DNA from: Microbacterium enclense
GTDB lineage: Bacteria; Actinomycetota; Actinomycetes; Actinomycetales; Microbacteriaceae
Assembly: GCF_001456955.1 (NCBI RefSeq)
Contig: NZ_KQ758473.1
Coordinates: forward strand, 1 to 64,000
Direction of reading: 5' to 3'
Length of the DNA: 64,000 nt
How positions within the stretch are numbered: the stretch's first letter is position 1; every line of letters begins with the position of its first letter. The position numbers and the translations under genes are program-made. The notes under the pieces are model-generated. The model searched no databases, was not told the DNA's origin, and worked only from the letters and a program-made list of their open reading frames with translations. This document shows, piece after piece, positions 1-64,000 of this stretch.

Positions 1-18
1 CCGATGACTTGATAACAC
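1..18 (+). rRNA. 23S rRNA, extreme 3' end (partial)
   Basis: The first bases resemble the conserved tail of actinobacterial 23S rRNA that follows the 'GGTACTAAT' region, and they lie about 100 nt upstream of a 5S gene. Only the last nucleotides are in the window, so the exact 3' end is uncertain. Confidence 0.45.
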
Positions 19-49
19 ACCTGTTTTTGGTGCTTGCGTCCACTGAGTG

Positions 50-97
50 GTTCTCGATGTACGGTCGAGAACAACAACAATGAAACAATCGTTGTTG
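50..97 (+). other. 23S-5S spacer hairpins
   Basis: The spacer holds two short stems: GTTCTCGA (50-57) pairs with TCGAGAAC (65-72), and CAACAAC (72-78) pairs with GTTGTTG (91-97). Such structures are usual in the processing region of rRNA precursors. That role here is inferred. Confidence 0.5.
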
Positions 98-118
98 GTT
101 TACGAACACATCAATAGT

Positions 119-236
119 GTTTCGGCGGCCATAGCGAGAGGGAAACGCCCGGTCACATTCCGAACCCGGAAGCTAAGCCTCTCAGCGCCGATGGTACTGC
201 AGGGGGGACCCTGTGGGAGAGTAGGACACCGCCGGA
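119..236 (+). rRNA. rrf: 5S ribosomal RNA
   Basis: The segment carries the 5S hallmarks: a CGGCGG 5' arm pairing with CCGCCG at the 3' end, the 'CCGAACCCGGAAGCTAAG' type core, and a 'GGGAGAGTAGG' 3' part. Length is about 118 nt, as expected. It is the last gene of an rRNA operon that enters from the left and is followed at once by a strong hairpin. Ends are placed by pairing of the terminal stem and may be off by a base or two. Confidence 0.95.
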
Positions 237-246
237 CTTCCTTTAA

Positions 247-280
247 CGAAATGGCCACCCAACGCTGGGTGGCCATTTCG
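247..280 (+). terminator. rRNA operon terminator hairpin
   Basis: A perfect 15-bp stem (247-261 with 266-280) with a 4-nt ACGC loop begins about 10 nt after the 5S gene. The U-tract after it is weak, as is common in this GC-rich group. Confidence 0.85.
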
Positions 281-370
281 CATTTACGGACACAATCGCC
301 GGGCAGCGGACACCCGGCACAACCCCCGCGCGCGAGGGTGGGTGGGCCCTCCGCCCCACCCGCCGCGAAG

Positions 371-376
371 TACTGT
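371..376 (+). promoter_or_regulatory. -10 element TACTGT of a leaderless promoter
   Basis: TACTGT ends 6 nt before the GTG at 383. This is the spacing of a leaderless actinobacterial transcript, and it decides the start of the MFS gene. Confidence 0.55.
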
Positions 377-382
377 CGAACG

Positions 383-1588
383 GTGAGCGACTTCTCTGGA
401 CACCTCCCGGGGAGCCGCGCATACCGGCGACTGCTGATCGGACTCTTCTTCGGCGGTGTCGCGACTTTCGCGCAGCTGTACGCGACCCAGGCCGTGCTGC
501 CGGTCATCGCCGCAGACGTCGGAGCCTCTCCGTCGGGCGCGGCGCTGACGGTGTCGGCATCCACCCTCGGTCTGGCCGTGGCCGTCATCCCCTGGTCGAT
601 CGTCGCCGACCGGGTCGGCCGGGTGCCGGCCATGGCCATCGGCCTGATAGCCGCGACCCTTCTCGGCGGCATCACGCCGTTCGCGCACGATCTCGGCATC
701 CTGCTCGCCCTTCGTCTGCTCGAGGGCGCGGCGCTCGGGGCGGTACCCGCCGTCGCGCTCGCGTATCTGAGCGAAGAGGTCGACGCGCGCCACGTCGCCG
801 CGGCCGCGGGGTCCTACATCGCGGGCACCACGGTGGGCGGGCTGACCGGCCGCGTCGTCTCGGGGTGGGTCGCGGAGCTGGCCGGATGGCGGTGGGGCGT
901 GGCATCCGTCGTCTTCGTGTGCGTGGTGGCGGCGGCGCTCTTCCTGGCGCTCGTGCCGGCCGCCCGGGGTTTCGTGCCGGGCAGACTCCAGTCCGCACCG
1001 GGACCGTCGGTGCGGCGTCGGCTGTGGCTGAACCTCCGGTCACCGGTGCAGCTCGCTCTCTACGCGCAGGGCTTCCTGCTCATGGGGGCGTTCGTCGCGG
1101 TCTACAACTACCTCGGCTTCCATCTGAGCGAACCGCCCTTCTCCCTTCCGCCCGTGGTGATCACGCTGCTGTTCCTGGCCTACCTGGCGGGAACGGTGTC
1201 CTCCCCGCGCGCGGGAGCGCTGGCGGTCAGGCACGGTCGGCTCCCGGTCCTGCTGGCCTGCGCTGGGGTGATGACGGGTGGTGTCGCTCTGATGTTCGTC
1301 CCGGCCACGGCGGCGGCGGTCGTGGGACTGGTCGCCTTCACGGCGGGATTCTTCGGCGCGCACGCCGTGGCATCCGGATGGACGCCGGTCGCGGCGGACC
1401 CGCGGGCTCGCGCCCAGGCGTCGTCGCTGTACTACTTGGGCTACTACGCCGGTTCGAGCGTCTTCGGGTGGGCGCTGGGCCTGGTCTTCGGCGCGGCGGG
1501 GTGGGGATGGTTCCTCGGGGCTGTGCTCGCGATGTGCGTCGTGGCGATGGGGCTCGCCTTCGCCGCCCTGCGGCCCGTCTCACCCTGA
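383..1588 (+). CDS. MFS transporter
   Basis: A 401-aa protein made almost wholly of hydrophobic helices, consistent with 12 transmembrane segments of the major facilitator superfamily. The motif after the second helix (SIVADRVGRVPAMAIG, near residues 72-87) is the classic MFS motif A loop, and the N-terminal 'FAQLYATQAVLP' is typical of YnfM/AraJ-like drug or sugar exporters in the inner membrane. The open frame reaches further upstream, through the 5S gene, so the GTG at 383 was chosen: it lies 6 nt after a -10-like TACTGT and is followed by a short cytoplasmic tail and the first helix. The substrate cannot be read from the sequence. Confidence 0.85.
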   Translation: MSDFSGHLPGSRAYRRLLIGLFFGGVATFAQLYATQAVLPVIAADVGASPSGAALTVSASTLGLAVAVIPWSIVADRVGRVPAMAIGLIAATLLGGITPFAHDLGILLALRLLEGAALGAVPAVALAYLSEEVDARHVAAAAGSYIAGTTVGGLTGRVVSGWVAELAGWRWGVASVVFVCVVAAALFLALVPAARGFVPGRLQSAPGPSVRRRLWLNLRSPVQLALYAQGFLLMGAFVAVYNYLGFHLSEPPFSLPPVVITLLFLAYLAGTVSSPRAGALAVRHGRLPVLLACAGVMTGGVALMFVPATAAAVVGLVAFTAGFFGAHAVASGWTPVAADPRARAQASSLYYLGYYAGSSVFGWALGLVFGAAGWGWFLGAVLAMCVVAMGLAFAALRPVSP

Positions 1589-1634
1589 GCGGAACAGTCC
1601 CGGTTTTCGTCGTTCAGGTCAATGCCTCCGTGCG

Positions 1635-1657
1635 TTGTCGGTGCGACCGACTAGCGT
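1635..1657 (+). promoter_or_regulatory. PafBC/RecA-NDp-type DNA-damage promoter
   Basis: TTGTCGGTG (1635-1643), an 8-nt spacer, then TAGCGT (1652-1657) fits the published actinobacterial consensus tTGTCRgtg-N8-TAnnnT without a mismatch. It points at the GH13-like gene starting at 1684. The predicted transcript start near 1664 would leave a leader of about 20 nt containing the GGGAGG ribosome site. Confidence 0.7.
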
Positions 1658-1683
1658 CGATGAAGACGTGAGGGAGGTCGGGA

Positions 1684-3969
1684 GTGGACGATGCCGGCGA
1701 GCGCAGCATGACGGACGACGAGAGGGCGGAGTCGGTAGCGGTCGATGCCGAAGAGGCGGTCGAGACGGTGACCGAGATCAGTTACGACGAGCAGCGCTAT
1801 CCGGCACGTCCGCGGCGATTGCGCCCGCGCGACCAGTTCCGCGGCGGCACGCTGCGTCGTTTTCTCACCGACCCGCGCAATGCCAACGGTCTGAACCCGT
1901 CGTACGTCGAGTGGCTCGTCCGGCAGTCGATGCTGAAGGACGCCGACGTCTTGAGCCGGCAGTTGTCGGGGCAGCCGTCGATGTGGCGGAACCCGTACGC
2001 GCGTCCCGATGCCCGGCGGGCGATCGAATCCACCGACGTGTGGTTCACCGCGTACCCCATCTCGCTCATCACCCGGCCGGGAGAGTCCTTCCTCGACGCC
2101 CTCGGTGACGAGGCGCTGTGGGAGGCTTTCGAGTGGGTCGGCATCAACGGCATCCACACCGGTCCGGTCAAGCGGGCGGGCGGGATCACGGGATGGCAGG
2201 AGACTCCGAGCGTCGACGGGCACTTCGACCGCATCAGCACCCAGATCGACCCCGAGTTCGGCGACGAGAATGCCTTCCGGCGCGTGGCGGATATGGCGGA
2301 GGCGCACGGTGGCAGCGTGATCGACGACATCGTGCCCGGTCACACGGGCAAGGGGGCGGACTTCCGCCTCGCGGAGATGGCCTTTAAGGATTACCCCGGC
2401 ATCTACCACATGGTCGAGATCCCTCGCGAGGACTGGGAGTTGCTGCCCGACGTGCCCGCGGGACGAGACTCGGTCAACCTCGATGCCGAGACCGAGCGTG
2501 AGCTCAGCGCCCGTGGGTACATCATCGGCGAGTTGCAGCGCGTGATCTTCTACACGCCCGGGGTGAAAGAGACCAACTGGAGCGTGACGGCGCCCGTCGT
2601 CGGTGTCGACGGTCTCGAGCGCCGGTGGGTCTACCTGCACTACTTCAAGGAGGGTCAGCCGTCGATCAACTGGCTCGACCCGACCTTCGCGGGCATGCGT
2701 CTCGTCATCGGCGACGCCTTGCACTCCCTCGGCGATCTGGGGACGAGTGCACTCCGCCTGGACGCGAACGGCTTCCTCGGGGTGGAGAAGAGCGCGGAGG
2801 GGCTGCCGGCGTGGTCGGAGGGTCACCCCCTCTCGCACGCCGCGAATCACATCATCGCGGGCATGGTGAGAAAGGTCGGCGGCTTCACGTTCCAGGAGCT
2901 CAACCTGACGATGGAGGACATCCGCGACACCGGTGCGGTCGGGGCCGATCTGTCGTACGACTTCGTCACGCGTCCGGGCTATCACCACGCTCTCGCCACG
3001 GCGAACACGGAGTTCCTGCGGCTCGCGCTGAACACCGCGCTCGAGACCGGGGTCGAGCCCGTGCAACTCGTGCACGGCATGCAGAACCACGACGAGCTGA
3101 CCTACGAGCTCGTGCACTGGGCGACGACGCACCGCGACACGGTCTATCCCTTCCGTCACGCCGAGCACACGGGAGGGGAGATCGCCGAGATGGTGCGCGC
3201 GGACCTGACCGAGAAGCTCACCGTCGAGGCCGATTACAACCTCGTCTTTACACAGAACGGGATCGCCTGCACGACGGCATCCCTCATCGCCGCCACCCAG
3301 GGGAAGGCGACGCTCGGCGACATCACCGACGCCGACGTCCCCGCCATCCGCGACGCGCACCTGCTGCTGGCGAAGTACAACTCGTGGCAGCCCGGGGTGT
3401 TCGCCCTGTCGGGGTGGGATCTCACCGGCTCGCTGACGCTTCCCGCCGACGAGGTGCGCCACCTCATCTCGTCGGGTGACACGCGTTGGATCGAGCGAGG
3501 CGCCCACGACCTGCTCGACGTCGCTCCCGAGGCGGCGTCATCGGTCTCGGGGATGCCGCGTGCGCGGTCGCTCTACGGATCTCTCGGTGATCAGCAGGCG
3601 GACCCGGAATCGTTCCTGTCGGGGCTGCGGGACGTGCTCCGCATCCGCGGCGAGCACGGTATCGCCATCGCCTCGCAGGTCGACATCCCGCAGGTGGGTC
3701 ACCCCAGCATGCTCGTTCTGGTGCACCGACTCGACGGAGGCGATCGTCGCGCGGACGACGCGCCGCTGCAGATCACGGTGCTGAATTTCTCGGGCGAGAC
3801 CATCGAGGGCACGGTGCGCTCGGAGTATCTCGTGCCGCAGAGCACCGCGGTGGATGCCGCGACGCGCGAGGTCGTCGGTCGTGTCGACGAGCTGCAGAGC
3901 TTCTCGCTCGAACTCGGCCCGTACGCGGGACTGTTCCTTCTGCTGGAGGCCCCCGAGAGCGACGACTGA
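1684..3969 (+). CDS. GH13 family trehalose-synthase-like glycosidase/transglycosylase
   Basis: A 761-aa protein with the GH13 active-site regions in order: 'LRLDANGF' with the nucleophile Asp near residue 360, 'FQELN' with the acid/base Glu near 405, and 'NHDELT' with the transition-state Asp near 470. The 'EXN' and 'NHDELT' forms are those of maltose alpha-glucosyltransferase (trehalose synthase). However, the N-terminal 100 residues and the 'PGHTGKGADFR' region differ from ordinary TreS, so it may act on another alpha-glucan or disaccharide. A C-terminal beta-sandwich of about 120 residues follows. There is no signal peptide, so it is cytoplasmic. GTG 1684 has GGGAGG 7 nt upstream; an ATG at 1708 is the alternative. 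The promoter looks DNA-damage-responsive (1635-1657), which is unusual for such an enzyme. Confidence 0.85.
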   Translation: MDDAGERSMTDDERAESVAVDAEEAVETVTEISYDEQRYPARPRRLRPRDQFRGGTLRRFLTDPRNANGLNPSYVEWLVRQSMLKDADVLSRQLSGQPSMWRNPYARPDARRAIESTDVWFTAYPISLITRPGESFLDALGDEALWEAFEWVGINGIHTGPVKRAGGITGWQETPSVDGHFDRISTQIDPEFGDENAFRRVADMAEAHGGSVIDDIVPGHTGKGADFRLAEMAFKDYPGIYHMVEIPREDWELLPDVPAGRDSVNLDAETERELSARGYIIGELQRVIFYTPGVKETNWSVTAPVVGVDGLERRWVYLHYFKEGQPSINWLDPTFAGMRLVIGDALHSLGDLGTSALRLDANGFLGVEKSAEGLPAWSEGHPLSHAANHIIAGMVRKVGGFTFQELNLTMEDIRDTGAVGADLSYDFVTRPGYHHALATANTEFLRLALNTALETGVEPVQLVHGMQNHDELTYELVHWATTHRDTVYPFRHAEHTGGEIAEMVRADLTEKLTVEADYNLVFTQNGIACTTASLIAATQGKATLGDITDADVPAIRDAHLLLAKYNSWQPGVFALSGWDLTGSLTLPADEVRHLISSGDTRWIERGAHDLLDVAPEAASSVSGMPRARSLYGSLGDQQADPESFLSGLRDVLRIRGEHGIAIASQVDIPQVGHPSMLVLVHRLDGGDRRADDAPLQITVLNFSGETIEGTVRSEYLVPQSTAVDAATREVVGRVDELQSFSLELGPYAGLFLLLEAPESDD

Positions 3970-3973
3970 GCCG

Positions 3974-3996
3974 ATGTCGGGGGTCGGGCGTAGCGT
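3974..3996 (+). promoter_or_regulatory. PafBC/RecA-NDp-type promoter of the GIY-YIG gene
   Basis: ATGTCGGGG (3974-3982), 8 nt, TAGCGT (3991-3996), then 6 nt to the ATG at 4003. Architecture and spacing are identical to the uvrA and uvrB promoters in this window. Confidence 0.7.
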
Positions 3997-4002
3997 GAAC
4001 GC

Positions 4003-4554
4003 ATGCCCGCCCCCGTCTGTCTCGTCGACGAGTGCGCCGGAGCGGTGATGCCCTTCGCGCCCGTGGCGCTGTGCGCGTGGCACGCTGCGGTGAGCGCGGA
4101 CTGGGTGACCGCGCACGACGGGGTGACCGACGTCCTCCCGGCACCCTGCCGACTGTGCGGATCGCGGCTGGGGGTGCGATGGCCGAGCGGGTGGCTCTGC
4201 GCGGTCTGCGAGTGGCGGATCGGCGACCCGGTCGACGACGAACTGCCCCCGCCCCGCGTCGATGTCGTGTACTACCTCCGGTACGGCGACCGTATCAAAA
4301 TCGGCACGACGGCGCAGCCCCGCCGGCGACTCGCCGCCATCTGGCACGATGAGCTGCTCGCCTTCGAACGCGGCGACCGCATGGTCGAGAGGCGACGGCA
4401 TGCGCTCTTCGCCGAAGAACGGTTCGAGCGCACGGAATGGTTCCGGCGATCGCCGGCCCTCGACGCGCACGTGGCTTCCCTGGCTGCCGGAGTCGATGAT
4501 CCGTGGGCGCTCTTCGCCCGATGGACGAGTGAGGCGATCGCGAGGCGGGGCTGA
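4003..4554 (+). CDS. Zinc-ribbon GIY-YIG family protein (T5orf172/MUG113-like)
   Basis: A 183-aa protein. The N-terminal half has paired metal-binding motifs: C6/C11 with C24/H27, and C49xxC52 with C66xxC69. The C-terminal half matches the GIY-YIG subgroup with a 'YYL...IKIG' core (residues 90-101), a conserved Arg/Leu helix (RRRL, 107-110) and the 'E...H..F......EWF' block (129-147) of T5orf172/MUG113 domains. These folds are nucleases or DNA-binding modules. It starts 34 nt after the GH13 stop, from its own leaderless promoter of DNA-damage type. A role in DNA repair or processing is inferred from domain plus promoter. The start is well fixed by the -10 spacing. Confidence 0.82.
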   Translation: MPAPVCLVDECAGAVMPFAPVALCAWHAAVSADWVTAHDGVTDVLPAPCRLCGSRLGVRWPSGWLCAVCEWRIGDPVDDELPPPRVDVVYYLRYGDRIKIGTTAQPRRRLAAIWHDELLAFERGDRMVERRRHALFAEERFERTEWFRRSPALDAHVASLAAGVDDPWALFARWTSEAIARRG

Positions 4555-4644
4555 GGAACACTCCCTCCCACCGGCGGCAAGCCCCCGTCCCCGGTCCCGC
4601 GTCGCGTCTACCGTGGGAGGACACGACGCGGAAGGTGATGCAGC

Positions 4645-5310
4645 ATGGGCTTTCTCGACCGACTCTTCGGCTCCGGTGACGACACGCCGCCGCGCACGTC
4701 GGCGGCACCTCGACCGACCGCGAGCGACTCGCGCGACGCCGACGGGCGCTACGCGCCGCCGCCGGCCGGGGGCGGTGCGCCCGTGGCATCCGGGTCGGAC
4801 GAGGACCGGCAGGCGGTCGAGCGCTATCGGTACCTCTTGCGGACGGCCCCGCCGGAGACCGTGGAGCAGGTGCACGCCGAGGCGTTCGGCAAGCTGACGC
4901 CGGCACAGCGTCAGCAGGTGCTCCAGGATCTGTCATCGGGGCTGGCGCCGTCCGAGCGCCCCGCGAACGACGATCCCGCGACGCTCGCCCGCGCGGCGAC
5001 CCGCGCGGAGTACTCGCAGCCGGGCTTCATGGAGCGCACGTTCGGCGGGAGATCCTTCGCGGGCGGCCCGGGCTTCGGTTCGGTGCTGGGCGCGTCGATG
5101 CTCGGCACCATCGGCGGCTACGTGGTCGGATCGGCGCTGGTCGGGGCGATGTTCGACCCCGGCTACGACGCCGGCTACGCCGACGGCGCGGCGGCCGAGG
5201 CCGGGGCGGGGGACATGGGGGCGACGGATGCCGGCGCGGTCGACCCGGGCGCCGGCGGCGACGTCGGGGCGGACTTCGGCGGCGATTTCGGCGGGGACTT
5301 CGGGTTCTGA
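4645..5310 (+). CDS. Glycine-rich protein with one hydrophobic segment, function unknown
   Basis: A 221-aa protein. Residues 1-50 are polar and low-complexity. Residues 55-90 form a helical stretch ('VERYRYLLRTAPPETV'). Residues 145-175 form a Gly/Ala-rich hydrophobic segment that could cross the membrane once, and the tail ends in repeated G-D-F-G units. A good ribosome site (GAAGGTGA, 4631-4638) supports the ATG at 4645. Homologues in Microbacteriaceae are sometimes labelled 'cation-transporting ATPase', but no ATPase motif is present, so that name should not be used. It lies between the GIY-YIG gene and coaE. Confidence 0.72.
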   Translation: MGFLDRLFGSGDDTPPRTSAAPRPTASDSRDADGRYAPPPAGGGAPVASGSDEDRQAVERYRYLLRTAPPETVEQVHAEAFGKLTPAQRQQVLQDLSSGLAPSERPANDDPATLARAATRAEYSQPGFMERTFGGRSFAGGPGFGSVLGASMLGTIGGYVVGSALVGAMFDPGYDAGYADGAAAEAGAGDMGATDAGAVDPGAGGDVGADFGGDFGGDFGF

Positions 5311-5321
5311 TCCGCCGGGAG

Positions 5322-5351
5322 CGCCCGTGCGGGGTCCGCCGCGGACGGGCG
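5322..5351 (+). terminator. Possible hairpin terminator
   Basis: CGCCCGT (5322-5328) pairs with ACGGGCG (5345-5351) between the glycine-rich gene and coaE. There is no U-tract. It could equally be a leader structure. Confidence 0.4.
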
Positions 5352-5372
5352 GGGATGTGGCATCCTCGACGG

Positions 5373-5975
5373 GTGCCTCTTCTCGCGCTGACGGGTGGGA
5401 TCGCCTCGGGCAAGTCCACCATCGCGACCGCCCTCGCCGACCACGGAGCCGTCGTCGTCGACGCCGACGCCATCGTGCGGGAGGTGCAGTCGCCCGGATC
5501 GGATGTCCTCGAGGCGATCGCCGGCGAGTTCGGTGCCGACGTCGTCCGCGCCGACGGTTCGCTCGACCGACCCGCGCTCGGCGCACGGGTCTTCGGCCGG
5601 CCCGACCGGCTCGCGGCGCTGAACGCCCTCGTGCACCCCGCCGTCCGGACGGAGTCGCAGCGGCGCTTCGACGCCGCGCTCGCCGCGAATCCGGATGCCG
5701 TCGTCGTGTACGACGTGCCCCTGCTCGCCGAAGCGCGTGCCGGTGACGCGTGGGACCTCGTCGTGGTCGCGCATGCGCCCGTCGAGGAGCGCGTGCGACG
5801 GCTCGTCTCGATCCGTGGCCTCAGCGAGGCCGACGCGCGCGCTCGCATCGGCTCTCAGGCGAGCGACGAGGAGCGCCTGGCGCTCGCCGACGTCGTGATC
5901 GACACGAGCACGACACTGGAGGCCACGCGGCGGCAGGTCGACGAGCTCTGGGAGCGTGTCGCCCGCTCGTCGTGA
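5373..5975 (+). CDS. coaE: Dephospho-CoA kinase
   Basis: A 200-aa cytoplasmic kinase that phosphorylates the 3'-OH of dephospho-CoA in the last step of coenzyme A synthesis. The P-loop GGIASGKS lies at residues 8-15, followed by the '[11 protein letters not shown]' and '[10 protein letters not shown]' motifs of CoaE and a lid region with '[15 protein letters not shown]'. The GTG at 5373 puts the P-loop at the usual distance from the N-terminus; an upstream ATG at 5355 would add six unlikely residues. It lies 80 nt upstream of uvrB, which has its own promoter. Confidence 0.93.
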
Positions 5976-6025
5976 GGCTGCCCGGGCGCCTTCCGCTCGC
6001 GCACGGCGAACGCAACCCGACCCCG

Positions 6026-6048
6026 ATGTCGGAGGCCCCGCCTACGCT
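6026..6048 (+). promoter_or_regulatory. PafBC/RecA-NDp-type promoter of uvrB
   Basis: ATGTCGGAG (6026-6034), an 8-nt spacer, TACGCT (6043-6048), then 6 nt to the ATG at 6055. The transcript should be leaderless. uvrB belongs to the LexA-independent damage regulon in mycobacteria, so this site is expected. Confidence 0.75.
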
Positions 6049-6054
6049 GGAATC

Positions 6055-8124
6055 ATGCAGGCAACGCGTTCCGTCCGCCCCTTCGAGGTCGTCAGCGAAT
6101 ACTCGCCGTCCGGCGATCAACCCCAGGCGATCGCCGATCTCGCGGCGCGCATCAACGCCGGTGAGACCGACGTGGTTCTGCTCGGCGCGACCGGTACCGG
6201 AAAGTCGGCGACGACGGCCTGGCTGGTCGAGCAGGTGCAGCGCCCCACGCTCGTGCTCGCGCACAACAAGACCCTCGCCGCCCAGCTGGCGAACGAGTTC
6301 CGCGAGCTGATGCCGAACAACGCGGTGGAGTACTTCGTCTCGTACTACGACTACTACCAACCCGAGGCGTACGTGCCGCAGACCGACACCTTCATCGAGA
6401 AGGACTCCTCGATCAACGCCGAGGTCGAGCGCCTGCGCCACTCGACCACGAACTCGCTGCTGTCGCGGCGCGACGTCGTGGTGGTGTCGACGGTGTCGTG
6501 CATCTACGGTCTCGGTGCGCCCGAAGAGTACCTGCGCGCCATGGTCGCCCTGCAGGTGGGGGAGCGCTACGACCGCGACGCGCTCATCCGCAAGTTCATC
6601 TCGATGCAGTACAACCGCAACGACGTCGACTTCTCGCGCGGCAACTTCCGCGTGCGCGGCGACACGATCGAGATCATCCCCGTGTACGAGGAGTACGCGA
6701 TCCGCATCGAGATGTTCGGCGACGAGATCGAGGCGCTGTACACGCTGCATCCTCTGACCGGAGACGTCATCGAGAAGATGGACTCCGTGCCGATCTTCCC
6801 GGCCTCTCACTACGTCGCCGGCACAGAGACGGTGCAGCGCGCCATCGGCACCATCGAGCACGAGCTCGAGGAGCGCCTGAAGGAGTTCGAGTCGCAGGGC
6901 AAACTGCTCGAGGCGCAGCGCCTCCGCATGCGCACGACCTTCGACCTCGAGATGCTGCAGCAGCTCGGGTTCTGCTCGGGTATCGAGAACTACTCGCGGC
7001 ACATGGACGGACGCATGCCCGGCGACCCCCCGCACACCCTGCTCGACTTCTTCCCCGACGACTTCCTGCTCGTGATCGACGAGTCGCACGTGACCGTCCC
7101 GCAGATCGGCGCGATGTACGAGGGAGACGCCTCGCGCAAGCGCACGCTGGTCGAGCACGGCTTCCGGCTGCCCAGCGCCATGGACAACCGCCCGCTGCGG
7201 TGGGACGAGTTCAAGGAGCGCGTCGGACAGACCGTCTACCTCTCGGCGACCCCGGGACGCTACGAGATGGGTATCGCAGACGGGGTGGTCGAGCAGATCA
7301 TCCGCCCGACCGGCTTGGTCGATCCCGAGATCATCGTGAAGCCTTCCAAGGGGCAGATCGACGACCTGCTCGAGGAGATCCGCGTGCGCGTGGAGCGCGA
7401 CGAGCGCGTGCTCGTCACGACCCTCACGAAGAAGATGGCCGAAGAGCTGACCGACTTCCTCGGCGAGCACGGTGTGCGCGTGCGCTACCTGCACTCCGAC
7501 GTCGACACCCTGCGCCGCGTCGAGCTGCTGACCGAGCTGCGCGCGGGCGTCTACGACGTGCTCGTCGGCATCAACCTGCTGCGAGAAGGACTCGACCTGC
7601 CCGAGGTGTCGCTCGTGGCGATCCTGGATGCCGACAAAGAGGGGTTCCTGCGCAGCGGTACCTCTCTCATCCAGACCATCGGCCGCGCCGCGCGAAACGT
7701 GTCGGGTCAGGTGCACATGTACGCCGACAAGATCACCGACTCCATGCGCAACGCGATCGACGAGACCGAACGCCGCCGCGAGAAGCAGATCGCGTACAAC
7801 ACCGAGAACGGCATCGATCCGCAGCCCCTGCGCAAGAAGATCGCCGACATCACCGAGGTGCTGAACCGGGAAGCCACCGACACGAAGAAGCTCCTCGCTC
7901 GCAACGACAAGGCGAGCAAGGGCAAGGCGCCGACACCGTCGCTGCGGCGCACGGGCATCGCCGCCGAGGGCGCCGATCAGCTGGAGTCGACGATCGCCGA
8001 TCTGACGCAGCAGATGCTGGCCGCGGCGGCCGAGCTCAAGTTCGAACTGGCCGGGCGGCTTCGCGACGAGGTGCAGGACATGAAGAAGGAACTGCGGGCG
8101 ATGGAGCGGGCCGGGCACGCCTGA
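6055..8124 (+). CDS. uvrB: Excinuclease ABC subunit B
   Basis: A 689-aa helicase-like subunit of nucleotide excision repair that receives damaged DNA from UvrA and positions UvrC. Walker A GATGTGKS lies at residues 44-51. The strand-clamping beta-hairpin with its Tyr-rich '[10 protein letters not shown]' starts near residue 97. A 'DESH' helicase motif II, motif VI 'QTIGRAARN', and a C-terminal UVR motif that contacts UvrC complete it. Length is normal. The longer open frame upstream is ruled out because the leaderless promoter places the start exactly at 6055. It is close to uvrA-uvrC but separately transcribed, and it shares the same promoter type with uvrA. Confidence 0.97.
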
Positions 8125-8138
8125 GCCGGGGCGCGATC

Positions 8139-8561
8139 ATGGACCAGCGGCTGACTCTCGTCACCCTCGGCGTGCACGATCTCTCACGCGCGCTCGCGTT
8201 CTACGAAGCCCTCGGCTGGAAAGCGCACGCGGCATCCGTCGACGGCGAGGTGGCGTTCTTCGACACCGGGGGAATGGTGGTCGCGCTCTGGGGCCGCGCG
8301 AAGCTCGCCGACGACTCCGGCGTCGACGACCGCGGCGGGTGGGGTGGCGTGACGCTCGCGCACAACGTCGCAGAGCCCGCACAGGTCGACGCGATCCTGG
8401 CCGCCGCCCGCGCGGCGGGTGCAGTGGTGGCGCGGCCGGCGGCGCCGACCCCGTGGGGCGGATACTCGGGGGTCTTCCTCGACCCCGACGGGCACCCGTG
8501 GGAGGTCGCCGTCAATCCCGGGTGGCCTCTGGATGCGGACGGGCGGCCGCACCTGGGTTGA
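8139..8561 (+). CDS. VOC family protein (glyoxalase/bleomycin-resistance fold)
   Basis: A 140-aa protein with the paired beta-alpha-beta-beta-beta modules of the vicinal-oxygen-chelate superfamily. 'VTLGVHDLSRALAFYEALGW' (residues 6-25) and 'YSGVFLDPDGHPWEVA' (near 108-123) are the usual signatures, with the latter supplying the metal-binding Glu position. VOC members include glyoxalases, dioxygenases and antibiotic-binding proteins, and the specific reaction cannot be assigned. It starts 14 nt after uvrB and is probably co-transcribed with it, hence possibly damage-induced. No strong ribosome site is visible. Confidence 0.85.
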   Translation: MDQRLTLVTLGVHDLSRALAFYEALGWKAHAASVDGEVAFFDTGGMVVALWGRAKLADDSGVDDRGGWGGVTLAHNVAEPAQVDAILAAARAAGAVVARPAAPTPWGGYSGVFLDPDGHPWEVAVNPGWPLDADGRPHLG

Positions 8562-8654
8562 GGGCGCGCGTCGAGTGATGTGCCCGATTCGACCTGAGAC
8601 GACCGGTGAACAAGCGCTCTCCGCGGGACCGCGAGACCGGCGAGGCGGGTCCGC

Positions 8655-8897
8655 TCAGGGGCAGTGCAGCAGCGGCTTGGGGCCGGACCGGTCGACGCTG
8701 TGCTCGGTCATCGGGTGACCGCACAGGGGGCAGGGGCGCCCCGTGCGCACGGGCTCGGGGGTCGTCTCGTAAGGGCCGACGGAGGCGGGGCCGGCCACGC
8801 GGATCAGTCGGGTGTTGAGGTACTGGTACCAGCCGCCGGCTTCGCGTACACGCTCTCGGAGCGGCGGGCGATCGGCATCCTTTCGTGTCATGATCAT
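8655..8897 (-). CDS. Small zinc-ribbon-like protein, function unknown
   Basis: An 80-aa protein. The N-terminal half is basic and the C-terminal part holds a 'CPLCGHPMTEH' knuckle and a terminal Cys two residues from the end ('LHCP'), which could bind one zinc ion. It is transcribed away from marR, and the two starts are only 30 bp apart with a palindrome between them, so MarR probably represses both. Starts at 8897 or 8891 (Met1 or Met3) are equally possible. The palindrome overlaps the 5' end of the longer form, which slightly favours the shorter one. Confidence 0.65.
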   Translation of the reverse strand: MIMTRKDADRPPLRERVREAGGWYQYLNTRLIRVAGPASVGPYETTPEPVRTGRPCPLCGHPMTEHSVDRSGPKPLLHCP

Positions 8898-8912
8898 TAG
8901 TGTACTAACGAT
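8893..8912. promoter_or_regulatory. Palindromic operator between marR and its divergent neighbour
   Basis: A 20-bp near-perfect palindrome: ATCRTTAGT (8893-8901) mirrored by ACTAAYGAT (8904-8912), with one mismatch per arm and 2 nt between the arms. Size and AT-rich sequence suit a winged-helix MarR dimer. It would cover the divergent promoter region and the marR ribosome site, which suggests autoregulation. Confidence 0.65.
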
Positions 8913-8927
8913 TTAGAGGAGGGGCGC

Positions 8928-9362
8928 ATGCAGGATCCGCTCGCGCTCGAGAACCAGGTCTGCTTCGCCCTGGTCACCGCGGCGCGCAACGTCGTATCGA
9001 TCTATCGACCCGTGCTGGAGCCGCTCGGCCTCACGCACCCGCAGTACCTCGTGATGCTCGCCCTCTGGGAGCGGTCGCCGCGATCGCTCAGCGCCCTCGC
9101 GACGGAGCTCGCCATGGAGCCCGCCACCCTGTCGCCGCTCGTCAAGCGCCTCGAAGCCCAGGGGCGAGTGGTCCGCTCCCGTCGCGCCGACGACGAGCGG
9201 GTGCTCGACATCGGCCTCACCGACGAGGGCCGCGCGCTGCGCGAGGCCGCACTCGCCGTGCCCGGACAGATCATGGCGCGGGTCGGCGTCGACGAGGCCG
9301 CGCTGATCGCCCTGCGAGACGGGCTCGCGCCGTTCGCGGGCAGCCTCCGCGCCGGGGAGTGA
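8928..9362 (+). CDS. MarR family transcriptional regulator
   Basis: A 144-aa winged-helix regulator. Residues 25-115 carry the MarR DNA-binding core, including the recognition helix region 'MEPATLSPLVKRLEAQG' and the wing 'VVRSRRADDERVLDIGLTDEG'. Close similarity to OhrR-type proteins is suggested by 'LTHPQYLVMLALWE', but the N-terminal peroxide-sensing Cys can only be assigned tentatively to the 'ENQVCFAL' segment at about residue 11. That would make it an organic-hydroperoxide sensor. A strong ribosome site (GAGGAGG) precedes the ATG, and a palindromic operator lies just upstream. No ohr gene is next to it; the neighbour is a small zinc-ribbon gene. Confidence 0.88.
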   Translation: MQDPLALENQVCFALVTAARNVVSIYRPVLEPLGLTHPQYLVMLALWERSPRSLSALATELAMEPATLSPLVKRLEAQGRVVRSRRADDERVLDIGLTDEGRALREAALAVPGQIMARVGVDEAALIALRDGLAPFAGSLRAGE

Positions 9363-9421
9363 CGCCGCTCTCGTGCGCCGCACTCTCGCACATCCGTGCG
9401 CTCGCGGCGAACCCGGGACCG

Positions 9422-9444
9422 ATGTCGGAGGCCCGACCTAGACT
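9422..9444 (+). promoter_or_regulatory. PafBC/RecA-NDp-type promoter of uvrA
   Basis: ATGTCGGAG (9422-9430), 8 nt, TAGACT (9439-9444), then 6 nt to GTG 9451. The -35-like element is identical to that of uvrB. Confidence 0.75.
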
Positions 9445-9450
9445 TAACAC

Positions 9451-12438
<2,988 letters not shown>

Positions 12439-12441
12439 GCC

Positions 12442-14385
12442 ATGGCATCCCGAGAACGGATGTCGCAGCTTCCCTACCGCCCGAAGGCCGGCGAGATCCC
12501 CACCAACCCGGGGGTCTACCGGTTCCGCGACGCCGAGGGTCGAGTGCTGTACGTCGGCAAGGCGAAGAATCTGCGTGCGCGGCTGTCGAACTACTTCGCG
12601 CCGCTGTATTCGCTGCACGAGCGCACCCGTCGCATGGTGACCACGGCCGCCAGCGTGGAGTGGACGGTCGTCCCGAGCGACATCGACTCGCTGCAGCTGG
12701 AGTACATGTGGATCAAAGAGTTCGATCCACCCTTCAATGTGCGCTACAAAGACGACAAGTCGTACCCCTTCATGGCCATCACCCTGGCCGATGAGGCGCC
12801 GCGGGTCATCGTCACGCGCAACCCCAAGATCCGCGGGGCGAAATACTTCGGGCCGTATCCCAAGGTGTGGGCGGTGCACGACACGATCGACCTGATGATC
12901 AAGGTGTTCCCGATCCGCACGTGCAGCGATTCCTCGTACAAGAAGGCGATGGCATCGGGCCGTCCCTGCTTCCCGGGGCAGATCGGGCGCTGCGGCGGGC
13001 CGTGCTCGATGAAGGTCACGATCGAGGAGCATCGGGCGATCGTCAACGATTTCGTCGCCTTCATGTCGGGAGGCGACCAGCGCTTCGCGAAAGAACTGAC
13101 CTCGCGCATGAAAGAGGCGTCCGCCGCGATGGACTACGAGTCGGCCGCGCACTACCGCGACCGCCTGCAGGCCATCGACGCGGTGTTGGGCAAGAGCGCC
13201 CTGGTGCTGGCTTCCGACACGGATGCCGACCTGTTCGGTATCGCCGAAGACGAGCTCGCCGCGACCGTGCAGCACTTCGTCGTGCGCGGGGGCCGCGTGC
13301 GCGGGGTGCGGGCCACGACCATCGAGAAGGAGATCGACATCTCGGGCGCCGAGCTCGTCGACCAGGTGCTGCAGCGCACGTACGGCGATGCGGATGCCGG
13401 CGACATCCCGCGTCAGGTGCTCGTGCCCGAACTGCCGGATGACGCCGACCAGCTGGAGGCGTGGCTGCGCGAGCGCCGCGGTCGCCCGGTGACCCTGCAG
13501 GTCGCCCAGCGCGGACGCAAGTCCGACCTGTTGAAGACGGCCACGTTGAACGCGCAGCAGGCGCTCATGCTCCACAAGACGCGCCGCACGAGCGACTACG
13601 TCGCCCGGTCGCAGGCCCTCACTGACCTGCAGGAAGCCCTCGGCATGACCGAGGCGCCGCTGCGCATCGAGTGCTTCGACGTCTCGCACCTCTCGGGCAC
13701 CAACGTCGTGGCATCCATGGTCGTCTTCGAAGACGGACTGCCCCGCAAAGATCAGTACCGCTCTTTCGGCGTCGCGGAGACCACCGACGACACCGACTCG
13801 ATGTATCAAGTGCTCACGCGGCGCCTGGCGTACCTCGACCGCCCCGACGAGATCGAGCCCGAGACCGTGGGCGGCGCCATCGTCGCGGCACCCGACTCCG
13901 ACGAGGCCACGGCCGACGGCGAAGTCGTGACGGCACGGAAGCGTCCGCGTTTCGCGTATCGACCGCAACTCCTCGTCGTGGACGGCGGTCAGCCGCAGGT
14001 TGCGGCGGCAGCGCGCGCCCTCGCCGATGCGGGCCACGAGGAGATCGCGCTCTGCGGGATCGCCAAGCGCCTCGAAGAGGTCTGGTTGCCGGGGGAGGAG
14101 TACCCGGTGATCCTCCCGCGGACGTCGGAGGCGCTCTACCTGCTGCAGCGGCTCCGCGACGAGGCGCACCGGTTCGCCATCGTGCACCAGCGCAAGCGCC
14201 GGAAGCGCGACATCAACAGCGTGCTCGCCGAGGTCCCGGGGTTGGGCGACGCCCGTATCAAGGCTCTGCTGCGGCACTTCGGGTCGGTCTCGGCGCTGAA
14301 GGAGGCGAGCCCTGACGAGATCACGGCCCTGCCCGGCATCGGCCCGACCCTGGCCGAGGCCATCCACGCACACCTCGCTCGGTAG
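12442..14385 (+). CDS. uvrC: Excinuclease ABC subunit C
   Basis: A 647-aa dual-incision nuclease. The N-terminal GIY-YIG domain ('GVYRFRD...[18 protein letters not shown]', residues 17-50) cuts 3' of the lesion. A UVR motif near 210-245 binds UvrB. The RNase-H-like domain with '[12 protein letters not shown]' makes the 5' cut. Tandem helix-hairpin-helix motifs end the protein ('[17 protein letters not shown]', '[16 protein letters not shown]'). It begins 3 nt after the uvrA stop and so is expressed from the uvrA damage promoter. An internal ATG at 12460 is an alternative start. Confidence 0.96.
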
Positions 14386-14416
14386 GCTGGCATGAGACGA
14401 CGGGAGGCGAACGCTC

Positions 14417-15295
14417 ATGGAGCCGGGACGCGACGAGCCAGGTGAGGTGTTGATCGTCACCGGCATGTCGGGGGCGGGCCGGTCCACGGTGGCCAACGCC
14501 CTCGAAGACCTCGACTGGTACGTCGTCGACAACCTCCCCCCGCAGATGCTGCGCCCCCTGCTCGAGCTCACCGAACTCGCCGGTGGGGCCGTGCCACGGG
14601 TCGCGGTGGTCGTCGACGTCCGCGGCCGTTCGCTGTTCAGCGACCTGCCCGAGGCCATGCGCACGCTGCAGGCGGGCCGTCAGGTGCGCGTCGTCTTCCT
14701 GGATGCCAGTGACGCGGTGCTCGTGCGCCGGTTCGAGGCCGTGCGCCGACCGCACCCGCTGCAGGGCGACGGCACCATCCTCGACGGCATCCGTCGGGAA
14801 CGGGAGCGGCTCGCACCGCTGCGCGAGGCCGCCGACGTGGTCATTGACACCTCGGCGCTCAACGTGCACCAATTGTCGTTGCGCACCGTGGCGCTGTTCG
14901 GCGAAGAAGGCGCTGCCCGTCACACGATCACCCTGATGAGCTTCGGTTTCAAGTACGGCCTCCCGCCCGATGTCGACCTCGTCGCCGACATGCGGTTCCT
15001 GCCCAACCCGTTCTGGAACGAGGGGCTGCGCCCGCTCACCGGGGAGGACCCCCAGGTGCGGGAATACGTGCTGGGCCAGACGGGAGCGTCGGAGTTCCTC
15101 GACGCCTACGGCGCGGCCCTGCGACCGGTGCTCGAGGGCTATCAGCGCGAGAACAAGCGCCACTCCGTGGTGGCGGTGGGCTGCACGGGTGGCAAGCACC
15201 GTTCGGTCGTGATGGCACGCGAGCTCGCTGCACGTCTGGCCGATGTGCCGGGGGTGGCCGTGCGCGTGGCTCATCGCGACCTCGGTCGCGAGTAG
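14417..15295 (+). CDS. rapZ: RapZ family nucleotide-binding protein
   Basis: A 292-aa protein of the RapZ/YvcJ family. Walker A 'GMSGAGRST' lies at residues 16-24, followed by '[12 protein letters not shown]' and the C-terminal '[17 protein letters not shown]' block typical of the family. In enterobacteria it controls glucosamine-6-phosphate synthase mRNA; in Gram-positives it binds nucleotides and is found next to whiA, as here. It has a GGGAGG site upstream of the ATG. The preceding uvrC stop codon TAG lies inside a TAGGCT -10-like hexamer, so it may also have its own promoter. Confidence 0.94.
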
Positions 15296-15336
15296 GCTGT
15301 ACCGTCGTCCCCGCCGCCCCCCACCCGAGGAGAACC

Positions 15337-16314
15337 GTGCCGCTGACCGCCGACGTGAAGGCCGAACTCATCACCGTTCGCGACCCGCGCCCGACCGCGC
15401 GCGTCGCCGAGCTCACGGCCCTCCTGCGCTTCTCCGGTGGTCTGCACTCCATCGCCAACCGTGTCGCCGTCGAGGCCGAACTCGACTCCGACATCCTCGC
15501 GCGCCGCGTCGCCCGCGACCTCGTCGAGCTGTACGGGGTGCGTCCCGAGCTGCACCACGTGCAGGGCTCCGGCGGTCGCACCGGCGGGCATTTCGCCGTG
15601 CGCGTGATCGAGGCCGGCGAGACCCTCGCCCGTCAGACGGGGTTGCTCGACCAGCGTCGCCGGCCCGTGCGGGGACTTCCCAACAAGCTCACGACCGGCT
15701 CGCGCCCCGACCTCAGCGCCATCTGGCGCGGGGCGTTCCTTGCGAGCGGATCGCTGAGCGACCCGGGTCGTTCGGCCGCGCTCGAGATCTCGTGCCCCTC
15801 GTCGGAGGCCGCGATGGCGCTCGTCGGGGCGGGGCACCGCATCGGCATCCCCGCCAAGGCCCGCGAGGTGCGCGGCGTTCCGCGCGTCGTCGTGCGCGAC
15901 GGCGAGGCCATCCGCGGAGCGCTGTACGAAATGGGCGCCCGTCGTACCGCGGGGGAGTGGGATCAGATGCGTCAGCGCCGCGAGGTGCGCGCCGGGGTCA
16001 ACCGTCTCGTCAACTTCGACGACGCCAACCTCCGCCGCTCCGCGCAGGCCGCCGTGGCCGCCTGCGCCCGCGTCGAGCGCGCGCTCGAGATCCTCGGCGA
16101 CGAGGTTCCCGACCACCTGCAGCAGGCCGGTGAGCTGCGTCTCGCGCACCGCGACGCCAGCCTCGACGAGCTCGGTCACCACGCCGACCCGCCCCTCACC
16201 AAGGACGCCGTCGCCGGCCGCATCCGCCGCCTGCTGGCCATGGCCGACAAGAAGGCCGAGGCCGAGGGCATCCCGGGTACCGAAGCCGCCGTGCCCGTGG
16301 GCGCGGAGGACTGA
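15337..16314 (+). CDS. whiA: WhiA DNA-binding regulator
   Basis: A 325-aa protein combining a LAGLIDADG-like N-terminal domain with a C-terminal helix-turn-helix region ('[25 protein letters not shown]'). In Streptomyces WhiA activates sporulation and cell-division genes; in non-sporulating Gram-positives it affects division and nucleoid functions. It is fused to no other domain and has normal length. GTG 15337 has a CGAGGAGA ribosome site. The rapZ-whiA order is a conserved Gram-positive arrangement. Confidence 0.95.
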
Positions 16315-16524
16315 CGTCCGAGGGGCGGGGCCGCCCGGCATCCTCCCGCCGTCGCGGAGCCCGCGGCGCGCCCGGATGATCTATCCACCGTCATGCGGGG
16401 AAGCAACCCCGCTGCGCCGTGGTTAGCCCTCAGTAGGATGAACTCGTCACCCTCGTTGCTCGATTCCTCGGCACGTCGTCACGGCGAAGAGGTCTCGGCA
16501 GCGCCCGATTCGGAAGTTGAGATC

Positions 16525-17151
16525 ATGGCGAAGTACACGCTGCCCGAACTGCCCTACGACTACTCGGCGCTGGAGCCGCACATCAGTGCGACCATCATGG
16601 AGCTGCATCACAGCAAGCACCACCAGACCTACGTCAACGGCGCCAACACCACTCTCGACCTCCTCGCCGAAGCGCGGGAGAAGGGCGATTTCGCGAACAT
16701 CAACCGCCTGCAGAAGGACCTCGCGTTCAACCTCGGCGGTCACACGAACCACTCGATCTTCTGGACGAACCTCTCGCCCAACGGTGGCGACAAGCCCACC
16801 GGCGACCTCGAGTCGGCCATCGACGACCAGTTCGGCTCGTTCGACGCGTTCCGCGCGCAGTTCACCGCCGCCGCCCTCGGCGTGCAGGGCTCGGGCTGGG
16901 CGGGTCTGTTCTGGGACTCGATCGGTGAGAACCTCGTCATCCAGCAGTTCTTCGACCAGCAGGGCCAGATCGTCGCGGGCACCGTGCCGATCCTGCTCCT
17001 CGACGTCTGGGAGCACGCGTACTACCTCGACTACAAGAACGTCCGCGCCGACTACGTCAAGGCGTTCTGGAACATCGCGAACTGGGACGACGCCCAGAAG
17101 CGCTTCGCCGCCGCCCGTGAGAAGACCGCGGGTCTGCTGGTACTGTCGTAA
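16525..17151 (+). CDS. sodA: Superoxide dismutase, Mn/Fe type
   Basis: A 208-aa cytoplasmic enzyme that dismutates superoxide. Metal ligands are visible: His in 'MELHHSKHH' (about residue 28), His in '[10 protein letters not shown]', and Asp/His in '[11 protein letters not shown]'. The open frame runs further upstream, but the ATG at 16525 begins the conserved '[19 protein letters not shown]' N-terminus. A -10-like TAGGAT near 16435 suggests a leader of about 80 nt. It is monocistronic, with a hairpin right after the stop. Confidence 0.96.
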
Positions 17152-17159
17152 ACGGTGCG

Positions 17160-17190
17160 GGCGTCCCGGTGGGGCCCCCACCGGGACGCC
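17160..17190 (+). terminator. sodA terminator hairpin
   Basis: A perfect 15-bp arm GGCGTCCCGGTGGGG is mirrored immediately (17176-17190) and begins 8 nt after the sodA stop. The following bases, GTTGTC, are only weakly U-rich. Confidence 0.75.
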
Positions 17191-17239
17191 GTTGTCCGCC
17201 AGCGAACACCGCAATCACGCGCATATCGCGCACAACTGA

Positions 17240-18265
<1,026 letters not shown>

Positions 18266-18271
18266 CCCTCC

Positions 18272-19476
<1,205 letters not shown>

Positions 19477-19486
<10 letters not shown>

Positions 19487-20265
19487 ACAGAACCCCCCTG
19501 ATCGCCGGCAACTGGAAGATGAACCTCGACCACCTGCAGGCGGTCGCGTTCGTCCAGAAGCTGCACTGGACGCTGAAAGAAGCCAAGCACGAGAACGGCA
19601 GCGTCGAGGTGGCGGTGTTCCCGCCCTACACCGACCTGCGCACCGTGCAGACGCTGCTCGATGCCGACAAGATCGAGTTCGCCCTCGGCGGGCAGGACCT
19701 CTCGGCGCACGACTCCGGTGCCTACACCGGGGAGATCTCGGGCCAGTTCCTCGCCAAGCTCGACGCGAAGTACGTCATCATCGGGCACTCGGAGCGTCGT
19801 CAGTTCCACCACGAGACCGACGAGGTCATCGCGGCGAAGACCCAGGCGGCGTTGCGTCACGGCCTCGTGCCCGTGATCTGTGTCGGCGAGACCAGCGAAG
19901 ACCTCGAGAAGTTCGGCGCGAGCGCCGTTCCCGTGGGGCAGCTCGAGGTCGCCCTCGAGGGCGTGTCGGCGGATGCCGACATCGTCGTCGCGTACGAGCC
20001 CGTCTGGGCCATCGGGTCCGGTCAGGCCGCGACGCCCGACCAGGCCCAGGAGGTCTGCGCGAAGCTGCGCGCGGTCGTCGCCGACAAGCTCGGGGCCGAT
20101 GCCGCGGCGCGCACGCGCGTGCTCTACGGCGGTTCGGTGAAGTCGAGCAACATCGCCGGCTTCATGCGCGAGCCCGATGTCGACGGCGCCCTGGTGGGTG
20201 GCGCGAGCCTCGTCGTCGACGAGTTCGCGGCGATCATCCGCTTCCAGAAGCACGTCGGCGTCTGA
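19477..20265 (+). CDS. tpiA: Triosephosphate isomerase
   Basis: A 262-aa TIM-barrel enzyme interconverting glyceraldehyde-3-phosphate and dihydroxyacetone phosphate. It has Asn-Lys in 'AGNWKMN', the electrophile His near 104 ('IIGHSERR') and the catalytic Glu near 174 ('YEPVWAIG'). The ATG at 19477 lies inside the end of pgk; a GTG at 19483 is a possible alternative with a 4-bp overlap. A hairpin follows the stop. Confidence 0.96.
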
Positions 20266-20272
20266 CGCCACC

Positions 20273-20303
20273 GGATGCCCGCGGCGCCGAGCCGCGGGCA
20301 TCC
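20273..20303 (+). terminator. Terminator of the gap-pgk-tpiA operon
   Basis: A perfect 13-bp stem (20273-20285 with 20291-20303) and a 5-nt loop, starting 8 nt after tpiA. No U-tract. Confidence 0.65.
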
Positions 20304-20325
20304 GTGCGTCGGGACCCCCGCCCCC

Positions 20326-20331
20326 TATACT
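20326..20331 (+). promoter_or_regulatory. -10 element TATACT of the secG promoter
   Basis: TATACT is a near-consensus -10 located about 45 nt upstream of secG GTG, downstream of the tpiA hairpin. Confidence 0.6.
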
Positions 20332-20377
20332 TGACGCTTGTGCGGTCGACAGTGCCGCGCGCGAAAGGCTTTCGACA

Positions 20378-20626
20378 GTGCAGATTCTCGAGTTCGTCCT
20401 GCAGGTGATGCTGAGTCTCACCAGCCTGCTGCTGACCCTGCTCATCCTGCTCCACAAGGGTCGCGGTGGCGGTCTGTCCGACATGTTCGGCGGCGGCATG
20501 AGCTCCGCCCTCGGCTCGTCCGGACTCGCGGAGCGCAACCTCAACCGTTTCACGGTCGTCCTGGCTCTGGTGTGGTTCGTCACCATCGTCGGCCTCGGCC
20601 TGCTGACCAAGTTCGCGGAGCTCTGA
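20378..20626 (+). CDS. secG: Protein-export translocase subunit SecG
   Basis: An 82-aa membrane protein with two transmembrane helices (residues 4-24 and 58-78). The conserved glycine-rich cytoplasmic loop 'LLHKGRGGGLSDMFGGG' lies between them. It is the accessory subunit of the SecYEG channel. GTG 20378 has an AAAGG site 9 nt upstream and gives the expected length. The position after tpiA is the usual actinobacterial one. rbpA starts 1 nt after its stop. Confidence 0.95.
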   Translation: MQILEFVLQVMLSLTSLLLTLLILLHKGRGGGLSDMFGGGMSSALGSSGLAERNLNRFTVVLALVWFVTIVGLGLLTKFAEL

Positions 20627-20627
20627 C

Positions 20628-20981
20628 ATGGCCACTGGAGGCAATGCGATCCGCGGCTCGCGCGTCGGTGCGGGCCCCATGGGCGAGCAGGACCACGGCT
20701 TCCACGCCGACCGCGTCGCCGTGTCGTACTGGGACGCCCTCGGCAACGAGACGGTGCGCTACTTCGCGGCGGGGATCCCCGACGACGAGATCCCCGAGAC
20801 CATCGACTCCCCGCACTCGGGCCTGCCCGCCGGTCGTGACAAGGCGAACCCGCCGGCTCTCGCCAAGGCGGAGCCGTACAAGACCCACCTGGCCTACGTG
20901 AAAGAGCGCCGAAGCGACGAAGAAGCCGCCTCACTGCTCGACGACGCGTTGCAGCAGCTACGCGAGCGCCGCGGTCAGTGA
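20628..20981 (+). CDS. rbpA: RNA polymerase-binding protein RbpA
   Basis: A 117-aa actinobacteria-specific transcription factor that binds the principal sigma factor and RNA polymerase and stabilises open complexes. 'GNAIRGSRVGAGPMGE' near the N-terminus is the basic linker and sigma-interaction signature, followed by the 'HTVRYFAAGIPDDEIP'-type core and a C-terminal sigma-interacting helix region. Unlike RbpA of some genera, the core zinc-type cysteines are absent here. It is co-transcribed with secG and ends at a strong hairpin. Confidence 0.93.
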   Translation: MATGGNAIRGSRVGAGPMGEQDHGFHADRVAVSYWDALGNETVRYFAAGIPDDEIPETIDSPHSGLPAGRDKANPPALAKAEPYKTHLAYVKERRSDEEAASLLDDALQQLRERRGQ

Positions 20982-20985
20982 CGTC

Positions 20986-21021
20986 GAAGAGGGCCGGATG
21001 CCATGGCATCCGGCCCTCTTC
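20986..21021. terminator. Bidirectional terminator, rbpA / polysaccharide locus
   Basis: A 17-bp perfect stem (20986-21002 with 21005-21021) followed by TTCCTTTTC. It lies 5 nt after the rbpA stop and 25 nt from the end of the converging lipoprotein gene, so it can serve both. Confidence 0.85.
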
Positions 21022-21046
21022 CTTTTCTGCCGTCCCCGGCGCGGGC

Positions 21047-21796
21047 TCACCGCGCGGGGCTGTCGGTGACCAGCTTCGTCCAGGGGCCCGGCGGGACGTC
21101 GCCGTCGTCGACGAACGCCCAGTCGACGCGGTCGCCGTCGCCGTCGAGGTCGGCGAAGCCGAGGCATCCGTTCAGCGCCGGTGAGACGTCCAGCCCCGCC
21201 CCGTTGAAGCGCGTGTTTGTGGGACGTCGATCGTCGTCGCCGAACACGTACGCGGCGTCACGGTACTCGCCGGGTCCGGCATCCTGGATCTGCCCGTAGC
21301 AGACCCGTCCGTCGCGGTGCAGCACGACCCAGCGGTTCTTCATGAGGCTGATGTCGGGGTCGTCGACCGCGGACGCGTAGAGCGGGTCGGCGGCCCAGGG
21401 CACGACCTCACCTCGGGTGGCGAAGCCGGTTTCGTCGTTGAGGTCGTCGAACGGCAGGTCGAGGTAGAAGGGGTTCTCGCGCGGGGTCATGCGCGTCGGG
21501 AAGTAGTCCGCCTCCGCCGTGCGCGGCTCCGTCCGGCATTCCCCGTCGGCCTCGATGCCGTCGCATCCGCCGTAAGAGCCCAGCCAGTCGGAATCGTAGG
21601 TCGAGACCCGCTGGCTGCCGTCGGGGGCGCCGGGGTCGAACACCTCGCCGACCCAGAACGTGGTGGCGACGATGTCGGTGTGCCAGGGATAGCCCGTGTC
21701 GGGACGGGGACGTGGCATCGCGGCGCAGGCGGGCAGCGCGACGGCGACGACCACCGCGAGGGTGATCGTCGCCGTCTGCCGGTGCCGCCGCGTCAT
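21047..21796 (-). CDS. Secreted lipoprotein of the polysaccharide locus
   Basis: A 249-aa protein with a lipoprotein signal peptide: a hydrophobic run then 'ALPACAA', with the lipid-accepting Cys near residue 25. The mature part has several Cys and a 'GRVCYGQIQDAGPG' to 'GAGLDVSPALNGCLGF' stretch. This faintly resembles double-psi beta-barrel proteins of cell-wall or polysaccharide metabolism, but no catalytic motif is certain. Its ATG overlaps the deacetylase stop by 4 bp (ATGA), so the two are co-translated and probably act on the same polymer outside the membrane. Confidence 0.8.
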   Translation of the reverse strand: MTRRHRQTATITLAVVVAVALPACAAMPRPRPDTGYPWHTDIVATTFWVGEVFDPGAPDGSQRVSTYDSDWLGSYGGCDGIEADGECRTEPRTAEADYFPTRMTPRENPFYLDLPFDDLNDETGFATRGEVVPWAADPLYASAVDDPDISLMKNRWVVLHRDGRVCYGQIQDAGPGEYRDAAYVFGDDDRRPTNTRFNGAGLDVSPALNGCLGFADLDGDGDRVDWAFVDDGDVPPGPWTKLVTDSPAR

Positions 21797-23256
21797 CCGG
21801 AGACGGTGCTCTCGGTGGGTCGGAAGACCTCGACCGGGCCGGTGGGCGGCTCCGCCGAGGTGTCGGCGGTGGATCGCGTCACCGCGCCGGCCGCCGGCAA
21901 CGGCGGGGCGCCGGCGCTGTCGTAGAGCTGCAGGTCGTCGGTGCGCAAGGTTCCGTCGGCGAAGATCGTCAGGGCGAAACTGATGCCGTCGTAGCCCGCC
22001 GGGATGGCGGGGGTCGTCCAATCCGCCTGCGTCCACGCGGTCGCCGAACCGAACCACGGGCTCGACGTCCAGTACGTCCACGCGCCGCTCGAGGAGCGGA
22101 GGTAGACCGCGAACTGGGTGACGCCGCTGGAGAGGTACCACTCGCGCAGGGTGTACGTCCGGCCGGCGGTCACGGTCGGCGCGCACTGCCCGAGATCGAA
22201 CTGGGGCAGCAGCTTCGCGTCGCCGTCGACGTAGTCCGACATGGTGATGCCGCTGGCAATGGCCCCGGTATGCGCCGGAGACCCGGTGCCGAATGTGGGG
22301 GAGTTGCTGCCGTATCCGCCGCGCATCCAGCAGTCCGGCGCGCCGACCTCCAGGCTCGGGTTCACGATGCCGTTGGTCGCCCCGGTGGGCGCGGGGACGG
22401 CGGGCCCGCTCACGACCGGTTTCGCCGCGCCGCCGATGACGTCGCCGACGGTGCGCACGACCGTCCCCACCGCCTGGCGCGTCTTGAGCCACGTCAGGAA
22501 GCGCGAGAAGACGGCCGGCGTGACGGCCAGGTCGCTGCAGGCGTCGGCGCACACGTCGTGGAAGGTGTACTGCACCCACCCGCCGCCGTTGCGTTCTGCG
22601 TTCGTGACGCCCGCCTTGAGATCGTCGAGCGTCCAGGTGGCATCCACCTGATCGAGAGCCCGCAGGGCGAAACGATCGGCGGGCGGGGTCGACTCGGCGA
22701 AGGAGCATTCCGGGCAGCCGAAGCGGCTGCGGATGTCGCCGAGGAGCCGTGCGCTGCTGTAGCCGCAGGACGCGGCCGCCTTCTCGACCTCGGGGGTGCT
22801 GGATGCGAAGGGGTAGGCGAAGCTGCGTACGGCGAAACCCCACGAGGTCAGGTTCTTGCGGTCGGTGCAGATCTGCCGTTTCGCCTCGTCGACGCTGACC
22901 TGGGCGAGGTCGGGGTGGTTCACGGTGTGGCCGCCGATCTCGTGACCGGCGTTCTTCAGCGACGTGAGGTCGGCGCGCGTCATGTGACCCGCGGCACCGA
23001 TGAAACCGGACGGCACGTAGAACGTGGCCTTCATGCCGTTCGACCGCAGCGCCGGGAGCGCCTGCAGCTGATTGGCGTTGGCATCGTCGAACGTGAGGCT
23101 CACGATCGTCCGGGTGGCGGCCGCCGCCGGCGGGGCCGGCGCGACCGCGACGAGACCGCCGAGGACTGCGCCGACCGCCGACACGACGGCCACGCCACGG
23201 CGGACGCGTCGCGCCGCGGCCGACATCGGGTGGTGCGGATCCCGGATGCGCATCAC
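21793..23256 (-). CDS. Secreted polysaccharide deacetylase (CE4, NodB domain)
   Basis: A 487-aa exported protein. A basic N-terminus and hydrophobic stretch end at 'PPAAAA', a signal peptidase I site near residue 47. The NodB domain follows with 'LTFDDA' (metal/catalytic Asp pair), the 'HTVNH' His pair and 'SFAYPFA'. Residues about 300-440 form a beta-rich module ('NPSLEVGAPDCWMRGG...YTLREWYLSS') that looks like a carbohydrate-binding domain. CE4 enzymes remove N- or O-acetyl groups from chitin-like or poly-GlcNAc polymers. The start is GTG 23256 or ATG 23253; either overlaps the stop of the preceding epimerase. Confidence 0.9.
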   Translation of the reverse strand: MMRIRDPHHPMSAAARRVRRGVAVVSAVGAVLGGLVAVAPAPPAAAATRTIVSLTFDDANANQLQALPALRSNGMKATFYVPSGFIGAAGHMTRADLTSLKNAGHEIGGHTVNHPDLAQVSVDEAKRQICTDRKNLTSWGFAVRSFAYPFASSTPEVEKAAASCGYSSARLLGDIRSRFGCPECSFAESTPPADRFALRALDQVDATWTLDDLKAGVTNAERNGGGWVQYTFHDVCADACSDLAVTPAVFSRFLTWLKTRQAVGTVVRTVGDVIGGAAKPVVSGPAVPAPTGATNGIVNPSLEVGAPDCWMRGGYGSNSPTFGTGSPAHTGAIASGITMSDYVDGDAKLLPQFDLGQCAPTVTAGRTYTLREWYLSSGVTQFAVYLRSSSGAWTYWTSSPWFGSATAWTQADWTTPAIPAGYDGISFALTIFADGTLRTDDLQLYDSAGAPPLPAAGAVTRSTADTSAEPPTGPVEVFRPTESTVSG

Positions 23257-24311
23257 ACCACGCCCCGGAACGTCGCCGCGCCCGCCAGGGGCATGGCATC
23301 CGACCCCAGCCGCTCACGCGAGAGCAGATCGGCGGCGACGCGCATGATCGTGGAGGTCAACGATGTGCGCGGTTCGTAGCCGACGAGCGCGTGGGCCTTG
23401 GTGTTGTCGGGGACCCGGCGGCGCATGTCTTCGAAGCCGGGCGCGTACGCGCGCTCGTACGGCACCAGCTCGACCGTGCTGCGACTGTCGAGCGTACGGA
23501 TGATCTCGTGCGCGAGGTCGAGGATGGAGATCTCGCGGGCGCCCCCGAGGTTGTACGCCTCGCCGCGCGCTCGTGGGTCGCGCTCGATCGCGACCATCGC
23601 GGGGACGACGTCTTCGACGGCCGAGAAGCAGCGCGTCTGTCGCCCGTCGCCGAAGACGGTGAGCGGTTGATTGCGCAGGGCCTGACCGACGAGGTTGGGC
23701 AGCACCATGCCGTACCGCCCGGTCTGACGCGGGCCGACCGTGTTGAACAGTCGCACGATGGACACGTCGAGGCCCTCTTGATCGCAGTATGCCTTCGCGA
23801 AGGCTTCGTCGATCCCCTTCGCACCCGCGTACGTCCAGCGCGAGAGCAGCGGGTCGCCGAGCACCCGATCGGAGTCTTCGCGGAGGCGGTCGGCGGTGTT
23901 CTTGCCGTAGACCTCGCTGGTGGACACCAGCAGCACGGATGCCTGGTGCTCGATCGCGGCGGTCAGCACGTTCTCGGTGCCGTGGATGTTGATGCGAAGA
24001 CCGCGCAGGGGCTGCTCGACGATCAACTTCACCCCGACGGCCGCAGCGAGGTGGAACACCCGGTCGCACGATCGGATCGCCTGCCCGACGGTGGTGGGGT
24101 TGAGGATGGAGCCGTGGATCATCGTCAGGCGCGGGTTGTCGGCGACGCCGGCGAGATTGCGCGCCGAGCCGGTGGAGAGGTCGTCGAGCACGACCACCTC
24201 GTCGCCGAGGTCGAGCAGATGCTCGACGAGATGGCTGCCGACGAACCCGGCGCCGCCGGTGACCAGGGACGTGCGGCCCGTCCCGCGGCCGGGGTAGATC
24301 GGCACGCTCAC
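23253..24311 (-). CDS. NAD-dependent nucleotide-sugar epimerase/dehydratase
   Basis: A 352-aa extended short-chain dehydrogenase. The NAD-binding 'GGAGFVGSHLVEHL' lies near residues 19-32, then 'STSEVYG' and the catalytic Tyr/Lys in 'WTYAGAKG', and the sugar-binding 'NTVGPRQTGRYGMVLP' region. It resembles UDP-glucose 4-epimerase and UDP-glucuronate decarboxylase-like enzymes, but the exact reaction is not assigned. GTG 24311 overlaps the dehydrogenase stop by 4 bp (GTGA). With the dehydrogenase upstream it probably supplies an activated uronic acid or related sugar to the locus. Confidence 0.9.
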   Translation of the reverse strand: MSVPIYPGRGTGRTSLVTGGAGFVGSHLVEHLLDLGDEVVVLDDLSTGSARNLAGVADNPRLTMIHGSILNPTTVGQAIRSCDRVFHLAAAVGVKLIVEQPLRGLRINIHGTENVLTAAIEHQASVLLVSTSEVYGKNTADRLREDSDRVLGDPLLSRWTYAGAKGIDEAFAKAYCDQEGLDVSIVRLFNTVGPRQTGRYGMVLPNLVGQALRNQPLTVFGDGRQTRCFSAVEDVVPAMVAIERDPRARGEAYNLGGAREISILDLAHEIIRTLDSRSTVELVPYERAYAPGFEDMRRRVPDNTKAHALVGYEPRTSLTSTIMRVAADLLSRERLGSDAMPLAGAATFRGVV

Positions 24312-25636
24312 AGCAGCACCCGCCCCGCGATGTCGGCGCTGCGGTAGGTGCCGTCGACGACGACCGTGTCGGCATCCAGCCATCCGAGGTCGCTGTCGTG
24401 GTGCCGGGTGTGCACGAGCACGACGTCGGGGTGGAACGCGCCGGGATCGGCGAGCGAATCGCGCTCCCGCCCGGACACGAGGTGGATGTGCGGCGCGTGC
24501 GTGTCGACGTACTGCACCTCGGCGCCGAGGTCGGCGAGCAGATCGATGATCTCCAGCGCGGGGGACTCGCGCAGGTCGGCGACGTCGGGCTTGTACGTCA
24601 CGCCCACGACGAGGACGCGCGCGCCCAGGGTCCCTTTCCCCGCCCGTCCGAGCACGTCGCGGATGCGCTCGACCACGCGTCGAGGGCGTGCGGCGATGCG
24701 CGTCATCGCCTCGGTGATGACGCCGGCATCCACGTGCAGGGCCTTCAACTGCCACAGCAGGTAGTGCGGGTCGCACGGGATGCAGTGGCCGCCCACGCCC
24801 GGACCCGGATAGAACGCCATGAACCCGTACGGCTTCGTGCTCGCCGCCTCGATGACCTCGGTGACGGGCACGTCGAGCGCGCCGCAGATGTCGGCGAATT
24901 CGTTCGCGAGGGCGATGTTCACCGCACGGAAGGTGTTCTCGAGCAGTTTGGTCATCTCCGCCGTCGCCAGGCTCGACACCCGGTGCACCCGGTCGGCGTA
25001 GCGGGCGAGCAGGCGCGCGCCCCGCTCCTCGCACTCCGCGGTGGCCCCGCCCACGACGCGGGGGACGACCTCTTGGGCGAAGCCGACGTTGCCGGGATCG
25101 ATGCGCTCGGCGCTGAAGGCGACGAAGACGTCGACGCCGACCTCCATCCCCCGTTCGCGCAGCGGGCGTTCGACGAGATCGCGCGTGCAACCGACGTAGG
25201 TGGTCGAGGTGAGCATGACGAGTTGCCCGGGCCGCGCGGCGGCCACGACGGTGGCGCACGCCGCGCGGAGCGCCGTGAGATCGGGCACCTGCCGCGCGTC
25301 GACGGGTGTCGGGACGCAGACGACGACGGCCGCGGCGCGGGACAGCTCGGTGACGTCGCTCGTCAGGCGGAAGGCGGCGGGAGAGCGCAGGGCGGTGTCG
25401 AGCCGCTCGCGGTCGGAGTCGATGAGGTCGGCGCCGCGCGCAGCGATCGTGCGGAGGCGCCGCGATGACGCGTCCAGGGCGATCACCCGGGACCCGCCGG
25501 CGTGGTACGCGAGCGCCGTCGGGAGTCCGACGTACCCGAGGCCGACGATGGCGACGTCGTAGTCGAAGGCGGTGGCCGTGGGCCTCGGCGGGGCCGGGGC
25601 GTCCCACAGGTCGGTCCGGACATCGAGTGTGGACAT
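24308..25636 (-). CDS. Nucleotide-sugar dehydrogenase (UDP-ManNAc/UDP-GlcNAc 6-dehydrogenase type)
   Basis: A 442-aa NAD-dependent enzyme oxidising C6 of a UDP-sugar to the uronic acid. It has the N-terminal Rossmann motif 'IVGLGYVGLPTA', the central 'EMTKLLENTFRAVNIALANE' helix and the catalytic Cys in 'GPGVGGHCIPCDP', with a C-terminal UDP-binding domain ('VVGVTYKPDVADLRESPA'). The GGHCIPCDP form is commoner in the WecC/UDP-HexNAc branch than in UDP-glucose dehydrogenase. Start 25636 was chosen because GGAGG lies 6 nt upstream; an ATG two codons earlier abuts that site. It is the first gene of the minus-strand operon, behind a TAGGGT -10. Confidence 0.92.
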   Translation of the reverse strand: MSTLDVRTDLWDAPAPPRPTATAFDYDVAIVGLGYVGLPTALAYHAGGSRVIALDASSRRLRTIAARGADLIDSDRERLDTALRSPAAFRLTSDVTELSRAAAVVVCVPTPVDARQVPDLTALRAACATVVAAARPGQLVMLTSTTYVGCTRDLVERPLRERGMEVGVDVFVAFSAERIDPGNVGFAQEVVPRVVGGATAECEERGARLLARYADRVHRVSSLATAEMTKLLENTFRAVNIALANEFADICGALDVPVTEVIEAASTKPYGFMAFYPGPGVGGHCIPCDPHYLLWQLKALHVDAGVITEAMTRIAARPRRVVERIRDVLGRAGKGTLGARVLVVGVTYKPDVADLRESPALEIIDLLADLGAEVQYVDTHAPHIHLVSGRERDSLADPGAFHPDVVLVHTRHHDSDLGWLDADTVVVDGTYRSADIAGRVLL

Positions 25637-25667
25637 CTTCATCCTCCAGAAGGCAGGTGCCGGTGAC

Positions 25668-25673
25668 CCTAGC
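25668..25673 (-). promoter_or_regulatory. -10 element TAGGGT of the polysaccharide operon
   Basis: Reading the minus strand, TAGGGT lies about 32 nt upstream of the dehydrogenase start with a GGAGG ribosome site between. The rest of the 267-bp divergent region up to 25903 shows no gene. A -10-like TACGGT near 25874 faces the plus-strand genes. Confidence 0.5.
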
Positions 25674-25903
25674 TGCGGGTGCCGGACGGTTCGGGTGCGG
25701 TGCGGGCGGCGCGTGCTGGTCGGCGCCGATCCACCGCCCACCCTCATCCCGCCTCTCTCCGACGGTCAAGGAAGCGGCGCCGATCATGCGGGTCACCGCG
25801 AGCGGAGACGTTCCGTGCGGCAAACCGCATCGCGCGTGCGGTTCACGTGGCAGCGCACGGGGAACGAGCCGCGTACGGTCGACATCGCGAACGGGAGGAT
25901 GCC

Positions 25904-25993
25904 ATGACTCACACCGCCGTAGGCGTACGCATGCCGCCGGCACCGCGGGCATCGCTCACCGTGCCGCCGCGCGAGCGGGGGAAGGGCGCGTGA
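25904..25993 (+). CDS. Possible 29-aa leader peptide upstream of the GT2 gene
   Basis: A short frame with ATG at 25904, a good GGGAGG ribosome site 6 nt upstream, and a stop overlapping the glycosyltransferase GTG by 4 bp (GTGA). The product is basic and Pro/Ala-rich with no recognisable domain. Its value may be translational coupling rather than the peptide itself. It could also be chance, because the only support is the ribosome site and the overlap. Confidence 0.45.
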   Translation: MTHTAVGVRMPPAPRASLTVPPRERGKGA

Positions 25994-27282
25994 ACACGCT
26001 CGTCGTGCTCCTGATCGCGGCGTGCACGATCGGCGTCTCCACACTGGTGTGGGGGACGGCGGCACTGTGCCGTCTCGCCGCCGCGGGACGCGACGAGAGA
26101 GGGCTGCTGTCGCCGTCGATGTACTACCGGCCGGAGGAGGTCGCGGTGCTCATCGCCGCCCACGACGAGCAGCTCGTCATCGCGGACGCCGTCCGCGCCG
26201 CCCGCGCCCTCGTACCCGCCCGCAACGTCTTCGTGGTGTCGGACGGCTCCCGCGACGACACGGTGGGACGGGCGCGGGAGGCCGGCGCCACGGCGTGGGA
26301 TCTCGTGCCCAACCGCGGCAAGGCGGGTGCGATCCGCGCAGGCCTCGCTCACTTCCGCATCGCCGAGCGCTTCCCGCTCCTGCTGCTGCTCGACGCCGAC
26401 TCACGGCCTCGGCCCGATTACCTGCGCACGGGCCTGCCCCTGTTCACCGACGACGAGGTCGTGGCCGTGGCGGGGCGGGCGACCACCGCGACGGATGCCA
26501 TGACGGGCGGCATGGGACGGTTCCTGACGTCGTACCGCGAGCGCACCTACGTCTTCACCCAGTACGTGCACAAGTTCGGTCAGGCCGCGCGTGCCGCCGA
26601 CGCCGTGGCGATCGTGCCCGGATTCGCCAGCATGTACCGCACCGACGTGCTCGACCGCATCGACATCGATGCCCCCGGCCTGTCGATCGAGGACTTCAAC
26701 ATGACCTTCGAGGTGCACGCGAAGAGGCTGGGGCGCATCGCGTTCCGTCCGGACTGCGCCATCGCCGAGACCCAGGACCCGGCGATCTTCCGCGACTACT
26801 CGGCGCAGATGCGGCGCTGGAGTCTCGGCTTCTGGCAGACCGTCCGACGCCACGGCCCGCGGCGCGGACTGTTCTGGTCGTCGGTGGGCGTGTTCGCTCT
26901 CGAGACCGTGGTGTCCAGTCTCGTGCTCGCCGCGATCCTGCCCGTGCTGCTCGTCGGAGCGGTGGCGGCGCTGGCGAGTATCGTGCTCGCCGGCGAGGCG
27001 GCCGCGACGGCGGCAGCCGTCGCCGGCTCCCTGCCCGCCATCCCGCTCGCCATCGGCTTCCTGGCGGCGGATACGGCGATGACAATGTTCGTGTGCGCGG
27101 TGTCGCGCACGCGTCCGCGCGTCTGGATGCTGCTGTACCCGCTGATGCGCGTGTGGGACGCCCTGCTGTGCCTGCGTGCACTGCTCGCAGCGCTCGGACG
27201 TCCCTCCGACGGGCGGTGGCGGAGCCCCGATCGACGGGCGGCGCTGTCACCCGCCTCTCACTCCACCGCCGGCGGTCGCTGA
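25990..27282 (+). CDS. Processive family 2 glycosyltransferase (membrane polysaccharide synthase)
   Basis: A 430-aa membrane protein. One N-terminal helix (residues 3-28) comes first, then a GT-A domain: 'AHDEQLVIADAV', 'DGSRDDT', 'LLLDADSRP' (DxD-like), 'PGFASMYRTD', 'IEDFNMT' (ED catalytic base) and 'QMRRW', the QxxRW signature of processive synthases. At least three C-terminal helices follow. This is the layout of poly-beta-1,6-GlcNAc (PgaC/IcaA) and hyaluronan synthases. Next to a CE4 deacetylase and UDP-sugar enzymes, it probably makes an extracellular amino-sugar or uronate polymer. Its last 36 bp overlap, tail to tail, the LuxR gene. Confidence 0.9.
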   Translation: MNTLVVLLIAACTIGVSTLVWGTAALCRLAAAGRDERGLLSPSMYYRPEEVAVLIAAHDEQLVIADAVRAARALVPARNVFVVSDGSRDDTVGRAREAGATAWDLVPNRGKAGAIRAGLAHFRIAERFPLLLLLDADSRPRPDYLRTGLPLFTDDEVVAVAGRATTATDAMTGGMGRFLTSYRERTYVFTQYVHKFGQAARAADAVAIVPGFASMYRTDVLDRIDIDAPGLSIEDFNMTFEVHAKRLGRIAFRPDCAIAETQDPAIFRDYSAQMRRWSLGFWQTVRRHGPRRGLFWSSVGVFALETVVSSLVLAAILPVLLVGAVAALASIVLAGEAAATAAAVAGSLPAIPLAIGFLAADTAMTMFVCAVSRTRPRVWMLLYPLMRVWDALLCLRALLAALGRPSDGRWRSPDRRAALSPASHSTAGGR

Positions 27283-29838
27283 GGCCGGGCGCACGGCATC
27301 CCGGCTCTCCACGCGTGACGCGCCGTGCAGAAGCGCGACCAGCTGGACGCGCGAGCTCACGCCCAGCTTGCGATAGATGCCGGTCAGGCGCAGCTCCACG
27401 GTGCGGAGCGAGATGAACAGGGATGCCGCGATCTCACGGTTGCGCATGCCACGCCCCACGAGGGCGACGACCTCGCGTTCCTGCGCCGTGAGGGCACGAC
27501 TCTTCCCGGTCGGCCGCGACGGCGGGGCCGGGAGCGGGGGCTCGTCCGACGGCAGGCACCTCTCGCGCGCCGCCGCCAGGCGGATGCGCTCGTACGGCGC
27601 ATCGTCGGTGCGCAGGAACGCCTGCGCCGCCCGGAACGCGGCAGCTCCCTCGACATCGCTGCGGCACACCGCTCGCGATCGGGAGACGGCGAGGGCCGTC
27701 CAGCGGCGGGGGCTGCGCTGCGACGCCGCCTCGAGACGGGCGAGCCTAGCGCGCGCCTCGCCGCGCATACCGCTCAGCCAGAGCGCCTCGATGAGGTCGG
27801 GGTCGGCGCGCAGCAGCGAGGGGTCGTCGCCGGGGACGGCGTCCTTCGCGGCGCGGAGGGCGGCGACGGCCTCGTCGAACCGGCCTTCCGCGAGTGCCGA
27901 TCCGCCCTCGATCACCGCGAACCACGGCAACAGCGTCGGGGTCCCTTCGCGTCGACACAGGTCGCGCCCCTCTCTCACGAGATCGGTCGGGCCCGGACCG
28001 GCCGGATCGAGCGCGGCGGCACTCGCCAGCACGAGGATGTTCGCCAGGTCGGGTGCCCGCCCGGGAACCCATTCGCGCCGCCAGTCCGCGACGGCCTCGC
28101 GCGCGGCGGCCGGATCGCCGCCGCGTGCCTCCGTCGTCACGAGGAGGCACCCCAATTGGTCGCGCCAGAACGGCGCGAGACGCGGCGTCTGTTCGAGAAG
28201 CGCCCGGATGCGTCGGCGGACGAGCGCGTACTCCTCGCGCATGATGCCGACGCTCAGCTCGACCAGGGTCTCCTCGAGAGAGGCCGGACGAGCGCCGATC
28301 GCGGGACCGACCCCGGTGTCCACGGTCACGGGGAGCACGACGTCGGCTCCGAGCTCTTCGAGGAGCCGCGCGAACAGCGTGCTCTCGACGGAGGCCAGAC
28401 CCTTCTCCAACGCCGATTCGAGCAGTGTCCGCGCTCGGGCCGCTTCGCCGCGCCAGAGATGCAGCCGTGCACTCTCGCAGATGATGCGTTCCGCGGCGCG
28501 AGGGTCCTCGAGCTCCGCGGCGACGTGCAGCATCGTCTCGTCGACGACGTGATCGGTGGCCGCCGTCGCGCGCAGCCAGGCGAGCGCCGCCCGCGCGCGC
28601 ACGGTGGGCTCGCACGACGTTCCGGCACGCCGCAGGTAGTAGCGCGCCTGCACGTCGTCGCCCTGGAGCACGAGCGCTTCGCCGAGATCGACGAGGAGCC
28701 GGCAGCGCGCGCCGGCGTCGAGCGGGCCGGCCAGGGCGCGTTCGGCGAACTCGACCGCCGCGGACGGCTCTCCGCTCTGGGCCAGGTCGACCGCGGCGAC
28801 GAGCAGACGCTCGCGGTCGGCGGTGGGGTCGGCGAAACTCTCATGCCAGAGCACGGTCGCCGGGTAGGCGCCCGCGTGCTCGGCCGCGGCGCGCGCGTGC
28901 AGCCGATGACGCTCGTCGACACTCAGGGCGCTGAGATGTCGCAGGCGGCGCGCGGGATCCGAGATGCGGGCGAGTTCGCCGTGGACGTCGACCAGACCGT
29001 CGTCGATGAGCGTCTCGACCTCGACACCGAAAGACGCCGCCGCCGCGCGCAAACGGTCATGGCCGAACACGGGAGCCACCGACAGCAGATCCATCACCGT
29101 CGCGATCGCCGGGTCGCGCAGGTGCGGCTCCCCGGGTGCACGCCCGCGGGCGTCGTCGTCAGTCAGGCGCAGGGGGAACGGAAGGGGAACGTCGCCCACG
29201 GTCTCGCAGGGCGTGAGGCGCACGCGGGAGAGGAGGCCGGGGTGACCTCCGGTGCTCGCCACGACGCTGCGGAGGACGGCGGGGGCTGTATGCGCGCCCA
29301 GCACCGCGCGGCCGAGTTCGAGGGATTCCTCGAACGACAGCCGTCCGATCACCTCCCGCCGCATCCCGGCGAAAGGGGCGCGCCCGCCCATCGACCCCGA
29401 GGTCGCGATCACGTGCAGACCCGTTCCGCGAAGGCGGCCCACGACATAGGAGATCACCGTGACGCTCGCGCCGTCGAGCTGGTCGATGTCGTCGATGACG
29501 ACGACATCGGGCTCGTCGCGCACGAGGTGCAGCGTGCGGCTGAGCTGTTCCGCGAGGAGATGCTCGGGCCAATCCCGCCCGCGCTCCAGCAGGGCGTCGA
29601 CGGCCACCCGGCGTTCTCCGCCCAAGCCCGCCGCAACGGCCGACAGCCCCGAGTACGGCCACATGCGTTCGCTCGGATTGGCCACCACGACGACGGCACC
29701 ATGATCTTCGGCGATGCGGGAGGCCAGCGCCGACTTCCCCACACCCGGTTCGCCGATGAACAGGCAGGCGCCACCGTCCGCGGACCCGATCACGTCGTCG
29801 GCGATCCGGTTCTCGCGTGCGCGACCGAAAAATAGCAT
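27247..29838 (-). CDS. LuxR family regulator with N-terminal ATPase (LAL/MalT-like)
   Basis: An 863-aa regulator. The N-terminal ATPase has Walker A 'GEPGVGKSA' (near residue 28) and Walker B 'VVVIDDIDQ'. A long alpha-helical TPR-like middle is rich in Ala/Arg. The C-terminal LuxR helix-turn-helix is 'LTAQEREVVALVGRGMRNREIAASLFISLRTVE'. Such proteins are ATP-dependent switches that sense a ligand. The ATG at 29838 has AGAGGAG 7 nt upstream. It converges on the GT2 gene with a 36-bp overlap, so each transcript is antisense to the other's 3' end. Its likely target is the adjacent polysaccharide locus (inference). Confidence 0.9.
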   Translation of the reverse strand: MLFFGRARENRIADDVIGSADGGACLFIGEPGVGKSALASRIAEDHGAVVVVANPSERMWPYSGLSAVAAGLGGERRVAVDALLERGRDWPEHLLAEQLSRTLHLVRDEPDVVVIDDIDQLDGASVTVISYVVGRLRGTGLHVIATSGSMGGRAPFAGMRREVIGRLSFEESLELGRAVLGAHTAPAVLRSVVASTGGHPGLLSRVRLTPCETVGDVPLPFPLRLTDDDARGRAPGEPHLRDPAIATVMDLLSVAPVFGHDRLRAAAASFGVEVETLIDDGLVDVHGELARISDPARRLRHLSALSVDERHRLHARAAAEHAGAYPATVLWHESFADPTADRERLLVAAVDLAQSGEPSAAVEFAERALAGPLDAGARCRLLVDLGEALVLQGDDVQARYYLRRAGTSCEPTVRARAALAWLRATAATDHVVDETMLHVAAELEDPRAAERIICESARLHLWRGEAARARTLLESALEKGLASVESTLFARLLEELGADVVLPVTVDTGVGPAIGARPASLEETLVELSVGIMREEYALVRRRIRALLEQTPRLAPFWRDQLGCLLVTTEARGGDPAAAREAVADWRREWVPGRAPDLANILVLASAAALDPAGPGPTDLVREGRDLCRREGTPTLLPWFAVIEGGSALAEGRFDEAVAALRAAKDAVPGDDPSLLRADPDLIEALWLSGMRGEARARLARLEAASQRSPRRWTALAVSRSRAVCRSDVEGAAAFRAAQAFLRTDDAPYERIRLAAARERCLPSDEPPLPAPPSRPTGKSRALTAQEREVVALVGRGMRNREIAASLFISLRTVELRLTGIYRKLGVSSRVQLVALLHGASRVESRDAVRPASATAGGGVRGG

Positions 29839-29971
29839 CCGGACGCTCCTCTTGCGTCAGCCGGAGCCGGGATACGCGATCCCTCCCCGGTCCAGATGCC
29901 CCCCATAGCCAACGTAAGCCGCGATTCCCGTGGTGACAAGGGTGCTGCCCCCGCTCCGCGCAGCACGACAG

Positions 29972-30006
29972 AGGGGGCCCGGATGCCGTCGGCATCCGGG
30001 CCCCCT
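29972..30006 (-). terminator. Terminator of the pentose-phosphate operon
   Basis: A perfect 16-bp stem (29972-29987 with 29991-30006) and a 3-nt loop, 14 nt past the pgl stop on the minus strand. The 133 bp from 29839 to 29971 upstream of the LuxR gene hold no other feature I can name. Confidence 0.8.
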
Positions 30007-30019
30007 GGGGATCACTCGA

Positions 30020-30811
30020 TCAGTACTCCCGATCGATGAGTTGCGGTGGCACCTGATCGGCGGCGATCTCGTCGACGAAGAACGCCGTGCGACGGCGCCC
30101 CTTGGCGCCGGCGGCGGGCACGCTCTGATAGCTCGCCCCGGCGAGGGCGAGACCGAGGGCGGCGGCCTTGTCGGCACCGGCGATGACCATCCACACGCGC
30201 TTGGAACTGTTGATGACGGGGCGCGTCAGCGACACCCGCTCGCTCGGCGGTTTCGGCGACTCGCGCACCGGCACGGTCGCCCGGTCGGTCACCGAGATCT
30301 CGGGACGATCGGGGAACAGCGAGGCGATGTGCGCGTCCGGGCCGACGCCCAGGAAGCAGATGTCGAACGACGGCCACGGCCCGGTCTCGCTGCGGTCCGA
30401 CGGCGCGAACTGCGCGAGTTCGTCGGCGTACGCGATCGCCGCGGCATCCAGGTCGACCCCGTCTTCGCTCGAGGCGACGGCGTGGACGTTCTCGGCGGGT
30501 ACGGCGAGGTGGTCGAGGAACGCCTCGCGCGCCTGCTTCTCGTTGCGGTCGTCGCTGTCGCGCGGCACGAACCTCTCGTCACCGAACCAGAAGTGCACGA
30601 GCGACCAGTCGACGTCGTCGACGCGCTCGTCGCGCGCGGCCGCCCGCAGCACCGCGCCGCCCATCGTGCCGCCGGTGAGGCAGATGTGCATGCGCTTGCC
30701 CTCGGCGACCCGCTTGACGATGCGGTTCATGAACCGCGTCGCGACGTACTCGGCCAGCGTGTCCGCGTCGCGCTTGATGATGACGCGCTTGGCGGCGCCG
30801 CCGTCGCTCAT
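30020..30811 (-). CDS. pgl: 6-Phosphogluconolactonase
   Basis: A 263-aa enzyme hydrolysing 6-phosphoglucono-lactone in the oxidative pentose-phosphate pathway. It shows the family blocks 'CLTGGTMGGAVL', 'HFWFGDERFVP...SDDRNEKQAREAFLDH' and 'FLGVGPDAHIASLFP'. ATG 30811 overlaps the opcA stop by 4 bp; an upstream in-frame start would run deep into opcA. It is the last gene of the operon. Confidence 0.95.
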   Translation of the reverse strand: MSDGGAAKRVIIKRDADTLAEYVATRFMNRIVKRVAEGKRMHICLTGGTMGGAVLRAAARDERVDDVDWSLVHFWFGDERFVPRDSDDRNEKQAREAFLDHLAVPAENVHAVASSEDGVDLDAAAIAYADELAQFAPSDRSETGPWPSFDICFLGVGPDAHIASLFPDRPEISVTDRATVPVRESPKPPSERVSLTRPVINSSKRVWMVIAGADKAAALGLALAGASYQSVPAAGAKGRRRTAFFVDEIAADQVPPQLIDREY

Positions 30812-31755
30812 GACCCGCTCTTCTCGCTCGCCGCGTGCAGCAGGTCGTGCCCGGCGGTGATGACGCGACCGTAGAGCAGGTCGGGGTCGAGCCGGCGCAG
30901 CTCCTCGGCCAGGCACTCGCGCAGCGTCCGCCGCGGGAAGGCGAGGTCGTGAGTGGGCTGACCGGGCTGGCTGAGGACCGCCACGCCCGCCTCGGGACGC
31001 TCGAGCAACGTGTCACCGCTCGCGCGGGTGAGACGCACCGACTTGATGCCGCTGGCCCACTCGTCAGCGGGGAGGTACGCGTAGTCGACGGGGGCTTCCA
31101 GCTTCATCCCGAGCCAGGCCGCCAGCAGCGCCGTCGAGGGCGAATCCGATGCGCCGCGCACCTCGATGGCGGTGACGGGCTCGTACGGCGGCTGATCGAG
31201 CACCGCCGCGAGCTGCTCGCGCCAGCGGGTCACGCGGGTCCACGCGAAATCGGTGTCGCCGGGGGAGTAGTGCTCTCCCAGCTGCGAGACCCACGCGGCC
31301 GGGTCGGCCTGCGACGAGGCGTCGGTGATGCGACGCTGGGCGATGCGGCCGATGGCGGAGCGCGCCGGGTCGGCCGGAGCCTCGGCGGGCCACCACGCGA
31401 CGACCGGGGCGTCGGGCAGCAGGAGCCCCGTGACGAGGCTCTCGGCGTTGGAGCCCGCGGCGCCGTGGGCGCGCAGCACCACGACCTCGCTCGCGCCGGC
31501 GTCGCCGCCCACGCGGATCTGCGCGTCGAGTCGCGGCGCTTCGTCTTCGTCGCCGAACAGCACGGCGATGACGCGCATCGGGTGCTCGCGCGACGCGTCG
31601 TTCGCGGCTTCGATGACCTCTTCTTCGGCACCGTGGTGGGTGACGATGATGAGCGTCAGCACGCGCCCGAGGGCGACCGCGCCGCCCTCTTCGCGGACGC
31701 TGACGAGCTTCTTCGAGATCGCGCTGACGGTGGTGTCGGGCAGGTCGATGATCAC
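30808..31755 (-). CDS. opcA: Glucose-6-phosphate dehydrogenase assembly protein OpcA
   Basis: A 315-aa protein of the OpcA family, which activates or assembles glucose-6-phosphate dehydrogenase in actinobacteria and cyanobacteria. 'RVLTLIIVTHHGAEEEVIEAANDASREHP' near the N-terminus and 'APVVAWWPAEAP' are characteristic. GTG 31755 overlaps the zwf stop by 4 bp, so the two partner proteins are made in a coupled way. Confidence 0.94.
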   Translation of the reverse strand: MIIDLPDTTVSAISKKLVSVREEGGAVALGRVLTLIIVTHHGAEEEVIEAANDASREHPMRVIAVLFGDEDEAPRLDAQIRVGGDAGASEVVVLRAHGAAGSNAESLVTGLLLPDAPVVAWWPAEAPADPARSAIGRIAQRRITDASSQADPAAWVSQLGEHYSPGDTDFAWTRVTRWREQLAAVLDQPPYEPVTAIEVRGASDSPSTALLAAWLGMKLEAPVDYAYLPADEWASGIKSVRLTRASGDTLLERPEAGVAVLSQPGQPTHDLAFPRRTLRECLAEELRRLDPDLLYGRVITAGHDLLHAASEKSGS

Positions 31756-33302
31756 GGGCGCCTCCACGTGCGGCCATCGCGGGCCAGGAGCTCGTCGGCG
31801 GATGCCGGCCCCCACGACCCGGGCGAATACTGTTCGAGCGGACCGCCCTCGGCGGCCCAGAACTCCTCGATCGGGTCGAGGATCTTCCAGCTGAGCTCGA
31901 CCTCCTCGTGCCGCGGGAACAGCGGCGGGTCGCCGAGCAGCACGTCGAGGATGAGGCGCTCGTAGGCCTCGGGGCTGGCCTCGGTGAAGGCGTGCCCGTA
32001 GCCGAAGTCCATGGTCACGTCGCGCACCTGGGTGCCGTCGCCGGGGACCTTCGAGCCGAAGCGGATCGTCACGCCCTCGTCGGGCTGCACGCGGATGACG
32101 AGCGCGTTCTGCCCCAGCTCCTGCGTCTGGCTCTGCGAGAACAGCTGCTGCGGCGCACGCTTGAAGACCACGGCCACCTCGGTGACGCGGCGACCGAGGC
32201 GCTTTCCACTGCGCACGTAGAAAGGCACACCCGACCAGCGGCGCGTGTTGATCTCGAGCTTGATCGCCGCGTACGTCTCGGTGACCGACTCGGGGTTCAT
32301 GCCGTCTTCCTCGAGGAAGCCGAGCACCTGCTCGCCGCCCTGCCAGCCGCCGGCGTACTGACCGCGAGCCGTCGCCTCGGCGAGGTTCTCGGGCACGCGT
32401 ACCGCGGCGAGCACCTTCTCCTTCTCGGCGCGGAGGTCGGCGGCGTTGAAGCTGATGGGCTCCTCCATCGCCGTGAGAGCGAGCAGCTGCAGGAGGTGGT
32501 TCTGGATGACGTCGCGCGCCGCCCCGATCCCGTCGTAGTAGCCCGCGCGACCGCCCACGCCGATGTCTTCGGCCATCGTGATCTGCACGTGGTCGACGTA
32601 GTTGCGGTTCCAGATCGGCTCGTACAGCTCGTTGGCGAAACGCAGCGCGAGGATGTTCTGCACCGTCTCTTTGCCGAGGTAGTGGTCGATGCGGAAGATC
32701 GAGTCGGCGGGGAAGGCGCTCTCGACGACCTCGTTCAGCTCGCGGGCGGAGGCGAGGTCGTGACCGAACGGCTTCTCGATGACGACGCGGCGCCAGCCGG
32801 TCGTGTCGTCGGCCGAGTCGCCGACCAGCCCCGACGCCTTGAGCTGGGTCGTGACGAGCGGGAAGGCCTTCGGCGGGATCGACAGGTAGTACGCGTGGTT
32901 GCCCATCGTGCCGCGCTCGGTGTCGAGTTTGTCGACCGTGTCGCGCAGGCGCTGGAAGGCCTCGGGGTCGTCGAACTCGCCCTGCACGAAGCGGATGCCC
33001 TGCAGCAGCTCCTTCCACGTCTCCTCGCGGAATTCCGTGCGCGCGTACTTCTTGACCGAGTCGTACACGACCTCGGCGAAGTCCTGGTCCTCCCAGTCGC
33101 GGCGCGCGAAGCCGACCAGGGCGAACCCCGGGGGCAGCAGACCGCGGTTGGCGAGGTCGTAGACCGCCGGCATGAGCTTTTTGCGCGAGAGGTCGCCGGT
33201 GACGCCGAAGATCACGAGGGCGCTGGGCCCCGCGATCCGGCTCAAACGGCGATCCTCGGGATCGCGCAGGGGATTGTGACCCGGTGTGATCTCTACGACC
33301 AT
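31752..33302 (-). CDS. zwf: Glucose-6-phosphate 1-dehydrogenase
   Basis: A 516-aa enzyme. It has the NADP-binding 'VIFGVTGDLSRKKLMPAVY' (residues 30-48), the substrate-binding and catalytic 'RIDHYLGKETVQN' (His/Lys) and 'EKPFGHD'. It produces NADPH and 6-phosphogluconolactone. ATG 33302 is 3 nt after the pgi stop. Confidence 0.97.
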   Translation of the reverse strand: MVVEITPGHNPLRDPEDRRLSRIAGPSALVIFGVTGDLSRKKLMPAVYDLANRGLLPPGFALVGFARRDWEDQDFAEVVYDSVKKYARTEFREETWKELLQGIRFVQGEFDDPEAFQRLRDTVDKLDTERGTMGNHAYYLSIPPKAFPLVTTQLKASGLVGDSADDTTGWRRVVIEKPFGHDLASARELNEVVESAFPADSIFRIDHYLGKETVQNILALRFANELYEPIWNRNYVDHVQITMAEDIGVGGRAGYYDGIGAARDVIQNHLLQLLALTAMEEPISFNAADLRAEKEKVLAAVRVPENLAEATARGQYAGGWQGGEQVLGFLEEDGMNPESVTETYAAIKLEINTRRWSGVPFYVRSGKRLGRRVTEVAVVFKRAPQQLFSQSQTQELGQNALVIRVQPDEGVTIRFGSKVPGDGTQVRDVTMDFGYGHAFTEASPEAYERLILDVLLGDPPLFPRHEEVELSWKILDPIEEFWAAEGGPLEQYSPGSWGPASADELLARDGRTWRRP

Positions 33303-33305
33303 GTC

Positions 33306-34931
33306 TTACTGTGCCGCCTCGAAGAGTGAGAGCACCTCGGCCTGCGGGTCGGTCAGCGTCAGCGTGACGACGGGACGGCCGTGACCGTCCGCCAGCACGC
33401 TCGCGTCTCCCGCGGCCTGTGCCTGGATGAGTTGTCCGAACGTGAACGGTCGACCGGGGATCTCGAGGTCGACGTCGGTGCGTTCGAGGATCTGAAGGAA
33501 GACGCCGGTGGCGGGTCCTCCCTTGTGGTACTGGCCCGTGGAGTGCAGGAACCGGGGACCCCAACCGAAGGTGACGGGGCGACCGGCGTCAGCGGCCACG
33601 AGCTCGCGAAGGCCCGCGAGCTGAGGGAGCTCGAGGCGGTTCACGTAGGCCTGGATGCCGACGTAGCCATCGGCCGGGACCCGCGCGTACAGCGCCGCGA
33701 GCACGCTCGCGACGGTGCCGCCGGCGGCGAGGGACGGGTCGGATACGCGCACCTCGACGCCGTCGGCGACGAACGCCGGGGCGGTGGGGGCGGGTTGCGC
33801 GTCGAGGAGACCGCGGGCGGCCGCCTTCGCCGACTCGACGTCGGGCTGGTTGAAGGGGTCGATGCCGAGCAGTCGTCCCGCGATCGCGGTGGCGTACTCC
33901 CACACGACGAACTGCGCGCCCAGCGAACCGCTGACCAGCACCTCGTCGGTGTGACGCTCGAACAGGTGGAACGCGTGCGCGTCGTCGACGAAGCGCACGA
34001 CCTGCAGGTCGTCGGGCTTCGCCTCCAGTTCGGGCGAGACCGGCAGCAGCACGACGGGCAGGATGCCGGAGCCGTCCTTGCCCGTCGACTCGGCGACGAG
34101 CTGTTCGATCCAGTCGGGCAGACCCACGATGTGGGTGCCGTCTGTAACGAGGCCGAGCTTGTCCCGACGCCGCGCACCCCCGCCGGCGATCGCGGCCGCC
34201 AAGACCAGCGCGGGGTTGTCCGGCGAATCGATCGCGACCTCGAGCAGGGTGGCATCCGCCTCGTCGAGCAGCTCGTCGATGTCGACGCCCGCGAGACCCG
34301 TGGGCACCAGGCCGAAGGCGGTGAGCGCCGAATAGCGGCCGCCCACCTCGGGGTCGGCCGTGAAGACGCGGTAGCCGTCGGCGCGCGCGGACGACTCGAG
34401 CGGCGAGCCGGGGTCGGTCACGACGACGATGCGGTCTGCGGGATCGATGCCGAGATCGCGGAACGCGGCCTCGAAGGCGCGCTTCGCGGAATCGGTTTCG
34501 ATGGTCGAACCGGACTTGCTCGACACGACCAGCACGGTCTGCGCGAGCCCGCCGGTCTCGGCGTCGCCGTCGATTGCGGCGAGCACCTGCGCGGGGGCGG
34601 TCGAGTCGAGGATGACCAGCGGCACGCCGGCCGTCTGGGCGATGACCTCGGGCGCGAGCGACGAGCCGCCCATCCCCGCGAGAACGACGCGGGTCACGCC
34701 CTGCGCGACCAGCTGGTCGCGCAGGGCGGTGATCTCGGGCACGAGCGGGCGCGAGACGGAGACCGCCCGCACCCACCCGAGACGACGAGACGCCTCGTCT
34801 TCTGCGGCCGGGCCCCACAGGCTCGCGTCGCCGGCGGTGATGCCCGACGCGATCAGCGAGCCGGTCAGGCCCGGCAGCTCGGTCTCGACGACCGAGCCGA
34901 CGTGGCCCGTGACCTTGACCGCGAAGCTCAC
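33306..34931 (-). CDS. pgi: Glucose-6-phosphate isomerase
   Basis: A 541-aa actinobacterial-type isomerase whose N-terminal part carries '[14 protein letters not shown]' and '[14 protein letters not shown]', the SIS sugar-phosphate domain. The tal-pgi-zwf context fits this role. GTG 34931 overlaps the tal stop by 4 bp (GTGA); the longer frame upstream lies inside tal. Confidence 0.94.
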
Positions 34932-36049
34932 TTCGCGGCCTGGGCGCTTCCGGCCTCGAGAGCGGTCTTGACCGTGTCCTGCAGCTCGTGCCACGAGGCG
35001 ATGAACTTCTCGACGCCCTCGTCTTCGAGCGTCTGCGTCGCGTCGGCGACGTCGACGCCCGCGGCGGCGAGGCGGGCGAAGACCTGGTGCGCGTCGGCGT
35101 AGGCGCCGGTGACCGTGTCACCCGTGATGACAGCGTGGTCGAACGTGGCCTCGAGCGTCTTCTCCGGCATGGTGTTGACGGTGCCGGGGGCGACGAGCTC
35201 GGTCACGTAGAGCGTGTCGGGCAGCGCGGGGTCCTTGACACCGGTCGAGGCCCACAGCGGACGCTGGACGGTGGCGCCGGCATCCAGCAGCTTCTTGGCG
35301 CGGTCCTCACCGAACTTCTTCTCGTACAGCTCGTAGGCCAGGCGCGCGTTGGCGATGCCCGCCTTGCCCTTGAGCTCGGCGGCCTCGTCGGTGCCGAGGG
35401 CGGCGAGACGCTTGTCGATCTCGGTGTCGACGCGCGACACGAAGAACGAGGCGACCGACTGCAGGGTCGAGATGTCGTGACCGGCGGCCTGCGCCTTCTC
35501 GACACCCGCGAGGTACGCGTCGATGACCTCTTCGTAGCGCTCGAGGCTGAAGATGAGTGTGACGTTGACCGAGATGCCCGCACCGATCACCTCGGTGATC
35601 GCGGGCAGGCCGGCCTTGGTCGCGGGGATCTTGATGAGGACGTTCTTGCGGTCCACGCGGGCCGAGAGGTCCTTGGCCTGTGCGACGGTGCCCTCGGTGT
35701 CGTGCGCGAGGTCGGGGGAGACCTCGATCGACACGCGGCCGTCGACGCCGTTCGTCGCCTCGAAGACGGGCAGGAAGATGTCGCACGCGTCGCGGACGTC
35801 GTCGGTAGTGATCGAGAAGATCGCCTCGTCGACATCGGCGCCGGCGGCGGCCAGTTCCTTGACCTGGCCCTCATAGGCCTCGCCCTTCGACAGGGCACCG
35901 GCGAAGATCGTCGGGTTGGTGGTGACGCCCGAGACGTCGCGAGCCTCGATGAGCTCGGCGAGGTTGCCGGACTGGATGCGCTGACGCGACAGGTCGTCGA
36001 GCCAGATGCTGACGCCGGCGGCGGCGAGGTCGGCGGTGGGAGTGCTCAT
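34928..36049 (-). CDS. tal: Transaldolase
   Basis: A 373-aa TIM-barrel enzyme. The Schiff-base Lys is in '[13 protein letters not shown]', with 'GVTTNPTIF' near the N-terminus and '[13 protein letters not shown]'. It transfers dihydroxyacetone units between sugar phosphates. A GAGGAG ribosome site sits 8 nt before the ATG. It begins 18 nt after tkt in the same operon. Confidence 0.96.
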
Positions 36050-36067
36050 GTCGTTAATCTCCTCGGG

Positions 36068-38167
36068 TTACTTCTTCGCCGCGGCGAGCGAGTCGCGCGC
36101 AGCCTCGACGACGGCCTCGGCCGTGATGCCGAACTTCTGGAACAGGGTCTTGTAGTCGGCCGACGCACCGAAGTGGTCGATGGCGACCGAGCGGCCGGCG
36201 TCGCCGACGATGCCGGCCCAGCTGAGGGCGGAGCCCGCCTCGACCGACACGCGGGCCTTGACCGACGACGGCAGCACCGACTCGCGGTAGGCCTCGTCTT
36301 GCTCGGCGAACCACTCGAGCGACGGAGCCGACACCACGCGCGCCTGCACGCCCTCGGCGGCGAGGGTCTCGCGGGCCTGCACGGCCAGCTGCACCTCGGA
36401 CCCGGTGGCGATCAGGATGACGTCGGGCTCGCCGCCCGCGGCCTCGGCCAGCACGTAGGCGCCCTTGACGGCGCCCTCGGCGGAGGCGAACTCGTCACCG
36501 GATGCCGCGCCCTCGCCGCGGGCGAAGACGGGGATGTTCTGACGGGTCAGTGCGATACCGGCGGGGCCGGCGGTGCGACGCAGCATCTCGAGCCACACGA
36601 CGCTGGTCTCGTTGGCATCCGCGGGACGCACCAGGGCGAAGTTCGGGATGGCGCGGAGGGTGGCCAGCTGCTCGATGGGCTGGTGCGTGGGGCCGTCTTC
36701 GCCGAGGGCGACGGAGTCGTGCGTCCAGACGAAGATGGTCGGGATGTTCATCAGGGCGGCCAGACGCACCGGCGGGCGCATGTAGTCGCTGAAGATGAGG
36801 AACGTGCCGCCGAACGGACGGGTGGGTCCGTGCAGGACGATGCCGTTGAGGATCGCGCCCATCGCGTGCTCGCGGATGCCGAAGTGCAGCACGCGGCCGT
36901 AGGGGTCGCCGGACCACTCGTGCGTCGACCACGACGAGGGGATGAAGCTCTTGGCATCCTTGATCGTCGTGAGGTTCGACTCGGCGAGGTCGGCCGACCC
37001 GCCCCAGAGCTCGGGAAGCTCGGCGGCCAGGGCGTTGATGACGGTGCCGCTGGCGGCGCGAGTGGAGACGTCCTTGCCGGCCTCAAAGGCGGGGAGGGCG
37101 TCGGCGATGTCGGCGGGGAGCTCGCGGGCCTGCAGACGGTCCCACAGCTGCTTGCGCTCGGGGTGGGCCTCGGCCCACGCGTCGAACTTCTGCTGCCAGG
37201 CGGCCTTCTCGGCCTCGCCGCGCTCGACGAGCTGGCGGGTGTGGGCGATGACGTCGTCGGCGACGGCGAAGTGCTGCTCGGGGTCGAAGCCGAGCACCTC
37301 CTTGGTGGCCTTGAGCTCGTCGGCGCCGAGGGCGGAGCCGTGGATCTTGCCGGAGTTCTGCTTGCCGGGGGAGGGCCAGCCGATGATCGTCTTGAGGATG
37401 ATGAGCGAGGGCTTGCTCGTCTCGCCCTTGGCCGCCTCGATCGCGGCGTGCAGCTCGGCGACGTCTTCGACGTACTCGCCGGTCTTCTTCCAGTCGACCG
37501 TCTGCACCTGCCAGCCGTACGACTCGTAGCGCTTGGCCACGTCTTCGGTGAAGGCGACGTTGGTGTCGTCTTCGATGGAGATCTGGTTGGAGTCGTAGAT
37601 CGCGATGAGGTTGCCGAGCTCCTGGTGGCCCGCGAGCGAGGAGGCCTCGCTCGTCACACCCTCCTGGAGGTCGCCGTCACCGGCGATGACGTACACGAAG
37701 TGGTCGAACGGGCTCTCGCCGGCAGGGGTCTCGGCGTCGAAGAGGCCGCGCTCGTAGCGGGCGGCGTAGGCGAAGCCGACGGAGGAGGCCAGGCCCTGAC
37801 CCAGCGGGCCGGTCGTGATCTCGACGCCGTCGGTGTGGCCGTACTCGGGGTGGCCGGGGGTGAGGGAGCCCCACGTGCGCAGCGCCTCGAGGTCCTTCAG
37901 CTCGAGGCCGAAGCCGCCGAGGTAGAGCTGGACGTACTGCGTCAGCGAGGAGTGACCCGCCGACAGGATGAAGCGGTCGCGGCCGGGCCAGTGCGTGTCG
38001 GCCGGGTCGTGGTGCAGCACCCGCTGGTACAGCAGGTACGCGGCGGGGGCCAGCGACATCGCCGTACCCGGGTGACCATTGCCCACCTTCTCGACGGCAT
38101 CCGCCGCCAGAATGCGGGCGGTGTCCACCGCGCGCCGATCGATCTCATCCCATTCGAAGTCCGACAA
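36068..38167 (-). CDS. tkt: Transketolase
   Basis: A 699-aa thiamine-diphosphate enzyme. It has '[15 protein letters not shown]', '[14 protein letters not shown]', the ThDP motif '[26 protein letters not shown]' and the C-terminal '[15 protein letters not shown]'. The conserved N-terminus '[28 protein letters not shown]' begins at a TTG codon (38167) with GAGAGAGG about 8 nt upstream, so TTG is preferred over a GTG at 38221 that would overlap the promoter (TACGGT, minus strand). It heads the six-gene pentose-phosphate operon and is divergent from ctaB. Confidence 0.95.
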
Positions 38168-38352
38168 AACGGTGCCTCTCTCGATCTGCGCCCGTTCACG
38201 TCCGACGTCCGCGCTCACCACCGTAGGAGTGGGAGGGGGGTGGGGGTGTCGTCGCGGGGCGCGCGTTCATCGTCAGCATAGCGAGATCGCCGCGGCCCCG
38301 TGGTGATCGTGACGGGGGTCGACAGGCGGCCGGGCGTGTGGTGCGGATGGCA

Positions 38353-38358
38353 TAGAAT
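38353..38358 (+). promoter_or_regulatory. -10 element TAGAAT of the ctaB promoter
   Basis: TAGAAT lies 34 nt upstream of the ctaB ATG, in the 225-bp region divergent from tkt. Confidence 0.55.
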
Positions 38359-38392
38359 CGGTGAGGATCTTTACGCGCTACCCCGGGGGACG

Positions 38393-39319
38393 ATGGACAT
38401 CTCGACGACGTCGCACGTCACTGCGACGACCGATCGCCGCTCCGTCGGACGCACCGTTCGGGCCTATGTCGCCCTGACGAAGCCGCGCGTCCTCGAACTG
38501 CTGCTGGTGACCACCGTTCCGGTGATGATCCTGGCGCAGGGCGGTCTGCCCGACCTGTGGCTCATCTTCGCCACGGTGATCGGCGGTTCGCTGAGCGCCG
38601 GTTCGGCGGCGGCGTTCAACATGTACCTCGACCGCGACATCGACGCGCACATGCAGCGCACCGAGAACCGCCCGCTGGTCACCGGCGAGGTCTCGCCGCG
38701 CGGCGCCCTCGTCTTCGCGTGGACGCTCGCCGCCGTCTCGACGGTGTGGCTCTGGGCCTTCACGAACCCGCTCGCCGCGGGCCTGTCGGCCGGGGCAATC
38801 TTCTTCTACGTCGTGATCTACACGATGATCCTCAAGCGCCGCACCGAGCAGAACATCGTGTGGGGCGGCATCGCGGGCTGCTTCCCGGTGCTCATCGGCT
38901 GGTCCGCCGTCACGGGGTCGCTCTCGTGGGCGCCGTTCATCCTCTTCGCGCTCGTCTTCCTGTGGACGCCGCCGCACTACTGGCCGCTGTCGATGAAGTA
39001 CGCCGCACAGTACGAAGAGGTCGACGTGCCCATGCTCGGCGCGACCCGCAGCGGTTCGCAGGTCGGCCTGCAGGTCATCCTCTACGCGTGGGCGACGGTG
39101 GCCTGCTCGCTGCTGCTCATCCCGGTCGCGTCCATGGGCCTCGTGTACAGCGTGTCGGCCCTGGTGTTCGGCGGGTGGTTCATCTACGAATCGCACCGTC
39201 TCTATTCTCGCGCGGTGCGCGGTGGGGAGCCCCGCCCGATGCGCGTGTTCCATGCGTCCATCACGTACCTCACGCTGCTCTTCGTCGCGATCGCCGTCGA
39301 CCCGCTGCTGCCGTTCTGA
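38393..39319 (+). CDS. ctaB: Protoheme IX farnesyltransferase (heme O synthase)
   Basis: A 308-aa membrane enzyme with about nine helices that adds a farnesyl group to heme B. The two Asp-rich prenyl-binding motifs are '[20 protein letters not shown]' (about residues 82-101) and the '[20 protein letters not shown]' loop. ATG 38393 follows GGGGGA. Heme O feeds CtaA, encoded 1.2 kb away on the other strand, for cytochrome aa3 oxidase. Confidence 0.95.
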
Positions 39320-39330
39320 GCTGATCCGCG

Positions 39331-39360
39331 AGCGCCCGTCCCCTCCTCGGGGCGGGCGCT
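39331..39360 (+). terminator. ctaB terminator
   Basis: AGCGCCCG...CGGGCGCT stem with a small bulge, followed by TTTCCC, 11 nt after the ctaB stop. Its right arm is also the start of the left inverted end of the repeat cassette. Confidence 0.75.
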
Positions 39361-39445
39361 TTCCCGTTCGGCGTCGTTTCCTGGCGGTGAGGGTGGACGC
39401 CGTCGAGATTCCGGATGCCACGCGCCGCCGCGCGCCGCCTCGGGG

Positions 39446-39518
39446 AGCGGAGGAGATTTCGTGACGGGAGGGTCGGGGCCGCGGCATCCCTCCTCCGCTC
39501 CGCGATTACCCTCCCGCC
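39446..39518 (+). repeat. 73-bp direct repeat, copy 1
   Basis: Begins AGCGGAGGAGATTTCGTGAC and ends CCTCCCGCC. Inside it AGCGGAGGA pairs perfectly with TCCTCCGCT, and CGGGAGG pairs with CCTCCCG; the two pairings interleave. It shares the central block GGGGCCGCGGCATCCC with the other copies. Confidence 0.85.
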
Positions 39519-39561
39519 GACACTGGGTGCGGCGGAACGAGCCTCGGGGCGGCTCGCGCAG

Positions 39562-39634
39562 AGCGGAGGAGATTTCGTGACGGGAGGACCGGGGCCGCGG
39601 CATCCCCCTCCGCTCCGCAGTTTCTCCTCCCGCC
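39562..39634 (+). repeat. 73-bp direct repeat, copy 2
   Basis: Same start and core as copy 1 (ATTTCGTGACGGGAGG, GGGGCCGCGGCATCCC), offset by 116 bp. The right third is more diverged. Confidence 0.85.
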
Positions 39635-39671
39635 GGCCGGTGTCGCGACGCCCCGCGGGGGCACGCTCGGC

Positions 39672-39744
39672 AGCGGAGGAGATTTCGTGACGGGAGGACC
39701 GGGGCCGCGGCATCCCCCCTCCGCTTTGCGATTCCCCTCCCGCC
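39672..39744 (+). repeat. 73-bp direct repeat, copy 3
   Basis: Same left half as copy 2 for at least 45 bp, offset 110 bp from it. Ends in CCTCCCGCC. Confidence 0.85.
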
Positions 39745-39778
39745 GGAGGGCGCCGCGACCGACGAGCGGGAACGGGAA

Positions 39779-39810
39779 AGCGCCCGCCCCGACGGATCGG
39801 GGCGGGCGCT
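39779..39810 (-). terminator. Terminator of the minus-strand membrane-protein gene
   Basis: A perfect 12-bp stem AGCGCCCGCCCC/GGGGCGGGCGCT with an 8-nt loop. Read on the minus strand it is followed by TTTCCCGTTC, and it lies 14 nt past the stop at 39824. Confidence 0.8.
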
Positions 39811-39823
39811 GTGGCATTCCGGA

Positions 39824-40297
39824 TCAGCGACGCGTGGTGTCGTCTCCCGCGTCGAGCCGGGGCTCGTCGTGGCGCGCGGCGGCCGCCTGCGGCGGGGCCG
39901 TCGCGGTCGACGGGGTCTCGATGTCGGCATCCTCCACGGCCAGGGGAGCGGCGGGGGCGAACGGAGCCGCGACGGGCTCGGGAGCCGTCTCGTCGTCGCT
40001 GTTCCAGTCGATGGTCTCGACGGCGACGTCGGGGCGGTGGGTCAGCGCGCTGGCGGCGGCGAGGGCCAGCACGGCCACGATGCCGATGGCGCCGGCGCCG
40101 AGGACGGCGGCGCCGACGACGACCCAGGACTGGCCGACGTAGACCTGCACGACGGTGGCGTTCGGGTCGTTGAGGACCTGCTCCATCGCGTTGATCCCGT
40201 TCAGGACGATCGCGAGTCCGCCGACGATGGCAGCCAGGGATGCGACGACGAGCACCCAGAACGGGATGCTGGTCAGCAGACGGGGACGAGTCTTCAT
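39824..40297 (-). CDS. Small two-helix membrane protein, function unknown
   Basis: A 157-aa protein: a short basic N-terminus, helix 1 (residues 9-29), an external loop of about 25 residues, helix 2 (about 48-70), then an acidic Ala/Pro-rich cytoplasmic tail. The ATG at 40297 has AAGGAG 8 nt upstream, which decides the start over longer frames. Relatives in Microbacterium are sometimes called 'dinucleotide-utilizing enzyme', but no such motif is present. It sits between the repeat cassette and ctaA. Confidence 0.75.
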   Translation of the reverse strand: MKTRPRLLTSIPFWVLVVASLAAIVGGLAIVLNGINAMEQVLNDPNATVVQVYVGQSWVVVGAAVLGAGAIGIVAVLALAAASALTHRPDVAVETIDWNSDDETAPEPVAAPFAPAAPLAVEDADIETPSTATAPPQAAAARHDEPRLDAGDDTTRR

Positions 40298-40498
40298 GGG
40301 GAGTACTCCTTGTCGTTCCGACCCGGGGGAGTCGGACAGCGTCACCCGACGCGGTGGCATCGGGTGGGTCACGGGCGGTGGTCACCCGGAACATCAGCTT
40401 GGCTCACCCGCCCTGACCGCTCCTAGGGGTCGCCGATGAATACTCTATGAGCGTATAAGGGCGTCGCGCGCCGTCCGGGCGCGGGACACGTCGCGTCG

Positions 40499-41485
40499 TC
40501 AGCCGCGGGCCGACGCCGTTTCCCGGGCACGAGCCTGCGTGCTCGCTGCGGTGGGCTGCTTCAGACGCAGCACCACCACGGTCATGGTCGCGGCGGCCAG
40601 CGCGGCGAGCACCATGTGCGTGCCGACGGCGATCTCGGGCAGTCCGTTGCGGGCCTGGTAGAGACCGACGGCGATCTGCACGAGCTCGACGGCCAGCAGT
40701 GCGGTCGCCCACCGGCGCACCTCGAGGCGAAGCCTCCAGGCCGCGATGACGACGACGAGGGTGAGGGCGAACAGCGCGTACCCGGGCCACGCGTGCACGT
40801 GCTCGAGCACCTCGGCATTGAAGCCGTTGCGCACCGACGCCTCGTCGCCGGAGTGGGGGCCGGCGCCCGTGGTGAGCACGCCGAACACGATGGTCAGCGC
40901 CAGCACGGCCGTGGTCGCGTGCACGAGACCGGCGAACCAGCGGGGAGCGGCGAGCGAGCGGGGCCCGGCGGGCTGATACATGCGCACAAGGAACGCGGCG
41001 CACACCGCCACGAGCGAGACCGAGGCGACGTAGTGGAAGCCGACGATGAAGGGGTTCAGGCCCGTCAGCACGGTGATGCCGCCGACGACGGCCTGCGCGA
41101 CGATGCCCACCAGCACGACGAGCGAGAGCACGAAGAGCACGCGGCGCTCGTGACGCATGCGCCACACCAGCACGACGACGGCCAGGGCGAGGATGCCCAC
41201 GAGCCCGGTCAAGGTGCGGTTGCCGAACTCGATGATGCCGTGGATGCCCATCTCGGGGGTGTTCACGAGCGAGTCGGGGGTGCAGCGGGGCCAGGTCGGG
41301 CATCCGAGCCCCGACCCGGTCAGACGCACGGCGCCGCCGGTGCCGATGATGAGCACCTCGGCGACGAACGACAGCCAGGCGAACACGCGCACGCGCCGGT
41401 CGACGTCGGCGGGCAGCCACGCGGTGACGCGCTGCAGGGGCGCCGGAACACGTGACGGGGCGGTGGGGGACGAGGCGGAGGGCAT
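40499..41485 (-). CDS. ctaA: Heme A synthase
   Basis: A 328-aa membrane protein with eight predicted helices in two four-helix halves. Conserved blocks are 'IGTGGAVRLTGSGLGCPTWPRC' (heme region and Cys pair of the Gram-positive type), 'HGIIEFGNRTL' and 'EHVHAWPGYALF'. It oxidises the methyl group of heme O, using the product of CtaB. ATG 41485 has AGGAAG upstream; an earlier in-frame ATG at 41551 lacks a ribosome site. The neighbouring helices and the separate ctaB are as usual in Microbacteriaceae. Confidence 0.94.
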   Translation of the reverse strand: MPSASSPTAPSRVPAPLQRVTAWLPADVDRRVRVFAWLSFVAEVLIIGTGGAVRLTGSGLGCPTWPRCTPDSLVNTPEMGIHGIIEFGNRTLTGLVGILALAVVVLVWRMRHERRVLFVLSLVVLVGIVAQAVVGGITVLTGLNPFIVGFHYVASVSLVAVCAAFLVRMYQPAGPRSLAAPRWFAGLVHATTAVLALTIVFGVLTTGAGPHSGDEASVRNGFNAEVLEHVHAWPGYALFALTLVVVIAAWRLRLEVRRWATALLAVELVQIAVGLYQARNGLPEIAVGTHMVLAALAAATMTVVVLRLKQPTAASTQARARETASARG

Positions 41486-41743
41486 GCGTGCGGCTTCCTG
41501 GCGTCGAGGCGGCCCCGGCGTACCCGGCGTGCGGGGGAGCGGTGCTGCCATGCCGGGAGCGGGTGTTGCCTGTAGAATCGAAGGGTCCGGGTGCAGCGCT
41601 CACGCGATCCGCACCACAGACAGTCTAGGCGCGCAGCCAGCGCCTTCGAGCGGGCCCACCAGCGACATTCCTGGGACTTCGTCCGGAGTCCGGAATGCCG
41701 GGGCGGATGACACCGTTGGAGCCCGAGAAGGAGAGTGATCACC

Positions 41744-43162
41744 ATGTCCGATGTCCTCATCGACCGACCCGAGCTCGAGAGCCTGGGGCAATACGAGTTC
41801 GGCTGGCACGACACCGATGCCGCCGGCGCGATCGCGCAGCGCGGGATCAACGAGGACGTCGTGCGCGGCATCTCCTCGCTGAAGTCCGAGCCGGAGTGGA
41901 TGCTGAAGACGCGCCTCAAGGGCTACCAGCTCTTCGGCCGCAAGCCCATGCCGACCTGGGGCGCCGATCTCAGCGAGATCGACTTCGACAACATCAAGTA
42001 CTTCGTGCGGTCCACCGAGAAGCAGGCGCAGACCTGGGAAGACCTCCCGGAAGAGATCCGCAACACCTACGAGAAGCTCGGAATCCCCGAGGCCGAGCGC
42101 CAGCGCCTCGTCGCCGGCGTCGCCGCGCAGTACGAGTCCGAGGTGGTCTACCACCAGATCCGCGAAGACCTCGAGCAGCAGGGTGTCATCTTCATGGACA
42201 CCGACACGGCGCTGCGCGAGCACCCCGAGTTCTTCGAGGAGTACTTCGGCACCGTCATCCCCGCGGGCGACAACAAGTTCGCGGCGCTGAACACGGCGGT
42301 GTGGTCGGGCGGCTCGTTCGTCTACGTCCCCAAGGGCGTGCACGTCGAGATCCCGCTGCAGGCGTACTTCCGCATCAACACCGAGAACATGGGCCAGTTC
42401 GAGCGGACCCTGATCATCGCCGACGAAGACAGCTACGTGCACTACATCGAGGGCTGCACCGCCCCGATCTACAAGAGCGACTCGCTGCACTCGGCCGTTG
42501 TCGAGATCATCGTGAAGAAGAACGCCCGCGTGCGCTACACGACGATCCAGAACTGGTCGAACAACGTCTACAACCTCGTCACCAAGCGCGCGGTCGCCCA
42601 CGAGGGCGCCACCATGGAGTGGGTCGACGGCAACATCGGCTCCAAGGTGACGATGAAGTACCCCTCCATCTACCTGATGGGCGAGCACGCCAAGGGCGAG
42701 ACCCTGTCGGTCGCCTTCGCCGGCCCCGGTCAGCACCAGGACGCCGGCGCGAAGATGATCCACATGGCGCCGTACACGCAGTCGTCGATCGTGTCGAAGT
42801 CGATCGCCCGCGGCGGCGGTCGCGCCGGGTACCGCGGCGAGGTGCGAGTGGATGCCAACGCGCACCACTCCGCCAACACGGTGCGCTGCGACGCGCTGCT
42901 GGTCGACACCATCTCGCGCAGCGACACGTACCCCGCCATCGACATCCGCGTCGACGACGTGCAGCTCGGCCACGAAGCCACCGTCTCGAAGGTCAGCGAG
43001 GAGCAGCTCTTCTACCTGCAGTCGCGCGGCCTGCCCGAAGACGAGGCCATGGCCATGATCGTCCGCGGTTTCATCGAGCCCATCGCGCGGGAGCTCCCCA
43101 TGGAGTACGCGCTCGAACTGAACAAGCTCATCGAGATGGGCATGGAAGGCAGTGTTGGTTAA
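41744..43162 (+). CDS. sufB: Fe-S cluster assembly scaffold SufB
   Basis: A 472-aa core subunit of the SUF scaffold that assembles Fe-S clusters with SufC and SufD. The conserved end '[23 protein letters not shown]' and the '[20 protein letters not shown]' strand with its Cys are visible. ATG 41744 has AAGGAGA about 9 nt upstream; a GTG at 41735 is too close to that site. It heads sufB-sufD-ferredoxin-sufC-sufT. No sufR repressor lies upstream; the 258 bp before it carry a -10-like TAGAAT at 41573. Confidence 0.96.
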
Positions 43163-44353
43163 GTGACGACTGCGACGCAGACCCCCGCAGCCGCCGAAGG
43201 TCATATCGACCCGGCCGCCCTCGTGGCATCCGTCGTTCCGGTGCAGACGCGCTCGGAGCGGGCGACCTCGTTCGATCCGGCCGACTTCGGCCTGCCGACC
43301 GGCCGTGAGGTCAACTGGAAGCTCAGCCCGATCGACCGGCTCGCGCCGTTGTTCGCCGACGAGGCCGGCCCGACCGGTGTCATGCGCGTCGAGGTCGAGG
43401 CCCCGGCCGAGCTCCAGCAGTCGCGCCTCGGCGCCGGTGACGCCCCGCGCGGCGAGCACTTCCGCCCCGAAGACCTGCCCGCCGCCCTGGCCTGGACCCA
43501 CGAGAGCGAGGCGCCGCTGCTGCGGATCCCCGCGAACGTCGAGCTCGACGCACCCGTCGTCGTGCGGCTCACCGGTACCGGCGGCCTCGCGCACGCCCAC
43601 GTGGTGATCGAGGCGCAGGCGAACTCGCGGGGCACCGTCGTGCTGCGTCACGAGGGCACGGCCCAGCACGCGCAGAACGTCGAGATCATCGTGCGCGACG
43701 GCGCCGACCTCACGGTCGTGTCGGTGCAGAAGTGGGACGACGACGCGATCCACGCCTCCGCCCACCAGGCCCGTGTCGACCGCGACGCCAAGCTGACGCA
43801 CGTCGTGGTCAGCTTCGGCGGCGGCGTCGTGCGTGTCAACCCGTCGGTGGAGCTCGCGGGCGCCGGATCCGAGGGGCGCCTGTACGGCCTGTCGTTCTCC
43901 GACGCCGGCCAGCACCTCGAGTCGCAGGTGTACCTGCACCACAAGGGACCGCACACGGTCGGCGACGTGCTCTACAAGGGCGCCCTGCAGGGCGCCAGCG
44001 CGCGCAGCGTCTGGATCGGCGACGTGCTCATCGGGCCGGATGCCACGGGCACCGACTCCTACGAGGCCAACCGCAACCTCGTGCTCACCGACGGCGCTCG
44101 CGCCGACTCGATCCCGAACCTCGAGATCGAGACCGGCGACATCCAGGGAGCGGGTCACGCCAGCGCCACGGGGCGCTTCGACGACGAGCAGCTGTTCTAC
44201 TTGCAGGCCCGCGGCATCGCCGAAGACGAGGCGCGACGCCTGGTTGTGCTCGGCTTCCTGAGCGAGATCGTGCAGCGCATCGGCATCCCCGAGCTCGAGA
44301 CCGAGCTGACCGAGGCGATCGAGCGCGAGCTGGCCGAGGGGGCAGCCGCGTGA
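43163..44353 (+). CDS. sufD: Fe-S cluster assembly protein SufD
   Basis: A 396-aa partner of SufB in the SufBC2D complex. The C-terminal 'HASATGRFDDEQLFYLQARGIAEDEARRLVVLGFL' is the SufB/SufD family signature and holds a conserved His used for iron entry. GTG 43163 immediately follows the sufB TAA. It overlaps the next gene by 4 bp. Confidence 0.95.
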   Translation: MTTATQTPAAAEGHIDPAALVASVVPVQTRSERATSFDPADFGLPTGREVNWKLSPIDRLAPLFADEAGPTGVMRVEVEAPAELQQSRLGAGDAPRGEHFRPEDLPAALAWTHESEAPLLRIPANVELDAPVVVRLTGTGGLAHAHVVIEAQANSRGTVVLRHEGTAQHAQNVEIIVRDGADLTVVSVQKWDDDAIHASAHQARVDRDAKLTHVVVSFGGGVVRVNPSVELAGAGSEGRLYGLSFSDAGQHLESQVYLHHKGPHTVGDVLYKGALQGASARSVWIGDVLIGPDATGTDSYEANRNLVLTDGARADSIPNLEIETGDIQGAGHASATGRFDDEQLFYLQARGIAEDEARRLVVLGFLSEIVQRIGIPELETELTEAIERELAEGAAA

Positions 44354-44679
44354 GCGCGTCCCGCGCCTGCGCGCTGAGCGACCTCGTGCAAGACGAAGCG
44401 CACCGCGTCGAGATCGACGGTGTTGCGATCGCCGTCGTGCTCGACGGCAACGGCGATGTGCACGCGATCGGCGACGTCTGCACGCACGGCGACATCTCGC
44501 TGTCGGACGGCTTCGTCGAGGGCGAGACGCTGGAGTGCTGGGCGCACGGCTCGGCGTTCTCGCTCAAGACCGGTCGCCCCCTCAACCTCCCGGCCTTCGA
44601 GCCGGTGCCCGTGTACGAGGTCGTGATCGACGGAGACGACGTGCTCATCGATCCGTCCGTCACCAAGGCGACGGCCTGA
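44350..44679 (+). CDS. Rieske-type ferredoxin subunit in the suf operon
   Basis: A 109-aa protein with the Rieske 2Fe-2S ligand pairs C-x-H ('VCTHGD') and C-x-x-H ('ECWAHGS') about 17 residues apart. Small Rieske ferredoxins of this type donate electrons to oxygenases, but within actinobacterial suf operons they are thought to supply electrons for cluster assembly. GTG 44350 overlaps the sufD stop (GTGA), giving tight coupling. Confidence 0.92.
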   Translation: MSASRACALSDLVQDEAHRVEIDGVAIAVVLDGNGDVHAIGDVCTHGDISLSDGFVEGETLECWAHGSAFSLKTGRPLNLPAFEPVPVYEVVIDGDDVLIDPSVTKATA

Positions 44680-44717
44680 GCCTCGCCCCCACGACCCAGA
44701 CTTACGTAAGGAACCCC

Positions 44718-45488
44718 ATGTCTGTCCTCGAGATCCGCGACCTCCACGTGACGGTCGAGACGGAGAACGGTACGACCCCGATCCTCAACGGTGTGACGCT
44801 GACGCTGCGCACCGGCGAGACCCATGCCATCATGGGCCCCAACGGCTCCGGCAAGTCGACCCTGGCGTACACGATCGCCGGCCACCCCAAGTACACCGTC
44901 ACGAGCGGCTCGATCACCCTCGACGGTGAAGACGTGCTCGAGATGAGCGTCGACGAGCGCGCCCGCGCCGGTCTCTTCCTCGCGATGCAGTACCCGGTCG
45001 AGATCCCCGGCGTCACCGTCACGAACTTCCTGCGCACGGCCAAGACGGCGATCGACGGCGAGGCGCCGGCGATCCGCAGCTGGACCAAGGACGTCAAGGG
45101 CGCCATGCAGAACCTGCGCATGGACGCGAAGTTCGCCGCGCGCAACGTCAACGAGGGCTTCTCGGGCGGCGAGAAGAAGCGCCACGAGATCCTGCAGCTC
45201 GAACTCCTCAAGCCGAAGATCGCCGTGCTCGACGAGACCGACTCGGGTCTCGACGTCGACGCGCTGAAGATCGTGTCGGAGGGCGTGAACCGCGCCAAGG
45301 AGCAGACCGACCTCGGTGTGCTGCTGATCACGCACTACACCCGCATCCTGCGCTACATCCGTCCCGACTTCGTTCACGTCGTGGTCAAGGGCAAGATCGT
45401 CGAAGAGGGCGGGCCCGAGCTCGCCGACCGTCTCGAGGAAGAGGGTTACGACCGTTTCCTCGAGGCCGGTACGCCGGTCGACGCGTAA
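44718..45488 (+). CDS. sufC: Fe-S cluster assembly ATPase SufC
   Basis: A 256-aa ABC-type ATPase powering SufBC2D. Walker A 'GPNGSGKST' starts near residue 40, the Q-loop is 'LAMQYPVEIPGV', the signature 'FSGGEKKRHEI' and Walker B 'IAVLDETDSGLD'. The last four are the distinctive SufC forms. ATG 44718 has AAGGAA upstream. No sufS or sufU follows. Confidence 0.96.
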   Translation: MSVLEIRDLHVTVETENGTTPILNGVTLTLRTGETHAIMGPNGSGKSTLAYTIAGHPKYTVTSGSITLDGEDVLEMSVDERARAGLFLAMQYPVEIPGVTVTNFLRTAKTAIDGEAPAIRSWTKDVKGAMQNLRMDAKFAARNVNEGFSGGEKKRHEILQLELLKPKIAVLDETDSGLDVDALKIVSEGVNRAKEQTDLGVLLITHYTRILRYIRPDFVHVVVKGKIVEEGGPELADRLEEEGYDRFLEAGTPVDA

Positions 45489-45497
45489 GATCGTTAC

Positions 45498-45827
45498 ATG
45501 ACCGCAACCCTCGCGCCCGAGAAGTACGACGAGGTCACCGAGGCCCTGAAAGACGTCATGGACCCCGAACTGGGGATCAACGTCGTCGATCTGGGACTCA
45601 TCTACGACCTCGCGTGGGATGACGAGAACGACGCCCTCGTCATCCACATGACCTTGACGTCGGCCGGCTGCCCGCTGACCGACGTGCTCGAAGAGCAGAC
45701 GGCTCAGGCCCTCGACAACGTCGTGGACCGCTTCCGCATCAACTGGGTGTGGATGCCGCCGTGGGGTCCCGAGCGGATCACCGACGACGGCCGCGACATG
45801 ATGCGCGCCCTCGGCTTCGCGATCTGA
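45498..45827 (+). CDS. sufT: SufT-like MIP18 family protein (DUF59)
   Basis: A 109-aa protein of the MIP18/PaaD family: 'ALKDVMDPELGINVVDLGLIYDL' and 'MTLTSAGCPLTDVLEEQ', the latter with the conserved Cys. Members help mature or deliver Fe-S clusters. It lies 10 nt after sufC and ends before a strong hairpin, closing the operon. Confidence 0.92.
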   Translation: MTATLAPEKYDEVTEALKDVMDPELGINVVDLGLIYDLAWDDENDALVIHMTLTSAGCPLTDVLEEQTAQALDNVVDRFRINWVWMPPWGPERITDDGRDMMRALGFAI

Positions 45828-45840
45828 GAGCTCTCACCGA

Positions 45841-45866
45841 ACGCCCGCCCCTCGAGGGGCGGGCGT
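45841..45866 (+). terminator. suf operon terminator
   Basis: A perfect 13-bp inverted repeat ACGCCCGCCCCTC/GAGGGGCGGGCGT, 14 nt after the stop, followed by TGGTCG. Confidence 0.75.
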
Positions 45867-46006
45867 TGGTCGTCCACCGGCGGGGAGACGTGGCATTCTG
45901 CGGGGCGGTGACGCAGGGAGTGCCGCCACGTGGCTCTGTCGGGCGTGACTCGCCGCTCGTGTTTCGCTGTCTGACGCCATGATGCGGCGCCATCCGCGGC
46001 CCTCAA

Positions 46007-46012
46007 TAGGCT
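46007..46012 (+). promoter_or_regulatory. -10 element TAGGCT, leaderless promoter
   Basis: TAGGCT ends 6 nt before the ATG at 46019. It decides the start of the aminotransferase over a TTG two codons upstream. Confidence 0.6.
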
Positions 46013-46018
46013 TTGCGG

Positions 46019-47242
46019 ATGAGCGTTTCCCCTCTGCAGGCCCTTCCGCTCGAGCTCCTCCGTCAGCGTACGAGCACGAAGTGGCGCTCGTACGGTGACG
46101 ACGTCATCCCCATGTTCGTGGCCGAGACCGACTTCGCCCTCGCGCCCGCGATCACCGCGGCGCTGCAGCGCGCCGTCGAGATCGGCGACACGGGATACAC
46201 CCCGCCGCGGCCGGGAATCGACCTCGACTTCGCCGACTACGCCCAGCGCCGGTGGGGCTGGCGGCCCGATCCGGCGAAGATCCGGTGGACGGGTGACGTC
46301 ATGATGGGCGTCGTGGAAGTGCTGCGCGCGGTCACATCGCCCGGCGATCGTGTGGTCGTGACACCGCCCGTGTACCCGCCGTTCTACGACACGGTGGAGG
46401 AGGCGGGTGCCGTGGTCGAGCGGGTGCCGCTCCTCGACCACGGCGACCGGTGGAGTCTCGACCTCGACGGCATCGAACGGGCGTTGGCCGACGGCGCGCG
46501 GTCGGTGCTGCTGTGCAATCCGCACAACCCGACCGGCACGGTGCACGCCCGGGAGTCGCTCGCCGCCCTCGCGCGCCTCGCGCACCGTTACGGTGCCACG
46601 GTCGTCAGCGACGAGATCCACGCGCCCCTCACGCACGCGCCCGCCGTGTTCACCCCGTTCCTGGATGCCGCGCCCGAGGCGGCGGCGGTCGGGTACACCG
46701 TGACGAGCGCGAGCAAGACCTACAACCTCGCCGGCCTGAAGTGCGCCGTGATCGTGACCGGCTCCGAGGAGACGGCCGCGGTGGTGCGGGCCCTGCCGTG
46801 GGAGGTCGAGTGGCGCGCCGGGCTGTTCGGCGTCATCGCGAACCGCGCAGCGTTCGCACCCGACAGCGACCAGTGGCTCGAGGGGCTGCTGGCGGCGCTC
46901 GATCACAACCGCCGGTTGCTGGCCGACCTGCTGACCGAGCACCTGCCGCTCGCCCGGTACCGGATTCCGGATGCCGGCTTCCTCGCGTGGGTCGACGTCT
47001 CGGCGTACGGGTGGGGCGACAATCCCGCCCCGTTCATCCGCCGCGAGGCGAAGGTCGCGCTGCACCACGGACCGCTCTTCGGCGAAGAAGGCGTGGGACA
47101 CGTGCGCATCAACGTCGGGTGCGACCCGGAGGTGCTGCGCGACGCGATCGAGCGGATCGGTCGTCTGGCGGTGGCCACCGATGCCGACGCGGGCGGATCG
47201 TCCATCGTCGAGACGTCGCTCGTGGCATCCGAAGATAGGTAA
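46019..47242 (+). CDS. PLP-dependent aminotransferase / C-S lyase (MalY/PatB family)
   Basis: A 407-aa fold-type I PLP enzyme. The PLP-binding Lys is near residue 233 in 'SASKTYNLAG', preceded by 'CNPHNPTGTV' and 'VSDEIHAPL' (Asp stacking the cofactor). The initial 'STKWRSYGDDVIPMFVAETDF' is the MalY/PatB signature, whose members cleave cystathionine or cysteine C-S bonds. It begins from its own leaderless promoter directly after the suf operon, which hints at, but does not prove, a role in cysteine/sulfur metabolism. Length is normal. Confidence 0.92.
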   Translation: MSVSPLQALPLELLRQRTSTKWRSYGDDVIPMFVAETDFALAPAITAALQRAVEIGDTGYTPPRPGIDLDFADYAQRRWGWRPDPAKIRWTGDVMMGVVEVLRAVTSPGDRVVVTPPVYPPFYDTVEEAGAVVERVPLLDHGDRWSLDLDGIERALADGARSVLLCNPHNPTGTVHARESLAALARLAHRYGATVVSDEIHAPLTHAPAVFTPFLDAAPEAAAVGYTVTSASKTYNLAGLKCAVIVTGSEETAAVVRALPWEVEWRAGLFGVIANRAAFAPDSDQWLEGLLAALDHNRRLLADLLTEHLPLARYRIPDAGFLAWVDVSAYGWGDNPAPFIRREAKVALHHGPLFGEEGVGHVRINVGCDPEVLRDAIERIGRLAVATDADAGGSSIVETSLVASEDR

Positions 47243-47253
47243 GGGTATCCTTA
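47235..47253. promoter_or_regulatory. DtxR/IdeR-like iron box upstream of the siderophore reductase
   Basis: A 19-bp site matching about 14 of 19 positions of the TTAGGTTAGSCTAACCTAA iron-box consensus. A -10-like TATCCT (47246-47251) lies inside it and ends 6 nt before the GTG at 47258. Occupancy by the iron-loaded repressor would block this leaderless promoter. Confidence 0.65.
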
Positions 47254-47257
47254 TCGA

Positions 47258-48187
47258 GTGATCACCGCCACGCGCCCCGCCTACCGCCCGTACGTCGCGA
47301 CGGTGAAGGCCGCGCAGCGGCTGTCGCCGCACTTCGTGCGCGTGACGTTCACGTCGCCCGACTTCGACGTCTTCGGCACCGATCGCCGTGATCAGCGCGT
47401 CAAGCTCGTGCTGCCCGGTGCCGACGGGCGCGTCTGCGACATCGGGCAGGACGATCCGGATGCCATCGCGAACGGCGAGTGGTACACCCGGTGGCGCGAT
47501 CTACCCGATGAGGAGCGCATGCCGTTCCGCACCTACACCGTGCGACGCGTCGATCCCGAGGCCCTCGAGCTCGACATCGACTTCGTCGTGCACCATGACG
47601 CGGGTCCCGCGGGATCATGGGCGGAGGCGGCTGCCGCCGGCGATCATCTCGTCGTGGTCGGCCCCGACGCCCGCAGTCCCGAGTCGGCGCAGGGAATCGA
47701 CTTCCACCCCGGCACGGCGCGCCGCATCCTGCTCGCCGGCGACGAGACCGCTGCTCCGGCGATCTGCGCCGTGCTCGAGGGGCTGGAGCCCGGCCTCGAC
47801 GTCGATGCGTTCATCGAGGTGCCCACCGTCGACGACGCCCTGCCGGTTCGCAGCGGCGGAGGGCGCGTGCACTGGCTGGCACGTGAAGACCGGCCCCACG
47901 GCGAGGCGCTCATCGAGGCGGTCGAGGCGTGGACGACGGCATCCGCAGACGTGCTCGCGCGTGCGGCCGCGCCGCGTCCGCAGGTGCTCGAAGACATCGA
48001 CCTCGATGTGGAGCTGCTCTGGGACAGCCCCGACGATGCAGAGGGCGAGTTCTACGCGTGGATCGCGGGGGAGTCCTCGACCGTCAAGCTGCTGCGCCGG
48101 ATGCTGGTCTCGGGGTGCGGTGTCGACCGCGGTCGCGTGGCGTTCATGGGCTACTGGCGCGCGGGCCAGGTCGAACGCACGGCCTGA
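47258..48187 (+). CDS. Siderophore-interacting protein (NADPH-dependent ferric reductase)
   Basis: A 309-aa cytoplasmic flavoprotein of the ViuB/SIP family that reduces iron in imported ferric siderophores. The FAD-binding 'PFRTYTVRRVD' (near residues 88-98) and the C-terminal 'FYAWIAGESSTVKLLRRML' NAD(P)H region are typical. GTG 47258 is fixed by the leaderless promoter inside the iron box. Its likely partner is the ferric-siderophore ABC system encoded convergently. Confidence 0.94.
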   Translation: MITATRPAYRPYVATVKAAQRLSPHFVRVTFTSPDFDVFGTDRRDQRVKLVLPGADGRVCDIGQDDPDAIANGEWYTRWRDLPDEERMPFRTYTVRRVDPEALELDIDFVVHHDAGPAGSWAEAAAAGDHLVVVGPDARSPESAQGIDFHPGTARRILLAGDETAAPAICAVLEGLEPGLDVDAFIEVPTVDDALPVRSGGGRVHWLAREDRPHGEALIEAVEAWTTASADVLARAAAPRPQVLEDIDLDVELLWDSPDDAEGEFYAWIAGESSTVKLLRRMLVSGCGVDRGRVAFMGYWRAGQVERTA

Positions 48188-48213
48188 CAGCGGCGCCCTG
48201 CAACGCATGACGA

Positions 48214-48239
48214 GAAGCCCCGGCCGCGGCCGGGGCTTC
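48214..48239. terminator. Terminator between SIP and the iron ABC operon
   Basis: A perfect palindrome GAAGCCCCGGCC/GGCCGGGGCTTC, 27 nt past the SIP stop. Confidence 0.7.
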
Positions 48240-48286
48240 CGTCGTTGCTCGAGCGTGTCGGCTGGGGCTCCGCTGCGCGTGCAGGA

Positions 48287-48377
48287 GCGGCTGTGCACGC
48301 TCGTCTGGCCTGCGTGTGCACAGCCGTCCGTGCTCGCTCGTCACGGCTGCGTGTGCACAGCAGTCCGCGCTCGCTCG
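48287..48377. repeat. Short direct and inverted repeats in the convergent intergenic region
   Basis: Two 31-bp direct copies (48310-48340 and 48347-48377) differ at two positions; both start CTGCGTGTGCACAGC. Upstream, CGGCTGTGCAC near 48287 is the inverse of GTGCACAGCCG in copy 1, so a stem can form. It lies just past the end of the iron ABC operon. Confidence 0.65.
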
Positions 48378-48383
48378 GTGGAG

Positions 48384-49220
48384 TTACCGGTGGGAGACCG
48401 TCTGCGCCTGCTCGGGCTCGGCGACGGTGTGATGGCGGCCGATGGGGATGACCATGGGTCGCCCGGTCAGCGGATCCGGAACCACGCGGCTGTCGAGGCC
48501 GAAGACGCGCCGCACCGTGTCTTCGGTGAGGACGTCGCCGGGGTCTCCGGCCGCGATGACCTGACCCTGCGCCATGGCGACGAGGTGGTCGGCGTAGCGG
48601 GCGGCGAGGTTGAGGTCGTGCAGCACCATCGCCACGGTGGTGCCCCGCTCGCGGTTGAGGTCGGTCAGCAGATCGAGCACGTCGATCTGGTGGCTGATGT
48701 CGAGGAACGTCGTGGGCTCGTCGAGGAGCAGCACGTCGGTCTCCTGCGCGAGCGCCATAGCGATCCACACGCGCTGTCGCTGTCCGCCGCTGAGTTCGTC
48801 GACCGGACGATCGGCCAGGTGCGTGACGTCGGTCGCCTCGAGGGCCCGGGCGACCGCGGCGTCGTCGGCGCTCGTCCACCGCGAGAGGGCGCCCTGATGC
48901 GGGTGGCGGCCGCGGCTGACGAGGTCGGACACGGCGATACCGTCGGGGGCGATCGGCGACTGCGGCAGCAGACCGAGCACACGGGCCACCTGCTTGGTGG
49001 GCAGGCGGTGGATGGCCTTGCCGTCGAGGAGCACCTGACCGGACGAGGGGGTGAGCAGCCGCGCCATCGCCTTCAACAGCGTCGACTTGCCGCAGGCGTT
49101 GGCGCCGACGATCGCCGTGACCCGGCCCGCGGGGACGCGGAGGTCGAGGGAGTCGACGATGGTTCGGTCGCCGTACCCGAGGGTGACGCCCTCGGCCGCC
49201 AGGGATCGCTCGATGGTCAT
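48384..49220 (-). CDS. fepC: Iron-siderophore ABC transporter, ATP-binding protein
   Basis: A 278-aa ABC ATPase of the FepC/FhuC class. Walker A 'GANACGKST', the signature 'LSGGQRQRVWIAMALAQ', Walker B 'VLLLDEPTTFLD' and the H-loop 'VLHDLNLAARYADH' are present. ATG 49220 overlaps the upstream permease stop by 4 bp. It is the last gene of the operon. Confidence 0.95.
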   Translation of the reverse strand: MTIERSLAAEGVTLGYGDRTIVDSLDLRVPAGRVTAIVGANACGKSTLLKAMARLLTPSSGQVLLDGKAIHRLPTKQVARVLGLLPQSPIAPDGIAVSDLVSRGRHPHQGALSRWTSADDAAVARALEATDVTHLADRPVDELSGGQRQRVWIAMALAQETDVLLLDEPTTFLDISHQIDVLDLLTDLNRERGTTVAMVLHDLNLAARYADHLVAMAQGQVIAAGDPGDVLTEDTVRRVFGLDSRVVPDPLTGRPMVIPIGRHHTVAEPEQAQTVSHR

Positions 49221-50278
49221 AGCGTGGTACCTCCGGATCGACTGCTCCGCACGAGCAGGTAGATGAGATAGGGAGCGCCCAGCACGCCCGTGATGACGCC
49301 CACCGGCAGCCGCGTGCCGAAGGCGAACTGCGCGCAGTAGTCGGCCACGAGCACGAGGAGCGCTCCGACGAGGCCCGCCGGCAGCACGGGCGAGCCGACC
49401 GGGCCGAGAAGGCGCACGGCGATGGGGCCGGCGAGGAACGAGACGAAGGCGATGGGGCCGGCGGCGGCCGTGCCGAAGGCGAGCAGACCGACTGCCGCGA
49501 CGATGAGCAGCACGCGACTGCGCTCGACCGGGAGGCCGACGGCCGCGGCGGTCTCGTCGCCCATGCGCAGGATCTCGAGGCGTCGGGCGAGCACCAGCAG
49601 GACGGGTGCGAGCACGATCACCGCTCCCGCCACGGGCAGGGCGCGGTCCCAGGTGGCGTCGTTGAGGTTGCCGGTGATCCAGCGCATCGCCGCGGGGAGG
49701 TCCCACTCGGCCGCGCGCGAGATCACGTACGAGACGACGGCCTGGCACATGGCGGCGACGCCGATGCCCACGAGGATGAGGCGTGCCCCGGAGCCGCCCT
49801 TGCGGTAGGCGAGCAGGTAGATGGACAGCGCCACGGTGAGGGCGGCGGCCATGGCCATGACCGACACCGCGGTCTCGCCGACGCCGAGCACGACGATGCC
49901 GATGACGGCCGCCGCGCTGGCGCCGGTGTTGATGCCGATGACGTCGGGGCTCGCTAGGGCGTTGCGGAGCATCGACTGGAAGACGACCCCGCCCATTCCG
50001 AAGCACAGACCCGTCAGCAGGCCCGTGACGGCGCGCGGCAGGCGCAGCTCGCCGACGGTGAAGGAGGCGCCGGGCACGCGTTGACCGGTCAGCACGCCCC
50101 AGACCTCGGCGGGGGAGTAGATGGTTTGCCCGAGCATGAGGGAGAGGGCGAAGGCGGTCACGACCGCCGCGGCCAGGATGCCGGTGACCGTCACCCATCG
50201 CGCACGACGGCGGCGGCGACCCGCGCGAACGAGCGCGAGAGCATCGACGGCAGACGTCGAGAGGATGCCGGCGCTCAC
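49217..50278 (-). CDS. fepG: Iron-siderophore ABC transporter, permease (FepG-like)
   Basis: A 353-aa FecCD-family permease with eight to ten helices. It has 'ELRLPRAVTGLLTGLCFGMGGVVFQSMLRNALASPDVIGINTGAS', the canonical FecCD motif, and the C-terminal 'GVITGVLGAPYLIYLL'. GTG 50278 overlaps the preceding permease by 4 bp. It forms a heterodimeric channel with the next protein. Confidence 0.94.
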   Translation of the reverse strand: MSAGILSTSAVDALALVRAGRRRRRARWVTVTGILAAAVVTAFALSLMLGQTIYSPAEVWGVLTGQRVPGASFTVGELRLPRAVTGLLTGLCFGMGGVVFQSMLRNALASPDVIGINTGASAAAVIGIVVLGVGETAVSVMAMAAALTVALSIYLLAYRKGGSGARLILVGIGVAAMCQAVVSYVISRAAEWDLPAAMRWITGNLNDATWDRALPVAGAVIVLAPVLLVLARRLEILRMGDETAAAVGLPVERSRVLLIVAAVGLLAFGTAAAGPIAFVSFLAGPIAVRLLGPVGSPVLPAGLVGALLVLVADYCAQFAFGTRLPVGVITGVLGAPYLIYLLVRSSRSGGTTL

Positions 50279-51321
50279 AGGGCCCTCATCTTCTGACGGC
50301 GCACGAGGGCGATGAAGAAGGGCGCCCCGAGGAGCGCGGTGACGATGCCGACCTCGATCTCTTCGGGGCGCGCGATGACGCGGCCGACGACGTCGGAGAT
50401 CGTCAGCAGGATGGCGCCGCCGGCGGCGGACACGGGCAGCAGCCAGCGGTGATCGACGCCGACGATGAGCCGGCAGATGTGGGGGACGACGAGACCGACG
50501 AAACCGATCGGACCGGCGACGGCGGTGGCCGCGCCGCACAGGACGACCGCTCCCGCCGATGCGGTCAGGCGTGCGGTGCGCACGCGGGCCCCCAGACCCG
50601 CGGCGAGCTCGTCGCCGAGGGCGAGGGTGTTCAGCGCCGAGGCGCTGAGCAGGCAGATCACGAAGCCCACCACGAGGAAGGGGAGCACCTGACCGATCGT
50701 GTCGGGGGTCGCCCCGCCGACGCCGCCCACCTGCCAGAAGCGGAAGACGCTCATCACGTTGATGCGGGGCAGCAGGATGGCGCTGATCAGCGAGCTGAAC
50801 GCGACCGCGGTGACCGCGCCGGCCAGGGCGAGCCGAAGAGGCGTGGGCCCCCCGCGGCCGAGCGAGCCGATCGCGTAGACGAAGACGGCGGCGGCGCCCG
50901 CGCCGATCATGCCGGTCCAGATGTAGCCGGAGGCGGAGCTGAGACCGAAGAAGGCGATGCCGGTGACGATGGCGAGCGACGCCCCGCCGTTGATCCCGAG
51001 GATCTGCGGGTCGGCGAGCGGGTTGCGGGTGGCTCCCTGGAGCACGGCCCCGGCGACCGCGAGAGCGGCTCCGACCAGCATGGCCAGGATCGTGCGAGGC
51101 ACGCGCTTTCCCACGGCCGCGGCCGACGCGGTGTCGGTGGACCCGGTCAGGCCCGCCCAGATGTCGGCCGGGCCGACGTCGCGGGCGCCGAAGGTCACCG
51201 AGAGCACTCCGGCCAGGAGGAGGGTGGCCACGAGCACCACGAGCCAGAGCACGCGTCGCCGCCCCCGGGCACGCGAGCGCGTGACGCCGGGGGCGGTCGA
51301 GGCCGGAGCGAGAACGGTCAT
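50275..51321 (-). CDS. fepD: Iron-siderophore ABC transporter, permease (FepD-like)
   Basis: A 348-aa FecCD permease: 'KRVPRTILAMLVGAALAVAGAVLQGATRNPLADPQILGINGGAS' and 'GPIGFVGLVVPHICRLIVG' are the family signatures. A short basic N-terminus is followed by the first helix. The start is 25 nt after the binding-protein stop. Confidence 0.95.
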   Translation of the reverse strand: MTVLAPASTAPGVTRSRARGRRRVLWLVVLVATLLLAGVLSVTFGARDVGPADIWAGLTGSTDTASAAAVGKRVPRTILAMLVGAALAVAGAVLQGATRNPLADPQILGINGGASLAIVTGIAFFGLSSASGYIWTGMIGAGAAAVFVYAIGSLGRGGPTPLRLALAGAVTAVAFSSLISAILLPRINVMSVFRFWQVGGVGGATPDTIGQVLPFLVVGFVICLLSASALNTLALGDELAAGLGARVRTARLTASAGAVVLCGAATAVAGPIGFVGLVVPHICRLIVGVDHRWLLPVSAAGGAILLTISDVVGRVIARPEEIEVGIVTALLGAPFFIALVRRQKMRAL

Positions 51322-51346
51322 CGCACCGAGGAGTGCCGCTGCGGCA

Positions 51347-52384
51347 TCAGGAGCCGGCCTTCTCCGAGGCGGCGCCGACGAGGTCGATGTACTCGTCGCC
51401 GTAGGACGTGCCGATCGACAGCGGGCTGGGGTTGGCGGCCGCGGCGATGGTGGTGTCGTCGGTCAGGGTCGCGAAGGCCCCGGCCTTGATGGCGGGGATG
51501 CGCGACCACAGCGGGTCGGCCTGCAGCTGAGCGAGCAGCTCGGGCGTGCCGTAGCCCACGATGACGTCGACGTCGGAGAAGGTCTCGATGTTCTCGGTGC
51601 TCTGGGTGAACCAGAAGGTCGCGGCGTCCTTGCTGGACTCCTCGACGGCCGACGACGGGGCGAGCCCGAGCTCGGTGAGGTACGCGGCGCGCGGGTCGAG
51701 CGTCGAGTAGTAGCCCAGCGTGCTGAGGTCGGTCGGGTCGAGGTAGGTGAAGAGCGTCTTCTTGCCGGCGAGCGCGGGGTACTTCGCGGACGCGTCGGTG
51801 ACGTGCTTCTCGAGGTCGGCGATGAGCTGCTCAGCCTGGTCTTCGCGGCCCAGGGCCTTGGCATCCGTCAGGGTCATCTCCTGCCACGAGGTGCCCCAGG
51901 CCACCTCGGGGAAGGCCACGACGGGAGCGATCTTGCTGAGGGTGTCGTACTGCTCCTGCGTCATGCCGGAGTAGGCGCCGAGGATGACGTCGGGCTGGGC
52001 GTCGGCGATGGCCTCGTAGTCGAAGCCGTCCGTCTCGTCCATGAGCGTGGGGGTCTCGGCGCCGAGCTCGTCGAGCTTGTCCTTGACCCAGGGGAGCAGG
52101 CCGTCGCCGTCTTCGTCGCCCCACGTGACCTTGGGCATGGCGACCGGCACGACGCCGAGGGCGAGGGCGGCCTCCTGGTTGCCCCAGCTGACGGTGACGA
52201 CGCGCTCGGGCTGCGCCTCGATGGTGGTCTCGCCGAAGGCGTGGTCGATCGTCACCGGGAACGAACCCCCGGCGGCATCCGACGAGCCCTCCTGGGCGCC
52301 CGGGGCGGCGGAGGTGCCGGCGCAGCCGGTGAGGACGAGGGCGGAACCGACGGCGAGGGCCGCCAGAGCGCGGAATCGGGACAC
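51347..52384 (-). CDS. fepB: Iron-siderophore substrate-binding lipoprotein
   Basis: A 345-aa lipoprotein of the FepB/FatB class. The signal peptide ends in the lipobox 'LTGC' (Cys near residue 21), followed by a flexible Ser/Gly linker and a periplasmic-binding-protein fold with 'ERVVTVSWGNQEAALALGVVP' and 'ADAQPDVILGAYSG'. GTG 52384 has AGGAGG about 7 nt upstream. The iron box at 52402-52420 shows iron repression. Confidence 0.95.
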   Translation of the reverse strand: MSRFRALAALAVGSALVLTGCAGTSAAPGAQEGSSDAAGGSFPVTIDHAFGETTIEAQPERVVTVSWGNQEAALALGVVPVAMPKVTWGDEDGDGLLPWVKDKLDELGAETPTLMDETDGFDYEAIADAQPDVILGAYSGMTQEQYDTLSKIAPVVAFPEVAWGTSWQEMTLTDAKALGREDQAEQLIADLEKHVTDASAKYPALAGKKTLFTYLDPTDLSTLGYYSTLDPRAAYLTELGLAPSSAVEESSKDAATFWFTQSTENIETFSDVDVIVGYGTPELLAQLQADPLWSRIPAIKAGAFATLTDDTTIAAAANPSPLSIGTSYGDEYIDLVGAASEKAGS

Positions 52385-52401
52385 GAAGAGCCTCCTGCGT
52401 G

Positions 52402-52420
52402 TTAGGTAAGGATAGGCTTA
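52402..52420. promoter_or_regulatory. DtxR/IdeR-like iron box upstream of the iron ABC operon
   Basis: On the minus strand this 19-bp site matches about 14 of 19 positions of the iron-box consensus. It starts 18 nt upstream of the fepB GTG. Confidence 0.7.
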
Positions 52421-52593
52421 GTTTAGGTCAGGCATCGGGTGAGAACGCAAACCCGGATGCTGACCGCCCGGGTGTTCGTCTCGACGCCGAGACAACGGCA
52501 TCCGGGGTCTTCGGCGACCGTCGGAGGAGGACGAGGGGGCCGTCGAACGGCCCTCTGCGACGAGGCTGTCGGCCGGCTCGCAGGGGCGCCTCT

Positions 52594-52599
52594 TATACT
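52594..52599 (+). promoter_or_regulatory. -10 element TATACT of the ABC-F promoter
   Basis: A near-consensus -10 gives a leader of about 50 nt before GTG 52655. The rest of 52421-52593 shows a GAGGG...CCCTC hairpin near 52531 and no gene. Confidence 0.55.
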
Positions 52600-52654
52600 G
52601 GGTGGCTGGCCTTCTGCGGCCGGTTCCCCTTCCCCGACTGAACGGACGTTCGCT

Positions 52655-54253
52655 GTGCTCGCCGTGCACGACCTCGAGATCCGCGTGGGCGCCCGCGTGC
52701 TCATGTCCGACGTGGCCTTCCGCGTCTCCGACGGCGACAAGATCGGCCTCGTCGGGCGCAACGGCGCCGGCAAGACGACCCTGACGAAGGTGCTCGCGGG
52801 CGACCTGCTGCCCTCCAACGGCGGCGTCGACCGCTCGGGTGAGCTCGGCTACCTGCCGCAGGACCCCCGCTCGGGCGACCCCGAGATGCTCGCGCGCACG
52901 CGCATCCTCGACGCCCGCGGGCTGGGCTCGCTCGCCCTCGGCATGCACGAGGCGTCGCTGGCGATGGCCGACGACGACGCCGCGGTCGCCGCGAAGGCGA
53001 TGAAGAAGTACGCCAACCTCACCGAGCGCTTCGAGGCGGCCGGCGGCTATGCGGCCGAGGCCGAGGCGGCATCCATCGCCCACAACCTGTCGTTGCCCGA
53101 CCGGATCCTCGACCAGCCGCTGAAGACCCTCTCGGGTGGTCAGCGGCGCCGCATCGAGCTCGCGCGCATCCTGTTCTCCGACGCGCAGACGATGATCCTC
53201 GACGAGCCGACCAACCACCTCGACGCCGACAGCGTCGTGTGGCTGCGCGAGTTCCTCAAGGGCTACAAGGGCGGGCTCATCGTGATCTCGCACGACGTGG
53301 AGCTCGTCGGCGAGACGGTCAACCGCGTCTTCTACCTGGATGCCAATCGCCAGGTCATCGACGTCTACAACATGAACTGGAAGAACTACCTGCGCCAGCG
53401 GGTGGCCGACGAGGAGCGTCGCAAGAAGGAGCGCGTCAACGTCGAGAAGAAGGCCACGGCGCTGCAGCTGCAGGCCGCGCGCTTCGGGGCGAAGGCGTCG
53501 AAGGCCGCCGCCGCGCACCAGATGGTCGCGCGCGCCGAGAAGATGCTCTCCGGTCTCGACGAGGTGCGTCAGGACGAGCGGGTCGCGAAGCTGCGCTTCC
53601 CCAAGCCCGCGCCCTGCGGCAAGACGCCTCTCATGGCATCCGGCCTGTCGAAGTCGTACGGGTCGCTCGAGATCTTCACCGACGTCGACCTGGCGATCGA
53701 TCGCGGTTCGCGCGTCGTCATCCTGGGCCTCAACGGTGCGGGCAAGACGACGCTGCTGCGCATCCTCGCGGGTGTCGACAAGCCCGACACCGGACAACTC
53801 GAGCCCGGGCACGGCCTGAAGATCGGCTACTACGCCCAGGAGCACGAGAACCTCGACGTCTCGCGCTCGGTGCTCGACAACATGATGTCGGCCGCTCCCC
53901 ACATCACCGCCACCGAGGCCCGTAAAGTGCTGGGGTCGTTCCTCTTCGTGGGCGACGACGTGCTGAAGCCCGCCGGGGTGCTCTCGGGTGGCGAGAAGAC
54001 GCGTCTGTCACTCGCGACGCTCGTGGTGTCGTCGGCGAACATGCTGCTGCTGGACGAGCCGACGAACAACCTCGATCCCGCCTCGCGCGAGGAGATCCTC
54101 GGCGCGCTCGCGCACTACGAGGGTGCGGTCGTGCTCGTCTCGCACGACGAGGGCGCGGTGGAGGCCCTCAACCCCGAGCGCGTGCTGATCCTGCCCGACG
54201 GGGTGGAAGACATCTGGGGCCGCGACTACGCGGATCTCATCACGCTGGCCTGA
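52655..54253 (+). CDS. ABC-F family ATPase
   Basis: A 532-aa protein with two ABC modules and no membrane segment. Walker A sites are 'GRNGAGKTT' and 'GLNGAGKTT', signatures 'LSGGQRRRIELARIL' and 'LSGGEKTRLSLATLV', and the charged interdomain linker near residues 240-300 ('RVADEERRKKERVNVEKKATALQLQ') that reaches into the ribosome in this family. ABC-F proteins are translation factors or ribosome-protection resistance factors. Nothing here decides between them, although conservation without a resistance context suggests housekeeping. GTG 52655 is chosen over a longer frame because a -10 lies within that frame. Confidence 0.92.
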   Translation: MLAVHDLEIRVGARVLMSDVAFRVSDGDKIGLVGRNGAGKTTLTKVLAGDLLPSNGGVDRSGELGYLPQDPRSGDPEMLARTRILDARGLGSLALGMHEASLAMADDDAAVAAKAMKKYANLTERFEAAGGYAAEAEAASIAHNLSLPDRILDQPLKTLSGGQRRRIELARILFSDAQTMILDEPTNHLDADSVVWLREFLKGYKGGLIVISHDVELVGETVNRVFYLDANRQVIDVYNMNWKNYLRQRVADEERRKKERVNVEKKATALQLQAARFGAKASKAAAAHQMVARAEKMLSGLDEVRQDERVAKLRFPKPAPCGKTPLMASGLSKSYGSLEIFTDVDLAIDRGSRVVILGLNGAGKTTLLRILAGVDKPDTGQLEPGHGLKIGYYAQEHENLDVSRSVLDNMMSAAPHITATEARKVLGSFLFVGDDVLKPAGVLSGGEKTRLSLATLVVSSANMLLLDEPTNNLDPASREEILGALAHYEGAVVLVSHDEGAVEALNPERVLILPDGVEDIWGRDYADLITLA

Positions 54254-54335
54254 GCGCGCGGCCCGGACCGAGCGCAGCCGAGACCGAGATCTCGCTCTGC
54301 CCTTGCGGATGATGGAGTCCTGGCATCCGCGAGAC

Positions 54336-55280
54336 TCAGCGGGCGTCGAGCAGCGCGTCCTCGTCGTCGGCGTCGCGGTCGCGCGGGCGTTTGCGCGACC
54401 GGTGCAGGGCGACCGGGTCGACCCGTCGGCGCTCGGTCGGCGCCTTCTCGCGAGCCGGGGCCGGGAGCTCCTCATCGTCGTCGTCGCCTTCGCGGCGCAG
54501 ACGGCGCTCGTTCACGATGACGTAGCCGATGAAGGCGAAGCCCATCACGGCGAACAGGATCCATTGGATCGCGTACGACAGGTACGGGCCCGGGTCGTCG
54601 CTGGGGGGATCGACGGGTTGGGGCGCCGTCGCGGGCGCGGGCGACTCGGACACGAGCAGACCGTAGGCGCCGGGCTCGATCGGGCCGGTCTGCTCGGCGA
54701 CGAGCCCGAGGTTGATCGTGGGGACCTGCCCCGCCTCGGCGGAGCGGCCCGAGGTCGGCGCGGCCTCTTCGGGACGAAGGCGCACCTCGACCGTCACGTC
54801 GCCCGGCGGAGGCGCGGGGATCTCGTCGGGCAGGGACTGCCGGTCGCCGGGGGCGAGCCATCCGCGGTCGACGAGGAACGTGCGCCCGTCGTTCAGTTGG
54901 AAGGGCACGAGCTGCTCGTAGGCGGCCGATCCTCCGTGCGCGCGGTTGCGCACGAGCAGTTGGTCCTCCGGCAGGTAGCGGCCCTCGAGGCGCACCGGGC
55001 GCCATTCGTCGGCCGGGTCCAGCGTCGCCCCGGGGGCGAGCAGCGTCTCCAGCGGCACCGCGGGCTGGTCGTAGTTGTTCGCGACGAGCTCGAGCTGCTC
55101 GGTGCGTTCGGCGTTGCGCGAGAACTGCCAGTGCGAGAGGAACCCGCAGGCGATCGCGAAAAGGATCGCGACGCCGATGTACATCGCCCACCGCGCGGCT
55201 GCCGGGGTCTCGCGCGCGCTCACGGGCGGTCTGGCGTCGACGCGCGCTCCGCGATCGCTCACGTCGTCTGTCTTCGCCAC
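54336..55280 (-). CDS. SURF1 family cytochrome oxidase biogenesis protein
   Basis: A 314-aa membrane protein with two helices (residues about 33-52 and 236-256) flanking a large external domain. 'GFLSHWQFSRNAERTEQLELVANNY' and 'VRLEGRYLPEDQLLVRNR' are SURF1 signatures. It helps assemble heme a into cytochrome aa3 oxidase. It has a long basic C-terminal tail. GTG 55280 sits 7 nt after a TACCCT -10 on the minus strand, so the transcript is probably leaderless. Confidence 0.92.
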   Translation of the reverse strand: MAKTDDVSDRGARVDARPPVSARETPAAARWAMYIGVAILFAIACGFLSHWQFSRNAERTEQLELVANNYDQPAVPLETLLAPGATLDPADEWRPVRLEGRYLPEDQLLVRNRAHGGSAAYEQLVPFQLNDGRTFLVDRGWLAPGDRQSLPDEIPAPPPGDVTVEVRLRPEEAAPTSGRSAEAGQVPTINLGLVAEQTGPIEPGAYGLLVSESPAPATAPQPVDPPSDDPGPYLSYAIQWILFAVMGFAFIGYVIVNERRLRREGDDDDEELPAPAREKAPTERRRVDPVALHRSRKRPRDRDADDEDALLDAR

Positions 55281-55316
55281 GTCTTCCAGGGTACGTCGGT
55301 CAGGCTGTGCGCAGGC

Positions 55317-55523
55317 TCACGCCGGATCCGCCGCGAGGGCTCCGACCTCGACGGGGAAGTCGCGCGCCGTCAGGAACTCCCGGAGGTACACGACGTGCTC
55401 GTCGCACGCGACCCACGTCTTGCGCCGGTCGCCGGCGTGGATGCGGGGATTCCGCCACCGGAGCGCCCAGACGGCCTCGTCGCGGCATCCCGCGCGGGAG
55501 CACTCGGTCTGCTCGGGACTCAC
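55317..55523 (-). CDS. Small conserved protein, function unknown
   Basis: A 68-aa protein with 'CSRAGCRDEAVWALRWRNPRIH' and 'WVACDEHVVYLREFL', that is, C/C and C-x-x-H pairs that could bind one metal. It is found beside DUF3099 and SURF1 genes in relatives and is sometimes misnamed acetone carboxylase. GTG 55523 overlaps the DUF3099 stop by 4 bp. Confidence 0.85.
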   Translation of the reverse strand: MSPEQTECSRAGCRDEAVWALRWRNPRIHAGDRRKTWVACDEHVVYLREFLTARDFPVEVGALAADPA

Positions 55524-55888
55524 GCGTCGTTCTCGCGCGGCGGGTCGATCCGGGGCGTCTCGGCGATGCGGATGACGACGGGAGCATCGGATGCCGCGGG
55601 CGCGGTCGGCGCGGTGCGCGGCGCCTCGATGGCGCGCTCGGGGTCGATGCGCGTGGTCTCGGCGGCATCCTGACCCACGTTTGCGACGATCACGGCGATG
55701 TAGGGGAGGAAGATCGCACCAGCGGCGAAGACGAAGGTGTACCAGCCGTAGGGCGTGACGACGGCCATCGCGATGAAGCAGGCGATGCGGATGCCCATCA
55801 TCAGCATGTACTTGGCGAAACGACCGTCGGCGTCCTCCCGAGGAGCGGTGGGGAGCGACGTCGCAGACTGGGCGCGGTTTGTCTTCAC
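55520..55888 (-). CDS. DUF3099 family membrane protein
   Basis: A 122-aa protein with two hydrophobic helices ('MGIRIACFIAMAVV' and 'YTFVFAAGAIFLPYIAVIVANVG') and an acidic Pro-rich tail. The first helix preceded by 'GRFAKYMLMM' is the DUF3099 signature. Role unknown. GTG 55888. It lies in a small operon with the 68-aa gene and probably SURF1. Confidence 0.88.
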   Translation of the reverse strand: MKTNRAQSATSLPTAPREDADGRFAKYMLMMGIRIACFIAMAVVTPYGWYTFVFAAGAIFLPYIAVIVANVGQDAAETTRIDPERAIEAPRTAPTAPAASDAPVVIRIAETPRIDPPRENDA

Positions 55889-55977
55889 AGTGGTCTCAGG
55901 GTACGCCCGTCTCGGCGGGGTGCGGCGCGTTCGGGCGATCGTCTTCTCGACGTCATGACACCCCGACCGTAGACGGT

Positions 55978-56013
55978 GACGCGGGTGCCGCCCGGAGAGG
56001 CGACACCCGCGTC
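55978..56013 (-). terminator. Terminator of the DUF4190 gene
   Basis: GACGCGGGTG (55978-55987) pairs with CACCCGCGTC (56004-56013), 14 nt beyond the DUF4190 stop. Confidence 0.65.
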
Positions 56014-56027
56014 TTCACGCGGCGGGA

Positions 56028-56612
56028 TCAGGCGCCGTAGCGCACGTCGGACCCGCCGGTGGTGGCGATGATGATCGCCGTGAGCACGATGAGCAGGATG
56101 CCGAGTCCGAGGCTGATGTAGCCGATGAGCACGCCCGACAGCGCCATGCCGCGTCCGCGTTCTCCGGTCGTCTTGACCTGCTTGAGCGAGATGTGGCCGG
56201 TGATGATGCCGACGATCTGGCCGATGACGGGGATGACGAACAGGCCCACCAGCGACGAGACGAGTGCCACGATCGCCAGCGGGTTCACCCGGGGAGCCGC
56301 GGTGTAGCCGTAGGCGGGGGCGTTGTACCTCTGCTGGCCGTACGGCTGGGGGTAGCCGTTCTGCTGGCCGTAGGGCGGCGCGGCGGCGTCCGACGCCGAC
56401 GGAGCGGGGGGCGGGGAGGAGGGCGCACCGTACGGCGGAGCTGGCGGCGCGGGGGAGTACGACGGCGGGGTCGAGCTGCCGGAGGCCGTGGGAGCCGCGT
56501 ACGGGGGCGCCGGGGGCACGCCGTCGTCCGCCGGGCGTGACGGCGCGTCGGAGCCGGTGGCCTCGGGCGTGTGGCCGTACGGAGAGGGGTCGTTGGTGCG
56601 GTCGTCGCTCAT
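56028..56612 (-). CDS. DUF4190 family membrane protein
   Basis: A 194-aa protein: residues 1-105 are Pro/Gly/Tyr-rich low complexity ('YGQQNGYPQPYGQQ'), then two C-terminal helices with 'NPLAIVALVSSLVGLFVIPVIGQIVGIITGHISLKQVK', the DUF4190 signature. It has a GAAAGG ribosome site. It is a common actinobacterial protein of unknown role. Confidence 0.88.
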   Translation of the reverse strand: MSDDRTNDPSPYGHTPEATGSDAPSRPADDGVPPAPPYAAPTASGSSTPPSYSPAPPAPPYGAPSSPPPAPSASDAAAPPYGQQNGYPQPYGQQRYNAPAYGYTAAPRVNPLAIVALVSSLVGLFVIPVIGQIVGIITGHISLKQVKTTGERGRGMALSGVLIGYISLGLGILLIVLTAIIIATTGGSDVRYGA

Positions 56613-56782
56613 GGGATGCCTTTCGTCGCGCTCACATTCAGCGTTTCAGCGTCGATCGGCCGCTGTCAAACCGTTCGCCGCCCACCCGCTTCGGCCCGTC
56701 GAGGGAGCCGTCACCATCGACGCGCGAGGGCGGCTCGCTAGGCTGGGCCGGTTACGTCCCCCGCACGCACAGGAGTGTCACC

Positions 56783-57493
56783 ATGTCCCAGGACCGCGTC
56801 GTCGTCGTCACCGGAGGAAACCGGGGCATCGGTCGTGCCATCGCCGAGCGTTTCGTCGCCGAAGGGTGGAAGGTCGCCGTCACCGCCCGTTCGGGCGAGG
56901 GTCCCGAGGGGACGCTGACCGTGCGCGCCGACGTGACCGACGCGGCCGCCGTGGACGCCGCGTTCTCGCAGGTCGAAGCGGAACTCGGACCGATCGCCGT
57001 CGTCGTCGCCAACGCCGGTGTGACCAAGGACACGCTTCTGCTGCGCATGAGCGAGGACGACTTCGACAGCGTCGTCAGCACGAACCTCGGAGGCACCTTC
57101 CGCGTCGTCAAGCGTGCCTCGAAGGGCATGCTCAAAGCCCGCTGGGGCCGTGTCATCCTCATCTCCAGCGTCGTGGGTCTCTACGGTTCGGCGGGGCAGG
57201 TCAATTACGCCGCATCCAAGAGCGCCCTGGTCGGTTTCGCCCGTTCTCTCACGCGCGAGCTCGGTGGCCGCGGGATCACGGCGAACGTCGTCGCCCCCGG
57301 CTTCATCGAGACCGACATGACCGCGGAGCTGCCCGCCGACACGCAGGCGGAGTACAAGAAGAACATCCCGGCCGGGCGCTTCGCGTCGCCCGACGAGGTC
57401 GCCGGCGTCGTGACCTGGCTGGCCGGAGACGGCGCGGCGTACATCTCGGGCGCCGTCATCCCCGTCGACGGCGGTCTCGGAATGGGCCACTGA
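56783..57493 (+). CDS. fabG: 3-Oxoacyl-ACP reductase (FabG-like SDR)
   Basis: A 236-aa short-chain dehydrogenase. It has 'TGGNRGIGRAIAERF' (NADPH), 'NAG', the Ser/Tyr/Lys catalytic set in 'ISSVVGLYGSAGQVNYAASKSAL', and 'PGFIETDMT'. The 'TDAAAVD' and 'GGLGMGH' ends are typical of mycolate-type FabG1/MabA relatives. AGGAG lies 7 nt before the ATG. It reduces beta-ketoacyl-ACP in fatty-acid synthesis; other SDR substrates cannot be excluded. Confidence 0.92.
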   Translation: MSQDRVVVVTGGNRGIGRAIAERFVAEGWKVAVTARSGEGPEGTLTVRADVTDAAAVDAAFSQVEAELGPIAVVVANAGVTKDTLLLRMSEDDFDSVVSTNLGGTFRVVKRASKGMLKARWGRVILISSVVGLYGSAGQVNYAASKSALVGFARSLTRELGGRGITANVVAPGFIETDMTAELPADTQAEYKKNIPAGRFASPDEVAGVVTWLAGDGAAYISGAVIPVDGGLGMGH

Positions 57494-57550
57494 CCCGGCG
57501 GTGACTCCGCGCCGCGGTTCCGTCACGGGTCTCGCCCGGCGCGGCCCCGT

Positions 57551-58228
57551 TCACCTCACCGCGGCGACCAGCTTCGCCGAGAACTCCGCGGGCTGCGAGA
57601 ACTGCGGCCAGTGCCCGGAGCCCAGGCGCACCACCTCGACGTCTTCGAGGCGGCCGAACTCGGCGGCGTAAGCACCCCAGTCGGCCAGCACGCGTGGGAG
57701 CGAGGCGGCGTCGAGCTGACCCGACAGGATCGTCACCGGTATCGCGAAGCGTCGGTCGTCGCCGAGGGTGACCGGAGACGTCGGCACCCGGCCCGGCACG
57801 TCGACCACCTGCGCGGCGGTGCGGTGACGGGTCTCGTCGTCGATGTCGGCGACGTCATCGGCATCGAAGAAGTCCCACCCCGGGAAACGGACGACGCCGT
57901 TCTCGACGGGGAACTCCGAGACCATGGCGCCCGGGTGCGGCACGATCGTGTCGACCAGGATGACACGCGCGACGCGGTCGGGTCGTCTGTCGGCCGCGCC
58001 CCAGGCGACGTTGCCTCCGCCGGAATGCCCGACGAGGACGACCGGGTGGTCGAACCGGTCGATCTCGGACACGACCGCGTCGACCCAGTCGTCGATCACG
58101 AGATCGCCGACCGCCGGGCCGGGCAGGGTGAGGGGGTGAGCACGGTGTCCTGCCGCCTCGAGGGCGGGGACGACGTCGTCCCACGACGACGCGGTGAGCC
58201 AGAGTCCGGGTACGAGGATGATGTCCAT
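57551..58228 (-). CDS. Alpha/beta hydrolase
   Basis: A 225-aa serine hydrolase fold: oxyanion region '[11 protein letters not shown]', nucleophile Ser69 in 'GHSGGG', acid 'LSGQLDAAS', and the catalytic His in '[11 protein letters not shown]'. Such proteins are esterases or lactonases, and the substrate is unknown. The ATG at 58228 lies 6 nt after TACCAT of a DNA-damage-type promoter, so the start and a leaderless mRNA are well supported; a longer upstream frame is unlikely. Confidence 0.88.
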
Positions 58229-58234
58229 GCCGGG

Positions 58235-58257
58235 ATGGTAGAGCGGGGTTCCGACAT
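58235..58257 (-). promoter_or_regulatory. PafBC/RecA-NDp-type promoter of the alpha/beta hydrolase
   Basis: On the minus strand: ATGTCGGAA (58257-58249), 8 nt, TACCAT (58240-58235), 6 nt, ATG 58228. Same layout as the uvrA, uvrB and GIY-YIG promoters. Confidence 0.6.
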
Positions 58258-58341
58258 CGGGAAGCGGGGTGTGCGTCGAGACGCCGGCCCGCTTCGACGG
58301 GCTCAGGGACCGCGACGCGGGCGTGGGGTCGGGGCTCCCGG

Positions 58342-58983
58342 TCAGCGGGGGAGCAGCGGGATGACCTCGGCAAGATCGACGGCGCCGATGACGAGGTCGG
58401 CGCGCTCGCGCACGGAGGGCTTGGCGTTGAAGGCCAGCCCGAGACCCGCCACCGCCATCATCTCGAGGTCGTTCGCGCCGTCGCCGATCGCGAACGTCAG
58501 CTCCCGTGGCACGCCGTACCGGGCCGCCCACTCCCGCAGCGTCTCGGCCTTGGCCGTGGCATCCACGATCCCCCCGTCGACCTCGCCGGTGAGCACGTCT
58601 TCCGACGCGGCGAGGCGGTTGGCGCGCCAGAGGTCGACGCCCAGGTCGGGGGCGACGGTGTCGAGCACCTCATGGAAGCCGCCCGACACGACTCCGACGA
58701 CTCCGCCGCGGTCGTGCACGGCCGCGATGAGCTCGCGCACCCCGGGAGTGGGCTCGATGCGCGCGATGGCGCGGGCGAAGGCGTCGGTGGGGACTCCGGC
58801 GAGGGCCTGCACGCGAGAGCGCAGACTGGTGGCGAAGTCGACCTCGCCGCGCATCGCGGCTTCGGTGGCCGCGGCCACCTCGGCGCCGCGACCGGCTTCG
58901 TCGGCGAGGAGCTCGATGACCTCGTTGCGGATCAGGGTGGAGTCGGCGTCGAGCACGACGAGGAAACGGGCGGGCGCAGGCAC
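58342..58983 (-). CDS. serB: Phosphoserine phosphatase
   Basis: A 213-aa HAD-family phosphatase of serine synthesis. The nucleophile Asp is in '[14 protein letters not shown]', then '[11 protein letters not shown]', and '[12 protein letters not shown]' holds the Mg-binding Asp pair. The usual N-terminal ACT domain is absent, which is common. GTG 58983 sits 7 nt after a TAGGGT -10 on the minus strand; longer frames would begin upstream of that promoter. Confidence 0.93.
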
Positions 58984-59145
58984 GCGCTCGACCCTAGCGG
59001 GTCGCGAGGAGCGACACCGCGCGTTCCCGCGTCGAGCGCGATCGCGGCGGGTGCCGATGACTTCCGAGGTCACCCGCGGCTCCCCCCTCCGTCGTCGCGC
59101 GTAGGCTCGTGCGGTACCCCCAGACCTTCAGAAGGGACCCCCTCC

Positions 59146-59619
59146 ATGGCCGATGTCGAGAGCTTCACCCTGGACCACACCGCCGTGCTCGCGCCCTACG
59201 TCCGCCTGATCGGCACCGAGGCGGGGCCGCGCGGCGACGTCATCTCGAACTTCGATCTGCGTCTCGTGCAGCCGAACGAGGGCGAGATCCCGACCGCGGG
59301 TCTGCACACCATCGAGCACCTGCTCGCCAGCCTCGTGCGCGACCGCATCGACGGCCTGATCGACATCTCGCCCTTCGGATGCCGCACCGGCTTCCACGTC
59401 ATCATGTGGGGCGAGCCCGACGTGGCAGCCCTCGTCGACGCCATCAGCGATTCGCTGCGCGCCATCGCGGAGGACGTGCAGTGGGAAGACGTGCCCGGAA
59501 CCGACGCCTACAGCTGCGGCAACTACCGCGACCACAGCCTGCACAGCGCCCGCGAGTGGTCGAAGGCCGTGCTCGAGAAGGGGATCTCCCGCGACGCGTT
59601 CGCTCGCGTCGGCGTCTGA
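59146..59619 (+). CDS. luxS: S-ribosylhomocysteine lyase LuxS
   Basis: A 157-aa metal enzyme cleaving S-ribosylhomocysteine to homocysteine and the autoinducer-2 precursor. The metal-binding 'HTIEH' (His54, His58) and the catalytic Cys of 'YSCGNY' are visible, along with '[10 protein letters not shown]'. GAAGGGA precedes the ATG 59146, and a TAGGCT -10 lies at 59102. It takes part in the activated-methyl cycle; AI-2 signalling is possible but unproven. Confidence 0.94.
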
Positions 59620-59662
59620 CCCGCCCCCTCCCGCACGCGAGGCGTGATCGCTCACGTCTCAG

Positions 59663-59710
59663 GATGCCGAAGAGGCGGTGACCCATCCGGGCACCGCCTC
59701 TTCTGGCATC
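59663..59710. terminator. Bidirectional terminator, luxS / glgC
   Basis: A long hairpin: GATGCCGAAGAGGCGGTG (59663-59680) with CACCGCCTCTTCTGGCATC (59692-59710), one bulge. It lies between the converging luxS and glgC ends. Confidence 0.75.
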
Positions 59711-59743
59711 CGCGCATCCTGGCATCCAGGACCCGGCGCGATG

Positions 59744-60988
59744 TCACGCGTGGACGTGCACGTCCTTTCCGACGACGGTGATGCCCGTCTCGGTGACGGT
59801 GAAGCCACGGGCCACGTCGCGGTCACGGTCGACGCCGATGGTGGCGCCGGGCTCGAGCACGACGTTCTTGTCGAGGATCGCGCGGTGGATGCGCGCTCCC
59901 GCCCCGACCTGCACACTGTCGAACAGCACCGAGTCGGTGATGGTCGACCCGCCTCCGGCGAGGGCCCACGGGCCGACGACGCTGTGCTCGAGGTGTGTTC
60001 CCGAGAGCACCGAACCGAGCGACACGATGGAGTCGATCGCGTTGCCGATGCGACCGACGGAGTCGCGCACGAACTTGGCCGGCGGGGCGTTGAACGTCTG
60101 CGAGTAGATGGGCCAGTCGTTGTTGTAGAGGTTGAACACGGGCAGGGTCGAGATCAGGTCCATGTGCGCGTCGTAGAACGACTCGATCGTGCCGACGTCG
60201 CGCCAGTACGAGCGGTCTCGCGGCGTCGATCCGGGCACGTCGTTGCGCTGGAAGTCGTAGACGGCCGCCTCGCCGCGGTTCACGAAGTAGGGGACGATGT
60301 CGCCGCCCATGTCGTGCGCCGACGTCGGCAGTTCGCCGTCGTGCGTGACGGCCTCGACGAGGGCGTCGGCGTCGAAGATGTAGTTGCCCATCGATGCGAG
60401 CACCTCGTGCGGCGCGTCGGACAGGCCGGTGGGGTTCTGCGGCTTCTCGAGGAACTCGCGGATCTTCGTCGGGTCTTCCGGGTCGGTGTCGATGACACCG
60501 AACTGGTTGGCCAGACCGATGGGCTGACGGATGCCGGCTACGGTGGCCCGCGCGTCGGACGCGATGTGCGCGTCGAGCATCTGCTTGAAGTCCATGCGGT
60601 AGACGTGGTCGGCACCGATGACGACGACGATGTCGGGCTTCTCATCGCGGATGAGGTTCATCGACTGCAGGATCGCGTCGGCGGAGCCGGAGAACCAGCG
60701 CTTGCCGAGACGCTGCTGCGCCGGCACCGAGGCGACGTACGCACCGAGCATCGGCGACATGCGCCAGGTCTGCGAGATGTGGCGGTCGAGACTGTGCGAC
60801 TTGTACTGCGTCAGGACGACCAGTTGTCGAAGCCCCGAGTTGATGAGGTTCGAGATCGCGAAGTCGATCAGGCGGTACTGACCGCCGAACGGGACGGCGG
60901 GTTTCGCGCGATCGGCCGTGAGGGGCATGAGTCGCTTTCCCTCGCCGCCGGCGAGGATGATTCCGAAGACCTTCGGCGCTGCAGGCAT
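59744..60988 (-). CDS. glgC: Glucose-1-phosphate adenylyltransferase
   Basis: A 414-aa enzyme making ADP-glucose. The nucleotide-binding '[37 protein letters not shown]' lies at residues 10-46, '[12 protein letters not shown]' is the Asp-containing active-site strand, and a C-terminal left-handed beta-helix ('[27 protein letters not shown]') follows. The ATG at 60988 is 6 nt after TAGTGT (60995-61000, minus strand): leaderless. Divergent from glgA with 76 bp between starts. Confidence 0.96.
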
Positions 60989-60994
60989 GGCACA

Positions 60995-61057
60995 ACACTA
61001 GGGGTCACGAAGGCGTGCGGGAACACGTTCCCGGCGCGCCGTCCGCTGTACTACGGT
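60995..61057. promoter_or_regulatory. Divergent leaderless promoters of glgC and glgA
   Basis: Minus strand: TAGTGT (60995-61000) 6 nt from glgC ATG. Plus strand: TACGGT (61052-61057) 7 nt from glgA ATG. The two promoters face away from each other in 76 bp. Confidence 0.6.
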
Positions 61058-61064
61058 TCGTCTC

Positions 61065-62255
61065 ATGCGCGTCGACATCGTGACCAAGGAGTACCCGCCG
61101 GAGATCTACGGGGGAGCCGGGGTCCACGCCACCGAACTCGTCAAGGCGCTCCGCGCCGAGGGCACCGAGGTGCAGGTCCGCGCGTTCGGCGCGTCACGCG
61201 AGGAGGCCGACACCACGTCGTACGGCGTACCCGCCGAGCTGTCCTCCGCGAACGGCGCGATCCAGACGCTGGGCACCGACCTCGAGATCGTCTCCGATGT
61301 CGCGGGTGCCGACGTCGTGCACTCGCACACCTGGTACGCGAACTTCGCCGGGCACCTGGCATCCCTTCTCCACGGCATCCCGCACGTGGTCACCGCCCAC
61401 AGCCTCGAACCGCTCCGTCCGTGGAAGGCCGAGCAGCTGGGCGGCGGCTACGCCGTGTCGAGCTACATCGAGAAGACCGCGTACGAGGGTGCCGCGGCGG
61501 TCGTGGCGGTGAGCTCGGGGATGCGCGACGACATCCTGCGCAGCTACCCGTCGCTGGATCCCGACAAGGTGCGGGTGATCTACAACGGCATCGACACCGC
61601 GTCGTGGCATCCGGTTTCGGATGACGCGTTCCTCGCGTCGCAGGGTATCGACCCGTCGCGCCCGTCCGTCGTCTTCGTCGGACGCATCACACGGCAGAAG
61701 GGGCTGCCGTACCTGCTGCGCGCCGCCGAGCTGCTGCCGCCGGAGGTGCAGCTCATCCTGTGCGCGGGCGCGCCCGACACTCCTCAGATCATGGCCGAGG
61801 TGCAGGAGCTCGTGCGCGGGCTGCAGGCGACCCGCGACGGTGTCGTGTGGATCGAGAAGCTGCTGCCGCGCGATGAACTGTGCGCGATCCTGACCTCGGC
61901 GACGACGTTCGTCTGCCCGTCGGTGTACGAGCCGCTCGGAATCGTCAACCTCGAGGCGATGGCGTGCGGTGCCGCCGTCGTCGGCACGGCCACCGGGGGC
62001 ATCCCCGAGGTGGTCGTCGACGGCGTCACAGGTCGTCTCGTGCCGATCGAGCAGGTGCAGGACGGCACCGGCACGCCCGTCGACCCCGAGCAGTTCGTGT
62101 CGGACCTCGCCCGCGTGCTCACCGAGGTGGTGACGGATGCCGACACCGCCCGCGCGTATGGAGAGGCGGGGCGTCAGCGGGCCATCGACGATTTCAGCTG
62201 GGCGGCCATCGCGAAGGAGACGGCGGCGCTGTACGCGGAGGTCGCGGCGAAGTAG
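61065..62255 (+). CDS. glgA: Glycogen synthase / maltose-1-phosphate synthase (GT4)
   Basis: A 396-aa GT-B glycosyltransferase. It has 'KEYPPEIYGGAGVHATELV' (residues 8-26), 'VVFVGRITRQKG' and the catalytic 'PSVYEPLGIVNLEAMACG' with its Glu pair. Actinobacterial GlgA of this short GT4 type uses ADP-glucose and, in mycobacteria, forms maltose-1-phosphate (GlgM) as well as extending glucan. glgC opposite supplies the substrate. TACGGT 7 nt upstream gives a leaderless mRNA. Confidence 0.94.
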   Translation: MRVDIVTKEYPPEIYGGAGVHATELVKALRAEGTEVQVRAFGASREEADTTSYGVPAELSSANGAIQTLGTDLEIVSDVAGADVVHSHTWYANFAGHLASLLHGIPHVVTAHSLEPLRPWKAEQLGGGYAVSSYIEKTAYEGAAAVVAVSSGMRDDILRSYPSLDPDKVRVIYNGIDTASWHPVSDDAFLASQGIDPSRPSVVFVGRITRQKGLPYLLRAAELLPPEVQLILCAGAPDTPQIMAEVQELVRGLQATRDGVVWIEKLLPRDELCAILTSATTFVCPSVYEPLGIVNLEAMACGAAVVGTATGGIPEVVVDGVTGRLVPIEQVQDGTGTPVDPEQFVSDLARVLTEVVTDADTARAYGEAGRQRAIDDFSWAAIAKETAALYAEVAAK

Positions 62256-62356
62256 GCGCGCCGCGACGGTCCGGGGCGCCGGCGGCAACGCTGCCGATCG
62301 GTTCTCAGCCCTCCACAGCGGGCCGCGTGGCATCCGGTCGCCCGGGGTCGGGCCAG

Positions 62357-62362
62357 TAGGCT
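62357..62362 (+). promoter_or_regulatory. -10 element TAGGCT, leaderless promoter
   Basis: TAGGCT ends 6 nt before the ABC ATPase ATG at 62369. Confidence 0.55.
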
Positions 62363-62368
62363 AGCCCC

Positions 62369-63151
62369 ATGCCGCAGGTGCTCGAGTTCTCCGATGTCGT
62401 CGTCCGCCGCAACGGTCGGGACATCGTGTCCCACCTCGACTGGACGGTCTCGGATGACGAGCGCTGGGTCGTGCTCGGCCCGAACGGTGCCGGCAAGACC
62501 ACCGTCCTGCAGCTGGCCGACACGCTGCTGCACCCCACGTCGGGCGCGGTGACGATCCTCGGTGAGCGTCTGGGCCGCACCGACGTGTTCGAGCTGCGTC
62601 CGCGGATCGGTTTCGCGTCGTCGGCGATGGCGCGGCGCGTGCCGCCCGAGGAGAGCGTGCTCGACGTGGTGCTGACGGCGGCGTACTCCGTCATGGGGCG
62701 TTGGCGCGAAGATTACGACGACATCGACGAGCGCCGCGCGCTGCGCGTGCTCGCCGAGTGGAAGCTCGACCACCTCGCCGACCGCACCTTCGGCACGCTC
62801 AGCGACGGCGAGCAGAAGCGCGTGCAGATCGCGCGTGCCGTGATGACCGACCCCGAACTGCTGCTGCTCGATGAGCCCACGGCCAGCCTCGACCTCGGCG
62901 CACGCGAAGAGCTGCTCGGGCTGCTGTCGGGCTATGCGCAGGCGCCGACGACGCCGGCGATGGTCATGGTGACCCACCACGTCGAGGAGATCCCCGTCGG
63001 CTTCACGCACGTGCTGCTGCTGCGTGACGGCGAGGTCGTGGCATCCGGTCCTCTCGACGAAGCGCTCACCGCCGAGAACCTGACGGCGACGTTCGGGCTC
63101 GAGATCACGCTGACGCACGAAGCCGGGCGCTACGCGGCGCGGGCGGTGTGA
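62369..63151 (+). CDS. Orphan ABC transporter ATP-binding protein
   Basis: A 260-aa ATPase of the YlmA type. Walker A 'GPNGAGKTT', the signature 'LSDGEQKRVQIARAV' (Asp in place of the usual Gly), Walker B 'LLLLDEPTASLD' and the H-loop 'VTHHVEEIP'. No permease or binding protein is adjacent, so a transport role is uncertain. It starts from its own leaderless promoter. Confidence 0.9.
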   Translation: MPQVLEFSDVVVRRNGRDIVSHLDWTVSDDERWVVLGPNGAGKTTVLQLADTLLHPTSGAVTILGERLGRTDVFELRPRIGFASSAMARRVPPEESVLDVVLTAAYSVMGRWREDYDDIDERRALRVLAEWKLDHLADRTFGTLSDGEQKRVQIARAVMTDPELLLLDEPTASLDLGAREELLGLLSGYAQAPTTPAMVMVTHHVEEIPVGFTHVLLLRDGEVVASGPLDEALTAENLTATFGLEITLTHEAGRYAARAV

Positions 63152-63228
63152 GGCTGCGCCGAGCGCTGCGTCTCCTGCTCGGAGCGCGCTGACCGGGGCT
63201 CTGCGCCGGGCCTGATAGACTCTCCCGT

Positions 63229-63280
63229 TGGTGCCTCCGGCGCCGCAGACTTTGACGTCCTGGCAGAATCCAGGGCACCA
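63229..63280 (+). promoter_or_regulatory. Structured 5' leader of rpmE2
   Basis: TGGTGCC (63229-63235) pairs with GGCACCA (63274-63280), and CCTGG (63259-63263) with CCAGG (63270-63274), the two stems meeting at one shared base. A -10-like TAGACT lies at about 63216. Ribosomal-protein L31 leaders that bind the protein and repress its mRNA are known in actinobacteria; this fits that class by position and size. Confidence 0.5.
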
Positions 63281-63298
63281 CTTCTCAAAGGACCTCCC

Positions 63299-63550
63299 AT
63301 GAAGACTGACATCCACCCCACGTACAAGGCCGTCGTGTTCCGCGACCTCGGCTCGGGCGACACGTTCCTCACCCGCTCGACCGTCTCGAGCGACAAGACG
63401 ATCGAGCTCGACGGTGTCGAGTACCCCGTCATCGACGTGGAGATCTCGTCGGCTTCGCACCCGTTCTACACGGGCAAGCAGCGCATCATGGACTCGGCCG
63501 GTCGCGTCGAGAAGTTCAACCAGCGCTTCAAGAACTTCGGCGGTCGTTGA
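63299..63550 (+). CDS. rpmE2: 50S ribosomal protein L31 type B
   Basis: An 83-aa protein: '[20 protein letters not shown]' and '[28 protein letters not shown]' are diagnostic. The CxxC zinc-binding cysteines of the A type are missing, so it is the zinc-free paralogue, usually made when zinc is short. I see no clear Zur box, only a structured leader. AAAGGA precedes the ATG. Confidence 0.96.
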
Positions 63551-63572
63551 TCCTCAGCGGATCCGCTTCGGG

Positions 63573-63600
63573 AGCCCCTCGTCTTTCGGGACGGGGGGCT
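63573..63600 (+). terminator. rpmE2 terminator
   Basis: AGCCCCTCGTC pairs with GACGGGGGGCT across a small loop, 22 nt after the stop. The 158 bp from 63601 to 63758 hold nothing I can assign. Confidence 0.65.
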
Positions 63601-63758
63601 TCGGTGTTTCGCGGGGTGCGCTCATTCGCGGCGGATCCGTTTCGCGCGCCCCTCGACTTGCGGGCGGGGGCTCGGGCGGTCACGAAGTCAGCTTGGCGGG
63701 GCCGCGCGGGCGGTCCCGGTGTCAGCTCGGTAGGGGCGGGGACGGGTGGTCCCCGTAC

Positions 63759-64000
63759 TCAGAACGGCGGCGGGTCGGTGCCGTACCTGCCGCCCAGGGG
63801 AGAGACCCAGGCGGTGTCTGCGCTGGCGGAGTGGTCGAGATTCCACCGACTTTCGTGGCGCAGGCGGTGATGATGTCGACATTTCGGATCGAGATTGTCG
63901 TCGTCGGTGGTTCCGCCGTCGGCCCACGCGGTGCGGTGGTCGATGTCGCACTCGCGCGCGGCGCGGTTGCAGCCGGGGAAGACGCACGTGGGCGAGGTGA
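63759..64000 (-). CDS. HNH endonuclease domain protein, C-terminal part (partial)
   Basis: The frame runs off the right edge, so only the last 80 residues are in the window. They contain a complete HNH nuclease core: 'CVFPGCNRAARECDIDHRTAW', a 'GGTTDDDNLDPKCRHHHRLRH' block and a C-terminal 'W' strand. Cys pairs bind zinc and the DHR and HHR residues the catalytic metal. This arrangement at the C-terminus is that of the DUF222/13E12 HNH family, abundant in Microbacteriaceae. Its start lies outside the window. Confidence 0.85.
   Translation of the reverse strand, partial: TSPTCVFPGCNRAARECDIDHRTAWADGGTTDDDNLDPKCRHHHRLRHESRWNLDHSASADTAWVSPLGGRYGTDPPPF

Follow-up and report, generated by a model that had tools for sequence, protein, structure and literature searches.

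A 183-codon gene of Microbacterium, preceded by what looks like a DNA-damage promoter and encoding a nuclease-like domain behind two zinc knuckles, raises the question of whether it serves DNA repair. The gene lies in the window, that is, the whole stretch of DNA analyzed here, which covers 64 kb from the start of contig C7 in a 3.67-Mb genome. An earlier note on this DNA had proposed an undescribed damage-inducible nuclease or DNA-end-binding factor of Microbacteriaceae. The reading preferred here, to which we give a somewhat better than even chance from sequence and structure models, is that of a damage-inducible repair endonuclease, chromosomally encoded and subject to PafBC-type regulation.

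The gene and its promoter

The gene starts 33 nt past the stop codon of the preceding gene, and this 33-nt intergenic region contains TGTCGG, ten bases, TAGCGT and six bases, followed by the ATG (Table 1). The LexA-independent damage promoter of mycobacteria has the printed consensus tTGTCRgtg-8 nt-TannnT (PMC5656591). At 3975-3996 its capital letters, TGTCR and TannnT, are present and correctly spaced; the lower-case 't' and 'gtg' read A and 'ggg' at this locus. The promoter had been described earlier as TGTCGG-N8-TAGCGT with 6 nt to the ATG, in a feature running from 3974 to 4554; the boxes, the 6-nt gap and the 3' end stand, but TGTCGG begins one base later, and the spacer counted from TGTCGG is 10 nt, which is the published RecA-NDp/PafBC spacing; a count of 8 nt results only when the longer consensus box is taken as the starting point. 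The transcript would be leaderless, starting at the ATG at 4003.

The strict pattern, followed within 4-8 nt by a start codon, is found at four sites in the window, whereas 100 shuffles give a mean of 0.01; of the three sites besides that of the GIY-YIG gene, two precede uvrB and uvrA, which bears out the shared geometry noted earlier for these promoters. Differences from locus L003 fall at codon positions 1, 2 and 3 in the numbers 18, 16 and 69, a bias which shows that the gene is under purifying selection.

The surroundings of the gene are recorded here as well. A 5S rRNA gene lies at the start of the contig, and in many other Microbacterium assemblies a break likewise falls some 3.7-4.2 kb 5' of the GIY-YIG gene; breaks at this place would fit a repeated rRNA operon upstream. 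Downstream lies a gene for a 221-aa protein without a Pfam family above cut-off; at 25 loci (cluster 5) a relative of it directly follows the GIY-YIG gene.

Table 1. Positions of the features discussed (window coordinates unless a locus is named).
Feature	Position	Strand	Basis or remark
5S rRNA	121-237		contig start
Upstream element TGTCGG, PafBC/RecA-NDp-type promoter	3975-3980	+	sequence; consensus (PMC5656591); kept before orthologues
-10 element TAGCGT	3991-3996	+	10 nt past TGTCGG, 6 nt 5' of ATG
Gene of zinc-knuckle GIY-YIG (T5orf172/MUG113-like) protein, 183 aa	4003-4554	+	
Zinc knuckle 1, C6-x4-C11 ... C24-x2-H27 (CCCH)	4018-4083	+	invariant in 51 sequences; kept in three actinophage proteins
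Zinc knuckle 2, C49-x2-C52 ... C66-x2-C69 (CCCC)	4147-4209	+	invariant in 51 sequences
GIY-YIG domain, residues 87-161	4261-4485	+	PHROG 8604, second-look structures, conservation
Downstream gene, 221-aa protein	4645-5310	+	
uvrB promoter, same arrangement (comparison site)	6027-6057	+	strict-pattern scan
uvrA promoter, same arrangement (comparison site)	9423-9453	+	strict-pattern scan
UvrC-like PF01541 match	12508-12729		sole PF01541 match of the genome
Partner gene copy, locus L047	5668-6756	-	
Partner gene copy, locus L231	3524-4396	-	
Partner gene, 36 further scored loci			

The occurrence of the motif before orthologues was one of the checks named beforehand, and its result is clear. The set of named orthologues consists of the 80 best among 120 loci found; the exact motif with 10-nt spacing precedes 57 of the 80 and the motif with at most one mismatch 72, the gap to the start being 6 nt in 69. 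At the same loci, 283 other likely genes yield ten exact motifs and three with one mismatch, and the ten exact ones belong to four uvrB genes and six copies of the partner gene described below. In a second set, at most one mismatch is found in 44 of 64 rows versus 1 of 1280 shuffles; the scoring takes the best start among several, and the shuffles of this set were treated alike. The sets overlap by six identical pairs, two of which are refetches. Over all 138 distinct proteins, 113 have the motif with at most one mismatch and 75 have it exactly; with at most one mismatch it is also present at 26 of 40 loci from 37 genera (three being extra copies). By neighborhood, the motif is present at 47 of 51 loci of the Microbacterium type, at 34 of 39 that have the partner gene, and at 35 of 52 elsewhere. 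In the Microbacterium type, the neighbors named by eye are RpsA, CoaE, UvrB, a histidine kinase and a glycosidase-like protein.

At the called start, the motif is absent from 28 of 144 orthologue rows (25 of the 138 distinct proteins), including several genera and the two positive genomes outside the family. Three loci (L080, L230, and L253) have the full motif close by, with another spacing or start. At L080, from Leifsonia (4962-5003), the exact promoter leads to a GTG with a frame of four codons, and the ATG of the gene follows 11 nt later, in a different frame.

In the genome as a whole, TGTCR-N11-TANNNT-N4-8-RTG has 105 matches and the reversed pattern one. Among the 100 sites listed, of which two rows are one site with two starts, 98 rows have an open frame of at least 60 codons, mostly at a gap of 6 or 7 nt, and a few resemble non-genes. 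Names given by eye to genes at the listed sites include RecQ, Tag, RadA, two ExoIII-like proteins, LigA, RecG and HMCES/SRAP, and further DNA polymerase III subunits (dnaE, dnaX), RecF, Mfd, GyrB, RarA and SbcD. For a random sample, 40 of 95 downstream proteins were drawn and 30 scanned as the sample: eight have replication or repair domains in Pfam and 22 are not obviously repair proteins. Seven more, chosen rather than drawn at random, were confirmed by Pfam as replication or repair proteins.

The promoter set also holds many metabolic genes, among them that for glucose-6-phosphate dehydrogenase, along with transporters and hydrolases, and these favor a general leaderless promoter of the lineage, with the GIY-YIG gene encoding a constitutive nuclease or housekeeping protein. 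We consider that quite improbable. TGTCGG is in place at only 4 of the 12 TANNNT-N6-RTG matches in the window (a small sample, counted whether genes or not), so the promoter looks more specific than an ordinary leaderless promoter of this organism. Repair genes are well represented in the set; in our own reading of names assigned by eye, eleven of its genes match products named as UV-induced in Curtobacterium (PMC12029717), and the mycobacterial PafBC regulon is likewise described as having more than 150 genes (PMC8223512). The generic reading is thus not preferred, given the 105 matches against one, the scan of neighboring genes, the 4 of 12 and the make-up of the gene set.

The presumptive regulator is at hand, as PafB and PafC are encoded in the genome by two tandem genes, the first with WYL and WCX domains and the second with HTH_PafC and WYL, the PafC HTH scoring 105.6 bits. 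PafBC is described as an activator triggered by single-stranded DNA (PMC11804915). That the GIY-YIG gene has a PafBC-type damage promoter is the firmest part of the case and, judged from sequence, very probably correct; PafBC-type regulons outside mycobacteria would then become readable from sequence, here in Microbacterium.

Three further sites carry the same promoter type (L184, L186 and L188, at C6:277738, C6:330109 and C7:65512) and belong to two near-identical genes (MPDRIVPTAPKGG... and MPDRVVPTAPKGG...) and a DUF222 gene, Pfam having matched DUF222 for L188. These genes resemble repeated genes of the 13E12 type.

Zinc knuckles and the GIY-YIG domain

The two knuckles claimed in the earlier note are borne out in that their eight Cys/His residues are invariant in the 51-sequence alignment; both presumably bind metal. 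The GIY-YIG domain that follows is invariant in the same alignment at Y90-Y91, K99-I-G-T, R109, E129, H133 and E145-W-F. The catalytic Tyr, Arg and Glu are thus conserved, and Y90/Y91, R109 and E129 are also present in three phage relatives; the Tyr of the second motif is replaced by Lys (KIG). The window protein narrowly misses the curated Pfam cut-offs (T5orf172, 19.1 versus 20; MUG113, 18.6 versus 22.3), for which reason it is named T5orf172/MUG113-like and not a member of either Pfam family; at E <= 0.01, MUG113 matches 46 and T5orf172 41 of the 51 sequences. PHROG 8604 matches the domain with an E-value of 8.4e-20. NCBIfam gives nothing meaningful for the window protein, and a profile search of PDB sequences with it found nothing.

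The AlphaFold2 model has a mean pLDDT of 90.5 and a pTM of 0.62, with a helical C-terminal part. Plain Foldseek against the PDB gives no significant row for this protein. A second-look structural comparison is headed by six rows that are all GIY-YIG proteins, at middling Z scores of 5.0 to 3.2, and the next row has a Z of 2.4; the six are Slx1 (6sei: Z 5.0, rmsd 3.9, 97 aligned; also 6seh, 4xm5 and 7cq2), UPF0213 (1zg2, Z 4.2) and the GIY-YIG domain of UvrC (1yd6: Z 3.2, rmsd 2.9, 59 aligned), and their alignments all fall within residues 82-183. The named top matches in the Foldseek viral library are GIY-YIG/T5orf172 proteins, the first being a Mycobacterium phage protein (E 1.8e-7). The GIY-YIG reading made earlier is supported by the second-look structures and PHROG, with Pfam just under its cut-offs.

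Fold and conserved residues together predict nuclease activity, which we regard as likely. The replaced Tyr and the scores under the Pfam cut-offs could instead indicate a non-catalytic factor, in which the knuckles and a degenerate GIY-YIG domain would bind damaged or branched DNA and recruit repair proteins. Such a role is very unlikely: Y90/Y91, Arg109, Glu129 and His133 are invariant in all 51 sequences, and Gp88 of phage ICP1, a T5orf172 protein described as missing a different residue typical of the domain, retains the Arg and Glu and is a proven DNA nuclease, its activity being lost in a variant with the Glu changed (PMC8263062). The DNA-end-binding factor proposed earlier gained no evidence of its own. 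As for the damage-inducible nuclease proposed with it, the regulatory half, a leaderless promoter of the PafBC type, has good computational support and the genome has the WYL/PafC-HTH gene pair; the nuclease half draws on the fold and the conserved residues.

Distribution, phage relatives and a partner gene

By profile search, the protein occurs in 112 of 249 Microbacteriaceae genomes, a patchy distribution over 42 of 85 genera, with one match per genome in 111 of the 112; in the window genome it is single-copy and the sole match of its own family. Class-wide, 18 matches occur in 394 genomes: Microbacteriaceae account for 13 and a different family within the order for one, and the remaining four lie outside the order and cover the GIY-YIG part only. 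A search of 297 genomes from the order finds the gene in two that belong to a single other family, at 64-66% identity and without the motif, which suggests transfer; a third genome matches weakly in the GIY-YIG part. Several genera (in genomes G083, G216, G260, G651, G840 and others) have a short form without the first knuckle, matching the profile from about position 40; G840 has two copies of it, and some short forms keep the damage-type promoter.

Relatives are also found in actinophages, at 32-37% identity: gp83 of Frokostdame and gp85 of MissRona, both Gordonia phages, and gp91 of the Mycobacterium phage Cornie. A tblastn search of phages gives 64 records at E <= 0.01, none of which covers 80% of the protein. 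The best reading of these searches is a gene almost confined to Microbacteriaceae, with kin in actinophages. The attribution to Microbacteriaceae in the earlier note accordingly stands for the full-length protein and fails for the two genomes of the other family and the actinophage relatives.

The phage kinship raises the alternative that the gene is a domesticated phage homing endonuclease or other phage-derived nuclease now directed against phage or foreign DNA and induced by damage through infection or prophage signals. The Gordonia and Mycobacterium phage proteins share the catalytic motifs as well as the first knuckle, zinc-finger DNA-binding domains are described as usual in the T5orf172 homing endonucleases of phages (PMC10448857), and the gene is patchy. 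No PADLOC model (2023) matches, however: four proteins (the GIY-YIG protein and partner) hit zero families at E <= 0.1. A plasmid search has no match to the GIY-YIG protein, and a scan of viral_contigs with the single protein is empty, although that scan detects close relatives only. With regard to homing-endonuclease features, the gene stands alone with its own promoter, of the type of repair genes, and is single-copy among neighbors that are common to the Microbacterium loci and different elsewhere in the family; it may still descend from a mobile endonuclease of this kind. The defensive role is therefore rated unlikely, and repair is our choice over defense, an unproven one held at slightly more than even strength.

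A second candidate nuclease, new here, often adjoins the GIY-YIG gene and has the same promoter type. Its product, the partner protein, is mostly about 275-480 aa long and predicted to combine a zinc ribbon with a Vsr/Bax1-like domain. The ribbon is a treble-clef of the DUF4379 type, above the Pfam cut-off in two of four proteins tested; the C-terminal domain weakly resembles REase_MTES_1575/DUF559 in three of the four, each time below cut-off. The structure model has moderate confidence (62.8). Foldseek ranks Vsr first and second for it, not significantly (E 0.11 and 0.28), and in the second look the C-terminal domain matches Bax1 (Z 7.9), I-Bth0305I (7.8) and Vsr (7.1), all below 8 and alongside an unrelated-looking mitoribosome chain at Z 7.8. 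A profile search of PDB sequences with the partner found nothing.

The two genes adjoin in Frigoribacterium, Clavibacter, Frondihabitans and many further genera; orientation varies, being mostly convergent, with the partner upstream or co-directional at some loci. The promoter with at most one mismatch precedes 31 of 38 scored partner copies near the GIY-YIG gene (28 of 35 distinct). It also precedes 10 of 18 scored copies elsewhere in the genome (shuffles, 1 of 900), two of the 20 loci there having given no start.

Counting one genome per genus, 30 of the 39 genera that carry the GIY-YIG gene also have the full partner, as opposed to 1 of the 46 that do not carry it (Fisher 6.6e-14, a value that is only indicative because related genomes are not independent). 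These counts omit four genomes with the Vsr-like domain only and two weak matches, with which the figures become 32 of 39 and 5 of 46. The one-per-genus set of 85 was deduced from genome numbering (G000, G021, G125, G249, G280, and G651-G730), and adding later-numbered genomes reproduces the tallies of 42/85 and 39/85 genera. In a partial check of genome size, nine one-per-genus genomes of at least 2.8 Mb are among the 20 listed without a GIY-YIG match, and none of the nine is among the 51 partner matches. Two large genomes without the GIY-YIG gene, G125 and G249, have only domain-level or weak partner matches, and the 2.6-Mb genome G722 has the partner without the GIY-YIG gene. Both genes lie within 1 kb of each other in 11 of the 30 genera that have them and not in the other 19, so the link is more than shared position. 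The window genome itself lacks the partner by direct search, an empty result that means little by itself for want of a positive control, and by a family-wide search with 51 positive genomes; the partner is thus probably not part of the mechanism there.

Proposed function and likeness to known systems

RNA-seq of Curtobacterium after UV-C lists among the induced genes a "GIY-YIG nuclease family protein", named separately from UvrC, and a PD-(D/E)XK nuclease family protein (PMC12029717, 2025). Curtobacterium belongs to the same family as the window organism, Microbacteriaceae. The Curtobacterium orthologue of the window gene is a fair candidate for the UV-induced protein, because in the window genome PF01541 finds only the UvrC-like match and the window protein is the sole match of its own family. 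The epithet "undescribed" in the earlier note is thus nearly right: our literature search found no functional study of this GIY-YIG protein, and the UV-induced Curtobacterium entry qualifies the term.

In the preferred reading, a build-up of single-stranded DNA would cause PafBC to bring RNA polymerase to the TGTCGG-N10-TANNNT promoter; the mRNA, leaderless and beginning at the ATG, would be made at the same time as those of uvrA, uvrB and further repair genes. The protein would attach to a lesion or DNA structure through its two N-terminal knuckles, and its C-terminal GIY-YIG domain, using the Tyr, Arg109 and Glu129, would then cut a single strand in the manner of the GIY-YIG parts of UvrC and Slx1. 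The partner, found with a damage promoter in many relatives, would make a second incision there.

UvrABC is the textbook dual-incision system of bacteria. An extension that we consider a speculative and rather unlikely possibility is that Microbacteriaceae have a damage-induced two-nuclease excision system outside UvrABC, in which the GIY-YIG and Vsr/Bax1-like proteins would act as nickases and cut on both sides of a lesion or branch, the window genome having the GIY-YIG half only. If true, this pair of zinc-ribbon nucleases would constitute a second incision pathway in one bacterial family, and phage-type T5orf172 nucleases would have been recruited into a chromosomal damage response. Both genes are small, so the two-nuclease claim is testable with purified proteins and single deletions.

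Several known systems share parts of this design. The T5orf172/MUG113 nucleases, that is, phage homing endonucleases and ICP1 Gp88, have the same domain type, KIG and the catalytic Arg and Glu, and a zinc-binding part N-terminal to the nuclease domain, as in the window protein; the latter differs in being chromosomal with a damage-type promoter, in having no Pfam match of the CapR/DUF723 type and in scoring below the Pfam cut-off. The actinophage GIY-YIG proteins have the same first knuckle (C-C-C-H) and YY..KIGT..R..E..H..EWF motifs, but the two from Gordonia phages lack the second knuckle, and the phage genes sit in phage clusters beside genes for HTH proteins and, in the Gordonia phages, HNH as well.

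The N-terminal domain of UvrC has the same fold, and the GIY-YIG gene has the promoter type of uvrA and uvrB; in contrast to UvrC, of which the genome has its own candidate (Table 1), the window protein is without UvrB-binding, EndoV-like and HhH parts (no Pfam match at E <= 1). For the partner, the similarity of its C-terminal domain is to the Vsr/Bax1/I-Bth0305I nucleases, from which it differs by the preceding zinc ribbon of the DUF4379 type. Slx1, which acts together with Slx4 and bears a RING-type part at its C-terminus, provides the best second-look rows and, like the window protein, joins a GIY-YIG domain to a zinc-binding part; in the window protein, however, the knuckles are N-terminal and the C-terminal RING/PHD zinc part of the Slx1 type is absent.
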